A DNA stretch of 64,000 bases from assembly GCA_024663395.1 (NCBI GenBank), contig JANFAH010000041.1:547572-611571 (forward strand), read 5' to 3'. The notes beneath the pieces were generated by a model that saw only the letters and a list, made by a program, of their open reading frames with translations, did not search any database and was not told the origin of the DNA. This document shows positions 1-64,000 of the stretch, piece by piece. This DNA comes from Pisolithus tinctorius (Eukaryota; Basidiomycota; Agaricomycetes; Boletales; Pisolithaceae). A program made the translations under genes and the position numbers. Each line of letters starts with the position of its first letter. The first letter of the stretch is position 1.

Positions 1-2512
1 TCTTAGATGGGCAATTGAACATGTCCACCATTCTCTTCTCTCCACTGGCCAGTCATTTGTGAGGCTCATCACAACACATCAAATCAGCAAAACTGACCTT
101 TTTGGAACAACCAGCAGTCGCCTCAATAGTGTTGATGTTGTACTGATGGTGCCAGAAAGTACTTGGAATCTATGCACCACAGCAAATTTCAAAGCAAAAA
201 GTTCCAACTCTAACCTCCCTGGCAATGAAACAAGCTGCTCTGCAGCCAAAGGGGATATGTGGTGAGCCAGTTCTACAGCACCACTCTGGTGTAAGAATGG
301 GATGATCACAGCAGGGTTGAGTGTGGGTGGTGCACTGCTGGATTGGCATAGTAGTGAAGTGGCAAGAATTGAGCCAACTCCTTGTGGACTGGGTATGGCA
401 GTAGTGATGGGTTTGGAAGAGGGATGTTGTGAAGGCACTGGCAACCAGTATGCTCCAGATGCAGATATATCAAAAGCCTGAACCTTGCATGGGCAGTATT
501 TGTCAGGAGATGTCATGTACTTTTCACCATGCCTTGGGAGAAGTTGTTGGGAAATTGCATGAATGGCCCAATGTTTGCGCAATACATCTTCAGTAGCCTC
601 AGGGTTGATGTAGCGAGTGGCAAAGTCACATTGAGTGCATGCAAGCCCACCAACAGGGTTTCGAAGATGAGGAATGGGTCCAAACTGGTCTCCTCGCATG
701 CGCAAGTCTCGAAGCTCCTCATTTGTTGCCACAATGTTAGGATATCTTGACAAAATGCGGTATATGAATTGCAGCTGGTCCTGCTTATACTTCTCTCCCT
801 TTTTGCAAAACCTGACCTTGTGAGACATGGATGATGTCCCATGGCAATGTGCAAACAGGCGCTGTAAGGGGACTCCCAGCCTGCAAATCTGTCCATCATG
901 CAGGTTCATGCAGATGATGATATCATAATCTGGTAGAAATTGACAGTTAATGCTCTCCAAATCTTTATCCCTGATAACCCTGTTGGAAGCAGGCTGGGCA
1001 TGTATATTCTGGTCAAGTGCAAGGTGACGGACTGACAGCATGGCTCTACAATAACATGTTAGTGCTTAGTTAGTTGGTGGGCAGGGTATGCATCTTACTT
1101 GCCACCATGACCAGACCACTTCCTGAACCTTCCAGGGACCTTCTGCAGATCAATATGGAACACTCTCTTGAGGTATTGTTCACCAAGATAGCCAGGCCTT
1201 GCCCCCCCATCTGACTGACAAGCCCTCTGCTCACTACTTGAGAGGACAAATGGAAAGGCAGCTGGGACCCCAGGATTGGCAAGGGCCAGGTTATATGAGG
1301 AAGTGATCTTCAAGGGTGGAACTAGGACATATGGAACTCTTCTCTTCTTTTTCTCCATGTCCCTACTTGTCTTAGAATGTGGCAGTTGCATTTGGGCACC
1401 TTGTTGACTGGTAACCAATGAGGTTAAATCTGTATCATCAAGGTTGTACAAGGAACCCTCTAAAGGCCTGGTTAATTATCTCATTGAAAGACATGTGCAA
1501 TATTACAGACCTGGAACATCCAAAACAGTGAGCTCACACTCCATGTTTGACCCATGCACACTGTCATGAAAGCTGAAGAGGGAACCATCTGAAAATCTGA
1601 CTGAGTATGCCAACAAACAAGGAAGTTTGCAATATTACAGACCTGAAGCATTTGAGGCAGCATCACTGGATAGCTCCCATTCAGTGTGTGACCTGCACCT
1701 GCTATCATCAATGCCATGGGAGAAACCCTCTGGAGATGTCTAAATGAATCAGCATGTAACAAGAAAAATTGCAAATATACCATTGTTACAAGGTACCACC
1801 TGGGTATTGTCCTCTCCCCCCATCTCCCCTGCATCACAAGACACCACTACACTGAGGTTGCCAGTATCAGATGCATCTGAATGAAAGCAGGCTACATAAA
1901 AAAGAAAAACACTTAGATAGAGCAAAGAAACCATACCCTGTTGAAACTCCAGGACATCTGGGTCACTGGCTGCACTGTCCTCTATCTCCTTATGCAAATC
2001 AGATTCTTCTTCTGCCATTTGTTCCTCCATATCCTCTTCTTCTGCCATTTGTTTCTCCACATCCTCTTCTTCCTCTGGGGTTGGTACTGGATTGTCAACA
2101 ATGTCATCATTAAAATCTGTACACATAACCTCTGTGTTGTCGCATGTAAACTGATCCAAGACAAAGAGTTGGAGGGCATCTAGCATTGCATCTGAAAATG
2201 CTACTTGGCCCTTTGAAATGCTACCCAGAGAGTCAATGAGAAGCCCAATGTGCAAAACAGCAGACTTACAGTTGTATGTGGGGCTCAGATGGCTGAGGAT
2301 CAACAACAATTGTGCAGACCCTGAGCCCTTGGTGTGAATCTCCTATACCTTGAAAAAACCCATCCAAGCAAGTGAGTAGCCATGGTTTCAGCATTTTTCT
2401 CAGTGTACAAGTGATGTGTGAGGACGTCTTTGAGGTGAAGGAGGCCAGCAGTTCTAGCACGCTCAGCCACTGCACACTTTCCTGTCTTGTCAGTGGCCAC
2501 GTCATACCTCAT
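1..2512 (-). CDS. OrsD-like (DUF3505-type) zinc-binding protein gene, partial at the left edge
   Basis: Multi-exon gene read leftwards and leaving the window; function unknown. The clearest exon is about 79-1041: a C-x2-C-type motif (GLACTQCDFA) and a following H...H stretch match the layout of OrsD/DUF3505 zinc regions and of the two subtelomeric genes at 57 and 61 kb (compare CKVQAF...W here with CKMQRF...F in gene A). An intron with a good branch site (CTAAC) lies just upstream of 1041 and joins in phase to the exon at 1095-1451 (GHGGK to AMLSV), so the methionine at 1041 is internal. Further exons lie at about 1565-1650, 1660-1740, 1890-2270 (acidic, EEE-rich) and 2300-2512. The start is uncertain and may lie upstream of 2512. 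Exon structure beyond the named junctions is my reading. Confidence 0.55.
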
Positions 2513-2725
2513 TGACTCTGATCATCATGTCAAGCAATTATCACAGTAGCCTTCTGGCATGCATCAGAACAAGCTTTACAAGTTATCGACCTAACATACA
2601 GAAGCCAGAAGCTAGAAGAAGATCAAGTACTGTATGTAACTTGGTACAACAAAGACGCATACAGCAGGTACTTAACACATGTCAGAGGGTGTCAAAGGAT
2701 GACAAGAGGTGAAACAAGACGGTGG

Positions 2726-4300
2726 CTAGGTACTTTCCATTACACAAGGGCCCCTGCAGAGACTACAGTTGTAGCAAGAAAGGTGATCCTGAAGCTTCGC
2801 ATTGACTCTGTACTCATTGTCAAGGTGGGCATGGGGTTCCCAGATATTTTCCTCCCGAGGAAGACCCTTCCACTTGACAAGGTACTGGTCATGTCCTTGC
2901 CACCAATTCGTGGAATACGCAGGGGGAAGGAGGATAGGTGACAGCACCTGCAACAGATGAGGAGAATGTGGACAGAGCATCTGGAATGGACCAAAGAACA
3001 GGCTGGTTGAAGGGGTAAAAGTAAACTCAGGTTTCGAGGCGGACCATGATGGTGGGGAGAGTTCATTCCCCATGCCAGTGGGTCCAGCACTGGAGTTCAG
3101 GTTCACAATGGGACATGTACGCGGATAGGAAGTGAGATAGGCGAGGTGGGTGGAGTGACGGTGCGAGGGAGGGATAGAGGCGGAGGCGGAGCTGAGTGGA
3201 GGTGAGTCTTCACATGTAGAGAGATGCTGAGAGATGACGGTGCTGTTCCAAAATTGATCAGGGGTGGTACTTGACAATGAGGTGGTCACTGACGCTGGGA
3301 CTTCCATGCAAGTTCCAGTTGGGGGTTGACAGAGGACCGCTCAACCTACGCTGATTGCGCACTGCTTTATCCATCATTCTACTGGCTCCATCATCATCTT
3401 GCCACTGTTGACAGGTTTGAGGGGATGCGGTAGTGTGAGAAGGGATCCGTACAGGACTGGTGGTCGCACTTTTGCTAAGTCGACCATGAATACAGGTCAC
3501 ATCGCTGTTTTGGGCTTCGTATTCTGTGTGCCAGATTGCTTCTTCACGTTCTAGGGCATAGAGGGCGTCCATGGCAACGCTCTGAGGGAGTTGAGAAGGG
3601 CGATGGATTGGGAAGCAGGAGATGGGACTGGGAATGATGATGGGGTACTGTGCCATATGACCAGATAGAGGTAGGTTGTGCATAGGCTTCGCCCCACGGT
3701 ATGAGTAGTGTACTGTGTCATATGGACAAGAGAGGAAGAACAATTACATGAGTGAGTAAGCCCATACAATGGATGGGTCCAACGTTACCTCCTCGTCACT
3801 GTTTGCTCTACTTTTTGCCTTCTTCATGACTCGAATGGCGGTAGTGGGGATATGGGGCTCGGATATGATCAAGGAGCAAAGGCTGATAGTGGATTTGAGG
3901 CCGTAAGCAGATGTGGTAGTGGAATGTTCTGATTTGAGTTTTTCTACCCTTGGCACTGGGTCCTGTCCATACGATGCAGGAGGGGAGACTGTTGATCGAT
4001 GGCAGGTGCTTGAAATGGCATGAAATCGGAGGAGACTGCAGAGGGGAATCTGATGACCATTGCACAAAGGGAATGGGGCTAATGCGTGCACTTGGCCCTG
4101 AGATATCTACAGGACTGTCCAGATCTCCACATCCACAAGTGTGGGCGTGACATACCACACACCGTTCACCATTCAAATGCATTCGAGGAATAGTACCAGG
4201 TCCCCAAAGAGCGAGAGCGACAGCACAGGGATGGGCAAGATACAACCATAAGACTTTAAGGGTGGGAAGAGATGAACCTCTCAAACAGAGCAGAGACTGA
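2726..4300 (-). pseudogene. Decayed mobile-element remnant with a chromodomain-like segment
   Basis: Overlapping short minus-strand frames give no single intact gene. The stretch near 2790-2910 encodes QYLVKWKGLPREENIWEP, a good match to the core of a chromodomain as found at the C-terminus of Ty3/Gypsy chromoviruses. The Ser/Pro-rich part upstream (about 2960-3310) is repeated on the opposite strand at 35170-35580. The rest (3300-4284) includes a Cys/His-rich stretch (ERCVVCHAHTCGCGD) I cannot assign. Several frame changes mean it is best read as a remnant rather than an expressed gene. Confidence 0.4.
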
Positions 4301-4321
4301 AGAACACATCTACTCAGAGGT

Positions 4322-4500
4322 AGGGAAAATGAAACAACACTGATAGGCTCACCTGCTCCCGAGTAACGGCTGCAAGGAATTTAGGGGAAAGCATAAATAT
4401 CATCCCCAGGTCCAAGGATTGAGTAGATGCAAGGAGGGTGAAGGGACCCTCATAGCTGCTGCTTGTCATTGTACCAATGAAGACATGGGGAGGGCAACAT
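4322..4500. repeat. Dispersed repeat, copy 1 (pair at 30085-30260)
   Basis: About 180 bp beginning at a GAAATGAAACAA-like stretch and ending at a GAAGACATGGGGAGGG stretch recurs with modest divergence at 30085-30260. Each copy lies on the downstream side of one copy of the duplicated gene (5287-6714 and 30838-32303), so it marks the edge of a larger duplicated block. No coding signal is seen. Confidence 0.6.
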
Positions 4501-4569
4501 TAGCACTTCGGAAAACCCCAGGTGGGTGGAGTGAGGTCCATCTTGGTTGATGAGGATCATGTGAGATGT

Positions 4570-4610
<41 letters not shown>
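4570..4610. repeat. (GT)n microsatellite
   Basis: About twenty uninterrupted GT dinucleotides. Simple repeat, no gene. From 4611 to about 5280 I see no gene or recognisable site. Confidence 0.95.
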
Positions 4611-4616
<6 letters not shown>

Positions 4617-5286
4617 GGAGCGTGATAGGGCATGAAGGGCGGAATGTGCAACAATGCAGATAGAAATTGAACTAGAACATGCTTGTGCCACTACTGGTCA
4701 TGTCTCAGGCCGGTTGGGAGAACTGTAGCATACTTGGGGGTTGGTCCCATTACCACAGAGCTGATGACGTAGAGTTCAGGCCAGCAACAACGTCAATAAT
4801 TCAGCGTCTCTCAGCGCAAGCTGGGATTTAAGAAGCCCGAAATGCGCTAAGGCCTGGCATGACTCACCAGACCGTAGTACTTGAGGATTTATTGATTTAT
4901 AAAGTATCAACTAGAGTCGCCGAAATGAATGTGCTACTACTAGAGTACCAGTTAAGTAATGGCCCTAGTCCGTCTGAGGCATAACCAATGACTTGGATAG
5001 CTTATCAGATTGTCAGGTCGCCCGTCCCTATTCGAACATCTTTGATATGTACTAAGTGTCAGACTACATTCTATCTGAAAGATACAATACTCATTACCAA
5101 GCACACATACATAGCTCGCTCTTTAAAGAGGGGAGGTGTGATGTGGTCATTGTGAACTCTAATGTCTCGAAGAGGACAAAGAAATGAGAGAGAAGTGAAG
5201 GGCTTCCAGAAACATTGAATGGAAAATGAATGGTAACGAGAAACAGTTCACATACGACCCGTCATTCCGGTCTGGTGCAGCGACCT

Positions 5287-6714
5287 TTACTTTGGGGGGT
5301 GTAGGATTGTCGCCGCCCTCCTGAATGCCTCCAGTTCTTGCAGCAGTTTGGCATTTGCTGCCTCTGCTGCCTCACGTTGTTTGCGTTCCTGTTTTGCATT
5401 CTCTTCCGCCACCTTGCATTGCTCACGTTCCCATTTCGCAGTTTTGTCGGCTGCCTTCGCATTCTCTTCTGCCACCTCACGTTGCTCACGTTCCCGTTTC
5501 GCAGCCTCCCTGGCCACCTTCGCATTCTCCCCTGCCACCTCACATTGCTCACGTTCCCGCTTCGCAGTTTCGTCTGCTGCCTTCACATTCTCTTCCGCCC
5601 TTTTCGCAGCTTCCTCCACAGCCTGACATTGTTCACGTTCTTGTTGCCTCTCTTCCTCTTGCTGTTTGGGTCATTGTAAGCATGGACAGTAAATAGAAAT
5701 AAGAGAAAATGCACCTCTCATTCAAGTCTTTGCTGTGCTTCAACCTCCTCAGCCAAAGAAACCCAAGTTGCATGATACTGGGCACACGCCGCATCTACGC
5801 TCTCTTTTGTATGAATTGGCACCCGAGCCCATGTGCCCCCCCAATGGGTCTTGGGCTCTTGTATGGCACCCTCAAATAGTGTCTTGAGTGCTTCGAATAT
5901 GGTGTCGGCGAACCAGTAGCATTGTGTGAGGTGGAGGTTGTACACAGGTTCAAGTCACGAAGTTACATGAAGCAAGGTCGCCAGCTCATGCGCAGAAGGC
6001 CCTGTTCTAGTAAACATTAGCCTGCAGATGCGAGTAACCCCCTCACACTTCAGCTTCAGCTCATCGCCAGCTAGACTATCCCGGGATGCCCAGCTGACAT
6101 GATCATCAGCACCCCATTGTGATGAGGAACTGGAGGCAAAAGAAGATGAAATACGAGCTGAACGCTTGCGATTTCTTTTTACCTTTCCACTGGTCTTATT
6201 AGCTTTGTGCAAAGGAGAGCTGCTTTCCTCGGCACTGCTCGGGGAGGAATCTCTGGCAACATCTGGTGAGGTGGGAGCAGCTACGGCAATTTCTGGTGGA
6301 GTGAGTGGTGGTGTGATGGCACCTGGTGGGGTGAGGATTGTTCCACTGGACGCTGGAGCAGCAGCTGTCTCGGTAAATTGCGCGGCATCTACAGAATTAT
6401 CAGTGGGTTAAATCAATGATCTAAATATGAGAGTAACCAGTAGCATGGTCCCCCAAATTGTGCTTACCACGACCCCTCTCAGCAACGACAATGGCTACGT
6501 GCTTTTCGTCAGGGGAGAGGATGTCGAACCGCAAGAATTCATGCTCTTCCTTCCCACCCAGGTTTTTATACCACCCAACTTCGAAGACAAAACAGTCCGA
6601 TGTGGAAGTACATTCACGGACGATTTCATACCAATCCTTGATGGGAAAGGAGAGAATGGCGGGTCGACCTAACGCAGTGAACAGACCTCTGATCTTGGGA
6701 GGTTCTGGGGCCAT
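5287..6714 (-). pseudogene. Duplicated hypothetical coiled-coil protein gene, copy 1 (nonsense-mutated)
   Basis: Homologue of the intact gene at 30838-32303, with the same three-exon plan: first exon from ATG at 6714 (MAPEPPKIRG), a Ser/Pro-rich middle, and a C-terminal coiled coil built of Lys/Glu/Arg/Gln repeats (AKREREQREVAEENAKAA type). Copy 2 reads TCG CGA CTC (S-R-L) where this copy reads TCG TGA CTT, a stop near 5955-5957 from a CpG-to-TpG change. Upstream it is joined directly to flank that in the other locus lies about 1.8 kb away, so DNA has been lost here or gained there. Biochemical function unknown; the family looks basidiomycete-specific to me. Confidence 0.7.
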
Positions 6715-6734
6715 TCCGAGTATGAGAAAGAGTC

Positions 6735-7180
6735 TTCGGATAGACTTCCACCGACGACAAGATCGACATCTTTTGTAGGCGTTTCATAGCACAAAGCTTC
6801 GTCGATACCCTGTAAAACTTTGTATTCCATAGAATAACATAGATATAAGTAAAACCTCCTAAAATCAAAATGAAAATTTTGAGCTCTCAAGCTCAGGGTC
6901 CGTATTAATTGCCTCTCGTTTCCATCGGACAGCCATTCTTGCCTCATGAGGCTTTCGTTCTTAGTGGTCATCGTTCACGTTCTTGTTGTTGTCACTGTCG
7001 CCTGTAATCATAGTAGCACCATCGTATCACTTTCTGTAGCTTCGCATTCATGGTCCGTTGTCCCTCCTCGTAGGTCGCCACAGTCCTTTGTATCGCAGCC
7101 ACTTAGATGTCGATCGCACTTTGTCGTGGGTACCAGCTTTCCCCACAACAGCATAGATGTAAGTAGAATGTCGTAAAACA
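6735..7180. repeat. Duplicated flank shared with about 34125-34620
   Basis: Sequence with GACGACAAGATCGAC..., a run about CCATAGAATAACATAGAT, and a GTAGCACCAT...TCACTTTC stretch is repeated at 34125-34620. In the second locus the same flank continues into an Erg26-like fragment (DVDLVVGG...), while here it is fused straight onto the 5' end of the duplicated gene. It reads as part of a segmental duplication followed by deletion. Between 7180 and about 8140 no other gene is recognisable. Confidence 0.6.
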
Positions 7181-7367
7181 AACACGAGACCTGGAGCTCC
7201 TGAGCTCAGTGCATGAGTTCCCTTACGCCTCGCCTCCATCGAACGACCATCTTTGTCTTGCGTGGCCATTGTCCTGCGTCGAACCATGTCACCATCATTA
7301 TCGCTAGTCGACATGCAACCGTTATGACATGCCAACCAACCAGCAGTGCCACAAAATTTAATAATTG

Positions 7368-7419
7368 CCTAAATGGGCACAAGCGATGAAACACACTTCC
7401 TCGCTTGCGCCAATTTAGG
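7368..7419. repeat. 52-bp hairpin (inverted repeat), member 1
   Basis: Two 23-bp arms with 3 mismatches enclose a 6-base loop (ACACAC). The arms begin and end with CCTAAAT/ATTTAGG. The inner part (CAAGCGA.GAA and its complement) is shared with the hairpin at 11552-11603, so these are two members of one small family. Confidence 0.75.
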
Positions 7420-8139
7420 AAAGACCTGTGCCAGCAGTTTGGACTTGGGTGCAATACCCGGGAGATCCACAGCCAGTTCAAGGATGGGGAAGGTTGCAAT
7501 GGATGTGGAAAAATCTTTCATGTCTGCTGTGATGAAGTTGAATGTTGCTTAAGGGGCAAGATGGCGACGAGGATGGTGAATTACGGATGACACAGATACT
7601 TGATTGGCGTTGACCTAGCAGCAAAGCCAAGTTGAGTCGAGTATGAGCGAGCCTGATGCTCTGCAAAACCGCCTTGATGGATGATCTTTATTCGTCTCAC
7701 AATTGTCCACTTTCCTGACTAGTGATTCCCGAGGTCGGGGGCAACTGAGCAGGATAGGGGGGTTGGGGGTCATTGTGCATGGTGGCTCAAGTCTGAGAAG
7801 CAGTATGGGATAGCAGTGAGTGATTATTTTCTCGAGTGAGAACGGGCGTTGAATGACCTTCATTATAGGAGCACCAAAGATGGGGAGCAATGCGAAGCGG
7901 CAGGGTCTCACCCACACCATGGACCTGTGTGGCAGTAAGGATGACAAGAGTGGTGACTTGGCAAGAGTACGTGACATGACTATATACCACTTCATCGTCC
8001 TATGTAGATGGACAGTCACATCTCAGGCCCCTTTCAATCAACCAAAATTTCATATTAATGTAATAACGGTACATGCAGAGTTCACAAGCTATACATCAGA
8101 TGGTATGAGTGAGCCAAGTCAACATTAACGAGTACAGAT

Positions 8140-8545
8140 GAATGGTGTCAGATGACTCAACCTCCAAGGTGATGGTCTTGCCGGTGGATGTCTCAATGAA
8201 GATCTGCATACCGCCACAGTGATGAAGGATCAGGCGAAGAGTTGGCTCCTTCTGAATATTGTAATCAGAAAGGGTACAGCTGTCCTCAAGCTGCTTACCA
8301 GCAAAAATGAGACCCTGCTGATCGGGGGGGGCTTCTTGTCCTGGGTCTTCGCCCTGACGTTGTCGATGGTGTCCGAGGATTCCAGCTCAAGGGTGATGGT
8401 CTCGACAAAGAGAGGCAGACAAGGTGGAGAGTGGACTCCTTCCAGATATTGTAATCCAGGAGGGTGTGACCATCTTTGCGCTGCTCACCAGCGAAAATCA
8501 AATGCTGCTGGTCAGGGGGAATACTAAGATGCGTCAGGTAGTTGC
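8140..8545 (-). pseudogene. Polyubiquitin pseudogene fragment
   Basis: On the minus strand the DNA encodes about one and a half ubiquitin units in head-to-tail order. Seen are [18 protein letters not shown], then [16 protein letters not shown], then after a frame change a second partial unit containing [14 protein letters not shown], a [14 protein letters not shown] stretch, an LHHCGG end and a fresh MQIF start. Ubiquitin is a 76-residue, nearly invariant protein; the many substitutions plus frame breaks show this is dead sequence. The poly arrangement (GG followed by M) shows it derives from a polyubiquitin gene, by recombination or retrocopying. Confidence 0.8.
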
Positions 8546-8699
8546 TGGGCAAGTGGTAGAAAGGACACTTACCCTCAGCGAGCGCTACCAGGATGGGAAT
8601 AGCATGTGTGAAATAATGTTTGAACTCACAAGGCAAGGGGAGGGGAAAGCCGACGCTAGGTACAGGCATGCATAGGCATTGGTGTGATTCGCTGTGGTG

Positions 8700-10100
8700 A
8701 TGTTAAGACAGATATTTGTACTGGGTCAGCCAGCAGGTGGGCTTACCGTGCGACATGGTGCTGTTCAAAAACTTAGCTGGTTTCGTTCTCCATGACCCTT
8801 CACAACTTTGGGTGGGCTGTTTATCGATGGTGGGTGAATGGTGAGTGTAGTGGCAGTCATGGCATTTGTTGGAGTAAGGATGGCAAGGCGGAACGTGAAG
8901 CTCCGGAGCCTGAGCAGCATGAGGATGGAAAACAACGCCAATGCGTTGGAGGTGTCAATTTCACCTTGATGTTTGTTGTTACTTGTTTTTACAGAATCGC
9001 TGTGCGACTCCGAGTCCCTACCCACTACATGGTGGTAGAACCACGCAGGTCAATGGTGAGTGGTATGTATACATCCAAACTATGTTTCTCTCATGCATCC
9101 ATCTCATTTACCTTCACTCTCAATTCTCTCCAGCCGCACATCTTCAACACTGAGCGATCTCCCACTGTTGCGGGAGATGGTATTGACAGCTTGAAAAGCA
9201 ATCGACGACCGCCTTGTCAAGGAGAATGAAGCATGTTTTGAGCAGCCGGTGTGGGTAGAGATGTTGGAAGGAGATGGGTCAGCTTTGAGGGCTCGGAATG
9301 TGTGGATTGGGTCATGGAAGCTTTGAAATGGTGGATGACCAAATGCTACGCTGCCATCATCTATCAGGTGCGTATCATCATATCTGGAACTCATTACACA
9401 GTTTCTAATGCTTGCTTTGCATCCCTCATAGATTCTTGTGTCCAACATCCTACTTCGCCCCATGCTACCAACATAGATGCAATGATGCTCTCTCAAACCT
9501 CCCACACTCGTGCTCAAGTAGAGAGGAAGCCCGCATAGATTTGTTGAAATGGATTTGCAAATGGTGGATGGTGGTACACCAAGAAGGCGGATCCGATGCG
9601 CTGGAGGGCTGGTCTATCAAGGAAACTTTGCAAGGTATGATCCCCTTCCTTCAATGTACTTATTTATGCCCAATTTGCCGACAAGCCAGCAGAAATTGAA
9701 GTCCCTGTCGAAGACCTCTTGTCTCCCATGCCGCACCAAACACTCCAAAACCCTCACTTATCCCGTGCACTCTGTCCATCATTGATCCGTAGATTGGCGA
9801 ACGATGCTGAGTCAGGTACACTCTTCAAGGTTCACTCCCTCATGCTTCTGTTCTTTCCTGTTCTGTACTTTCCTCGTCCAAACCTCAAGGCAGGGATGGT
9901 AATCTTGCTAGTCCAGGAGCCTTGATCTGCAGTGTCGCACGGAGTATGGCCGTGCTCACCCCATCTGGGTCTGCTGGGGTACTCAATCACAGCACGACGT
10001 CGCATTGAGCATAAGGACTGGTGCAACGGAGAAGGCTCGCGTTCATGGGCATGATGACTATGTCCAGCACCAGCGGCGCAGACTGATGGCAATCAGGATG
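8700..10100. other. No recognisable gene
   Basis: Only short overlapping frames on both strands, none with a domain I recognise and none forming a consistent spliced reading. It may hold remnants of a decayed gene. Nothing firm to annotate. Confidence 0.5.
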
Positions 10101-10120
10101 GAAAGTCAACTCCCATACCA

Positions 10121-11245
10121 TTGGTCACTGCGCCTGCGAACAGACGACCGACACTTTCACAGATTATCATAAATGGTACATCGTCCATGCATTCTACCAC
10201 ATCAGCCTCAACATCTATCTCCCAGTCAACCTATACTGAACATCCCGCTCCCTCTATCCAATATCAACACTCCACTGCCATTCGCTCATCCCATCATCCA
10301 AGCAACGGCCTCCCTACACTTCACATACCATCTACACTTTCCCATCTGAAATCGAGCCTTTCCTCTGTAACATCAAATACCAACACGTTCCGGACTTCGC
10401 CGTCAGAACTTGTTGCACCCACATCCACAGGTTTGGGTGGTGCGCAGTCATGGAAGGTGTCTGGGGGATCGACCCTTTAGACAGTTAGCACGAGGATGAT
10501 CAGGATGAGTGCTAAAAAGGCAACTGCCTCCATACCGGGGTCGACTGCAACCGGGACATCTCATCTGTGGCGTCTGAGGCACAGATATGTAACAACGTCA
10601 ACGAGTCGGCCATGATGGTGGGCGATGATGATGACAACGACGACAATAATCGTTCATACATGTCGAGCAAATCTCCACCACAGTCGAAGCCCCCAGACGA
10701 AACTGAATATGTTGAGTTGAGAGGGCAAGGGAGTCGAGATGGCGAGGTGGGGGAGCCAGAGGACGATGAAAACGTCGGAAACGATGGCGGCAGCGACGCT
10801 GAAGCGGCCAGCAAGCGCCTCGACGAAGAAAACTCGCCAGTACCACCTTCCAAACCACCGAACCACTCCGGCGAGCCCCCAAAATGTGCCGACAACCGAG
10901 ACATGTCAAGAAACTCTGAAGACACCCCGAGACACGATGGAATGTGACCAGACGATCCCCCCAGAGGCACTCAATGAAGCTGAGGATGGACGGAAACGGT
11001 CCCAGAGAGTCGAAGATGAGGTCGCAAGCAGGAGCGAAAAGGCTGCAGGCATGGAGGCAGTAGACGACGGGTGGAGGGTCAAAGTCGATGAAACATGGAG
11101 CTGTGTCAATGGCAGACCGCATCCAAATGCTCTAGGTGACCCAAACGAGCAAACCGGCCGCTGTAGAAGTCGAGCCAGGGGGGGGGGGAATCGAGGAAAG
11201 CCAAAGAAAATGCATACCGGGCGGCCCAACCTCAAATCAAAATGA
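10121..11245 (+). pseudogene. Low-complexity hypothetical reading frames, probably repeat-derived
   Basis: Three overlapping plus-strand frames: Ser/Thr/Pro-rich (10121-10480), acidic with GDDDDNDDNN (10567-10947), and basic/polar (10739-11245). The last carries peptides such as KRPASASTKK and ends PNLKSK. None has a recognised domain and they do not join cleanly. The composition resembles peptide stretches I remember as frequent in mobile-element-rich boletoid genomes, a weak recollection only. Confidence 0.25.
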
Positions 11246-11551
11246 GTTGAACGCATCCTGAGTGCAGACACACGGAGAACGATTGGGAGGATGATGGACG
11301 ACTGCAAAACGACTGCAGGATGAAGGGGAAGGTGGAAGGACACGGAAATGCATCAAAAGAGGGGGAGAGGATGTGTCGAGGCTGCAAGACCATCCGACGC
11401 CGGGAGACGATGAAAACAATCAGCACCATGACACAAGATCTTTGTAGTATTAAGTTTGTCAAGTCCTTCATGTTGTAACATGTCCAAGGTTCACTACATT
11501 GTACTTTGTAGGCTACGAAGTGTTTCAGGGTGCTGCAGCTTCAGACACTTA

Positions 11552-11603
11552 CCAAAATGGGTGTAAGCGACGAAGCATGCTTCTTCGCTTATGCCCACTT
11601 TGG
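11552..11603. repeat. 52-bp hairpin, member 2, in front of the TET/JBP-like gene
   Basis: Two 24-bp arms with 4 mismatches around a CATG loop. The arm core TAAGCGA.GAAG with its complement is shared with the hairpin at 7368-7419. It ends about 28 bp before a TATA-like sequence and about 105 bp before the ATG at 11709, a position where it could affect transcription. Confidence 0.75.
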
Positions 11604-11630
11604 CAACTATTAAATCATCTTAAACCTCTA

Positions 11631-11640
11631 CATATATAGT
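11631..11640 (+). promoter_or_regulatory. Candidate TATA box of the TET/JBP-like gene
   Basis: ACATATATAG lies about 70 bp upstream of the ATG at 11709, followed by a T-rich stretch. Position and sequence fit a fungal core promoter; no experimental support. Confidence 0.4.
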
Positions 11641-13150
11641 CATGTGCTTCGGTACCGTTTGACTTTTAACTTGACGGTTTATTGACTTGTCACTTCACAC
11701 AGCGCGGCATGTCTCGTGCACGAGATAGTTCCCAAACCCAGCTCCTTCTGGCACTAGTCCACATTCATCCAGATGCTCCAACGGAACTGTTCCATTTACT
11801 GGACAGGCTTCATCAAACCTCGTCGCTACAAGGTTCCCTTGCTGCAGTACATGACTGCTTGAAGCACTTAGACCTTGCAGGTGGTAAGTGTGTGCATTCC
11901 AAAATAGTGATATGTATGCCACTGATCTTCGTCCACTGACAGAGCAGTGTTCAGCCAGGGATGGGAAATTGCCAACCCCTCCTGCGAACCTGCAGCTGCT
12001 TCGAGTCGATACATGTGTTTGGCCAATTGTCGGTTCAAGGGATGACTGTGGTGTGTTGCATATGCTTGGTCCTGCCTTCGACGATATTCACATCTGACCT
12101 TATCAAATCTACGGCTGCAGCCATGTCTGGAGACCTGGGCCCAGCACGGAGCTCATCACCAGCTCGGCCGTCCTGTTCGCCCCTTCTACTCCCGCATTTA
12201 TTGTCATCGCCATTGTCAACACCTTCCAGCCAATTCTTACTATCTGTGCCATTCAATCAATTTACGCTGTATCAGCCTCATGGTACTGTCCAGAGGAATG
12301 CACTGGGAGATGTGGCATCTCTATCTCCATCTCCGGGTGATGCATCTCCCTCCATGGGCCTCATCACTTCGTCCGCAGCCCTCACGACACCCTCCATGGG
12401 CATGGCGACTCCATCCATGAGCATAGCATCTCCACCCGTTCCTGTCCGCGCTAAGCACCATACAGCACCCTATCAAAATCCGGTGCATGGGGCATCTGAT
12501 TCAGGTCAGGCAATTGCGGCCAGGCGGGAGTTGCGCAACAATCGGGGCAGAGGTCCAACTCGAGGGGCACTCCCGCCAAAGAAGCCTCGGAAGAAGAGGC
12601 AGACCGGACAGACCGATGGACAACAATGGGCCATCAGAACAAATGTATCCATCAGGGAATCCACCGATCTCCGAAACCTGATAGCCCTGCTAGGTTCGGT
12701 GGAAGAAAATGCGCTGGAATGGATGAGAGATGTCTCCGATCTCAATATCTCCAATTCATTCATTGATGACTCGCTGTCTTCGGTTGTCAAACGCTGCCGT
12801 GACCTCAACAAACGTAGCGTTCGCATTGACTTCACGCGAATGATCAACTTGATTCAGCTCAAGATGAAATGCCAAACGTAAGTTGCCTTTCGCAGAAGTG
12901 TAGCCTAATTTAACTTCTTTCTAGAATACATCAACGAACAAAAAAGACAATTGAGCAAATATTCCACACAGAGCTGGAGAGTGACCTTAATGTGACATAC
13001 TGCACGTTTTCAAGGTGGCATGCAGCAGGAAGCAAGTTTCTCTCTCTTGCAGCAGGGGGGACAATCTATATTCTAGTTTTGGTTGCAGGTTTGGAGCTGC
13101 GCACTGCATCAGAGAAGATGATGCCAGGATTGCAAGCAGAGATTTGTACT

Positions 13151-13677
13151 TGTTAAGTACGAGGATTGTCCGGGTTGAGACCGGACCGGAGACCGAAGCG
13201 GGCGCGAAGCCGAGGGGTCGGGGTCAGGGGGGAAGTCGAAGATACAGATGAGTGGACTGGTTGGACTTAGCGACTGAGGGTACAGCGCTATTCCCTTGCG
13301 TGGGTCTCAGTCCGAGTCCGAGGCCGAGGCGGGGTATCAGGAGATACTTAGTTGATTTCAGACTAGGGAGTACAGGCCGAGTAACTACGAGTTTATATAC
13401 CAGAAGTAGCTATAGTACGGAGACCGGTAATGCCGGTCTCGCAAGGATTGCTAAGAGGATTGGTAAGACGAGTATTAGTAACGTATGACTAAGGTAACGG
13501 AGACCGGGACGGGTGGACCGGGGACAGGACCGGGGACAGGACTTAACCGAAGTGACAGACACTGCAAAGCAGTGTCTACCGCGCTAGACCAACTGGAGAT
13601 GCGGGACAGGCGAGGCCGAGGCCGGACTGAGTGAGTGCGAGGCCGAGTCCGGCCGGGGTCGAGACATGGCTATGACA
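13151..13677 (-). repeat. 3' LTR of the retrotransposon (527 bp)
   Basis: Begins TGTTAAG and ends TATGACA on the plus strand; the other LTR is the same length and I saw no difference on reading both. It is the 3' LTR because gag-pol runs on the minus strand. Read on the plus strand it lies directly upstream of the antisense gene at 13815. Confidence 0.95.
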
Positions 13678-13681
13678 GTAT

Positions 13682-13692
13682 CCCCCTCTTAG
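13682..13692 (-). other. Polypurine tract
   Basis: On the minus strand the sequence immediately before the 3' LTR is TAAGAGGGGGATAC, a purine-rich run of the type that primes plus-strand synthesis in LTR elements. Confidence 0.65.
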
Positions 13693-13814
13693 GGGTCGAA
13701 CCCATGAGACCCCTGCGAGGATGGTGGGCTGAGTCCGAAAATCGGCTGAGTTTGAAAAATTGATACTTGTGGCTCGCTAAGCCCTTTGCGTCTTTCTCTC
13801 TCATCCTATTCATC

Positions 13815-14875
13815 ATGTCCGAATCGAGGCCGATCAGCACGACTGGCAACAACGAAGAAGGCCCGGCCGTCGTCGACTGGACCCAGGTATCGGACGATGC
13901 CATCCGGTACGACACCGACGACGAGGAGGAGACGATGAGGGCGAAGGCGAAGGAGAGAAAAAGGCGAAAGGCGGCTGAGCAAGCCCGGCGGGAGGAGCAG
14001 GCTCGGCTTGAGGCCGAGAGGGCGGCGAGGGAGAAGGCCGAAGCCGAGCGAGCAGAGAGGGAGGCCGAAGAGAAGAGGGCGCGCGAGGAGGAAGAGAGAC
14101 GGGAGGCCGAGCGTAGACACAAGGCCGAAGCCGGGAAGAGCAGTGAGGCCGGGGCCGGTGGTAATGAGACCGGGAGTGAGGTGAAGAAGGTGGTGATGGA
14201 TCCCGGGTGAGTGGTTTTCTCAAACCTGTGCGTATCCTCTTTGACAACCTTTTTAGTTGTACCCGCTGTGCCCGGGCCAACACCGTCTGCGAATTCGTCG
14301 TAGACGGCAACAAGAAGCGCGTGGCCTGTGTGCGCTGCAACTTATCGAAAGGCAAGTGCCGCTGGCCCGGGGATGGGAAAGACGCCGAGGCCGGTCCTAA
14401 GGCCGGGAGGACCGACAAGGGGAAGAAGCGGAAAGCCGAGGAGGAGAACGCCGAGGCCGGGCCCAGTACGCAAAAGCGGGCGAGGACGAGTGCGAGACCG
14501 ACCGAGGTCTTGGACCTCGATGAGTTCGAGGCCGGCGGGAGCGGGATGAAAGAGGTCGGCGCGGCCAGGTACTCGGGCTTGGAGAACAAGCTCGAGCGAC
14601 TGATCGAGGCCGCGGGGCTGATTGCCAACAACCTGGCCAGCCTTTTCGAACTCCACGAGACCGCGGTTGAAAACTCGGGTCGCATAGCCGACGCGCTCGA
14701 GTCGATACTCGACGAATCGTACGGCTTCGGGATGGCGGTATCCCCTTCGGACTCGGGCTCGTCTGAGCTCGATTCTGACGAGTTGCGCGAGGAGGCCGAG
14801 TGGTTGAAGGCCCACGGCGAAGATGAGGAGGAGGAGTCCGAAGGGGAGGACGAGAGTATGGCCGAGGCCGAGTAG
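13815..14875 (+). CDS. Antisense gene inside the retrotransposon: coiled coil plus Zn2Cys6-spaced motif
   Basis: Two exons, 13815-14206 and 14257-14875, separated by a 50-bp GTGAGT...TTTAG intron; splicing is needed to read past the stop at 14210 and gives 336 residues. Residues about 35-105 form a highly charged Glu/Arg/Ala coiled coil. The second exon begins at once with CTRCARANTVC followed by CVRCNLSKGKC. The spacing C-x2-C-x6-C-x12-C-x2-C-x6-C is that of the fungal Zn2Cys6 DNA-binding cluster. A Lys/Arg-rich stretch (KKRKAEEENAEAGPSTQKR) follows, then an Asp/Glu-rich tail. It is convergent with pol; the 3' LTR may supply its promoter. What it binds is unknown. The order differs from host Zn2Cys6 factors, where the cluster is usually N-terminal, so a cargo gene or an element-encoded regulator are both possible. 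Confidence 0.75.
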
Positions 14876-15064
14876 ACCCGTAGCGTAGTGTTTGTGTTGT
14901 TTCCTCTGCGAATGTCATGTGTCCGGCGTCCGGTGTCCGGTTCCGGTTTTGTATAGTAAGTGAGAACAAGCAAGAAAAAGAAAACAAAGTAAGTAAAGGA
15001 TCAAAGGAACACTAGATACCGATAGAAGACAGAACAGAAAACTGAGGCCGGTTGAAACCGGTCC

Positions 15065-18000
15065 TCATTGGTATGGGCCGGGTTTGTTGGGGTAGTGGGA
15101 ATGGAATTCTTGTACGAGTTCAGACGCGTTGTCTAGCTCTGTAGCGAGTACCCAGGTGGTTTCTTCATCGGTCCCCTCGTAGCCGGTCCACCGGACTAGG
15201 TATTGAAGCCAACACCGGCGACGCCGGTCGACCTTAGAGTCGAGGATTTCTGCTACCTCGAACTCTAGATCACCATCGACTTCGACAGGTGGAGGTGGTG
15301 GTTGAGTCCGGTTCGGGATGGTGTTAGGGACGGCCGGCTCGAGTTGGGAAACATGGAAGACCGGGTGGACTGCGCGCATTGAGTCCGGCAGGCGCAGTGT
15401 GAATGAGTGGGTACCGGCCTGAGCTATGACCGGATACGGTCCAAGGTTCTTTTCCGAGAGCTTCTTGGAAGGCCGAGTTGACCGGAAGTATTTGGCTTTC
15501 ACATATACCTGGTCACCGACCTTGAAGTCCGGAGCCGGCATGCGTTTAGCATCGGCCGGGCCTTGGTAGCGCTGTTGTGCGAGGGTCATCTCCTCACGTA
15601 GGTATTGGTGCAGTGAGTCTAGGTCAACTGCATAGTCACGAGCCCGAGCGGAAGTGAGATCGCGCTCCGGGTACACCGAGATGTTGGGGTGGTATCCCTT
15701 ATTAGCGAAGAAAGGGGAAACGCCGGTAGTGGCGCTAGGGGCGTTATTGTAGGCGAACTCGGCCAGAGGTAGTAGCTCGGCCCAATTGTCCTGTTGGTAG
15801 TTGCAATAGACTCGGAGATATTGTTCGAGAGTCTGGTTAGTCCGCTCGGTCTGGCCATCACCTTCGGGGTGGTAGCCCGAGGTGAAATGTAAGCGCATGT
15901 CTAAGGCCTTACCGAGTGACCGGAAGAAGTGAGACACAAACTCCGAGCCTCGGTCTGAGGTTACATGGGCCGGCACTCCGTGCTTCGAAAAGACATGGAG
16001 TAAGAAGAGTTTGGCGAGTTCTGGGGCCGTGATAGTGTCGTGGGTGGGGATGAATATGGCCTGCTTGGAAAGCCGGTCAACTACAACGAGGATGGCCGTG
16101 AAGCCGGTTGAGGCCGGAAGCTGCTCGATGAAATCCATAGAGATGGAGTTCCACGGCTTCTCCGGCACCGGGAGTTGCTTGAGGAGGCCGTAAGGCCGAT
16201 GGCGGGGAACCTTAGCCCGAGCGCAGGCCGTGCAAGAGCGGACATAGTCCTTGACGAAGGCCCTGAGGCCGGGCCAGGTGTATTCACGCCGAATGAGTTC
16301 CAGGGTTCGGTTCTGGCCAAAGTGGCCGGATAGAGGGTGGTCATGCTTAAGCCGCAAGACCCTAAGGCGGAGGTCATTTGAGTCCGGCACGTAGATCCTT
16401 CCATCAAGACGAAGGAAGCCGGTGTCGTCTACTGACCACCGGGGATCAGACATGTCGGAGAGACGGATTTGTGAGACCGGGTCGTCCGGCAGTGCGGTCA
16501 GGATATCATTATGAAGTTTCTCTATATCCATCAGTGCGACTGCTCGTAAGACCGGGTACTCTAGGTAAGTTGCGCGAAGGGAGACCGCTAGTTGCTCTTG
16601 GGTGAAGACCGGTCTCAGGTTCTGCGGGTTTACTCGAGCATAGCCGCTATCCCCCTCTTTGGGGTAGACGTCCCATCGTCTAGTTAGGGCGTCGGGCTTA
16701 GCCCCGAGCTTACCGGGCCTGAATCTAATGATCATGTTGAATTGAGACAGGAATTCCGACCAGCGAGCTTGGCGGCGGGTGAGTACTTTAGAGGTGGAGA
16801 AGTATTCGAGGTTCTTGTGGTCGGTAACAACGTCGACCGGTGAGGCCGAGCCCTCAAGATAGTGGCGCCAGGTCCGGAATGCTTCGAATATAGCAAGCAA
16901 TTCCTTGTCGTGAGTATCATAATTCAATTCCGGGGCCGTCAGAGTCCGGGAGTAGAAAGCGACCGGATGTATCTGGCCGTCGCCGCAGGTGATAGAGAGG
17001 ATGCCGGCGATGGCGTAGTCCGAAGCGTCGGTCTCGACGGTGATAGGTACCCCGGGGATGAAATGAGTTAAGACCGGTGCAGTGGTGAAGGCGGCCTTGA
17101 GGTTATTGAAAGACCGGCGGCACTCCTCAGAGAAGTTCCAAGGAGCCCCCTTGCGGGTAAGCCGAGTCAGTGGTACGACGATGTCCGAGTAATTGAAAAT
17201 GAAACGGCGGTAGAAGTTTGCGAAGCCGAGGAAGGATTGTATGTCTTTGACCTTGCGAGGCTCAGGCCAGTCGCAGATGGTCTGGACTTTTTCCTTCGAC
17301 ATCGTGAGGCCGGCAGGGGAGAGGTGGAATCCGAGGTATTCGACCGAGTCCGAGTGGAACTCGCATTTCTCCGGCTTCGCATACAGGCCGTGAAGTCGAA
17401 GCCGGCGGAGGACTTCTCGGACATGCTGCTTGTGAGACTCCCTATCTCCGGAGTAGATTAAGATGTCATCTAGGTAGACGACCACGCAGACGTCTAACAT
17501 ATCCGCGAAGATAGTATTGACGAAGCGCTGGAAGGCGGCCGGGGCATTGGTGAGGCCGAAGGGCATCACTAACCACTCATAAGATCCATACCGAGTCCGG
17601 AATGCGGTCTTCCATTCATCGCCCGGGGCAATCCGGACGAGATGGTAGGCGTGCCGGAGATCGATCTTAGTATAGATCTTGGCTCGGCTTGGTGAATCCA
17701 AGAGGTCGGAGATGAGCGGTAGCGGGTATCGGTCCTTCTTAGTGATTTTGTTGAGGCCGCGGAAGTCTACGCAAAGCCGGAGGGAGCCGTCCTTCTTTTT
17801 GACAAAGAGGACTGGCGCAGCATATGGGGAGGAAGTAGGCCGAATGAATCCGGTAGTGAGGTTTTCATCGATGAAAGTCCGGAGAGCTTGCAGCTCAACC
17901 GGGGACAGCGAGTAGATAGTGCCGAGAGGCGGGGTAGTTCCTTCTTCAAGCTCTATTTTCAGGTCGTACTCCCGGTGAGGCGGGAGTGCCGAGGCCTTGG

Positions 18001-18880
18001 CCTTGCTGAATACATCAGCGAAGTCATGGTACTCTTCCGGTACATTGGGTAAGGCCGGAGGAGGGGAAGCCGAGGCCGATCGGGCTTGAGCTGAGTCCGA
18101 GGGACGAAGCTGAAGTTGGAACTGGATGGACCCTTCTAGTTTGCAGGCGCGCACAAAAGTGGCTGCATTGATTAGGGAAACGAGAGGGGCCTTCAGAGGG
18201 GTGCGAGCCGGGGAGTCGGAGACCGGTACAGATGGCGCGAAGCCGGGTTGGTCACTAGGACCGGGGTCAGGAAGGCCGGTGGAGACCGGGCTTACAGGGG
18301 GTGTCGACGGGGTTGGCATTCCTTGTGCAGGAGTCTGGAATGTTAGACTGCCCAATACCCAATCAATCAACGGATTGTAGCGGGTGAGCCAGTCATGTCC
18401 GAGGACTATTCTACACTCAGAATCCAACGGGGCTAAATACAGGGTTACCGGGGTGACATCGCCGGACGCGAAGCGGATATTGACAACTACTGCTTGGGTT
18501 ATGGTGAAGGTGGACGTTCCATCGAAAAGCCGGAGTCGGATTGGTGAGACCGAGTAAGGGGTAAACGAGTGTTGATTAACAAACTGATTATCTATAAAAC
18601 AATGGGTGGAACCGGAGTCCACTAAAGTACGAAGCCGAGGTATTTCTGGGTTTTCTATAGTGACATACGGGGTCAATGAGTTCGGACTGGAAAGAGCGGA
18701 CGCGTTGAGACGAGCCTCCAAGTTTGCACAACCGGAGTCAACGCAGCTCCCAGATTGTGCGGAGTCCTGGGAGCCGCTACCTATTTTTTTGTCTCGGGGG
18801 TAGTACCCGAGCCCGAGGCCGGTGCGGCCTCGGTGGTAGCCGCAGCGCGAGCTTTGGCCTTTCCGGTCTTCTTGGGGCAT
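15065..18880 (-). CDS. pol: Pol polyprotein (protease, reverse transcriptase, RNase H, integrase, chromodomain)
   Basis: A 1271-codon open frame; the true protein is probably made by -1 frameshifting from gag, so the ATG at 18880 need not be used. In this frame's numbering: aspartic protease DSGSTH at 88-93; reverse transcriptase with YLDD at 469-472; RNase H starting TDASDYA near 618; integrase zinc region with H846, H853, C883, C886; and catalytic D916, D976 and E1012, exactly the D,D-35-E spacing. A GPYP motif (about 1147) and a C-terminal chromodomain at about 1206-1262 (QYLVRWTGYEG) follow. All key residues are present and no stop interrupts the frame, so it may be active. Order protease-RT-RH-IN identifies Ty3/Gypsy; the chromodomain places it among chromoviruses, which target histone-marked chromatin. 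Confidence 0.97.
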   Translation of the reverse strand: MPQEDRKGQSSRCGYHRGRTGLGLGYYPRDKKIGSGSQDSAQSGSCVDSGCANLEARLNASALSSPNSLTPYVTIENPEIPRLRTLVDSGSTHCFIDNQFVNQHSFTPYSVSPIRLRLFDGTSTFTITQAVVVNIRFASGDVTPVTLYLAPLDSECRIVLGHDWLTRYNPLIDWVLGSLTFQTPAQGMPTPSTPPVSPVSTGLPDPGPSDQPGFAPSVPVSDSPARTPLKAPLVSLINAATFVRACKLEGSIQFQLQLRPSDSAQARSASASPPPALPNVPEEYHDFADVFSKAKASALPPHREYDLKIELEEGTTPPLGTIYSLSPVELQALRTFIDENLTTGFIRPTSSPYAAPVLFVKKKDGSLRLCVDFRGLNKITKKDRYPLPLISDLLDSPSRAKIYTKIDLRHAYHLVRIAPGDEWKTAFRTRYGSYEWLVMPFGLTNAPAAFQRFVNTIFADMLDVCVVVYLDDILIYSGDRESHKQHVREVLRRLRLHGLYAKPEKCEFHSDSVEYLGFHLSPAGLTMSKEKVQTICDWPEPRKVKDIQSFLGFANFYRRFIFNYSDIVVPLTRLTRKGAPWNFSEECRRSFNNLKAAFTTAPVLTHFIPGVPITVETDASDYAIAGILSITCGDGQIHPVAFYSRTLTAPELNYDTHDKELLAIFEAFRTWRHYLEGSASPVDVVTDHKNLEYFSTSKVLTRRQARWSEFLSQFNMIIRFRPGKLGAKPDALTRRWDVYPKEGDSGYARVNPQNLRPVFTQEQLAVSLRATYLEYPVLRAVALMDIEKLHNDILTALPDDPVSQIRLSDMSDPRWSVDDTGFLRLDGRIYVPDSNDLRLRVLRLKHDHPLSGHFGQNRTLELIRREYTWPGLRAFVKDYVRSCTACARAKVPRHRPYGLLKQLPVPEKPWNSISMDFIEQLPASTGFTAILVVVDRLSKQAIFIPTHDTITAPELAKLFLLHVFSKHGVPAHVTSDRGSEFVSHFFRSLGKALDMRLHFTSGYHPEGDGQTERTNQTLEQYLRVYCNYQQDNWAELLPLAEFAYNNAPSATTGVSPFFANKGYHPNISVYPERDLTSARARDYAVDLDSLHQYLREEMTLAQQRYQGPADAKRMPAPDFKVGDQVYVKAKYFRSTRPSKKLSEKNLGPYPVIAQAGTHSFTLRLPDSMRAVHPVFHVSQLEPAVPNTIPNRTQPPPPPVEVDGDLEFEVAEILDSKVDRRRRCWLQYLVRWTGYEGTDEETTWVLATELDNASELVQEFHSHYPNKPGPYQ

Positions 18881-20160
18881 TTGTCAGCGAAGTGACCGGA
18901 CCCTCCGCAGAACATGCAGAGGTTTCCGTCTATGCGACGCTTGCGTTCCTCGGGGGTAAGCTTTCCATCTTTGCCGAGTTTGCTAGGCTCGGGCTTGGAC
19001 GAATTGCTGTTATTACTATTGCTCGGCTTCGATGAAGCCGGCTTGGACTGGGTGGAACCGGTGTTGTTGCTGCCGGTCTTGGATTTATCTTGACCGGTCT
19101 TGGGCTGGTTGTTGTTGCCGGAGCCTCCGGACTTGTTGTTGTTGCTATTGGAGGAGCTCTGGTGCTTACTCGCCCGTTGGACCTCTTCCTTGCGCTCCCA
19201 ATAGCGCGCATCTATCTCTTGGGCGAGGTGGCGGAGCTCGTGGAGTGTCCGGGGTTTGCCAACCCGGCAGACCTCGTCCTTGATTCGGTCTGGGAGTCCG
19301 GAGTAAAAGTGGTGGCGCAGCGCACCGTCTCCGTAGCCTCGGACTTGCGAAGCAAGCCGATTGAAGTCAACTACGTATTTGTTGATGCGCTGGTTATCCT
19401 TCATGTATAGATGGTCGAGCTGACTCTCGGCGTCAGCGACCGGATCGTGGGGGCCGAAGGTGGTTTGCAGCTCTAGGACGAACTCCCTCCAAGAGTCCAT
19501 CCAGAGAGGCCGGTCATCGGGGTCGTCGAGCCCGAGCAGGTCCGGCTCGAACCATTCAAGGGCCATACCTTTGAGGTACGACTGCGCGAAGATGACTTTA
19601 GCGCGGTCGGTCCTGAAAGCCCGGGGTCGGTCTTGGAAATTAAGCTCGCACTGGATAAAGAATGCGCGAAGCTTCTTTGGGTCGGTGCCATCAAAGGTAT
19701 CGGGCTCGCGTAGCTTGGTCCTGCTTGAGGACTCAGGACTAGTACGGGAGTTGCGAGCCAACAGCTTGATGGCCTTTGCGAGACTGTCGAAGACCGCGAC
19801 CGCGGGTTCGGTGTCCGGGTCTGGGAAGTCCGGATCGTCTTCCGGATCATCCTCATCCGGATTATCATCACCGGGACCATTATCATCGGGGTCATTATCT
19901 TCTGGGTGATTATCATCATCGTCGCCCGGCCCATCATCGCCGGGGTCACCCTCGGGGATGGGAGCAGTGGGACGACGTGGGGTGGGGGTATTGGATGTGC
20001 GGGCTGAGAAGCCCCTGAAAGGGCTGACGGGACCTGGGGAGCGCCTAGTGGTGCCCAAAGCAGCTAGTGCTGTTTCGCGGCGAGCCCCACTGGCTGAAGC
20101 GGAGTCGGGATTGGTGGCAGAGCGGCCACGGGGAGGTTGGAAGCGAGTCTTGGTTGCCAT
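18781..20160 (-). CDS. gag: Gag polyprotein with CCHC zinc knuckle
   Basis: 459 residues from ATG at 20160, 38 bp inside the 5' LTR. The N-terminal part is basic then very acidic (DDDDNHPED...). The centre (about 150-320) has the conserved retrotransposon gag fold region (FDGTDPKKLRAFF; SYLKGMALEWF; YVVDFNRLASQVRGYG). A long Ser/Asn/Lys-rich linker precedes a single zinc knuckle C-x2-C-x4-H-x4-C (CMFCGGSGHFADKC) near the C-terminus. It forms the particle and binds element RNA. It ends in the slippery A AAA AAA TAG that leads into pol. Confidence 0.95.
   Translation of the reverse strand: MATKTRFQPPRGRSATNPDSASASGARRETALAALGTTRRSPGPVSPFRGFSARTSNTPTPRRPTAPIPEGDPGDDGPGDDDDNHPEDNDPDDNGPGDDNPDEDDPEDDPDFPDPDTEPAVAVFDSLAKAIKLLARNSRTSPESSSRTKLREPDTFDGTDPKKLRAFFIQCELNFQDRPRAFRTDRAKVIFAQSYLKGMALEWFEPDLLGLDDPDDRPLWMDSWREFVLELQTTFGPHDPVADAESQLDHLYMKDNQRINKYVVDFNRLASQVRGYGDGALRHHFYSGLPDRIKDEVCRVGKPRTLHELRHLAQEIDARYWERKEEVQRASKHQSSSNSNNNKSGGSGNNNQPKTGQDKSKTGSNNTGSTQSKPASSKPSNSNNSNSSKPEPSKLGKDGKLTPEERKRRIDGNLCMFCGGSGHFADKCPKKTGKAKARAAATTEAAPASGSGTTPETKK
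18784..18790 (-). promoter_or_regulatory. Programmed -1 frameshift site between gag and pol
   Basis: The last gag codons read ACA AAA AAA TAG. The heptamer A AAA AAA fits the X XXY YYZ rule. Slipping back one base replaces the stop by ATA GGT AGC and continues K-K-I-G-S-G-S-Q in the pol frame, exactly what the pol frame shows. The heptamer abuts the stop codon, which can itself act as the pause. Confidence 0.75.
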
Positions 20161-20198
20161 GATGGTTTAGACCCACACAAGTGGCGAGTCTGAAATAC

Positions 20199-20725
20199 TG
20201 TTAAGTACGAGGATTGTCCGGGTTGAGACCGGACCGGAGACCGAAGCGGGCGCGAAGCCGAGGGGTCGGGGTCAGGGGGGAAGTCGAAGATACAGATGAG
20301 TGGACTGGTTGGACTTAGCGACTGAGGGTACAGCGCTATTCCCTTGCGTGGGTCTCAGTCCGAGTCCGAGGCCGAGGCGGGGTATCAGGAGATACTTAGT
20401 TGATTTCAGACTAGGGAGTACAGGCCGAGTAACTACGAGTTTATATACCAGAAGTAGCTATAGTACGGAGACCGGTAATGCCGGTCTCGCAAGGATTGCT
20501 AAGAGGATTGGTAAGACGAGTATTAGTAACGTATGACTAAGGTAACGGAGACCGGGACGGGTGGACCGGGGACAGGACCGGGGACAGGACTTAACCGAAG
20601 TGACAGACACTGCAAAGCAGTGTCTACCGCGCTAGACCAACTGGAGATGCGGGACAGGCGAGGCCGAGGCCGGACTGAGTGAGTGCGAGGCCGAGTCCGG
20701 CCGGGGTCGAGACATGGCTATGACA
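20199..20725 (-). repeat. 5' LTR of the retrotransposon (527 bp)
   Basis: Same sequence and length as 13151-13677; should carry the promoter for gag-pol transcription leftwards. Followed on its right by the GTACT target copy and the interrupted TET/JBP-like exon. Confidence 0.95.
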
Positions 20726-22518
20726 GTACTCTTCTTCGCTCTCCTCCCTCAGGTATGTCAACTTCCAACTGATGTTCAGGAAACTAACTGATGGTTAGGT
20801 GCTACTGGCAATATCATTGCATCCAAGATCATCCCCACAATTTCCAGCATGATGCGATATCATCCAATGAGCATGGCTACAATGCTTTCCAAGTCATGCT
20901 TGTCAGAGCTTGGTCTCTCTGTTGAGTTCAACTGTGCAGACATAATCAGCTCTGATGCATTCTTTGATGCGGCAGTATGCAAGTAAGTTCAGTGGCTTTG
21001 GCAATACCCCACTGTTAACAAACTTCTCAAGCATGTTCACCTTTCAACCCCGAGACTTGTCATTATGGAGTCCTTGCCTGGGTATTCAATCATTGGTCCA
21101 ACCTATTCCTGTACATCAAGTCACATTTGAGGAGCTTTTGACTCCCAGTGACTTTCGATCTTACACACCACCTTTGAGTGACATGGATGAGGAAAGCACT
21201 GAAGGCCTAGATGTGCTGTCCAACAATGTCTCATCTCCTCCACCTGCTCAGTGTTATCGTGTACTCACATCATTTAACCGCCACCATCCATGCAACCTTC
21301 GTTTTCCTGCTCTCCAGGGACCCAAGGAAAGGGAAACATGGAGTAAGAAAGAGCGCCTGCATGCAGTGACAGCTCCATCTGTGCAGAACTTGGAGGATCT
21401 CAAACAGCAGGTAAGATCTGTGTATGGTTCTTGTGAATGCACTTTGTGACATCTAATGCAGCTATCCAATATATATAATGAGGATGGTGTTAAGCATGCA
21501 CCTGAACATTACATTGGAGTGCCAATGGAAGCACTGGAAGGGTGAGAAGATGAATGTGACCAAATTCCATGCAATGCTGATGGTCACCTGATTTCATAGC
21601 AATGATGTTGACATCAGATCTAGTGATGGAAGTTTGCTTGCATTTATTGCAACTTCAATGCCATCACGTCTTCGGGATGTTCTTCATGACCTTTTAGTCT
21701 TGACATGTGATTCTTTTTCACCCACAGATCTGTCATCTGAAGATGACTTTGAGGACCGGAATGATGCAGGTGCATTCAGGGCAATGCATTGGTCATGGTA
21801 CAACAGGCATGGCACCCGTGTAATTTTTATTGATTCATTTTGCCAGACAGTTGCTAATCTAACCACGCTAGGGAACTCAGGCTCCTAGTGACGTCCACCC
21901 TGCTTATTTAGAGCGAGCTGACTGTTCACGTACAAATCATTCACAATTTCTTCCATACCCATCAACACAAATGGGTGATCATCAAGAAATGTATCAAAGG
22001 TTTACTGTGGTATTTGATGAGGTGTTTGAATGGATACGAGCAAAGGTATGTGTTGTTTCAATTTTTGTTTAATGACACCCAAGTTCAGATAATGCTGTTG
22101 ATACCCACAGCTTAAGCAGTGTCTGCCAGAGGAGTATGAAGTGATGTCCATGGTTGCTCGTGCTCTTCCTGGAAATGCCTTTTCACCTGCAGAACCCTTC
22201 ACCTCTATAGTGCTCAACATCAATGTTCGTACTCAGGTTCATCGAGATCGTCAAGATCGCGAATTTTGCTTGGTGCTGGCGATTGGACAATTCCAGGGTG
22301 GCTCTCTGGTCCTGGTGGAGCCTGGCCTTGTGCTGGAGCTGAGGCAAGGGGACTTTGTGGTGTTTCGATCACCAGAAGTCAGTCATCTTAATTTGGACTA
22401 TACTGGAGAGCGGGCATCACTGGTCCTGCACACAGATAGGGAAATGGACTCATGGGTGTGGAATCAGAATGGGTGGGGCCATAATGTAACTCTGAAGTTT
22501 TTCAGATATGATACATAG

Positions 22519-24222
22519 GACAGTGCTCTGTACCACTTTCTGCAAAGCTTACCCAAGTAGTCCTATTTCCTGGTCTCATCTCACTTGAGCTGCTTTGGAG
22601 GTCATTGCATGCCAGCCAATGTGTGGTAGGTTGACAAAATCTATACAGATGACTCAGTTGTGCACAGATAGCTACAATGTCTTAATATATTCACCTATAC
22701 AAATAACTAGATGCATGGTAAATACAGTAAAGTAAATGGAAAAGGCATTGTACTCACCTCAGTCCTGTGCAGATGGCAACAATGTCTGAGGCGATGGACT
22801 TTGCAGTGCAAGGCTAAACACTGTAGCTGTAACAAAATTATGAAACACTGGGTGTTGAACCCATCTACACATAACAAGGGCTGTCTCATTGTGAGATGCA
22901 CTATGGCTTTTGTAAATAATAAGAGAATGCACATTAGTGCAAGACAGTAGGGACACAATAAACACAAGGTCACAAAGGTTAGTTATGCAGGCAACAGTAA
23001 TGTTAAGGTATGAAGACGAGAGTGGAAGGTGGTTCTCACGGCCCAGATCCGACATGTTGAGATGGAAGATGGACTACGCACGACTTGCTGAATCTAACAT
23101 AGGTGACTTTTCAGTGCCAATCAAGTTGAGAGGATTCTGGTCACTGTTTCCAAGCCCTTGGCATCAGAAGCTGTTGTTGATAAACCTGCTAGTAGCCACA
23201 AGCGTGCATGCAGCGACCCTGTGCCTTGCAAGGACTGTGGCTGCAAGGGCAAGTGCAAATGACTGTGCATGTAGACATATAATACAAGGTACCTGTATGA
23301 TACAAAAGCCCTCCGGGCGCTCCTGGACACTACAAGTACAAACACAAGTAGAGAAGTAGTTTCATGAGAGATAACCCTGCATCATGTTACAGGAAGCTAT
23401 GTATATGGGTAGAGAAAGATGTAGTCTAACAGGAGTGCCTGCATATATTGCAACTATGAAAAGTAGGCAGTGCAGATGGTCCATTTACTCTTTCTAAGCT
23501 GTTGTTAGAGATGGCATTAGGTAGTGTACAGTTCAATGCTATGGAGAGGTGTTGCAGGTGACCAAGTGTGAACAGCCATCATCACTGACATCAACCACCA
23601 AATGGCATGTGCCACTGTCCATGTCCATTTCGACCTGAGATCACTGCAGGTTGCTTGTCATGATTCAAGTAGGGGTGTGAAATGAACCCCAATAAGTCAG
23701 CTGCACCCCATAAGAGCAATGATTCCCAATCTAGTTTGCCTGGCTCTTTCGACCCAGCAAAAACTCAGGGGACAAAACAACTTTTAGATCTGGACCAGGA
23801 TGCGTCCAGGAATATTTTTTGTAAACCATGGAGTTTGTGCACCTAGACTATGTAAAGCATGCAAATTCAGGTTTGACATTCTGTACCTGACTGCACAAAT
23901 CTGCAAACCTCAAGTTGTCAGTGCATGACAGACAATGGAGAAGACTTTGAACATTGTCTCTCTCAGAATGTTTGTGATTATAATTTCAGAATTTAAGCTG
24001 TGGATTTTCTACTACAAGTTTTTCTGTCTTAAATATTGTTGGCCATGTGGTGAAACTAACTAGAGGGGATGCTATTTCCACCATCAAGACAATTTTCATC
24101 TAAATCTGAATCTGTTGAGTTGGCAATCATGATATGACATTGGTCAATCCTTACTAATCACAGGTATTTCCACTATTGTTTAGATGCTAAGAGATACAAA
24201 CTCACGTGTTGCAATGTAAAGA
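22519..24222. other. Intergenic, no gene seen
   Basis: About 1.7 kb of AT-rich DNA between the TET/JBP-like gene and the convergent NACHT-WD40 gene. Short frames only; no domain, RNA gene or repeat recognised. Confidence 0.6.
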
Positions 24223-27200
24223 CTAGGCAGGTAGCTTGAAACATTCATGCCATTTATTGCCATGAGCTGTCTGATTCAAGTCCAGCTCTATGCAAGAACC
24301 TCTGGAAATGACTACCCTGGTCCACATTGAGTACCACTGCCCCCAGAAGGTTGGGGGTATCCAAAGTAACAATCTACCCTTGGGGCCTCTGACCCAGCCA
24401 TCACCATGCAACTTGACTGGTTCATTCCTCATAACTACATCTTCATACTGAAGTCCATCAAGAAGTTGTGCAGTGTCATGAATTGCATGTGAAGGGTTTG
24501 ACAAGAAACATACAAGGCATGCTGCAGCTCCATGCCCCTCCAGAGGACAGCCAATTTGGACAACTCTCTCAGCATCCCAGACCCTCACAGTGTTGTCCTC
24601 TGAGCCTGAGACAATCCTCTTCCCATCAGGGGAGAATGCAACTGAGGTGACTTTCCCTGTATGCCCCTCAAGAGGGCTGCCAATTTGGACACCTCTCTCA
24701 GCATCCCAGACCCTCACAGTCTTGTCCCTTGAGCCTGAGACAATCCTCTTCCCATCAGGGGAGAATGCAACTGAGGTGACTATGTATGCATGCCCCTCAA
24801 GAGGGCTGCCAATTTGGACACCTCTCTCAGCATCCCAGACCCTCACAGTGTGGTCCCCAGAGCCTGAGACAATCCTCTTCCCATCAGGGGAGAATGCAAC
24901 TGAGGTGACTGTGCCTGTATGCCCCTTAAGAGGGCTGCCAATTTGGACACCTCTCTCAGCATCCCAGACCCTCACAGTCTTGTCCCTTGAGCCTGAGACA
25001 ATCTTCCTCCCATCAGGAGAGAATGCAACAGACCTGACTTCAGCATTGTGCCCCTGTAAGTAAAGCTGGACAGCTGGCCAATCTTCAAATCCTCCATGAG
25101 CAACTGGAACAAGGTTTGAGAATTTTGGGATGAGCATTTTTGCTACCATGGTATTCAAAGGGGTAAATGACAGTGCAGAGATGTAAAGGTGTGGGGCACT
25201 GTGTGAGATTGCACTGCTGAAGTTGTGAATGAACTTTACCCCATCTTGTGCCAAAGCTACAGTCTCATCAAACCACTTTGGGCCTTTGACTTCACATTAG
25301 TTGATATCAGATGTGGAAACTCAATACTCATGAGCAGCCACATCACAGTGCACCTAAGGGCATCTGTAGCACATCCCAACATACCAAGAATGCTTAGAGC
25401 CTCTGGCCAGAAGAGTAGCTTTTCACTTCCAAGCACCCCCTCCACCAATTTCACAAGTGCCAACTCAAATGCTGTCCTCTCCAGATGTTGGGCCCAGAAC
25501 CTGCATGAGTAAGATAGATGGGGTGGAATGTTTTCGTTGATTCTCTTTTCCAAATCAGCAACCTCGGAGTTACTGAAGTATGAGCTTTCAAGTCCACATA
25601 TATTGAAACGCAACTCATTCGAAAGAATCCCCAATGAGGCGAAGGCAAGGTTGTACATCTCGGTTTCACCAACGAAGTATGTCTGACTCCATGCAGGGTC
25701 AACGAGGAAGTCATAGAACGATGCATGTAGTGGTCGGACGGGAGAAGAATGGTCTGTAACGCCACTCAATAGCAGGGACATGGATTCAAGAATGGCAACC
25801 ATGTCATGACGGTCCTCGTTGGCAGGGAAGTGACTGTGCATCTTGCTTAGTGCATCTATATGCAGAGGTTCGAGCGTCGAAATGATCTGCTACATGACAG
25901 AGCGGAATTGCGCGAGTGCGGTCTGGTCATTAAGGATGACGTTTTTGAGAATTGCTTGGTACATGGCATCCAGTAGTCCACCTGACCGAAGAAGCATGAT
26001 ATTGTCGAAACGTTCCTTGACTGATCCATTCTTGACCATACGACCCGGGTTTACGAACTCGCAGGCCAGACGTGCCCATTCAAATAGACCTCCCACCTTC
26101 TGGGCAATCCTATAGACTTCGGTGGGTCCAATATCCCGAAGAGGGCCCAATTTTTTCATAATAAACAGACGGATATCATTTTCTTGTGACGCCGCTAGGA
26201 CCTCGTCCAACGAGGCTGCCCTCACATGCGGAGCGGCACCGAGTGCATGCTTGATATCAGGAAATGGGCGGGATGTTACGAGGATGCAAACATTGCGAGG
26301 TAGGCCAGCAGCCTGCGCAGATGCAAGCACCGACAACAGCTCCCTCTGCGATTGTTCTGGACCGCTTTCGTCCAACGCGTCGACGATGATGACCACGTTC
26401 CCAACCACATGACCAAAGACCTTACACAACGGTTCTAAAATAAGCTTCCGCCACTGGAATGCGACGTCAGAGGTGGACTTCAGAGAACCATCCGTCGCAA
26501 GTGCACCCGCTAAGGCTCGCCGGAATGCGGGATCACGTCCTGCCAAATCGCACGCGATGGTTCTGAATATCTTTTCTTCAAGATGCTCAGCCTACCAGTC
26601 ACGCGCAAAGCAAAAACAGGACCCGACCCCTCCAACATTCTCAAACCACAGAGCGATCGTATGTGCAATGGCAGATTTCCCTTTGCCAGCCTGCCCATGG
26701 AGCCAGAGAATGTGCGGAACATTTTCATCGGTGTCATAGATCCAGTCGATAATCTCCGCAAGGATTTCAGTTCTAGTCCCGTCAAGGCATTTCTTGGTCC
26801 AATTGGGACCTGCACCTCTCGTATGGACCAAACCATCCAAGTTCAGGTCTTCAAGTACGCGGAACGCATCAACCCGGACCCCCCGATCTTCGTGGCGCCA
26901 GTATTGCTCCATCAGATCGTCTAGCGCCTGAATGTATGCAATGGAAACGTCCTGCGTCTCATATTCTACATCTTTCCCCGATCTCTTCCCTGATGCCACG
27001 TTTCATTAGGCTTGGGTGGTGAGCAAGTGGGATGGACATACAGAGGTCCTCTGTTGCGGAATAATTCTTGATGAACTGCACCACACCACTGGTCATCAAT
27101 GCGATCTTCGCGAAGGTTTCCCGCATCCCAGACATATCCTTGGGGGTAGTTTCTTTCGTGAGAAATTCGTAAACCTTTCTGATTGTGTCCAGCAGGCGGG

Positions 27201-28084
27201 ACAGGCGCTCGTCCCAGATCTCTTGAACTACGAACATCTATGTACGACTACGTAAGATGAGGAGTGCATCCAAGAATGAGCACGTACCTGAGAAAGGACT
27301 GCCAACATTCCCAGTGTCATCCGGGCGTTGGGATGGATCTGGCGCAGACGTGCAGTCAGAAGATGTATGTAGAGACATGAGCGCCTACCTTAGTAATGGT
27401 GGTAACGACTTGATTGAAATCTCTGAACGGTTTTAGATACGTATCGGGAGGGCTTTGAGTCTCAGCGAATGTCGCACTTGCAACACCGGGAAGGTGAATA
27501 GCATCTTCATCGGTATTCGACGTGGAACCCATCCTGAAAGTCGGCTCAATGGCTGACATCTGAATCTGTTCAGCGAGCTCATTCAAAATCTTTGGAATAT
27601 TAAAAGGGAGTAGATTTCATACTTCATGGGTTGCAGCAGCCTGAAATTGCCTTTGTTCTCTTTGTTCGTAAGTCACCCGACCAATACGTGTGTCGGCACT
27701 CTCTCCGGTGGCGGAAGCTGCGTAACTTGGCTCAGACGGATGAGAGAATGCCGACATTGGACCTTGAGAGACGCTGCCCGACGCTTGAGTGTGAGAGGGT
27801 ATGTGCCCGGCAGTAATCTGAGATGGTCCCTGTGACTGATTTTTAGCCAATTGACATATACGATCGGGAGAAAGGAGTAATCTACGTACCGAAGAAGGGT
27901 CGAAGTTGGGTCGGTTCGTATCGGTAGTGCGAGGTTTCTTTGACTGCTTACCGGACATCGCGAAGAAATGAGTAACTCGACACATACCATCGACAGAAAT
28001 GAAAGAGCGCCCTACCGAAGGAGGATAAAAGCTAGATGAATCCGCAGTGCTGAAGAGACGTTTCTTTGACCGATCGTTATCCAT
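24223..28084 (-). CDS. NACHT-WD40 (STAND/NLR-like) protein gene
   Basis: Multi-exon minus-strand gene. After a Ser/Gln-rich N-terminus comes a helical region typical of agaricomycete NACHT proteins (IHPNARMTLGMLAVL, then MFVVQEIWDERL). The NTPase follows: Walker A GQAGKGKSA (about 26685) and Walker B NVVIIVDALDES (about 26390), then winged-helix and helical regions to about 25260. A short intron with a CTAAT branch site (about 25280-25325) probably joins it to the C-terminal frame (25254-24223). That frame holds four WD40 repeats of 43 residues (GH...SVAFSPDG+...VSGS.D.TVRVWDAERGVQIG). It ends with the WIPP-type tail I associate with this family. Such proteins are intracellular sensors implicated in fungal non-self recognition and programmed cell death. 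Exon boundaries are partly inferred; the N-terminal exon is duplicated (27835-28084). Confidence 0.85.
24549..25060 (-). repeat. Four near-identical 129-bp WD40-coding repeats
   Basis: Each unit is 43 codons and differs mainly at a few positions (for example GHTGTVTSV, GHAYIVTSV and GHTGKVTSV; SRDKT, SGDHT and SEDNT). DNA identity between units is far higher than needed to conserve a propeller blade. That fits the high-internal-conservation repeats described in fungal NLRs, which expand and contract by recombination. Four blades are fewer than a closed propeller, so copy number may vary between strains. Confidence 0.85.
27835..28084 (-). repeat. Tandem duplication of the first exon and intron of the NACHT-WD40 gene
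   Basis: Two adjacent about 125-bp units each start with ATG. They continue with a variant of SKKR/P..T, a PPS or DPSS ending and a GTA(G/C)G splice donor, then a T-rich intron containing a TCGTATATGTC-like or TGGTATGTGTC stretch. The proteins begin MDNDRSKKRLFSTADSS (from 28084) and MSGKQSKKPRTTDTN (from 27958). Either could be the first exon, or both may be alternative starts. Confidence 0.65.
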
Positions 28085-28384
28085 TGAGAAATGGGTATTT
28101 CGTATGAGGTTTGCGAGCTCGATTGGAGAGTGAGTGTCAACGAGGACAGAGTAACTTGAAGGGCTGTGGATGTGCAGATTGCCGTGAGGACCAACTAGCA
28201 CAGCTGACACGTGCCAGCAGCGACGGAATTGGACGACCTGCTCCATCATGCCAGCTAGGTGATTGCCACTGGGAACTCGTACCTTCATATCCGGGCTACC
28301 AATTTTACATCCTGGCGGAGGCACTTCCACTCCTATGGGAGCACTAGTCGCAGCAGCTTGAAGCATCTCGAGGGTATCTCAGGT

Positions 28385-30080
28385 CGACCAAATACTTCAC
28401 GTCTAATAGCTTCCCCCACTCTCGAAATGACCTTCTGAGATCAGCAATTGTCAAGTGTAATTACCATCATTGACATTATGACAATCCTCCCACAGGCGCA
28501 ATCGGACACTCATCTATATACTGAGTACCGTCGACGTATGATGCATCTATGTCCTTTACCATACGCCACAAGCCGTATAAATATGTGATCAGTGCAAGGC
28601 AGGAAATGGTGGACGGTGACCATGCCAGTTACGTTAGCTCAGACGCTTCATGGATATTGATCTCCGGTAAGTTTTCTTGCCAGGAGCTTTGATGGCGGGT
28701 TCATGTATACGAAGGACGTGTACTACTTCGACAAAGTAACAAACCTCCGAACTTGAAGCTTGTGCCAGCTTCCATATCGCCTTCGTGAGCAAGTGAGGTT
28801 ACAATCGAGATCCACGCCGTATCCCTCCAGGCAAGTAACTCACTGTCGCATGTTGACATGTTACTGAACCTCTCTTCGCGTAGTGCCGTGATTAGCTTAT
28901 GGATCATCGCAGATATGGATGGTGCGTATGCCATCTTGCACTATCCGCCGTTCCTCATTCGAAGGTGCGGGGAATTCCAGCGTGGCGAACGATTTGGTTC
29001 TGTGCTGCGGCGGCGAAGGTGCACTGGAGCACGTTTGTGGAGATCTGGCGGAGGCAATCAAGGCCAATGCCCTCGGTGGGGACGCTGATGGCGTCCGGAG
29101 GAAATACATCAATGTTCCTACTTTTGCGCCCCCAGGCCATGCGTCGTCGCTGAACCTCTGGCCAGTCTATTATCCGTATTCCGGACCTCTTGTCCTATGA
29201 AGAGGCTTCGACCCTACCGTAAGTCTCACACCGCTTCTAGCCGTGCGATTAGGTTTGAGTAGCGTGTAACAGGTGTGCGACGCTGACGGCATATGACGCG
29301 TTTATAGCCGCAGCCCCTGAAAGCATGAAACGCGGAGACTATGTTCTTGCTCTTCAGAACAGGCGGTGTGTCGACATTCGCCCATTCAAAATTCTTGCGG
29401 TTAACACATTGATGACATTGTTGGAGTGAAACGACCCCTGTCGTGATCACGAAGGGCATCCATGCAAACAAGACGTCGCAAGTGTTGCCGCAAAAACATG
29501 CCATGGTATTCTGCAATAGATTTAATGGCTTTCAACGTCAAGTAGGGGAACTGTTCCACAAACTCCCAGACAGAGCTTGCACGACAGACCAGCAGAGGTT
29601 CTCTGGGGTACACGGACCCTACACTAAGATCACTACGCACTGTAATGCACTCCAACGTATACTCGCGTTGTAAAAACTTGTAGCTCATAGCAACATCATC
29701 GCTGACTCCAGCGACATCTATACACAAGTGATGCATGTCACTGTCCATAACACGTTGCACAGAATGCCTGTAAGCAGTTTGCACGACGTTCCGATGTGCA
29801 ACGAACAAACCCCAACATTCCGAAAACCCCCCAACCCCCCCCCCCCTTGCACATGACCGGAGTTAACGGTCCGGTATGATCGTGGACGACAAAGAGTTTA
29901 CAGACCTGGGCCTAACGGCGTCCAGGAATACACTGCAGCAAACAGTTTCTTAATCTGATTGTGTGTGCACTGTTTCCTTAAGGGCAGGAAGCGGTGAATC
30001 TCTCAAATGGTGACCGCTGGAGCAATCAACATGAAAATCGGGGAAACCATAGAACACATCTAGGCAGACCCCCAGGGGAA
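28385..30080. other. Decayed region with unassigned fragments
   Basis: Short frames on both strands. A minus-strand stretch at 29226-29808 (LVCMDALRDHDRGRF; VYPREPLLVCRASSVWEF) looks like real former coding sequence. A related piece (ELFHKLPDRA against VLFHKLMNRA) occurs at 41810-41960, so it belongs to a repeated family. A C13 run lies near 29835. Nothing recognisable by function. Confidence 0.35.
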
Positions 30081-30084
30081 ATGA

Positions 30085-30450
30085 AACAATGAAACAATGT
30101 CGATAGGCTCACCTGATCCCAAGTAACAGCCACACAGAATTTAGGGGGAAAGCGTAAATATCATCCTCAGGTCCAAGGAATCAGTAGAAGCAAAGAGGGT
30201 GAAGCGACCCTCACGACTCCTGCTTGTCATCGTACCAATAAAGACATGGGGAGGGGGCAGGACAATACTCACAGCCACCACTGTAATACGTCATTAACAC
30301 AAGGAGGGTGAGGCAACCCTCATGACTGCCGCTTGCGTCATAAAATCAAAACCCTGAACCTACAAAATTAGTGGATGCGAGGGTGAGGCAACCCTCACAG
30401 GTGCCACTTGGCATCACACCAGTGAAGACATGAGGAGGGGCAAGATGATA
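30085..30450. repeat. Dispersed repeat, copy 2, with an internally repeated extension
   Basis: 30085-30260 matches 4322-4500. It is followed by two further degenerate units, at about 30290-30350 and 30370-30450, sharing GAGGGTGAGGCAACCCTCA and GAAGACATG.GGAGGGG. The GAGGGTGAGGCAACCCTC core is a short imperfect inverted repeat. Mobile origin possible but no ends or coding region were found. From 30450 to 30837 I see no gene. Confidence 0.55.
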
Positions 30451-30837
30451 CTCGCAACCGCTGCTCGCGCCGTAAGTCGGGACCCAAAAAGATGAGCGGT
30501 GTTGAGAAAAGAGCGAAGCGATGTCACAGATCAAAAAGAAAATCAACCATTTGGTGGTAATTTGGTTGCCACCTGTCTAGCGCATGCGTTCATGAAGACA
30601 TGAGCTTAACATACATGTTTTTATGGACAATCTTATAGCAAATATTCCTTACTAGCGGTACACTGTACTAATCTGCTACTAATATCCTTGAGCATTGTCA
30701 TCTACTGTGACAGCAAGCTCATGCATGTCAGCGAGTACCTAGCGTCGTATATATCTTAGAATGTACGAGTTCCACATTGAACTGACTGGCTGTGATTGAA
30801 TCATGAATGTAAGTGTATTCCGGAGGGTCCAGTGTGA

Positions 30838-32303
30838 CTATGATACTGAAGAGCGTAGTTTGGAGAGAGAATTTCTCGCCGTCGCCCTCCTGAACGCCTC
30901 CAGTTCTTGAAGCAGCTTCATGTTGGCTGCCTCTGCTGCCTCACGTTGTTCGCGTTCCCGTTTCGCAGTTTCGTCGGCTGCCTTTGCATTCTCTTCTGCC
31001 ACCTCGCGTTGCTTACGTTCCCATTTTGCAGTTTCGTCGGCTGCCTTCGCAGCCTCCCCGGCTGCCTTCGCAGCCTCCCCGGCTGCCTTCGCATTCTCTT
31101 CTGCCGCCTCACGTTGCTCACGTTCCCATTTCGCAGTTTCGTCGGCTGCCTTCGCATTCTCTTCTGCCGCCTCACGTTGCTCACGTTCCCACTTCGCAGC
31201 TTCCTCCGCAGCCTGACGTTGTTCACGTTCTCGTTGCCTCTCTTCCTCTTGCTGTTTGGGTCATTGTAAGCATGGACAGTAAATAGACATAAGAGAAAAC
31301 GTACCTCTTGTTCAAGTCTTCGCTGTGCTTCAACTTCCTCAGCCAAAGAAACCCGAGTTGCACGATACTGGGCACACGCCGCATCTACGCTCCCTTTCGT
31401 ATGAATCGGCACCCGAGCCCAAGTGCCCCCCCGATGGGTCTTGGGCTCTTGTATGGCACCCTCAAATAGTGTCTTGAGTGCTTCGAATATGGTGTCGGCA
31501 AACCAGTAGCATTGTGTGAGGTGGAGGTTGTACACAGGTTCGAGTCGCGAAGTTACATGAAGCAGGGTCGCTAGCTCATGCGCAGAAGGCCTTGTTCTAG
31601 TAAACGTTAGCCTGCAGATGCGAGTAACCCCCTCACACTTCAGCTTCAGCTCATCGCCAGCTAGACTATCCCGGGATGCCCAGCTGACATGATCATCAGC
31701 ACCCCATTGTGATGAGGAACTGGAGGCAAAAGAAGACGAAATACGAGCTGAACGCTTGCGATTTCTTTTTACCTTTCCACTGGTCTTATTAGCTTTGTGC
31801 AAAGGAGGGCTGCTTTCCTCAGCACTGCTCGGGGAGGAATCTCTGGCAACATCTGGTGAGGTGGGAGCAGCTACGGCAATTTCTGGTGGAGTGAGTGGTG
31901 GCGTGATGGCACCTGGTGGGGTGAGGATTGTTCCACTGGACGCTGGAGCAGCAGCTGTCTCGGTAAATTGTGCGGCATCTACAGAATTATCAGTGGGTTA
32001 AATCGATGATCTAAATATGAGAGTACCAGTAGCACGGTCCCCCAAATTGTGCTTACCACGACCCCTCTCAGCAATGACAATGGCTACGTGCTTTTCGTCA
32101 GGGGAGAGGATGTCGAACCGCAAGAATTCATGCTCTTCCTTCCCACCCAGGTTTTTGTACCAGCCAACTTCGAAGACAAAACAGTCCGACGTGGCAGTAC
32201 ATTCACGGATGATTTCATACCAATCCTCGATGGGAAAGGAGCGAATGGCGGGTCGACCTAACGCAGTGAACAGACCTCTGATCTTGGGAGGTTCTGGGGC
32301 CAT
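30838..32303 (-). CDS. Duplicated hypothetical coiled-coil protein gene, copy 2 (intact)
   Basis: Three exons, 32303-32057, 31978-31305 and 31251-30838, keep one frame and give 444 residues. The N-terminal about 80 residues have a compact mixed region (PIEDWYEIIRECT; FEVGWYKNLGGKEEHEFLRF). A Pro/Ser/Thr-rich linker follows, then a basic patch (KVKRNRKRSAR) and a conserved block with HLTQCYWFADTIFEALK. The last 140 residues are a coiled coil of repeated about 18-20-residue units (AKWEREQREAAEENAKAADET type), repeated at DNA level too. Start chosen at MAPEPPKIRG because it is shared with copy 1; an ATG at 32354 in frame is an alternative. I know the CYWFADTI-type block from basidiomycete hypothetical proteins but not its function. 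Confidence 0.75.
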
Positions 32304-32399
32304 TCCGAGTATGCGAAGGAGTCTTCGGATAGACCTGGGTAATTTTCTAAACATAATTCCGTTGCAGAGAGCCACCTTTATATACGTTGAAATTGCGGC

Positions 32400-33780
32400 A
32401 AGTTGACTGTACCATCCGCTGGATTTCCTTCACGAGGTTGCCCTAAGCACAAAGCTCCGCATGTTGTCCGCGTGTGCACAGCTCCTGATTACATAATGCA
32501 ATTCAGTGCGAAGAGGTAGGATGGACACCGATCAATACTAATAATAGTGCAGCCGAATATTGGACCTGCGGTCGTGCGGTAGCGTAGATGTCTGGCATGC
32601 ATTGAAGGAAGTAAGTTACATGCTGGTCTTGCTATTATGTACAGCAACAATGAGGATGGCTGGCTTCACGGTACCATTATTGTAATCTACCTCATCTGCA
32701 GATGTCCTTAAACTCACATCCTCCATGCTGTTGCAATGTGTATGTGTAATATTCCTAAATTACAGCAGGCTCCCTCTTGACCCATGCCCATTGGGTCCGT
32801 TGAAGGGTCGGTTAAATCGGAATAACGTAGAATGATTAAAAGTGAAGGCGAGCGAGTAGGACTCATCCCAATGAGGTCCTGTGATGGGGAATGAAGTGTA
32901 GTGAAACCGTAAAAAATGAAATGAAAGAATACTTAGCTTGGAGCTTCCTGCTCACGGTCCTTACTGCTTGCCAGTCCTCCTGGCTTCTTGGGTACTCCCC
33001 AAGACCTGTGCTTGACCTTAGAAACTCGCGTCGTGCGAGACTAATTCTATTTCCGATCCCTGTGCATTTTATGTATAGTAAGTTGGACACAGCGTGCGTG
33101 CTTAGCCAACAAGGTGGCTGCTCGTCAATAAGTCTTGAGCACAAGAACAAAAACAAAACAAAAAGAAAGGAAGATCCCTCTCCCTCCTAGAATAGCGCGC
33201 CGCTGTAAGTGAAACGTTGCAAACTCCAAAGAAAAACTTGGGCTGTTGAGCGCAGCAACTGAGATCGTCCTGCCGTCTCCTCACTGAGAAGCTCCTCTCA
33301 CCTCTAAACACCGTCGGTTTGCGCCAAAACGTAGTAGCGTCGTATGTAGATCTCTTGATATGTCCGGATATCGCTGTGTATGTTGTAGGACCCCCTAGGA
33401 CTTGTGGGGCGGTTTCAACAGACACTGGGTCCATCTCAACTCTCTTCAGACCAGCTCCTCACTTCCAAAGAAGAACGCCTGACCATCAACTCGAGAACAG
33501 ATGGTAGGGTGCTTGAGTTCAGGTGGGTCAAACGAGGTGTTGAATGCGGATAGGATGGATTCAGCATTGGGTGGGGGTGCGACATAGGGACTGAGCGGCT
33601 GCGCAGAGCTGTATGGCACATGGTGATATTCAGTTGTGGAACATACAGGAGGAAGAGCGCGGTCTAGGGATTCGTCGAGCGTTGCCGAAGAACTTTCTGG
33701 GTTTAGTTTGGGTTTGCTCGGTGTCATAGAAGAGTAAGAGGGAGGAGGAACAAGCCCGTCCGCTGTTTGCAGGCAGGCTT
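32400..33780. other. No recognisable gene
   Basis: Short frames only (for example 32891-33190 on plus and 33446-33727 on minus). No domain and no consistent splicing found. Probably intergenic or decayed. Confidence 0.5.
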
Positions 33781-34178
33781 GTGCGACGTTCCCAACCTAG
33801 GTATAATCAAACAGATTATTGTTGTCACTGATCTGGATGCGGGTTTGACCGTGGTGATACGAGGCTCCAGCTGCGATGGTTGCGACGATGATGGTTCGGG
33901 TGGCTTCAACGTTGACCTCGCAGTGGATGGAGGAGTCCTTTGCGCTGTCCTGTGGTGAGATCGTGTGTGAGACATATGTAGCGCTCGACTCTTTCGATAC
34001 ACCCAACACGTCCCATTCATCTGTGATGTCCCCCATACAGAACGAGACACCCCGGTGTCTCTGTACAATATCCAACTCGGAGATGGCATCTCCTCGTGCC
34101 AGGTGTTCGACTATATGGCGACCTACGGAACTGCTTCCACCGACGACAAGATCGACGTCTTTTGTAGACGTTTCGTAG
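33780..34178 (-). pseudogene. Erg26-like sterol dehydrogenase fragment (N-terminal part)
   Basis: The minus strand encodes DVDLVVGGSSSVGRHIVE, LARGDAISELDIVQRH, FCMGDITDEWDV, TYVSHTISPQ, then EVNVEATRTIIVATIAAG. This follows the start of 3-beta-hydroxysteroid dehydrogenase family proteins such as Erg26, the C-3 sterol dehydrogenase of ergosterol synthesis. Erg26 has a Rossmann fold with a GG.G..GR.IV loop and a later VNVEGT. Only about the first 110 residues are present, without the catalytic YxxxK region; the glycine loop is altered. A non-functional fragment of a duplicated gene. Confidence 0.65.
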
Positions 34179-34620
34179 CACGAGGCTTCGTCGATACCCT
34201 GTAAAACTTCGTATTCCATAGAATAACATAGATGTGAGTAAAACCTCCTAAAATCAAAACGGAACTTCGAGCTCTCGAGCTCAGGGTCCGTATTGATTGC
34301 CTCTCGTTTCCATTGGACGGCTGTTCTTGTCTCGCGAGGCTTTCGTTCTGCGTCAAGCCTAGTGATCGTCATTCGCATTCTTGTCGTTGTCGTTGTTGCT
34401 GTCGCTGTCGCCCGTAATCACGGTGGCTTCTGTACGATACCTTCCTCGCCCCATTCGTAGTAGCACCATAGTATCACTTTCCGTAGCTTCGCATTCATGG
34501 TCCATTGTCCCTCCTCGTAGGTCGCCACAGTCCTTTGTATCGCAGCCACTTGGATGTCGATCACACTTCGTTGTGGGCACTGGGATTCCCTAGAATAGCA
34601 TAGATGTAAGTAGAACATCG
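34125..34620. repeat. Duplicated flank, second copy (pair at 6735-7180)
   Basis: Same order of blocks as at 6735-7180, including CCATAGAATAACATAGATG and the GTAGCACCAT.GTATCAC stretch. The matching GTAGAA.(A/G)TCGTA stretch follows within 100 bp in both. Confidence 0.6.
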
Positions 34621-35169
34621 TATGACAAACACGAGACCTGGAGCTTCCGAACTCAGTGCGTGAGTCCCTTACGCCTCGCCTCCATCGAACGACTGTCCTT
34701 GTCTCGTGTGGCCGTTGTCCTGCGTCGAACCGTGTCGCTGTCGTTCGTGCTCACGTCGTCATCGCTAGTCGACACGCGACCAGCTCTTGGCGCGTCAATG
34801 GCACAGCCACTGGAAATATATTCCCTATTGGGCAATCATGGCGTTTGACAGTACTTTTTTGGTGATGCAGCCACAGGCAAATTTTCCACATCTTTGCCTC
34901 AGGGTACCTCGAGGGGGTTATCTGGCGTGTCGCTGGACCCCTCTTTGAGGGGAGTCGGTATCTGACGTGCCGTTGGACCGAATCCACACCCTGGGGCTTA
35001 ATGTTTCATATCTGTTTCTTGTATTTCCTTCTTCCTGTCAAATTAGGAAGAAGTGCGAGCCAGCCATCGCTGGCATGACTGGAATACCCCTACCAGAAGT
35101 TGCTGTGGTGGTCCTGTGTGGCAGTTGACCCCGGTGACGTGTAACCTCAACAGGACAGCCCCCGACTGG

Positions 35170-35580
35170 AACTTACATGGAACTGCCAGCGTCGACCACC
35201 TTGTCGCCAAGTACCACCCCTGATCAAGTTCGGAACAGCACCCTTGTCTTTCGGCACCTCTCTACACACGGAATACTCACCTTCTCCACTCAACTCTGAC
35301 TCGGACTCTATCCCTCCCTCGCACCGTCATTCCACCATCCTGCCCATCTCACTTCCTATCTACGTACCCCTCCCATCGCGAACCCAAACTCCAGCGTTGG
35401 ACCTACTTGTACAGGCAATGAACTCTCTCCGTGATCATGGTCCACCTCGAGACCCGATTACTTTTACCCCTTTGACGAGCCCGTACCTGGGCCCATTTTG
35501 GACGCTCAATCTACATTCCGTGAATCTGTTGCGTGCAACGTCGCGGGAGGACATTGGAAGATCTGCTTGACATTTCCCCC
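35170..35580 (+). repeat. Second copy of the 2.7-3.3 kb remnant, inverted
   Basis: On the plus strand the sequence AAGTACCACCCCTGATCAA and the Ser/Pro-rich reading that follows (IPPSHRHST; LTSY or LPIY; GNELSP or AMNSL) repeat the minus-strand region 2960-3320. Stops interrupt the reading, so it is not coding now. Confidence 0.55.
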
Positions 35581-35750
35581 GAGGGCAGGGCGGAGGGGTT
35601 TGCGGCGTTGGTAGGGCAGGAGCGTCTGGTATGTGTATGTAGATTCATTGCTGTTATTTTACTAATGGACGGGCACTAGGAGAGGCTGAATGGGATGCTA
35701 GAGCAGCGAATGTTGGAGCTGTGATCTGAGATCTGAGCCTATGACACGAC

Positions 35751-36190
35751 ATGTCACACTTCGTAATCGACATAAACCCAAGGCCGCAGAAAAGACTGCG
35801 CACGGACCCAAATCTCGTAGACTTTCCAGAGACAGCGTCAGATCCATGCTGTCCATCAGCGTTGTTGTCCTCTACTTCTGTACTGCCGGCTCGACCTCCG
35901 ACGTTGCCGGGCTTGAAGTCTCTGCCACCCCATGTGCTGCTCCTGGCTTTGCCAGCGCTTCTCTTGCATCCCCAGACACACGAAAAATATACCTTGTCCC
36001 TTTTCTTGTCCCTAAAGGCAATACGGTTGTGCTTGCAACTACCAGCTCCGGCTCCTGACGTGGAGTGCTATGCATGGACAGCTTTCGCAGAAGTGGGTAT
36101 GAGGGATGTCAGGAGTGGATTTTGCAAGACAGGTGAACATGATTGGACAAGGGGACTCGAAGAAGAAGTGAGTATGTTGATCCGTAGAGC
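35751..36190 (+). pseudogene. Hypothetical protein fragment
   Basis: A plus-strand frame starts MSHFVIDINPRPQKRLRTD and contains THEKYTLSLFLSLKAIRLCL and DVECYAWTAFAEVGMRDVRSG, the look of a helical-repeat protein with two genuine conserved blocks. It stops being recognisable near 36175 and gives way to Pan1-like sequence, so it is truncated. A further plus-strand frame overlaps it and is a shadow. No function assigned. Confidence 0.4.
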
Positions 36191-36228
36191 ATCGTGTCCG
36201 CTTCCACCAGCCCACTGGATATCCCGGA

Positions 36229-39200
36229 GTGCGTCCTCCAGCGTCCTTTCAGTCTCAGCAAACCGGGTTTCATGATGCACCTGGTGGGCCTGGTGGGCTT
36301 CTGCAAGCTCAGCCGACGGGATTCCCAGGTGCGCAGAGTCGTTTTGGTCAGCGGCCTCCTCTGCCCCCCATTCCTTCTATTCCCAGTCAATTCCAACAGG
36401 ACTATCCTCCGCCCCCTCCACCTCTTGCGCCCCTACAGCAGCCATCTTCATTTCTCAATCTCGCGCAGAACAGGTTTGAAGGACCAAGCCTCGGCCCTCA
36501 CTTGTTCCACAACTCACCGCCTTCGCAGGGCGCGCACCAGCACCCCTCATGCCACAGATGATGGGTTTCGTGGATCCCAGATTGCAAATGATGTCCTGTT
36601 CGTTTAAGTACGCCTGCCAACTTGTCTGCGCCATATGCTGCAGGCGGTGCGCCGCAACTCCAGCCCGCCCCTCAGCGGCGATTCGGCGGTTTATCGTTGC
36701 AACAGAGTTTCCAGCAGCATAACCAGCAGCACGGAAGGGGGACTGCGCCAAAAGTACCATGGGCGTTGAGTAAGGCGGAGAAGAAGAGTCACGATCAGAT
36801 CTTCTGAGCATGGGATGCGCAGGGCACTGGCTTCATCAGCGGACAGACTGCGTTGGAAGAGTTTGGACAGTGTGCTCTCGACAGGAATGATCTGGCGAAA
36901 ATTTGGTAAGTTATCGATGTCTATGGGTATGAGTTGATGTTCGCAGTCACTGATGGAATGGGCGGGTGATAGGTTCCTCGTGGATGCTGATAATCGAGGT
37001 AAGCTGAACATCGCTGAGCGCCATGTAGCAATGGGTATCATTTGTCGCAGTAAGTTCTTACGAGTAAATACTCTCTTTGATCCATAACTTATGGATTTAA
37101 ACAGGACTAGATCAGAAATCCCGGACGAGCTCCCTCCAGAACTTGTACCTCCGTCTTCTAGAGATCTCGACACATCCGTCAATTTTCTTAAATATGTCCT
37201 CAAAGATGATACGCGTGCTGGATCCCCATCTGCTCTCAATACTCCGGTTTCTCGACTTAAAGAACGCTCTTTCACTTCATCCTCAACAATGTTGATGCAA
37301 CGGGGTGGTCGTCAAGATGCTACGGTGTACCGACATGAAGATGTCCCGCTTCCCGGTGGGTTCTACCAGTCATCTGTCCGACATGTCGATCTCAACGCTG
37401 TCCGGTTGCAATCAGACGAAGTGAACCCAGCTGCGTCGGACATCGCTTCACTAAAGCGCCAGCTTCTTAATACACAAAAGATGCTCGATGACAACCTTTC
37501 TTCGGAACGTGAATCGGATCAACTCGATCGAGACCTTGAGGATTTGCGCTACCGTATTAAGCGCCTTCAGGAGGATGTCAAGTATGTATCTCGCGGGACC
37601 CGGACAACGACAAAGGACGAGGAAAGGAGGATTGAGAAGGAGCTTATGAAGCTTATGCATGAAGATGTTCCTGAGCTCGAGAGGAAAGTCGAGCAACGTG
37701 AGGCGAGGAGAGAGAGGGAAAAGAGGGAGTGGGCGAACGAGAGGGACAAGCGGAATGAGAGGTTTGGACGTTTCGCAGGGGAGGAAGGCAGTCGGTATAG
37801 TCCTGCCCCTGAGTCCAGGTACGGGACCGAGGACGATCGACCATATTCAAGGAGTGGGTCGAGGTACGAGAAGGACGAAAGGGACTATTATGACCGTAAT
37901 GGGAAGAAATCATATAGGTCTGAGGAGAGCGATCGGCAACTCGACCGAGAGAATATCGTAGACACCAGGTCTGTGACACCTTCTCCACCGGCTGCGGCCC
38001 CTGCCGTTCCTTCGGCCTCCAGAGTCAATTCTCCGCCAAGAGCGGCACCAGCACCGTCCCGGTCGCCTGCACTGCAACTTAAGAATATGACGCCTGAGCA
38101 ACGAAAGGCATATATTCAAGCGCAGGCCAAGCGACGTCTGGAAGAGCGCATGCAGGCACTGGGGGTTTCATCACCAGCACTCACATCGGCAGTTTCCCCG
38201 ACCCTCGATTCGTCTGTAGAAGATCGACCTGAAAGGGAGAAACGAGAAGCAGAGGAGAAGGCAAGAGAGGCTGAGCGCCAAGCTGAGGAACGAGAACAGG
38301 TACGAAAGCAGAAATTGGAAGCTGAACGAGCCATCAAAGAGGGAAAGGGTTCGACTCCTACGCTAACACCAACGACCACAGCGCCTGCACCCTCGTCTGG
38401 TCCAGTGCCAGTGCCAACCCCGGTGGCGCCAGTGCCCAGGCCGACTCCTACTCCAACCACGCCTGCAGCGAAGGCTGTTCCACCAGCGCCTAAGCCTCAT
38501 GCGCCTGCTCCACCACCACCTAGAAAGGGTGCTGCACCCCGGACTCCTGCTGCCGTTGCCGTGTCTGCACGATCGGTTCAATCATCTCTTCCAGCACCAG
38601 CACCCCCAGCACCCGCAGAACCTGAAGAAGATCCAGAGGATGTGGCTTTGAGAGCACGTGAAGCCGCTCTGCGCAAGAAGCGCGAGGAACGTGAAGCTCT
38701 CCTGCGCAAAATCGAAGAGGAAGGAAAGATGAACGAGGAAGCATACCAGTAAAGGAGGAATCAGTTCTTAGCTGCCAAAGCTGCTGCTAGTCCTGCTGTC
38801 AGCGCTGTGTCTAGTACGCAAAATTCACCCGTTCCTCCCGCACCACCTGCGCCTTCTGCACCACCCGCGCCGCGTGTGGACACTCCACCAGCAGTTGTTT
38901 CTGTCCAGCCGACGCCCGAAGTGGGAGCCGAGGAAGCTGCATTCTCGCCACCTCCTGCACCTCCAGCTTCGACCCCCGGTGCTGCTGCTGACAAACCGAG
39001 CAATAATCCTTTCAATCGTTTGAAGAAGGACGCAAACGCACCTGCTCCGGAGACCACGCCTGCGCCAGCTAATGTGGGCAATAGTAACCCGTTCTTCCGT
39101 TTCCAAACGGCACCTCCACCCTCTGTGCCCACTCCCCCGAAAAGTCCGGGCGTTCCGCCGCCCGTCAAGCCCACGGTATCATATCGTACCCTCTGGCACC

Positions 39201-41776
39201 GACGATGACTGGGATGAAGTGGTCGAGAAAGAGGATGATGATAGCAGTGATGAGGAACTCGCAACACGAGATACGCGTGTGGGACTTGCACAGCAGCTAT
39301 TTGGGAGTTTGTTGCCTACGAGGCCTCAGTCCGCTGGGCCTGCACCACAGCCGATCGGGAACCCAGTATCACCTACGTTCCTCACCCGTTTCTTCACCTG
39401 CCCCTGTAGCACCCCCTCCTCCCCCAGCGCCTGCTGTACCGGCACCGTCGAAGTCGCCTGCTCCAGTAGCACCTTCTGCAGCTCCTGGCGACCGAAGTGC
39501 TCTCCTGAGTACTATTCAGGGAGGTGCTGTCTTGCGGAAAGCAGTGACAAATGATTGAAGCGCCGTTGCTACGGCTGGAAGGATCATCGGGGACAATACA
39601 CCCCCTGCACATATCGGTGCCACTCCTCGACCCCCGTCTCCACCGTCGCCACCAGCTCCCGCTGCACCGGTACTCCCCGTCACCGAAGCCTCGGAGCTAC
39701 CGCAGGTTGAGTCGACTTCGACTTCAAAGCATCGGCCCAAGGAATCAGTGGACTAGTATAATGGGTTGGCTGCTGGCCCTGCGGGCCAGGCCACGTTGGA
39801 CCGTCTACCTGAGACTGTAGAAGAAGAAGAATACGCTGGAGATGTACCTGGCATCAGGGTTTCGGAACATGTCCCAGATGGAGGTTCCGATCCCACGGCA
39901 GATGTCGATGAATTGACTAGTGAGTGTGTGTATGCGCTACAGGTCACCTATCGTCCTAATTGTGTCGCAGGACTCAGGGTACGCTCGTTGTATGCTTACG
40001 AGGCTCAGAGGATGGAAGACCTGAGTATGGAGTTTCCCTGAGACCCAAATGGCTGTGCTGATACCTTGGTTCAAGGCATTAATGAAAACATCGTGATGGA
40101 GGCACATCCCTCCAAGTCTGGCGGTGACTGGTGGTACGGCACGACCGCCAATGACAGTAGATCGGGTTTCTTCCCGCAGACTTACGTACAAGTACTCGAA
40201 CCAGGTGCGCATCGGCTTTACCTTCATAGACTTCGCAGTTACACGGCTTTTTAGTTCAAGCTACTGCTCTTTACTCATACGAAGGCTCGGGTCCCAATGA
40301 GCTTTCATTTAACGAGGGTGATGTTCTTACCATCGTCGACCGGGTAGAATCCGATTGGTGGAGGGCCGAACGAGATGGTGTCGTCTACGCCGTCCCAGCA
40401 GCGTACGTGGAGGTGGCAGAGGGTTAGTTGCATTTTGTTAGCGCAAAGCAATCCCCTGAGTTCTTCTTACCTTCTCGTTCACTGGGATGGATATAGGCTG
40501 AAATATTTCTTTTTTCTCTCTCTTGTTTCTCGCATGTTCCTTGCTTCGTACCTTGTACTCCGTGCCATCGATTATCCTGTTCTTTCCGGAATTCCAAAAT
40601 ACCAATCTCAATACCGATCGAAATTCCACGTTCTTGACATGCGGACTGCTCTTGTTACGACTGTGATTGGTGCGGTTACGAAGTTCAACTCAGCGGCAGA
40701 TATGGTATTAGCGGCGGGCGTGACTTGCAGTCAGACGGCGACGAGAAGCAACGCGTTGACAGCACCGACCCTGACTGAGATGTTGAACAATGATGGTTAT
40801 GGCACTCCTTACAGCTCACCGGCGAAGACGCGTAAATTGGACCGTATGCCAGAAATTACGGGCATTGATGATGATGAAGACGACGACGACGACGATTACT
40901 ACTCTCTAGATTACGACGGTGTGTCTGAAGTCTCTGAGGCTTCCGACGTGAATGCAACACAAACTTTTGTGGACCAGGAGAAACAAGAGATGGAACGCCG
41001 GCGTGTGCTGGAAGCCGTTGGAGTTATCGTCAGCAACCTCAGAGACCACAATCGATCGATGAGCCATCCGCGGCACGCCAATTGGCATGGAGTAGGTGTA
41101 GATGCGACGGGGCTAGGGGGTCCAGAGGGTGAGAGGGGCTTCTCGATAGGGGCTGCCAAACGACATGGATCTCTACCTCCTGCCCATGAACCTCTTGTCT
41201 TGTGCGAGGCATAAGGAACTTCCTCCGGTCCCCTTGATGGAATTCTCAGAGGATTCGGAGGTAACCAGTCGCACAGGTACTAACGCCAGGCTCTCACCCA
41301 TATGCGGAATACTCAGTACGTCTGTTCAACCCACACACCTCAAGACGACCTCAGACTCGAGCAGTACATCGTGCAACGACGATGCATTCGAGCGTTACGA
41401 AATGTATAAGAAGCTGCATGGTGGACAATCATTAGCCGCTAACCGATTGTCAGCTTCTTTGTTCGACACAGCTTCTTCGCTCACATTTTCATCACCTCCC
41501 CGCTCACCTGCAGTGTCTCTGTCGCCTTCGCTGCGAGATCGAGAACAAGAACGAGGTAGAGAGAGTTGTACATCTTACTTGCTGAGTTTCCTTGGGCGTC
41601 ATACGCGCTCTACTACGCCAGACATCGATCGCGAGCGCAAGATTCCAATTATTTCTGGTCCCATTCATATCTCGACATCTAATACAGTAGCTGTCCCTGG
41701 AGAATTGCTTTACATTGATGAAGGTGAAGAGCATCAATGCACATCTCTCAAAGTGGGGTGCAGAATCACATTATGA
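36229..41776 (+). pseudogene. Pan1/intersectin-like endocytic scaffold gene, heavily damaged
   Basis: In order: Gln/Pro-rich N-terminus with QQTGF and LLQAQPTGFPG repeats (Pan1-type LQxTG repeats); an EH domain (DQIF.AWDAQGTGFISG, then LVDADNRGKLNIAE) at 36770-37030; and a long coiled-coil, Pro-rich frame (37091-38752) with PELERKVEQREARRERE and an EKREAEEKAREAERQAEE stretch. A second Pro-rich part follows (38800-39740), then two SH3-like segments near 39970-40190 (GGDWWYGTTANDSRSGFFP) and 40270-40430 (LSFNEGDVLTIVDRVESDWW). A final acidic segment runs to 41776. Pan1 organises clathrin endocytosis and actin assembly. Frame changes and stops between blocks, including TGA in place of CGA in the EH domain near 36806, show this copy is not functional as read. 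Whether the last 1.3 kb belongs to the same ancestral gene is unsure. Confidence 0.75.
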
Positions 41777-42631
41777 AAATCTGTGATAGATGTAATATCC
41801 TTCAATTTCAGGTATGGGTACTCTTCCACAAGCTCATGAACAGAGCTAGTGGGACATGCCGACACTGTAGGGTAGAGCAACTCAGTATTGAAATCATTGT
41901 GCACAGTAACATGCTCAAATGCATACTCTCACCATATAAACTTGTAGCTGATTGCACCTCCATTCTAAGGGATTTTGCTAATATGGGTTAGGGTCAAAGT
42001 AGGCTCGAGTAGCATTGTGTCATGAAAATAGCGCAAACGTGCAAATCATATGGTGGTGTGAATTGCGCAAATGGATGGACAAGAACAGAAATATTGTGTA
42101 ATACAGAGATAATAGTAGTGATGATAGGTGATACACAATAAAAACAACATGGAGTGGAGAAGATGGGGGTTGATATGAGGACAACTGGTATGTGAATTGG
42201 AGCCTGAGGAGATATACATGATATGCAAATCAAGCGATGAGATGAATTGCGCGAATGGATAGATAAGGAAACTGACACACATGTGGGAGACGAGAGACTA
42301 CAATGACAATAGGGACAAGTATACCCATGTATGGAACAAAGAAAAAGTATGCACGTGACACAAATGATGGGAAGGATGGATTTGCGTGATGGAAGAACAA
42401 GATGAATAGGGTATCATGTGAGAAACCAAGGAAATAGCAAAGGAGGATGGTTATGAGATATAAATAGAACAAGCTGGTTAAAATAGACATGCGGTGAAAA
42501 GCGCAAATGAGGGGAGGGCCTGGAATGCGTGACGAAGGGACGTGACATGATGAGTGACATAGATACAAAATTTCGAGACATCGAACGCTACCACCAAGAA
42601 CCATAACCACATCGCACACGGTCTAACAAGC

Positions 42632-43100
42632 ATGCCACCGAGAGCAACGAAACGTGGAGGCAAGGGCCAAGAGGGAGAAGGAAGCAGGGTAAGTGACAGG
42701 GTGAGATCGGCTGATGGATGTGAATGATGATGGTATACATGATGAACAGCGAGTGAAGGATACGATGTTGCTGGATCGGCAAGGGGTGTGTGGAGGGGGG
42801 TTAGAAGATGAGGTAGAAGAAGTGAATATGCTGAACGAGAAGATGAAAGCAGCGCTGATGGGATATGCACGACTGGACGTTCTAAAAAACCGAGAGAATT
42901 TGGAGTTTGGGAAATGGAACCCACAAAAACTGGTAAAGACACAGATATCTGAGCTTGTTGAATCGTTTCAGGTAAACGGGGTACATCGGTTCAACCGAGC
43001 GCATGCGATCCCATTGATCGTATCAAAGAGCCTGATCACAGACCCTTCAGTCACATGTAATCCAGAAAGTGGGTCATCCGACATGCACATTTGGTCCTGA
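42632..43100 (+). CDS. Small hypothetical protein with a conserved NGV-HRFN block, cut at the minisatellite
   Basis: Two exons, 42632-42688 and 42750-43100, joined across a 61-bp GTAAGT...CAG intron in phase, give 135 residues. It starts MPPRATKRGGKGQEG (basic), has a helical middle, then LEFGKWNPQKLVKTQI and SFQVNGVHRFNRAHAIPLIV. The last block (basic residue, NG, then IPLIV) loosely resembles ParB/Srx-fold nuclease domains, a resemblance only. The frame ends 65 bp before the 45-bp repeats, so it is probably a truncated copy of a longer agaricomycete protein. Confidence 0.55.
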
Positions 43101-43164
43101 AAGTGGGACTAACCGACATCGGCCTATAGACCCTGATGGTGGATAGGCCGACATGTTGGAGGGA

Positions 43165-44450
43165 GGTTGGCCGACCTCACTGGGGGATGGATCCACACCC
43201 TGGAAGTGGTGTCGGCCGACCTCACTGGGGGATGGACCCACACCCTGGAAGTGGTGTCGGCCGACCTCACTGGACGATGGATCCACACCCTGGAAGTGGT
43301 GTCGGCCGACCTCACTGGACGATGGACCCACACCCTGGAAGTGGTGTTGGCCGACCTCACTGGGGGATGGACCCACACCCTGGAAGTGGTGTCGGCCGAC
43401 CTCACTGGATGATGGACCCACACCCTGGAAGTGGTGTCGGCCGACCTCACTGGGGGATGGACCCACACCCTGGAAGTGGTGTTGGCCGACCTCACTGGGG
43501 GATGGACCCACACCCTGGAAGTGGTGTCGGCCGACCTCACTGGACGATGGACCCACACCCTGGAAGTGGTGTTGGCCGACCTCACTGGGGGATGGACCCA
43601 CACCCTGGAAGTGGTGTTGGCCGACCTCACTGGGCGATGGACCCACACCCTGGAAGTGGTGTTGGCTGACCTCACTGGGGGATGGACCCACACCCTGGAA
43701 GTGGTGTCGGCCGACCTCACTGGATGATGGACCCACACCCTGGAAGTGGTGTCGGCCGACCTCACTGGACGATGGACCCACACCCTGGAAGTGGTGTCGG
43801 CCGACCTCACTGGGGGATGGACCCACACCCTGGAAGTGGTGTTGGCCGACCTCACTGGGCGATGGACCCACACCCTGGAAGTGGTGTTGGCTGACCTCAC
43901 TGGGGGATGGACCCACACCCTGGAAGTGGTGTCGGCCGACCTCACTGGATGATGGACCCACACCCTGGAAGTGGTGTCGGCCGACCTCACTGGACGATGG
44001 ACCCACACCCTGGAAGTGGTGTCGGCCGACCTCACTGGGCGATGGACCCACACCCTGGAAGTGGTGTCGGCCGACCTCACTGGGCGATGGACCCACACCC
44101 TGGAAGTGGTGTTGGCCGACCTCACTGGGCGATGGACCCACACCCTGGAAGTGGTGTTGGCTGACCTCACTGGGGGATGGACCCACACCCTGGAAGTGGT
44201 GTCGGCCGACCTCACTGGATGATGGACCCACACCCTGGAAGTGGTGTCGGCCGACCTCACTGGACGATGGACCCACACCCTGGAAGTGGTGTCGGCCGAC
44301 CTCACTGGGCGATGGACCCACACCCTGGAAGTGGTGTCGGCCGACCTCACTGGGCGATGGACCCACACCCTGGAAGTGGTGTTGGCCGACCTCACTGGGC
44401 GATGGACTCACACCCTGGAAGTGGTGTTGGCCAATTTCACTGGGGGATGG
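43165..44450. repeat. 45-bp minisatellite, about 28 copies
   Basis: Unit core CACACCCTGGAAGTGGTGT, then (C/T)GGC(C/T)GACCTCACTGG, a variable G/C/A/T pair and GATGGA. Because 45 is divisible by 3, several frames stay open for over 1.2 kb on both strands; these are not genes. Diagnostic variants (GTTGGCTGACC at 43661, 43886, 44156) recur every 5 or 6 units, showing higher-order copying of 225-270 bp blocks. Degenerate units continue to about 44625. Confidence 0.95.
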
Positions 44451-44747
44451 ACACAGACCTCACCACCTGGAAGTAGGGTTGGCCAAACCCTGAAAATTCC
44501 CTTGGCATAATCAATTGCTTGTCAATTTAGATGTTACCAGAAGTATTGACTCTGATGACACTTCCAGATGGACATACCCCCTGAGACCAGTGTTGGCCAA
44601 CCTCACTGGGGGGTGGCCTTACCCCCTGAATCCATGGCCATTCTTCACCTCCAGGTGATGTCAGTGATCTCACAGGGTTTGAAACTTGCAATGAGCATGG
44701 GTAGCCATATATAGGGATCCTTTTGATTCACACCATCTACAGTTTAT

Positions 44748-47126
44748 TTATAGACCAAGACCCAGAGCTCTCTTGGTTGGTTGACGAGCTCTAGTTGATT
44801 TCTTGCTTGCCTCTTCACCCTCCTTTGCCATCTTCTGATCAACATCCCCACTGCCTCCCCTTTTTCTTTTCCTCACATCCTTTCTTGTATTCCGGGATTC
44901 CTTCATGCCACCCCCCTGGGTGGGACAGGAATCCCCTGCACTGACCCCAGTTGTTTCCTGTGCACCAATCCCTCTGCTTGAGCCACCAGAATTCTGCTGC
45001 AGTCTTGCAACTACCAGCCCCACTGCACCCATAACATCTTCCCCCTTGTGGATATCAAGACCTGAGCCTAGCAAAAAGCCCAGATTAGCAGCTTCAGGGT
45101 CATCTGATTCTATGTCCTGTGCTCTTTTGCACTCCCTCCACAACAAACCAAATCCCAGTACAATGGTAAGACCTTTTTGGGTGGATGCAAACTTTTCACT
45201 TTGCAATTGATACAGTGCCTTCCAGAAGGAATCCCCATTGCCATGCATCTCCTGGGGCAAATACTGGGCACTCCAGGCCCAAGATGCCCAGACAGGCAGG
45301 TTGACTGGTCCAGCATCAGGTTCCTGTACAAAATGTTTGTTAACCTGGTATTTGAAGAAAGTTTATCACTTACTGTCTCTGGCAAGCCATCTACAAGCTC
45401 AACAAGTTCCTGGTACCTGGGCATGATGCAAAGGGACTTTAAATATTTCACCCTGTCCCCATTGGCATGACAAGCAGGGCTGGATTCATGAGGGGTATCT
45501 TCAGATGGGGCCCTCCCAGAGTCAAGGATATCCTGGGCCCCTGATGAAGTTGCTATAGGGGTCATACCAGCCCCACCAATTTCTTCCCCTAAATCTGAGG
45601 GCTTGGCCTCCACCCCAGCTTCACTGTCCTCCCCAGGGCTCATCCACTCTCTCTTTTTGGATGGGGTTTTCCTGTTCCAGGGCCTTCCCAATGGCTCGTC
45701 CTCCTTTTTGCACTTGATGAATGAAACAATCACCTTATCCTCCTCCTCTTGGGAATTCCAATGATTCCAAAGCATCCACATGTCGGCCTTGGTCCATTTT
45801 GAAGGATCTTTCATCATGAATCCTTCTGGGATGGAATCGGAACTCAGATACTCCAAATGGGACTTGATAAGCAGGCCCCAGGGAACCTTGGCCTTGGGCT
45901 TCCCTGTAAACTTTGCTATGTTTCCAACTTCCATCAACAACTGTAGATGCACTTGACAATCAAGAACATACCATAGGCAGCCTGGAAGACCATTCTTGCC
46001 AAACTCTGCTGGACCTTGAGTTTCTGACCAGTCCAAGCTGGTACCTCTGGGTTTCCTTCATCATCCAAGGATATCTCCACCTTTGGATTCTCATCATTCA
46101 AATCTTCCTCAGCTGAGTATGGAATCAACCTAGGTACACATATTACATTGATCACCAATGTTTATCACTTACCAGCTTCAGTCAAAAGATAATTGGTTAA
46201 CATTTGCTCTCCCTTTAGAACCCAATCCTTGGTGGGCTCTGAAGACTCTGAGAAGGCCTTCTTCCCATCAGGGGGTTGTGTTTCAAAGCTAGGTTTCTTC
46301 ATTAGCATTGGATAGACAAGGTAAAGGGGAACCTACACTGCCATCTTGATCTGAGAATCAGTAGTCTCATGAGCCAGAAACATCACTATATTTGACCCCA
46401 TGGTCCTCCTGACTGTTTCAATAAAGTCTCTGGCCATGTTGGGAAAATTTTTTCTCCTGTACCTGAATTATTGCATGATTAGTATAAGACATTTGAAGTA
46501 GACCAGCACTGACAATTCATGAGTTTCTTTTGGAGCTCCCAACTTATTCCACTTGGAAGCAGCCCTCCCTGCTTCAGCCTTCTTGTCATCTGCAAGAGAC
46601 TCCCACCACTGTTGGATGATTTTGGTCCTCTGACCTATGGTCTTGGGGTCCTTGGTGTCCCTCCTCTCCCTATCATAGGCATCCATGTCCTCTTTGAAGA
46701 GCTGCTGGGAGGCAGTAAAATCAGTGAAGGGTTTTCTGTAATTTCCAGCCTTGGTAGGTCTGGTCCTCTCCTCTCTGCCATCCTCATCCTCACCAGTCCC
46801 AGGCTGCTCCTTCCTCTTGTCTGTTGCAGCCAGGATGCTCTCAATGATGTGTTCCTCATCATCCTGGTCTTCAGGGTCTAGTTCTGGCAAAAACACCCTT
46901 CTGATGGCCTAAATACACTTGAGATATGTGAAACTTGATGAAAAAGATACCCTACCACTCTCAAGTTCTGGGGCAATTCCACAGATCCTGAAGATGCTTG
47001 CTGAAGGATCTGGGATTTCACATCAGCCAGGATCTGGGCCCTGAGGTCAGGATTCCCTCGGGCATCTGTGTACTGCTCCACATAGGAGGACAGCAGATCA
47101 GAGTAGACTTCAGACCAATCAGCCAT
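44748..47126 (-). CDS. Hypothetical agaricomycete multi-exon protein
   Basis: Exon 1 46956-47126 (MADWSEVYSDLLSSYVEQY) and the next exon from 46908 (AIRRVFLPELDPEDQDDEE) are joined by a 47-bp intron. Further exons read YRRKNFPNMARDFIETV (about 46330-46460), a short one at about 46190-46300, IPYSAEEDLNDENPKVE (about 45985-46135), a long one 45375-45930 (PWGLLIKSHLEYLSSDS) and the last to 44748. The last has a Lys/Arg-rich tail (RKRKRGGSGD; KKSTRARQPTKR, likely nuclear). The block FTDFTASQQLFKED...IIQQWWESLADDKKAEAGR resembles a degenerate HMG-like or helical region I have seen in basidiomycete hypothetical proteins. Introns are canonical and no stop breaks the model, so it may be expressed. 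Function unknown. Confidence 0.6.
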
Positions 47127-47629
47127 GAGAGAATAAAATCAGGGGGATAATTAGCAGCACAGATGATGGAGGTTGGAAGCAAGGTGAAAATTTTTCAGCC
47201 TTTCCCAATTTAGGCAGGAGGTTGAAGTTTTTGGCCATCACTCTTTTAGGAAAGGTACCATTATGGTATGATTGTTTTGATGTATTTGCTATTCACTTTG
47301 ATTCAGATACCAAGTGCAAAGCAAGGGTAATCGGAAAACTATACACATATACCCATGTTCTAAATACAATCCATTTGTTTACCTTGGAACATCAATTGGG
47401 CCTTTTTGGAAAAGTCAGTCCACAACACTATCTGCTTATGAGCATAAGCCTTTTTCCCTGGTTCCAACAATTGTAGAGCCCTTTTCTCCCATATGTCCTT
47501 CTGGAACTCAAACCATAAGATGGCCCAAACCATCTCATGCCTCACCAATGACAATTCTTCTTTCCACCTGACCCTAATAACATGCTTTCCGGAGCCAGCG
47601 CTCGATCCGCATGCATCTAGCGAAAAGGC

Positions 47630-48010
47630 GTAGGTATCATGCGTGCATCTAGGTATCATGCATTAACAAAAAGTGTAGGTATCATGCATGCACCTAGGGC
47701 AAAGTGTAGGTATCATGCATGCATCTAGCAAAGAGTGTAGGTATCATGCATGCATCTAGCGAAAAGTGTAGGTATCATGCATGCACCTAGGTATCATGCA
47801 TTAACAAAAAGTGTAGGTATCATGCATGCATCTAGGTATCATGCGTGCATGCATCTAGTGAAAAGTGTAGGTATCATGCATGCATCTAGGAATGCAACCA
47901 ACACAGCCACTGAGGGCAACCTCCAAATAAGGAAGGTTGCCTTGAGGCAACTGTACAGCCACTGCATGCAACCTCACAGCCACTGAATGCAACCTACACA
48001 GCCACTATAC
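47630..48010. repeat. 31-bp GTAGGTATCATGCATGCATC repeats and adjoining CAGCCACTG repeats
   Basis: Six or more units of 31, 45 or 53 bp share GTGTAGGTATCATGCATGCA followed by (C/T)CTAG and an AAAAGT linker; the ATGCATGCAT core is self-complementary. From 47889 a second set of short repeats (ACAGCCACTG..TGCAACCT) follows. The array is upstream of the minus-strand gene starting at 47126, echoing the array-then-gene order at the chromosome end. Confidence 0.8.
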
Positions 48011-48149
48011 AGCCCCTGGGGGAATTATAATTACAAACTCCTGACCATAATTTTGGGGAAATAATGCTGGGAGTCGATAGATATGTCCATTGGGATGTCC
48101 CAGGTGAAATTTGAATGAAATTGGTGGTCGGAAAAAAAATCTACAGGGG

Positions 48150-48790
48150 GTAGAAGTATGGTCAGACCACAAAGTGGTATCTCTTTGGAAATACTTCTGG
48201 GAGGCTGGAAATCATTTCCATTGTCTTCAGTGGCATTGATAACACCCAGGACATCCATCCCTGGCAAGCTGGCACCCCCTCCTGATGTTACTGTATCGCC
48301 ATCCCTGGGGTATGAGGAGGGGATCAGGTATGTTGATGAAACAAATATGGGGACCTTTTTAATGCAATTCTGATGGTCTTGTAATGTCATACAGATGGGG
48401 TAGACATGATTCAGACAGCCAGACCGATCTCTGAAATTGTTTTGATGGAGTGAACATGGGGAGGGGGGGGGGGGGGGTAACATATCTTACATGGATATTC
48501 TGACACCTAGGAATGCTGCAACCATTCTCATCATCTGTTGTGACATTCAGGCCCTCCAGGACAACCATTCCTGACAAACTTTCATGCTTCCTAAACTTTA
48601 CAGGATAAGAGGAGGGGAATGACACATAGGGTCCTTTCTGGTGTGATCCAAATGGTCCTGCCATGTCATTCAAGTGGCACAGACATGGTATGGACAGCCA
48701 GATTGATCTGGAATTGTTTTGATGGAGCAAAGCTGAAGAGGGGGGTTCACATTTGGGCCAGGTATCATCCCAAGATGCCAAACATGTTGC
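48150..48790. repeat. Tandem duplication of about 320 bp
   Basis: Blocks with GA.ATTGTTTTGATGGAG, a CAGACATG or TAGACATG stretch, GACAGCCAGA..GATCT and TGATGTTAC/TGTGACATTC occur twice, ending near 48460 and 48740. Opposing frames on the minus strand are similar but not clearly coding. A G14 run lies near 48460. Confidence 0.55.
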
Positions 48791-48932
48791 TACCAGATGA
48801 GACTACACTAGGCAACACTGGGATTCAGTTCCACAGGAATGGGAACCACAATCTATATCAACATTGCATTCATCACTTTCTCCCTCTGTACCCATATCCT
48901 TGCCTTCCCCCTCCCCATCCCACTGCTTCCCT

Positions 48933-51900
48933 CTATGAGGTGGCCTTGCCTCTTCTTGCTGGAGGCTTTCGAGCATTCTTTGCCTTTGATGACTTCTTGG
49001 TCTGTGCCTCTTTCAGCCTCTGCCTTTCTAAGATGAGGGCCTTGCTAGCCAGCAGTTTGTCATATCCCGCATGCTCCAGGAGCTCCATCTGCAGTGCATT
49101 CCTGGGCTTTACCACTCGAGATGCTCGTCTCCTGGCCTGTTGCTGTTCCTTCTCGGTGGAGATCCCCTCGATCTTGTAGAACTTGGGATTTGTCACCAGA
49201 ACCACCTTCTCACCCTCCACCTGCCATGTCTTCCCAGGACTCTTTTCACTCCCTTTGGTCGCATCAGGTAATGTCTGAAGGACAGAAAATATCCTGCCAA
49301 GGTGGTCCAGCACCTCAAACTCCTCCAGGGGTGTCCTGTTCTTCATCACCTGGTGATACTCCCAAATATACCCAGGCTTCGTCCAGAAGACATTCCATGG
49401 TGACCTCCGTGAAGGTTGTCCTGCTGTGGGTCCTGGGAAAAACAGGTTGACCCTCTCTGCAAAGCTTGACTGTCAGCGACCAGCCCCTCCACTCCCTGCT
49501 ATTTCTGCATTGCAGGCCTTGAATTCGCAGGCACGTATCGTCCTGAAGGTCTGGTTCAGAGTCCAACTCTGAATGGCATCTTCCAAAGATGTTGGCTCTG
49601 GTTTTCCCTCTGAACCTGTCAGCCAAGTCGCATCCAACTGGATCCAAAGCTGACAGGTAAACAGAACGAAAAGTTTCCCTACCACTGGCGCCAGACCGGA
49701 CAGTTGGGCCGACCACTTCCAGTCCTGCATGATCAACCAAGGCTGCAGTTGGATGGTCCTTGTCAATTTGGCCCACGTCGGTCTGCTGCCAATGGGAAAT
49801 TGTTCCACTTCATCCAGAGGGGGAATCCTTGGCCAGGCAGGTCGTCCATCACCCCTCTTCAACTTTCCCTCCATCAGCTTGAGCACCTCCAGGTCATCAT
49901 GATCCTGAACTTCTGGAAGATGGGGGACATGATGCAAGTCTAGGTCCAAAAGGAAGAACATTCCCAACCGCTCACACACCCTGGAGACCTGCAGAAGGGC
50001 CATGGACTCTCTCACATGGAAGTCGAGGATTATTGCAGTGGTGGACGTGCACCGAATCATGTGGCAGATGATGCCAGTCAGAATCCCAAGGTTGGGGGGT
50101 TCCAGTTCCTTGAGAGAGATCTGAGCCAACTGGAGGGCCCTGATGCGTCCAGCCATAAATTCCAACCAGACTTTGGTCGGGATCCAGAGAATGGGATTGG
50201 AGGCTAAAAGCTCTTCCATCTGCAAAGATGGAAGCATCAGATATGAGCATGATCGAGCTTGCAAATGCATCACCCTTTGTGGCACTGCCAGTATTGCCTG
50301 CTCCACCGCAGCCCCACTCATCCTGTACTCATCTCACACCCCATATGACCTCTTCTTTGCATCTCCAGAATACATGTTGATGGCCTGCATGCATTCCCCG
50401 ATGAAGTCGTTGTTCAGGGCATAAGCATCCTTGTCCATGACAAAGGTGGGGCTGTTGTCGTTGGGTCGGATCACCTCGTAGGCCAGATTATAAGCACTTC
50501 TGAATGCGATGTGAGTTTGCCTCGCTCGTTCCTGTGACATCTCTGCTTGGATCCCCCCATACCGTCCAAGCATGCAAGTGTGGTGGGCATTTCCTCGCAA
50601 ATATCCACCTGCCCCAAAGGAAGCTTCCAGGGCATCCAGTCTCCACAATCCCACAAGCTTTTCGTCACATGTGGGGTGAATGCTGATTCCCAAGTCGACC
50701 AAGAGCTCCCCATTGGCCCTGTCTACCATGTGGGACCAATCCAGAGCTGGAAGTCCATGGAGGAGAGCTTGGACTGGCGTTTGAACCGCTCCTGACAGGG
50801 TGGTTTTCGTCCACAACTTGATTCCCTTGCATTCCAGGACAAAGAAGAAGGAACCATAGTTTGCAAATCGTGAAGGGTCCTCTCGGATGATTGCCTCCAT
50901 GGTCTTCTGGATCTGCTTCAACACTTGCATGGAAAAGGGGACTGCTTTTGGCCGACCAGCCTTCTTGGTTTTGCCACCCTTTCGTGCCTTGAACTGCACT
51001 TCCTTCAGAGTGAGAGAGACATATGGTGCACTTGAAACATCTGCATGTGCACGGATCGCTGGAAGTAGGACATGCTCCCAGAAAAAGTCGAGGACCTCCT
51101 TTGGGATGCGATTGGCACGCTTGTGTGTCATCTCATCCCTGTGGATCATCCTGGGGAAGCAAATGTAGACATTCATGGTGCCAGCAGCATTGCTCAAGGC
51201 ACCAAACACTGTGTGAGGTACTCCACACAGAGGAAATGCCATGGTCAACCATTCGGTACGGTTTCCGATGGCACTGGAATCTGCCTCTGACTGAGGCACA
51301 AGGATGTCGACATACACATGATTGTGCTTGTGCATAGGAGCCTTTTCCTCGACGATGGGACCAAGGTAGATGGGCAGCGGTGTGTTGAACTGTAGGGAAT
51401 GCGTCACCCATATGAGACTGTCAATGTCCACGGTGACTTCCAACTCCTCTGGAGTCACCAACTTGTGATCCAGCTCCAGGTCCAGGCAGATGTGACGTCC
51501 ATCCTCGTGCCGCCCATTCACAAAGGTGTTCACGAGACATTCTGAGGTGCTCGAGCCAATCTTGATCATCTGAGAGGCACCCAGTATGACCACATCATCC
51601 ACATGGACTCTTGATGGATGGGGCACCTGCCGGGCAAGAGAGTAATTTCCTGTAATGAAGCGATCAGAAGAGGGCACAAGGGCAGAATATGAGCACTCAC
51701 CAGTAACATGGTTGCCAATTTGATGAGAAGACTGGTAGTTAGCTGGAACACCCACTTGGAGGATATGGTCTGACAATCTGATGGGGGGACCCAAGTAGAA
51801 CATCTGGTTGAAGGAACTCAGCAGACGATAGCCATAATCTCGAAAGGATGTCCACATCCCAGGCCGATAGTAGGGCTCCTCCACGATCTCATTGCAGTTG

Positions 51901-53677
51901 CGGTCCTGGTGCAAACTTTCCAAGACAGGTCCTCCTTCATACTCATCAAACCTGCGATCGAAACACTTCCATCGTTGACCTTGGTATGCAGGGAGGTATA
52001 CCGGTGGAGTTGGACGTGGGAAACGGTACATCGTTCCAGCTGACCAGTCCTTGACATGCTTGCGTCGCTGGATGATCTCAAGAGGATCATCTGGAGTGGA
52101 TTCCCCTTCGACTCGATGACCATGGGCAGCCCGAGGAGGAAGTCGATCCCTGGCTCTGGCCCTGCTCACATAAGGGTAGCGCCGAAGGAGATCCCTGAGA
52201 CGCTGAGACTTGGCATCCAGAGGCAAAGGATGGTCTTCACCTTCATCTTCAGTGTCAGTCGGAAAGTCACCATTGGAGTGCACATCAGGGTTCACTACAT
52301 CGCTGGAGTCATCCCCCCTTTGGCAGCGAAGGCAGTTGGCCCCAATGACATTCAACTCACGGACGATGGTAGCATGTTGCTCTCCAGATGATTGGTTTTC
52401 TACATCCATGAGGATGTCTTCACCGATGGCTTCGGTGTCATCCCACTGTGTCCATATGTGGCCAGGGGGAAGGGTGGTTGTAGACAAGTAACGATAGTCC
52501 TCCCAGCACCTTCGACAGCCCTCCTTCACCATGACAAGCATTCTAAGGCGGAGACGATGACCACAAGGAATTGGAGGGATGTGGATGGTAGGCCTGCCAT
52601 CACCAGATAGCCCTCCTCTCATGAGTGACTCCATGACAAAGGATGCAATGGGCCCACAGTCGAAACCGTTCTGTGTCCAATTGTACACCTGCACATCAAC
52701 TTGGGTTGGGTCGATGGCATCAAATCCATGAAGAGATGCTATGCGTGTCCAGTAGAAAGGGCCATTCCATGTGTTCCAGTCATCGCGCAGTGGGTCATAG
52801 TGGGGATGGGGGGTTTCCGGGACACGTTCGATGCGCCTTCCAAGGATGAATGCAAGGTTCAACCAATAGTCAAAGACTGCAACAAAGAAGTGACTGTTTT
52901 GCATGACCACAAAGGCAATGGGAACAGATGGATTGGCAGGATGGGAATTGAAGAGATGGCGTTGACGAAAAAATTGAATCTCCTGTGCATCTGGTAAGGC
53001 ATGGGTGTCCCCACTGACAGATGGAATGACAGAGAACAAGTCGGCATAGCGGACATGCATCCTGCCCTGGACAGCATACCATTGGGACAGGAGATGAAAG
53101 TTGAGGATGCTGGCATCGATCCAAGTTTCATACCGGAGAGTCCCTAGGGTCTGGTAGGCCATTGCCCATGTGGTAGGCCTGGCCATGGAACACACTTTCA
53201 GAAGCAATCATAAGCAGACAGAGAGAAAGAGTACAGAAGAGACTCACTGATGATATCACGTACAGAAGGCGCCCCTGACTCCTGACTCAAGTCCTGATGG
53301 GGTGGATGCGATGGTGCAACTGATGGGCCATGCACATTCACAAAGGAATCATCAGAGGCATTGCTTTGATGCTCCTCTTCTGACCCACTCAAGTGGTTTA
53401 CCATGGCCTGGCACTTCTCATATATCTGGTTCAGTTCATCCTCATCAACAGAGGATTCTGGATCTTCTGGAGGAGTCATTGCTCTGGAAAGGAGACCACC
53501 CATTATTACACTGTAGGATGGGGACAGTGGAGAAGAGCATGCTGAGTCTGAATGATGAGATGGAGGAGAAATGGCCTTCATGACATTGTCAAATGCAAGT
53601 CTGATTTCACTTTCATCAGTGGAGGATGCATTGGAAGCAGCTCTGAGGGCTCTCTGGGAACGTGTCTGGGGTGCCAT
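48933..53677 (-). pseudogene. Large protein with Ulp1-like (C48) cysteine protease region; two in-frame TGA codons
   Basis: Exon 1 53677-53248 (MAPQTRSQRA, acidic/Ser-rich) joins across a 53-bp intron to a second exon at 53194. From there one frame runs about 1420 codons to 48933 with only two stops, TGA at 50334 and TGA at about 49473; the conserved-looking reading continues after both. Near the start of exon 2 lie NSHFFVAVFDYW (His, then the strand seen in Ulp1), and TQNGFDCGPIASF with the Gln and nucleophile Cys of SUMO proteases. The expected Asp about 17 residues after the His is missing (reads LGRR), so activity is doubtful. The remainder, including a Lys/Arg-rich C-terminus, is an agaricomycete-specific region unknown to me. 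Both TGAs are one CpG transition from CGA, so either two nonsense mutations or readthrough. Divergent from the BAH-PHD gene 152 bp away. Confidence 0.65.
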
Positions 53678-53828
53678 GGCGGTGGAATGTTGGTTCTTTG
53701 CCGATCCCAAACACGTAATGCCGCGCCCAACCCAAAGAAAATTTTTCAGGGTCCGCCCTGGCTAACCGAGAATTGCAAGCGACGTCACGGGTTACCCTCT
53801 GACTTTTTACTTCGCCTCCCAACCCTAC

Positions 53829-55051
53829 ATGGCCCCTCCATCCAACAAGACCTTTCTTTCCCTTCCATCATCCTCCAAGCTAAGTGGTAGGTCTCCATTA
53901 GACACCAGCAGTCATTTAAGCTCATCCAGCCAGTGACGAACCTCACCGGTGCAGGTGAAGACATCCTGGATGGAAGGGAGGAAGTTCCAGAACACATGAC
54001 CCACACCTTCCAAAGAGGTGATAAGTAAGAAAAGACTGGATGGGCATGTCGTTCGCTGATGGAAGCTTTAATTAGCATCTTTGTAAATGGCGACGATGGC
54101 AGCCTGTGGTATGCTGTGATCAAGGACATCAGAGTCCAACGGTTGAAGAAAAGTCATGTAAGAGACTTCCAGTGCCACATGGGTGTCCACCCTTCTGACA
54201 TGCAGTACAGAAGGCATGGGTTGAAGTGCAGTGGTACTACAGCAGGAGCGATATAGGAGACAAAAAGTGAGCTGGCTGCCATCAAGTTCCTTGTACCTTT
54301 GACTCACTCACAAACAGCATGAGAAAATACATTGGCAACAATGAGCTGGTTCTATCAGACCACAATGACATCATTGAACCAGAGGCCATCGTGTGTAAGT
54401 CATCCCTGAATTTTGTATACAGCTTGGAAGCTCATGGAGAGCATAGCGCCAGCGGATATCACATCTTTCAGTGCAGAAAGGTGTTTTGGTCCTTTGATAG
54501 GACCAAAGGATATGTATACACGGTGGACCATGAGCGCACATGGTAAACAAGTCATCCAGGTATGGATGAATGGCATGACACCGATTTTTGAAAAACTCCT
54601 GACATAAACTACACCCCATCAGGGCCCCTTCCATGCTTGCTCTGTCTGTGAAAAACCATATAACCCAGACAAAGCTGAACAACGGTATTGTCGAACCTGC
54701 AAAAATTGGTTCCACTGCAGTTGTTTACAGAAACTTGCAAAGGGAAGCACCAGACCCCTGGAAATCACAAAGGAAGTCCTAAATGGGACAGGTCTCTCAC
54801 TGCAGGATATTCAGGTGTGTGTCCTGTGCATTCCAATATGCAGGGGAAATGAGGGTGGTGTGGTGGGCAATGGTGAGGTTATGATGAGTATGTGGGAGGA
54901 GGTCAGAGAAGCACAGAATGGGCAGAGACAGGAGGTTGAAACTGGTCTACAAAGTCATATGACCAGTGACCTGATCCAACAGGCACAGAAGTCATATGTG
55001 TATTATCGATGCTCCCTCTGTTTTGCAGAAGGCAGAGAGTGTTACATATGA
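53829..55051 (+). CDS. BAH-PHD chromatin-type protein gene
   Basis: Starts MAPPSNKTFLSL at 53829 and is spliced several times. Recognisable parts are IFVNGDDGSLWYAVIKDI, then across an intron (about 54156-54208) AWVEVQWYYSRSDIGDKK, then across a second intron MRKYIGNNELVLSDHNDIIE. Together these follow a BAH domain (W..VQWYY..., NELVLSDH.D.I). A later exon (from about 54622) has CSVCEKPYN, YCRTCKNWFHCSCL: a PHD-like C-x2-C...C-x2-C-x4-H-x2-C finger. A final pair of cysteines (YRCSLCF) sits near the end. BAH-PHD proteins read histone marks in the nucleus. Early exons are uncertain. Promoter is shared with the divergent Ulp1-like gene. Confidence 0.6.
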
Positions 55052-55299
55052 TGTAGGCTCTTTCTTGGCTGTAGAACCCTGACCCGAACAAATGCCAGCC
55101 ATTGAACAGAAAGAAAGGAATTGGAAGAGGCCAGGGTGATGATCGGGAGGCTAAATACTGCATTGGTAGTGTCAGATGCTGTGGCAGAACTGAATAAAGA
55201 GCAGCGGTGGGATCATGCACCAGTATGTGATATTTCAAAGATTTGTCAGACTGTCAGCACCATAGCACCTATCCACCTGATCCAAGAAGGATGCCCCAC

Positions 55300-56290
55300 C
55301 CTACCCGGCGGCTGTCCGGTCGGGACTTCCCGATGCGGCGGGCCGGTCGGGACTTCCAAATAGGGAAGGTCCGACCGGTGGCTGTCCGGTCAGGACTACC
55401 AAATAGGGAAGGTCCGACCGGTGGCTGTGCAGATGGGACCGTGGACCGATGGGTTAGCATACACGTATGCTAAACAGCAAGGCGGTGGCTGTCCAGTTGG
55501 GACTACCAAATATGGTAGGTCCGACCGGTGGCTGTCCGGTTGGGACTACCAAATAGGGAAGGTCCGACCGGTGGCTGTGTGGATGGGACCATGGACCGAT
55601 GAGTTAGCATACATGTATGCTAAACAGCAAGGTGGTGGCTGTCCAGTCGGGACTACCAAATATGGTAGGTCCGACCAGTGGCTGTCCGGTCAGGACTACC
55701 AAATAGGGAAGGTCTGACCAGTGGCTGTGCAGGCAGGACTGTGTACCAATGGGTTAGCATACATGTATGCTAAATGGCAAGGTGGTGGCTGTCCAGTCGG
55801 GACTACCAAATATGGTAGGTCCGACCGGTGGCTGTCCAGTCAGGACTACCAAATAGGGAAGGTCCGACCAGTGGCTGTGCAGGCAGGACTGTGTACTGAT
55901 GGGTTAGCATACATGTATGCTAAATGGCAAGGTGGTGGCTGTCCAGTCGGGACTACCAAATATGGTAGGTCCGACCGGTGGCTGTCCAGTCAGGACTACC
56001 AAATAGGGAAGGTCTGACCAGTGGCTGTGTGGATGGGACCATGGACCGATGAGTTAGCATACATGTATGCTAAATGGCAAGGTGGTGGCTGTCCAGTCGG
56101 GACTACCAAATATGGTAGGTCCGACCGGTGGCTGTCCAGTCAGGACTACCAAATAGGGAAGGTCTGACCAGTGGCTGTGCAGGCAGGACTGTGTACCAAT
56201 GGGTTAGCATACATGTATGCTAAATGGCAAGGTGGTGGCTGTCCAGTCAGGACTACCAAATATGGCAGGTCTGACCAGTGGCTGTGCCAA
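55300..56290. repeat. Array A: 150-bp tandem repeats carrying palindrome A
   Basis: About six units. GGTGGCTGTCCAG-type boundaries fall at 55481, 55631, 55781, 55931, 56081 and 56231, so the period is exactly 150 bp. Each unit contains about 50-bp sub-repeats (GACTACCAAATA.GG.AGGT and C(C/T)GACC.GTGGCTGT) and one palindrome TTAGCATACATGTATGCTAA, at 55454, 55604, 55754, 55904, 56054 and 56204. The first copy differs at one central base. Open frames across it are repeat artefacts. Gene A starts 190 bp downstream. Confidence 0.95.
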
Positions 56291-56480
56291 CCCTTGCAAT
56301 TTACCATCCATGTATCCTAATTATTGACATGTTCTCCTTTGGCCTTCATTCCTCTCATGCTCCAAGCATCTACATGGGGATGGTGGGAATTGAATCTGAG
56401 TTTGAATGTCCAAAAATGCGGTGGCTGAGGCAATTCCCAACTTCCTTTCTTCTTGCACCATCCCTGTTGTCTTCCACACC

Positions 56481-59480
56481 ATGTATACCTGCAGCACCTG
56501 CCAAGATTCCTTTGACAACAAGGATGTCTACAAGCGTCACAGGAGACAATGTATGGCAAAGGTTGAAACATTCTTCCATGCAGGTTCTGGTAAAAGGATA
56601 TCTGTGCCTAGGAACAGCCAGGGAAACCTTGAGTGTTTTTGTTCTGACCAAGGATGTCCAAGTCCAGACAGGATTTACAAGAATGTGGAAACATTGAAGA
56701 AGCACATGAGCAAGGTGCAGTCCACATGGGTTGGACCACCCAACAAGGGTGGCAGTGCTGTGGATGAGGTAAGCATTTAAGATACGTGTATGCTAATTTC
56801 ACTTGTTAATCAGCATTGTAGAGGGCAGGTCTCCAAGAGCCCATGACATCTGAAGGGCCAGTAGAGGATGTGGTAAGGCCATAGGATACACATGTGCCAA
56901 TACCAACACTGATGATCCATCAAGGTGCAAGCAGACAGCACCACATCTGATGTAATGATGCAAAGTGATGATGTAAGCATTTAAGATACATGTATACTAA
57001 ATCTGTGACTGATGTCAGCAGGCATTGGATGGCATTGACAATGAGGAACAGGTGGGCTGCCCATTTGTATACATGTATCTTAACTGACTTCTGTGCACAG
57101 GGTCATCAATGCAATGATCCCATTGTTGTCACAGAGGCTGACCCACCCATGGAAGTGGTGAGTATCTTGACAATGTGGCCATGCTCTGTCTGATGGTTGT
57201 CCAGGCATATGAAAGGGATGGGTTAATACACCACCCCTACTTGGATGCCATTAACCTTGTGGTGGATCCTCAGCTAAAGGCACTGTGCTGCCTGCTATGT
57301 CAAGTTGCTTTGATTCGAAATGAAGCACTGGCACATCTGCATAACCAGCACAAGGGCTTACAGGTTGACATGGAGCAGTTCCGACAAGTGGTCACACAGT
57401 TGGATGTGGCAGATGACTTCCCTGAGCCCTACTTTACTCAGGTCATCTCCCCTTTCAGAGGCCTGGAGGTTTTGACAGGCATTGGTTGTGGGCACTGTGC
57501 ATATGCCACATCCTCTTCCAAGTGCATGCAGGTCCATCACAGGGAACACCACAGGGATACTGCCACCCCCAAGGATTGGACTGCTTGCAAGATGCAGAGA
57601 TTCAGCAGGAGTGGGAAGGGACGTGTCCTGTTCCAAGTCCATGACACTGCTGCCCCTGCCTGCCCTGTTCCAGTTGACGATGCCATTAGCCATCTTAGAC
57701 AACAGATGGCCCAGGCATCAACATCCAACATGCCACAGGATGAACGTGTCATCAGCCCTTGGCTTCGAACAACCAGGTGGCATGAGCATGTCACTGGCCA
57801 TGATGTGTGCATGCTACGTGACCTGGTAGAGATCCCAAGATGTGATGATGATGGCTTGTTCCCTGGACTCAAGGCAGCAGTGAGGCAGTACTTCAATGAA
57901 GCACTTGACCTCCTCACCATCACTGATGAATTGGTCCTGCAACGATTGAACTCACCAGCACCACTCAAAGAGTGAGTGATTTAAGATACATGTATACTAA
58001 ATTGGTGTGCTAACATTGGACTGACAGAGGCATCAGCAACACTCCCTTCCATCGCCACCAGAATGAGGACACGATGGACACTTACACTGCACCAGTCATT
58101 GCATTGCTATATATGCTGGGGCGAGTGCAGCAGGAGAATAGATACAGCCTACCCTTGCCTGACAGCCTCATTGCAAAGGTCACTGCCCTGGGACCAGCCA
58201 TCAGAGAGGGAGTGGATGTCTCTGCCAGCCTTCACCAAGTCTTGACTGAAGTATGGATGACCAAGTGGCCCAAGACCACTGGCAATCCCATGCCCTGTCC
58301 CACGGAGCGGATGCTGGCCCTGTATACTCTGGAGGGAGATGGAAAGCACAAGGAGCCAGCTGCAGTGACATACTACCTTGCCAGGCTCACCTACTGCATT
58401 CGCTTGGTATGCCTGAAGGAACTGAGGCAACAATCAGAATCAAGATTCAATGGTGTGGAAGAGCTGGCATGTGACGAACTCCAGCCTTGGTTCACCGAGC
58501 ACACCAACTCCCCATTCAGTCGCATCCGAGCACTGCAACATCGTGCCTCCTCCCTTGCATTCCAAACCATGTCTCTCCCTCGCATCTGGTGGACCGACAA
58601 CAAGCAGTGGACAGAACTGCTCTACAAGGGACACAGAGTCCACTTGAAGGACCTTCACACCATGTTTGCAGCCAGTGCAACATCCATTGCTGGCCTGTGG
58701 GAGCACAAGGTCCTGAGGGGAATTAAGATACGTGTATCTTATGCCAGCCTGGCAGATGACCTGGGCAACCACGATGTTGGCTACTCCTTCCTGACGGACA
58801 GGCGCAACACCTGCTTTGCTGACCGTGATGCCCTAAGCAACAAGTTTATCAATGACCCCTCACTGGCTGGCCACTTTGGAGTGTGGAGGGATGGCAGAAT
58901 GATCTGGGACAAGGGAGCCCTGCAGCAGTGGTTGAATGACTATGCTGAATTCCAAGGGGAGCTCCTGCTATGTTGTGAAACCCTCAGTGGTGCACCAGGA
59001 CGTGGCACAGAACTCACCCCTCTCACTTTCTGCAACACCAGGGAGAGGACCCAACGAAATGTGGTCATCCTGGGCCAACATGTTGCCCTACTACGCTGCT
59101 ACCACAAGTCAGCAGCAATGACTGGTCAAGAGAAGCTCATCCCCCATGCATTGGATGCCCTGACTGCTGACCTTGTCATCCAATCCTTGGCACTTGCCCG
59201 TCCATTTGCAGAACTAGCAGCATATTTGTGCTATCCACACCGGCCAGAGGTCCTGCAGCACTACCAAAGCCAACTGTTTGTCAATCACGAGCGCCTCTTC
59301 ACGACCGACAATATCAGCAACTGCATGGCAAAACTTAGTCTGCAGCATCTGCCACTGAAGCTGACAGTGAATCCTAATAATCTAAACCGTCTGCCCAGTT
59401 CCAGTCTCGAAAGCGCCTACTATAAAAGGAAATTCGAAAAAGCGCCTACTATATATGGTAATTGCACAACTCATCGATGA
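56481..59480 (+). CDS. Gene A: subtelomeric zinc-finger / OrsD-like / GRGTE protein (telomere-linked-helicase-type N-terminal part), 3' truncated
   Basis: Exons 56481-56768, 56822-56872, 56925-56972, 57019-57051, 57101-57157, 57205-57971 and 58028-59480 total 2697 nt in one frame (898 residues). Residues 1-95 hold two zinc-finger-like blocks: YTCSTCQDSFDNKDVYKRHR and a C-x-C...C...H one. The 57205 exon has CCLLCQVAL...H and IGCGHCAYA...HHREHH, the OrsD/DUF3505 layout. The last exon carries SGAPGRGTELTPLTF, then VVILGQHVALLRCYHKS, TGQEKLIPHAL. I recall this conserved stretch N-terminal to RecQ-type helicase domains in fungal telomere-linked helicases. No helicase domain follows. Homology to gene B ends at LTVNP (about 59370) and the last about 35 residues are array sequence, so the gene has lost its 3' part. 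Palindrome A occurs in four introns and once in the last exon. Confidence 0.75.
56777..56796 (+). other. Palindrome A site in intron 1 of gene A
   Basis: TTAAGATACGTGTATGCTAA; matches the array palindrome at 17 of 20 positions. Intron 56769-56821. Confidence 0.85.
56981..57000 (+). other. Palindrome A site in intron 3 of gene A
   Basis: TTAAGATACATGTATACTAA within the 46-bp intron 56973-57018; the site fills nearly half of it. Confidence 0.85.
57064..57083 (-). other. Palindrome A site in intron 4 of gene A, inverted
   Basis: TTTGTATACATGTATCTTAA. Its complement matches the intron 3 form with one mismatch, so the orientation is reversed. Intron 57052-57100. Confidence 0.85.
57981..58000 (+). 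other. Palindrome A site in the phase-2 intron of gene A
   Basis: TTAAGATACATGTATACTAA in intron 57972-58027. Gene B has its own palindrome in the intron at the same position and phase (62340-62401). Confidence 0.9.
58723..58742 (+). other. Palindrome A site in the last exon of gene A
   Basis: TTAAGATACGTGTATCTTAT, with 8-bp perfect arms TAAGATAC/GTATCTTA around GT. It reads in frame, at the protein position where gene B also carries its palindrome. A 51-bp in-frame GTGGGA...GCCAG intron spanning it is an alternative. Confidence 0.85.
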
Positions 59481-60620
59481 CTTGTGCAGGCAAAAAAATG
59501 TAAAAAATCACACAGCCACTGAAAGCTGTGTATAGCCACCGAAAGCGCCTACTATATATGGATGAAAGCTGTGTATAGCCACAAAAGCGCCTACCATATA
59601 AGGAAACAGGTTTTATATAGTACAAGGCAACTACACAACTTATTGATGAGTTGCAATGGCCTGACACCAAAAAAATCACACTGCCACTGAAAGCTGTGTA
59701 TAGCCACCGAAAGCGCCTACCATATATGGGTGAAAGCTGTGTATAGCCACAAAAGCACCTACCATATATAGAAACAAGCTGTGCAATGCCCAAGGCAACT
59801 ACACAACTCATCGATGAGTTGCAATGACCTGACACCAAAGAAAAATCATCCTGCCACTGAAAGCTGTGTATAGCCACTGAAAGTGCCTACCATATATGGG
59901 TGAAAGCTGTGTATAGCCACAAAAGCGCCTACCATATATAGCAACAAGCTGTGCAATGCCCAAGGCAACTATGCAACTCATCGATGAGTTGCAATGACCT
60001 GACACCAAAGAAAAATCATCCTGCCACTGAAAGCTGTGTATAGCCACTGAAAGTGCCTACCATATATGGGTGAAAGCTGTGTATAGCCACAAAAGCGCCT
60101 ACCATATATAGCAACAAGCTGTGCAATGCCCAAGGCAACTATGCAACTCATCGATGAGTTGCAATGACCTGACACCAAAGAAAAATCATCCTGCCACTGA
60201 AAGCTGTGTATAGCCACTGAAAGTGCCTACCATATATGGGTGAAAGCTGTGTATAGCCACAAAAGTGCCTACCATATATAGAAACAAGCTGTGCAATGCC
60301 CAAGGCAACTACGCAACTCATCGATGAGTTGCAATGACCTGACACCAAAGAAAAATCATCCTGCCACCAAAAGCTGTGTATAGCCACTGAAAGCACCTAC
60401 CATATATGGGTAAAAGCTGTGTATAGCCACAAAAGCACCTACCATATATAGAAACAAGCTGTGCAATGCCCAAGGCAACTATGCAACTCATCAATGAGTT
60501 GCAATGGTCTGACCACCAAAAAAAAAAATCACACTGCCATTGAAAGCTGTGTATAGCTGCTGAAAAAATTACACTGCCATGCAAAGCACCTACCATGTAT
60601 AGATAACAGCTCTGCATAGC
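59400..60620. repeat. Array B: 170-bp tandem repeats carrying palindrome B
   Basis: About seven units. The palindrome core CAACTCATCGATGAGTTG lies at 59804, 59974, 60144, 60314 and 60484 (period 170), with variant forms at 59467 and 59636. Each unit also has two GAAAGCTGTGTATAGCCAC stretches and two ACC(A)TATATA/G stretches. Frames on the minus strand (79-80 residues repeated) are artefacts. The array replaces the 3' part of gene A and precedes gene B. Confidence 0.95.
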
Positions 60621-60633
60621 CACAGATAGCCAG

Positions 60634-60642
60634 TATATATAG
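60634..60642 (+). promoter_or_regulatory. Candidate TATA box of gene B, derived from array B
   Basis: GTATATATAG about 100 bp before the ATG at 60736, followed by a CT-rich leader (60661-60705) typical of fungal start regions. The same CCATATATAG motif occurs in every array B unit, so the promoter looks like the last, diverged array repeat. Confidence 0.45.
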
Positions 60643-60735
60643 CATCCATTGTGAGAAAGGTATTTCTTTCCTCTTTCCCTCCCTTCATTTTCTTTCTTCT
60701 GATCTCTCTCATCATCACCATCATCACACAGTAGT

Positions 60736-63700
60736 ATGGCTTACACCTGCAGCACCTGTGGAGCAGAGTTTGACAACAAAAATCTACACAACACTCACAA
60801 CAAAAAATGTGTCAGAGTATCAACCTTTACTGCACCTGATGGACAGCAGGTTACAGTGCACAGGACAGGCAGTCTATTCTTATGCTACTGTTCTGAGGCA
60901 TCCTGCCCTAAACCAACAGGGTATTCAACCACAGATGCCTTGAAAGCACACATGAAGAGGGCCAAGTCCACTTGGTTAGGCCCAGAAAAAAAGGTAAATC
61001 AAAGCATTCAACATTCAATTGCAACTGAAAAAACATGTAGAAACAGAGTGAAATGTCATCCTCATCATATAATACTACTGCCTCTGGCCATTCCAGTGCC
61101 ATGGCCCCTTCAACTAGCACCATGTCTGCACAACTCATCGATGAGTTGTGCAATCAAGGATCAGTAAGTGCTGGTTTGCTAGCTTGACAGTGGTCTTTGA
61201 CACCACAATGCAGGCCCCAGCTGGGGATATCAACATGCATTCCCCATCAGCAGAGTCTTCAGCCAGCAGCACAGACAGGGTAAGCTCACCCACCTTTGCA
61301 CAACTCATCGATGACTTATGCAAGTCATTGCAGCATGGACATGGATCCATAGCATCTCCCATGTCAGTGCAAGTGGGGTCTCCAGTCCCAGAGTCCATTC
61401 AAGACATTTCTTTCAAAGTAAGATTAAAAGAATTTGGCAAGCTCGTACTACAAGCCTGATCTCATGGTCACAGTCTTTGCTTCCATCCAAAAAAAACATA
61501 CAAACCACTCAACCAGCCCAGTCACAGCTGTCTGCTGTGGGTGGCCTCATCTACCACCCATATCTCAGCACACTCCACCTGGCTGTCAACAAAGAATTTC
61601 TCTGCCTTGTATGCACAAGTTGCAAGATCACCATTCCCAGAACCAACATGACCAACCACATTGCCACCAATCATTCCATCATGAACGTGGATCAGATCCA
61701 GCTCAATGGTGCCTTGTCAGAAACCAATGTTGCTTCTGTTCTCCCCACAGAAATCAGAGGACCACGAGACATTGTCCAAGGGCTGGCAGTCTGGGATGCA
61801 TTTTCATGTGACCACTGTCCAAAAATCTACACAACAGAGCAGAAAATACAGGACCATCACCAACGAGAACACAAGAATATCACAGCACCACGAGCATGGA
61901 GGATGTGCAGAGCTCAAAGCATGAATGCACAGGGCTATGGCACACATCATATCCTCTGGGAAGTCAAAGAGCCAGCAGTGGCTGATGCCAAAGACATTTC
62001 CACAGGAGCATTGGCAAACAGCCTCCTAAAGGAATTGGAACAAGACTTCTGCATCCCCCCTCAAGCCAATCAAGACTTCTGCATCCCCCCTCAAGCCAAT
62101 CAAGACGAGCGCATGATCACTCCATGGCTCATGACAACACGATGGCATGAATATCTGGCTACTGCTCCACATGAAGTGGAAACCTTGCGAAACCTGGTAG
62201 CAATACCCAAGGACAACGATGAGACCTTGCCTGGACTGCGATTGGCAGTCACTCAGTATTTCAAGCATGCTTTGGACCTTTTGGACACCTCAAATGAGCT
62301 GGTCTTGCAGCGATTGAATTCACCAGACCCAGTCAAAGAGTAAGCACCATCATCACATGCATAACTCATCGATGACTTATGCACACACACCCTCACAACA
62401 GGGGCATCTCAAATACACCATTGCATAGGCACATGCTAGCAAAGACAATGGATGGCTATGTCATCCCAGTGGCTGCTTTGCTGGCCTTTCTCCTTTGCAA
62501 AGTGCCTAGAAGCGAAGAGCTAGCCAATGCATTGCAGACACTACTGGAAGGATTGCAGGGCAGGGCCAATCAAGATGTCATTTGCAAATGCATTCATGCA
62601 GTGTTGATCAGCACCTGGACCATTACCTGGAAACGAATCACACCTGGCACCATTGCAGATCCAACCGAAGAGTGTCTTGCACTCCTGACACTGCAGCGAG
62701 GGGGCACATTCAAGGAACCCAAGGACATCACCAACACCATTGCCAAGTTTACATACTGCATGCGCTTGACATTCCTCATGGAGATCCAGAACTGTGCTGC
62801 ATCCACCGACCCAGAGGTTCAGCACAAAGCATGTGACAGCCTTCAGCCTTGGTTCACTGAAAAAACACTTTCAACATTTGCTCGTCTTCGCTCCCTCCAA
62901 CATCGTGCCAGTGCCATCTCCTATGACACTATGGGCCTGCCAAAAATTTGGTGGAAGGATACTGAAAACTGGACATCCATGCTCTACAAAGGTGAAGAGA
63001 TCCAGTTCAGGGATCTGTGTTCCATGTTTGCAGACACAGAGGCAAGGCTAGTGGAGCTTTGGGAACAATGCATCCTCAATGGCACTGCACAACTCATCGA
63101 TGAGTTGTGCATAGTGGATGACCTCACCAACAGAGAGGTGGGGTATTCCTTTGTTGCAGATCCCAGGAACACTGCATTCAAGTGCAAGGGACAACTTGTC
63201 CAAGCTGCATTGGCAGGTGAAGGAGGGTTTGCTCACTATGCTACAGTCTTGGCTGATGGCAAGGTGCAATGGAACAAGAGGGCACTGAGGACATGGCTTC
63301 AGGACTATGCAGAGATGGGAGCACTGTTGCTGTTGCGAGCAGAAATGCTGAGTGGAGCCCCAGGTCGGGGCACAGAGCTGACTGCCATGACATATCGCAA
63401 CACAAAGACACGGCCCACCCGTAACCTGGTCATGCTTGGCAACCATCTCACCATCCTGTGCCAGTACATGAAGATGACTGCTCTCACTGGACGAGACAAG
63501 ATGATACCACATGCTCTCGATGGCCTGACCAGCAACATCATGATACAAGACTTGGCCCTGGCCTGTCCCTTTGCAGAGATTGCTGCCAAAGTATGCTTCC
63601 CAGACAAGCCAGAGATCAGGCAACTCTACCATGACCACCTGTTTGTCAACTTTGACAGACTGTTTACATCAGAGGACCTTTCAAACATCATGTCCAAATA

Positions 63701-63866
63701 CAGCCTGCCCTGCCTCAAGTTTGCCTTGACCATCAATCCTTGGCGCCACATCCAGACTGCTTGGAAACGCAAGTTCCAATGTCTGGCAGAGGATATCATG
63801 GAGGAGGACATGGTGGACAATGTGGAAGCCACTTCAGGCAGGGCACATGAGGTTAGGTTAGGTTAG
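60736..63866 (+). CDS. Gene B: paralogue of gene A, truncated by the telomere
   Basis: Exons 60736-60993, 61041-61163, 61214-61279, 61334-61417, 61474-62339 and 62402-63866 keep one frame (953 residues as read). Same plan as gene A: YTCSTCGAEFDNKNLHNTH finger, CYCSEASC...H block, OrsD-like region (LCLVCTSCKITI...H; FSCDHCPKIY...HHQREH), then SGAPGRGTELTAMTY, VMLGNHLTILCQYMK, TGRDKMIPHAL. A duplicated QDFCIPPQAN stretch (62044-62103) is a recent 30-bp tandem copy. After LTINPWRHIQTAWKRKFQ about 30 more residues follow, then the frame runs into telomere repeat at 63851, where the stop is telomeric sequence. The helicase part expected in a telomere-linked helicase is absent. Identity to A is moderate, so the duplication is old. 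Confidence 0.75.
61127..61152 (+). other. Palindrome B site in exon 2 of gene B
   Basis: Perfect 26-bp palindrome: TGCA, the core CAACTCATCGATGAGTTG, then TGCA. Read in frame it encodes AQLIDELC. A 36-bp GT...AG segment around it would be too short for a normal intron, so it is taken as exonic. Confidence 0.9.
61297..61322 (+). other. Palindrome B site in an intron of gene B
   Basis: Same core with G-to-C and G-to-A changes in the right arm (GATGACTTATGCA). It lies inside the GTAAGC...GCAG intron 61280-61333, but would also read in frame (AQLIDDLC) if retained. Confidence 0.85.
62358..62383 (+). other. Palindrome B site in the phase-2 intron of gene B
   Basis: TGCATAACTCATCGATGACT followed by TATGCA, in intron 62340-62401. 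Same intron position as the palindrome A site at 57981 in gene A. Confidence 0.9.
63086..63111 (+). other. Palindrome B site in the last exon of gene B
   Basis: Perfect 26-bp palindrome read in frame as TAQLIDELC. It falls after WEQCILNG, aligned with the gene A site after WEHKVLRG. Confidence 0.9.
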
Positions 63867-64000
63867 GGTTAGGTTAGGGTTAGGTTAGGTTAGGGTTAGG
63901 TTAGGTTAGGGTTAGGTTAGGTTAGGTTAGGGTTAGGTTAGGTTAGGTTAGGGTTAGGTTAGGGTTAGGTTAGGTTAGGGTTAGGTGGGTTAGGGTAGGT
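63851..64000 (+). repeat. Telomere repeat, mixed TTAGG and TTAGGG
   Basis: The last 150 bases are TTAGG units with a TTAGGG every second to fourth unit, oriented 5'->3' towards the end as expected for a right-hand telomere. The final 20 bases are less regular. It starts abruptly inside gene B with no spacer. Confidence 0.9.

Follow-up and report, generated by a model that had tools for sequence, protein, structure and literature searches.

One chromosome end of Pisolithus tinctorius makes up the window, a 64,000-nucleotide stretch of DNA closed by a telomere-type repeat that TRF found to begin at 63850 (Table 1). Genes A and B, each preceded by a tandem array, belong to the telomere-linked RecQ-helicase (TLH) family, both in truncated form. 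TLH genes are laid out as a zinc finger, an OrsD domain and a recombinase-like region, to which intact paralogues add a RecQ-type helicase; the latter is absent from genes A and B, both of which are cut off upstream of the helicase part. OrsD (PF12013, cut-off 26.6 bits) scored 39.6 bits in gene A and 35.1 bits in gene B, while Pfam C2H2 matches fell under their cut-offs. PF00271 exceeded its cut-off in the intact paralogue C43, and helicase matches adjoined the positions of 11 full-length TLH paralogues; an NCBIfam RecQ subfamily match in a partial protein of P. marmoratus was sub-cut-off. The family is multi-copy: a genome search gave 38 matches, many of which are tens of kb or less away from a contig end; the copy in the window adjoins the telomere repeat in the TRF output, and both C2 copies are about 0.9 Mb away from the contig end. 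A RecQ-type helicase in the intact paralogues only, a subtelomeric multi-copy arrangement and an OrsD domain, which Ustilago UTASb also has according to the available text of PMC10532341, mark these genes as TLHs.

The deposited model of gene A (P0042, 822 aa) begins further in than 56481, and gene B was deposited as P0001 (840 aa), starting at about 61121; intron and exon status was taken from these models. The end of gene A, from about 59365, is read-through into the 5' flank of unit B, and this flank recurs beside a decayed B unit on another contig.

Table 1. Features of the two TLH units and the chromosome end (positions in the window).
Feature	Position	Strand	Basis
Array of unit A, period 150 bp, 6.3 copies; a single class I palindrome in every repeat	55346..56285	+	TRF
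Class I palindromes of the unit A array	55454, 55604, 55754, 55904, 56054, 56204		site search
Degenerate class I site, gene A leader, 3 mismatches	56301..56320	.	site search
Gene A, truncated TLH-family gene: C2H2, OrsD, recombinase-like region	56481..59480	+	
Class I site, gene A intron by P0042	56777..56796	.	site search
Class I site, gene A intron by P0042	56981..57000	.	site search
Class I site, gene A intron by P0042	57064..57083	.	site search
Class I site, gene A intron immediately before recombinase-like exon	57981..58000	.	site search
Class I site, gene A exon; codons equivalent to gene B exon site 63088	58723..58742	.	
Array of unit B, period 170 bp, 6.2 copies (TRF 59503-60565)	59465..60565	+	
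Class II sites of the unit B array	59465, 59634, 59802, 59972, 60142, 60312, 60482		site search
Gene B, TLH-family, severed by telomere: C2H2, OrsD, recombinase-like region up to INPWRHIQTA	60736..63866	+	
Class II site, gene B exon, beginning of model P0001	61129..61150	.	site search
Class II site, gene B intron	61299..61320	.	site search, P0001
Class II site, gene B intron immediately before recombinase-like exon	62360..62381	.	site search, P0001
Class II site, gene B exon, reads GTAQLIDELC; codons equivalent to gene A exon site	63088..63109	.	
Telomere-type repeat (TTAGG/TTAGGG mixture), terminates gene B	63850..64000	+	TRF, sequence

Each unit carried its own palindrome. With up to three mismatches, palindrome A matched the window 10 times, all within 55454-58000 (0.01 matches expected by chance; none of 100 shuffles reached 10), and with up to five mismatches to any of three forms there were 12 sites: six in the array, where the first has one mismatch, one in the leader, four in introns and one in an exon. 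Palindrome B, with up to three mismatches, matched 11 times, all within 59467-63107 (seven in the array, two in introns, two in exons). Together they made up 14 of the 16 palindromes with a half-score of at least 8 in the whole window. An earlier note on this DNA had placed palindrome A in the six 150-bp repeats, four introns and one exon of gene A, and palindrome B in the seven 170-bp repeats, two introns and two exons of gene B, which the site search against P0042 and P0001 bore out. The mismatch-tolerant search likewise agreed with the note that, within the window, neither palindrome occurs in the other unit or elsewhere; the two sequences are indeed unrelated and the genes, both TLH, paralogous. 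The leader site at 56301 is missing from that note.

Among TLH loci, three unrelated classes of palindrome, 20-28 bp in length, were distinguished: class I (gene A), class II (gene B and lineage D) and class III (the C family). Class II was common to B, B2, C55 and the diverged paralogue D, class III to all ten C-type units read, and class I to gene A, its decayed relatives and an unrelated gene family, E. The pairing of upstream and in-gene sites that the earlier note had seen in two units recurred at every one of the 15 TLH loci for which upstream DNA was read (C55 and 14 of the genome's 18 longest TLH matches), with two to eight sites of the locus's own class upstream and three to seven in the gene. 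The own class stood alone in 14 of 18 units, the remaining four having foreign sites, all outside the gene, and 20 dinucleotide shuffles for each of six units gave no sites. Sites also occurred past the helicase gene (beyond +4.1 kb) in C43 (8), C38 (13) and D (5). The palindromes do form a genuine, recurrent label bound up with these genes. The palindrome had been called a copy-specific recognition site, but it follows lineage class and not unit: a label private to each unit is ruled out by the sharing of classes among units, with a retrotransposon and with decayed relatives.

Three domain trees all recovered class III as a clade with full support; they did not single out the zinc finger as specificity domain and neither showed nor rejected a single class II clade. 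B and D were closest in the zinc finger (score 257, next 201), and the best matches of the D zinc finger in the whole genome, after itself, were the three B copies, which are the other class II genes. This closeness was seen, but the trees do not resolve it, and the zinc finger was not accepted as the proven specificity domain.

Class II had 733 matches genome-wide and, beyond the TLH loci, filled a high-copy, LTR-type, gypsy-like retrotransposon unrelated to TLH at 11 of 11 sampled places, with the same variant spellings of the site in D and in the retrotransposon. The earlier note had held that both palindromes scattered over the genome without relation to these genes would speak against it; class II is so scattered, in an unrelated element, which is half of that test. 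Class I filled the second gene family, E. Gene E resembles ParB; it had no Pfam match, and the ParB-like reading was set aside. Four of six decayed relatives of gene A mixed class I and class III-like sites.

At the DNA level, the sites of class III appear constrained, as transversions are nearly absent there: they affected 5 of 1391 compared letters, as against 381 of 4323 in the flanks and 4582 of 60506 elsewhere, in a test chosen after the result for all substitutions was known. Over all substitutions, sites were not slower than flanks overall (94/1574 versus 394/5981) and were clearly lower in only two of nine comparisons. General slow evolution of the sites was thus rejected, the effect being confined to class III transversions, and no constraint was found at the sites of B genes and of the retrotransposon. 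Several sites occupy matching gene positions across lineages, with differing letters. A B2 site was no more than 30 bp away from four of the five in-gene A sites (as many were reached in 41 of 100000 random placements), and two of four D sites are matched within 60 bp in B2 and C38, and also in A where present (58 of 20000). At the place of the gene A site 57981, B2, D and C-type genes hold sites of their own class. Introns are natural free space, so that shared intron positions require no deeper cause.

Palindromes that are lineage-specific and also present on unrelated mobile DNA suggest an address system for selfish DNA. We give an even chance to the reading that they are recognition sites for an element-encoded protein, most likely the N-terminal zinc-finger/OrsD part of TLH, by which the element would address itself. 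The TLH protein, as a dimer, would bind the palindromes of its class along the element and, upon a change in its specificity, sites in arrays, introns and tolerant exon stretches would have followed. Such binding may serve to mark the DNA of the element as its own, most likely so as to keep silent chromatin off it, like VANC for VANDAL transposons; the gypsy-like retrotransposon would have gained class II sites and would use the same address. More tentatively, and at somewhat under an even chance, the addresses were rewritten in place at many sites at lineage splits, giving three unrelated ones in this one genome, and adopted by the LTR retrotransposon and the second gene family so as to share in the service, in a fungal, independent counterpart of VANC whose helicases may also be recombinases.

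It is unlikely, in our estimate, that host DNA-binding proteins (a silencer, an architectural or a transcription factor) rather than the TLH protein read palindromes accumulating in several kinds of repeat. A host reader would explain without any hijack why class II occurs both in a TLH gene and in a high-copy retrotransposon unrelated to it, and class I in gene A as well as family E. However, it does not predict that class follows TLH lineage, a separate host reader would be required for each of the three unrelated classes, and the P. marmoratus homologue of the retrotransposon is without the site-bearing segments, yet TLH proteins there encode a class II site.

A smaller likelihood still is assigned to the palindromes being recombination or end-processing sites of the recombinase-like region (Crypton- or protelomerase-like), whose cutting would build and reshuffle arrays and units at chromosome ends. 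Protelomerases and tyrosine recombinases act on palindromic or inverted-repeat DNA, and the latter have a pentad R-K-H/N-R-H-Y whose order and spacing resemble those found here: among 81 rows, R335 was conserved in 76, K370 in 81, R461 in 73, H494 in 75 and Y503 in 74, the first H of HxxR was N in 58, and nine residues lead from H to Y. Perfect palindromes of 20-28 bp also fit, as does a retrotransposon copy in which an internal deletion joins two palindromes, although this single short-homology deletion has ordinary explanations. The region had no Pfam family and no PDB sequence match, and hhalign to E. coli XerC, XerD, FimB and FimE scored no better than nine control proteins; for want of sequence or profile similarity it was not filed among tyrosine recombinases, and would be read as one only from its motifs. 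A cutting enzyme would, moreover, be endangered by sites within essential exons, and hairpin ends are unsupported. A literature search found no paper on a tyrosine recombinase in telomere-linked helicases.

Plain autoregulation, with the upstream array supplying operators through which the protein would repress or activate the gene that encodes it and with the intragenic copies secondary, agrees with upstream sites at all 15 loci; we consider it distinctly improbable, as a promoter operator needs no sites in introns, exons, the retrotransposon or, as in C43, C38 and D, beyond the helicase gene. Tiny palindromic insertions spreading within units as footprints of a mobile micro-element, also raised in the earlier note, would account for array, intron and exon sites having only the palindrome in common, but are hardly credible: at the one exon site compared, around +700, A, B, D and C43 align over 32 residues without a gap or any difference in length, and only A and B have palindromes, which means that letters changed there and were not inserted, and the scarcity of class III transversions favours selection over drift after insertion. 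Volvox organelle palindromes and Rickettsia palindromic elements, short palindromes across non-coding and coding DNA, are insertions without a reader gene; the TLH sites differ in that no insertion was seen at this exon site and class follows gene lineage.

The closest parallel to self-addressing by TLHs is VANC, a sequence-specific anti-silencing system that supplies a precedent for every ingredient. According to the available text of PMC5735166, members of the VANDAL family of Arabidopsis MULE transposons use different short motifs, which form tandem repeats and are located in introns, between genes and in terminal non-coding stretches; the unrelated transposon AT9TSD1 bears the VANC6 motif. 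Binding and demethylation have been demonstrated in that system. The TLH element similarly repeats a family-specific motif through its arrays and introns and shares it with an unrelated element. Unlike the short, non-palindromic motifs of that plant system, with its other proteins, TLH sites are palindromes of 20-28 bp and lie in exons too. Pfam returned only OrsD, a weak C2H2 and the helicase, none of which places TLHs among VANDALs or MULEs; the TLH system would thus work like VANC by analogy, not by membership.

As subtelomeric multi-copy RecQ-type helicase genes, the Pisolithus genes resemble the TLHs of Ustilago (UTASa/UTASb), Agaricus, Magnaporthe and Metarhizium. They differ from the Agaricus TLH, for which the available text of PMC7473861 gives no domain beside the helicase core, in that a zinc finger, OrsD and the recombinase-like region precede the helicase. 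Palindromes go unmentioned for TLHs in the available text of PMC10532341 and PMC7473861, and a literature search found no title or abstract describing the present ones. The purpose of TLHs, which sit at the chromosome ends of many fungi, becomes testable through a lineage-specific address common with a retrotransposon, the sites, classes and candidate readers named here allowing simple binding tests. If self-addressing is true, fungi independently evolved a sequence-specific way for selfish DNA to recognise itself, which has so far been described in plants, and the address of one selfish element is exploited by another.

In three TLH proteins of P. marmoratus (P0007, P0030 and P0111), the same linker as in gene B contains an encoded class II site, in a frame differing from that of the B exon site, which indicates that the letters persist and not the peptide. 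A peptide-level motif (AQLVDELC) was accordingly rejected, the site being read in differing frames (AQL..., HNSSMSC, ATRRRLA) and being present in arrays and introns as well.

The window, which formed the right-hand end of the 611,571-base contig C41 in an assembly of 92.5 Mb, closed with telomere-type repeats; units A and B, each a repeat array followed by a truncated gene, took up its last 8.7 kb. With up to three mismatches allowed in the window, palindrome A had 10 matches, all within unit A, and palindrome B had 11, all within unit B (0.01 expected for each). All observations of the earlier note on the two palindromes were recovered. Looser matching gave 12 and 11 sites, respectively, with an extra palindrome A site in the leader of gene A, and palindrome A or B sites made up 14 of the 16 strong palindromes that the window contained. 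In the deposited models, gene A (P0042) had its in-gene sites in four introns and an exon, and gene B (P0001, a P. tinctorius protein) had them in two introns and two exons.

Gene B was truncated by the telomere and gene A by unit B; OrsD was above the Pfam cut-off in both and C2H2 below it. The last exon of gene B had 38 matches in the genome. Three full paralogues (C43, C11 and C23) contained a zinc finger, OrsD, a conserved region (SGAPGRGTEL ... WRHIQTA ... QAGHTRSTENRVYG) and a helicase, in that order, with PF00271 above cut-off in C43. Judged by sequence, A, B and their paralogues belong to the telomere-linked helicase (TLH) family described, in the cited passages, from Ustilago (PMC10532341) and Agaricus (PMC7473861). 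Tyrosine recombinase residues occurred in order within the conserved region, which is named only recombinase-like because neither sequence nor profile tests supported it as a tyrosine recombinase.

Upstream DNA was covered for 15 TLH loci, comprising 14 of the 18 longest matches to the last exon of gene B and the B copy C55. All 15 had sites of a single class upstream of the zinc finger (2–8) and in the gene (3–7). Further sites lay beyond those counted in the genes in at least D, C43, C45, C2fwd, C38, C18 and C42. Class I (TTAGYATACATGTATRCTAA and close forms) labelled A, class II (CACAACTCRTCGAYGAGTTGTG) labelled B, its copies B2 and C55, and the diverged paralogue D, and class III (ATAAGCRACCGGTYGCTTAT) labelled ten units read; the D and B forms of class II differed by a symmetric pair of changes. 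The own class stood alone in 14 of 18 units (15 TLH and three of the unrelated gene family E), with additional foreign-class sites, all outside the gene, in B2, C28, C2fwd and C35; shuffled units had zero sites. The class III genes formed one fully supported clade whether the tree was built from the zinc finger or from either half of the recombinase-like region, and these trees were compatible with, and did not demonstrate, one clade of class II genes and P. marmoratus. After itself, the D zinc finger best matched the three B copies, a similarity that fits the zinc finger as reader without singling it out.

With positions counted from where the recombinase-like exon starts, sites near -1240, -1050, -30, +1650 and +2000 to +2130 recurred across lineages of different class. 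Four of five in-gene A sites had a B2 site no more than 30 bp away (equalled by 41 of 100,000 uniform placements), and D agreed with B2, C38 and A within 60 bp at two of four positions (58 of 20,000 placements), although shared introns may account for much of this agreement. The exon site near +700, which only A and B have, carries more weight: over 32 ungapped residues A, B, D and C43 were equal in length there, with the own palindrome in A and in B and none in D or C43, and by this alignment the letters are altered in place. A different 16-bp palindrome, TTTCTGACGTCAGAAA, was found near the place of these exon sites, in the recombinase-like exon of five near-identical class III copies (L017, L018, L019, L020 and L022).

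The earlier note had considered each palindrome specific to its own copy, a claim that did not hold. The D form of class II occurred 733 times in the genome with up to two mismatches (B and D sites included; reversed control, 4), and all 11 places read, a non-random choice of five clustered-site places and six further exact sites, belonged to a single retrotransposon carrying an H2C2 integrase domain. One part of its coding region carried four sites and a fifth preceded the integrase; their reading frames differed. The element and D had variant spellings in common. Two isolated B-form sites were read, one in a decayed retrotransposon copy and one in a solo B array. In P. marmoratus, a protein homologous to that of the retrotransposon (41% of the query could be aligned) was without the site-bearing stretches, and three TLH proteins encoded a class II site in their linker, an order which suggests that the TLH address is the older and was acquired by the retrotransposon. 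One copy, in L068, was without the reverse-transcriptase part, with a junction that lay inside two of the element's class II palindromes, as by template switching or short-homology recombination. Gene family E, present at six places, was filled with class I sites, including in its introns; the gene models of this family and of the retrotransposon were drawn up by visual inspection of open frames. Two open frames without Pfam match, in L046 and L055 (the latter a member of family E), read GGQHRTRAL / NGNHRVALI, which we take to be reminiscent of ParB-like proteins. Decayed relatives of gene A had class I ahead of the recombinase-like exon, and four of six also had a class III-like site further on, a mixture that disfavours a strict rule of one class. 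The genome had 98 exact class III sites, and the two isolated places read among the matches listed were subtelomeric solo arrays.

Over nine comparisons of all substitutions, sites did not change more slowly than flanks (94/1574 versus 394/5981), being clearly lower in two. Transitions and transversions were separated only after this result, as a second look with non-independent pairs; this covered five positions within six class III genes, one of them represented by five copies and the others by all six. Transversions were 5/1391 in sites, 381/4323 in flanks and 4582/60,506 in the rest, and transitions were equally common in sites and elsewhere, many of them looking like CpG loss. The gene E copies (0 versus 4 transversions) were too similar for contrast, site and other sequence change did not differ in the retrotransposon, and the B genes had more change in sites than in flanks.

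Sequence-specific self-recognition would be expected to leave just such a pattern: a constrained, element-wide, lineage-specific palindrome that unrelated mobile DNA also bears. A precedent is VANC: in the cited parts of two accounts (PMC5735166, PMC10398659), related elements differ in motif, the motifs, located in introns and terminal non-coding DNA, form tandem repeats, and an unrelated transposon also carries them and responds. The P. tinctorius palindromes are likewise lineage-specific, repeated and present on unrelated mobile DNA. Alternatively, host proteins could read the palindromes, the palindromes could be recombination sites, or the pattern could reflect plain autoregulation. We favor self-reading by TLH proteins because of the palindrome pattern and the VANC precedent, in data drawn from a single assembly, of one species, and from protein records. 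Each TLH protein would read its own class of palindrome, thereby marking and probably de-silencing its own elements; we infer this reader and purpose for sites whose classes, positions, partial constraint and sharing with other elements are observed.

Other features were also noted. The 957-aa frame recurred in almost the same form next to the class III unit on C38 and next to gene E on C78, as its own repeated element. The telomere-like word CCTAATAAYCTAAAC adjoined unrelated DNA at both its places, perhaps as the trace of a former chromosome end.

Coordinates of individual features in the window and in other stretches read (L-numbers)
Stretch	Positions	Strand	Feature
Window	43169-44459		Minisatellite, 45-bp unit, 28.7 copies, 95% alike
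Window	50334-53207	-	957-aa open frame, no Pfam match
Window	56301		Extra palindrome A site
Window	59365-59490		Unit B 5' flank, starting with the telomere-like word
L083	230-345		Unit B 5' flank, starting with the telomere-like word
L046	3164-3844		Open frame
L055	4612-5208		Open frame
L068	926-943		Retrotransposon junction
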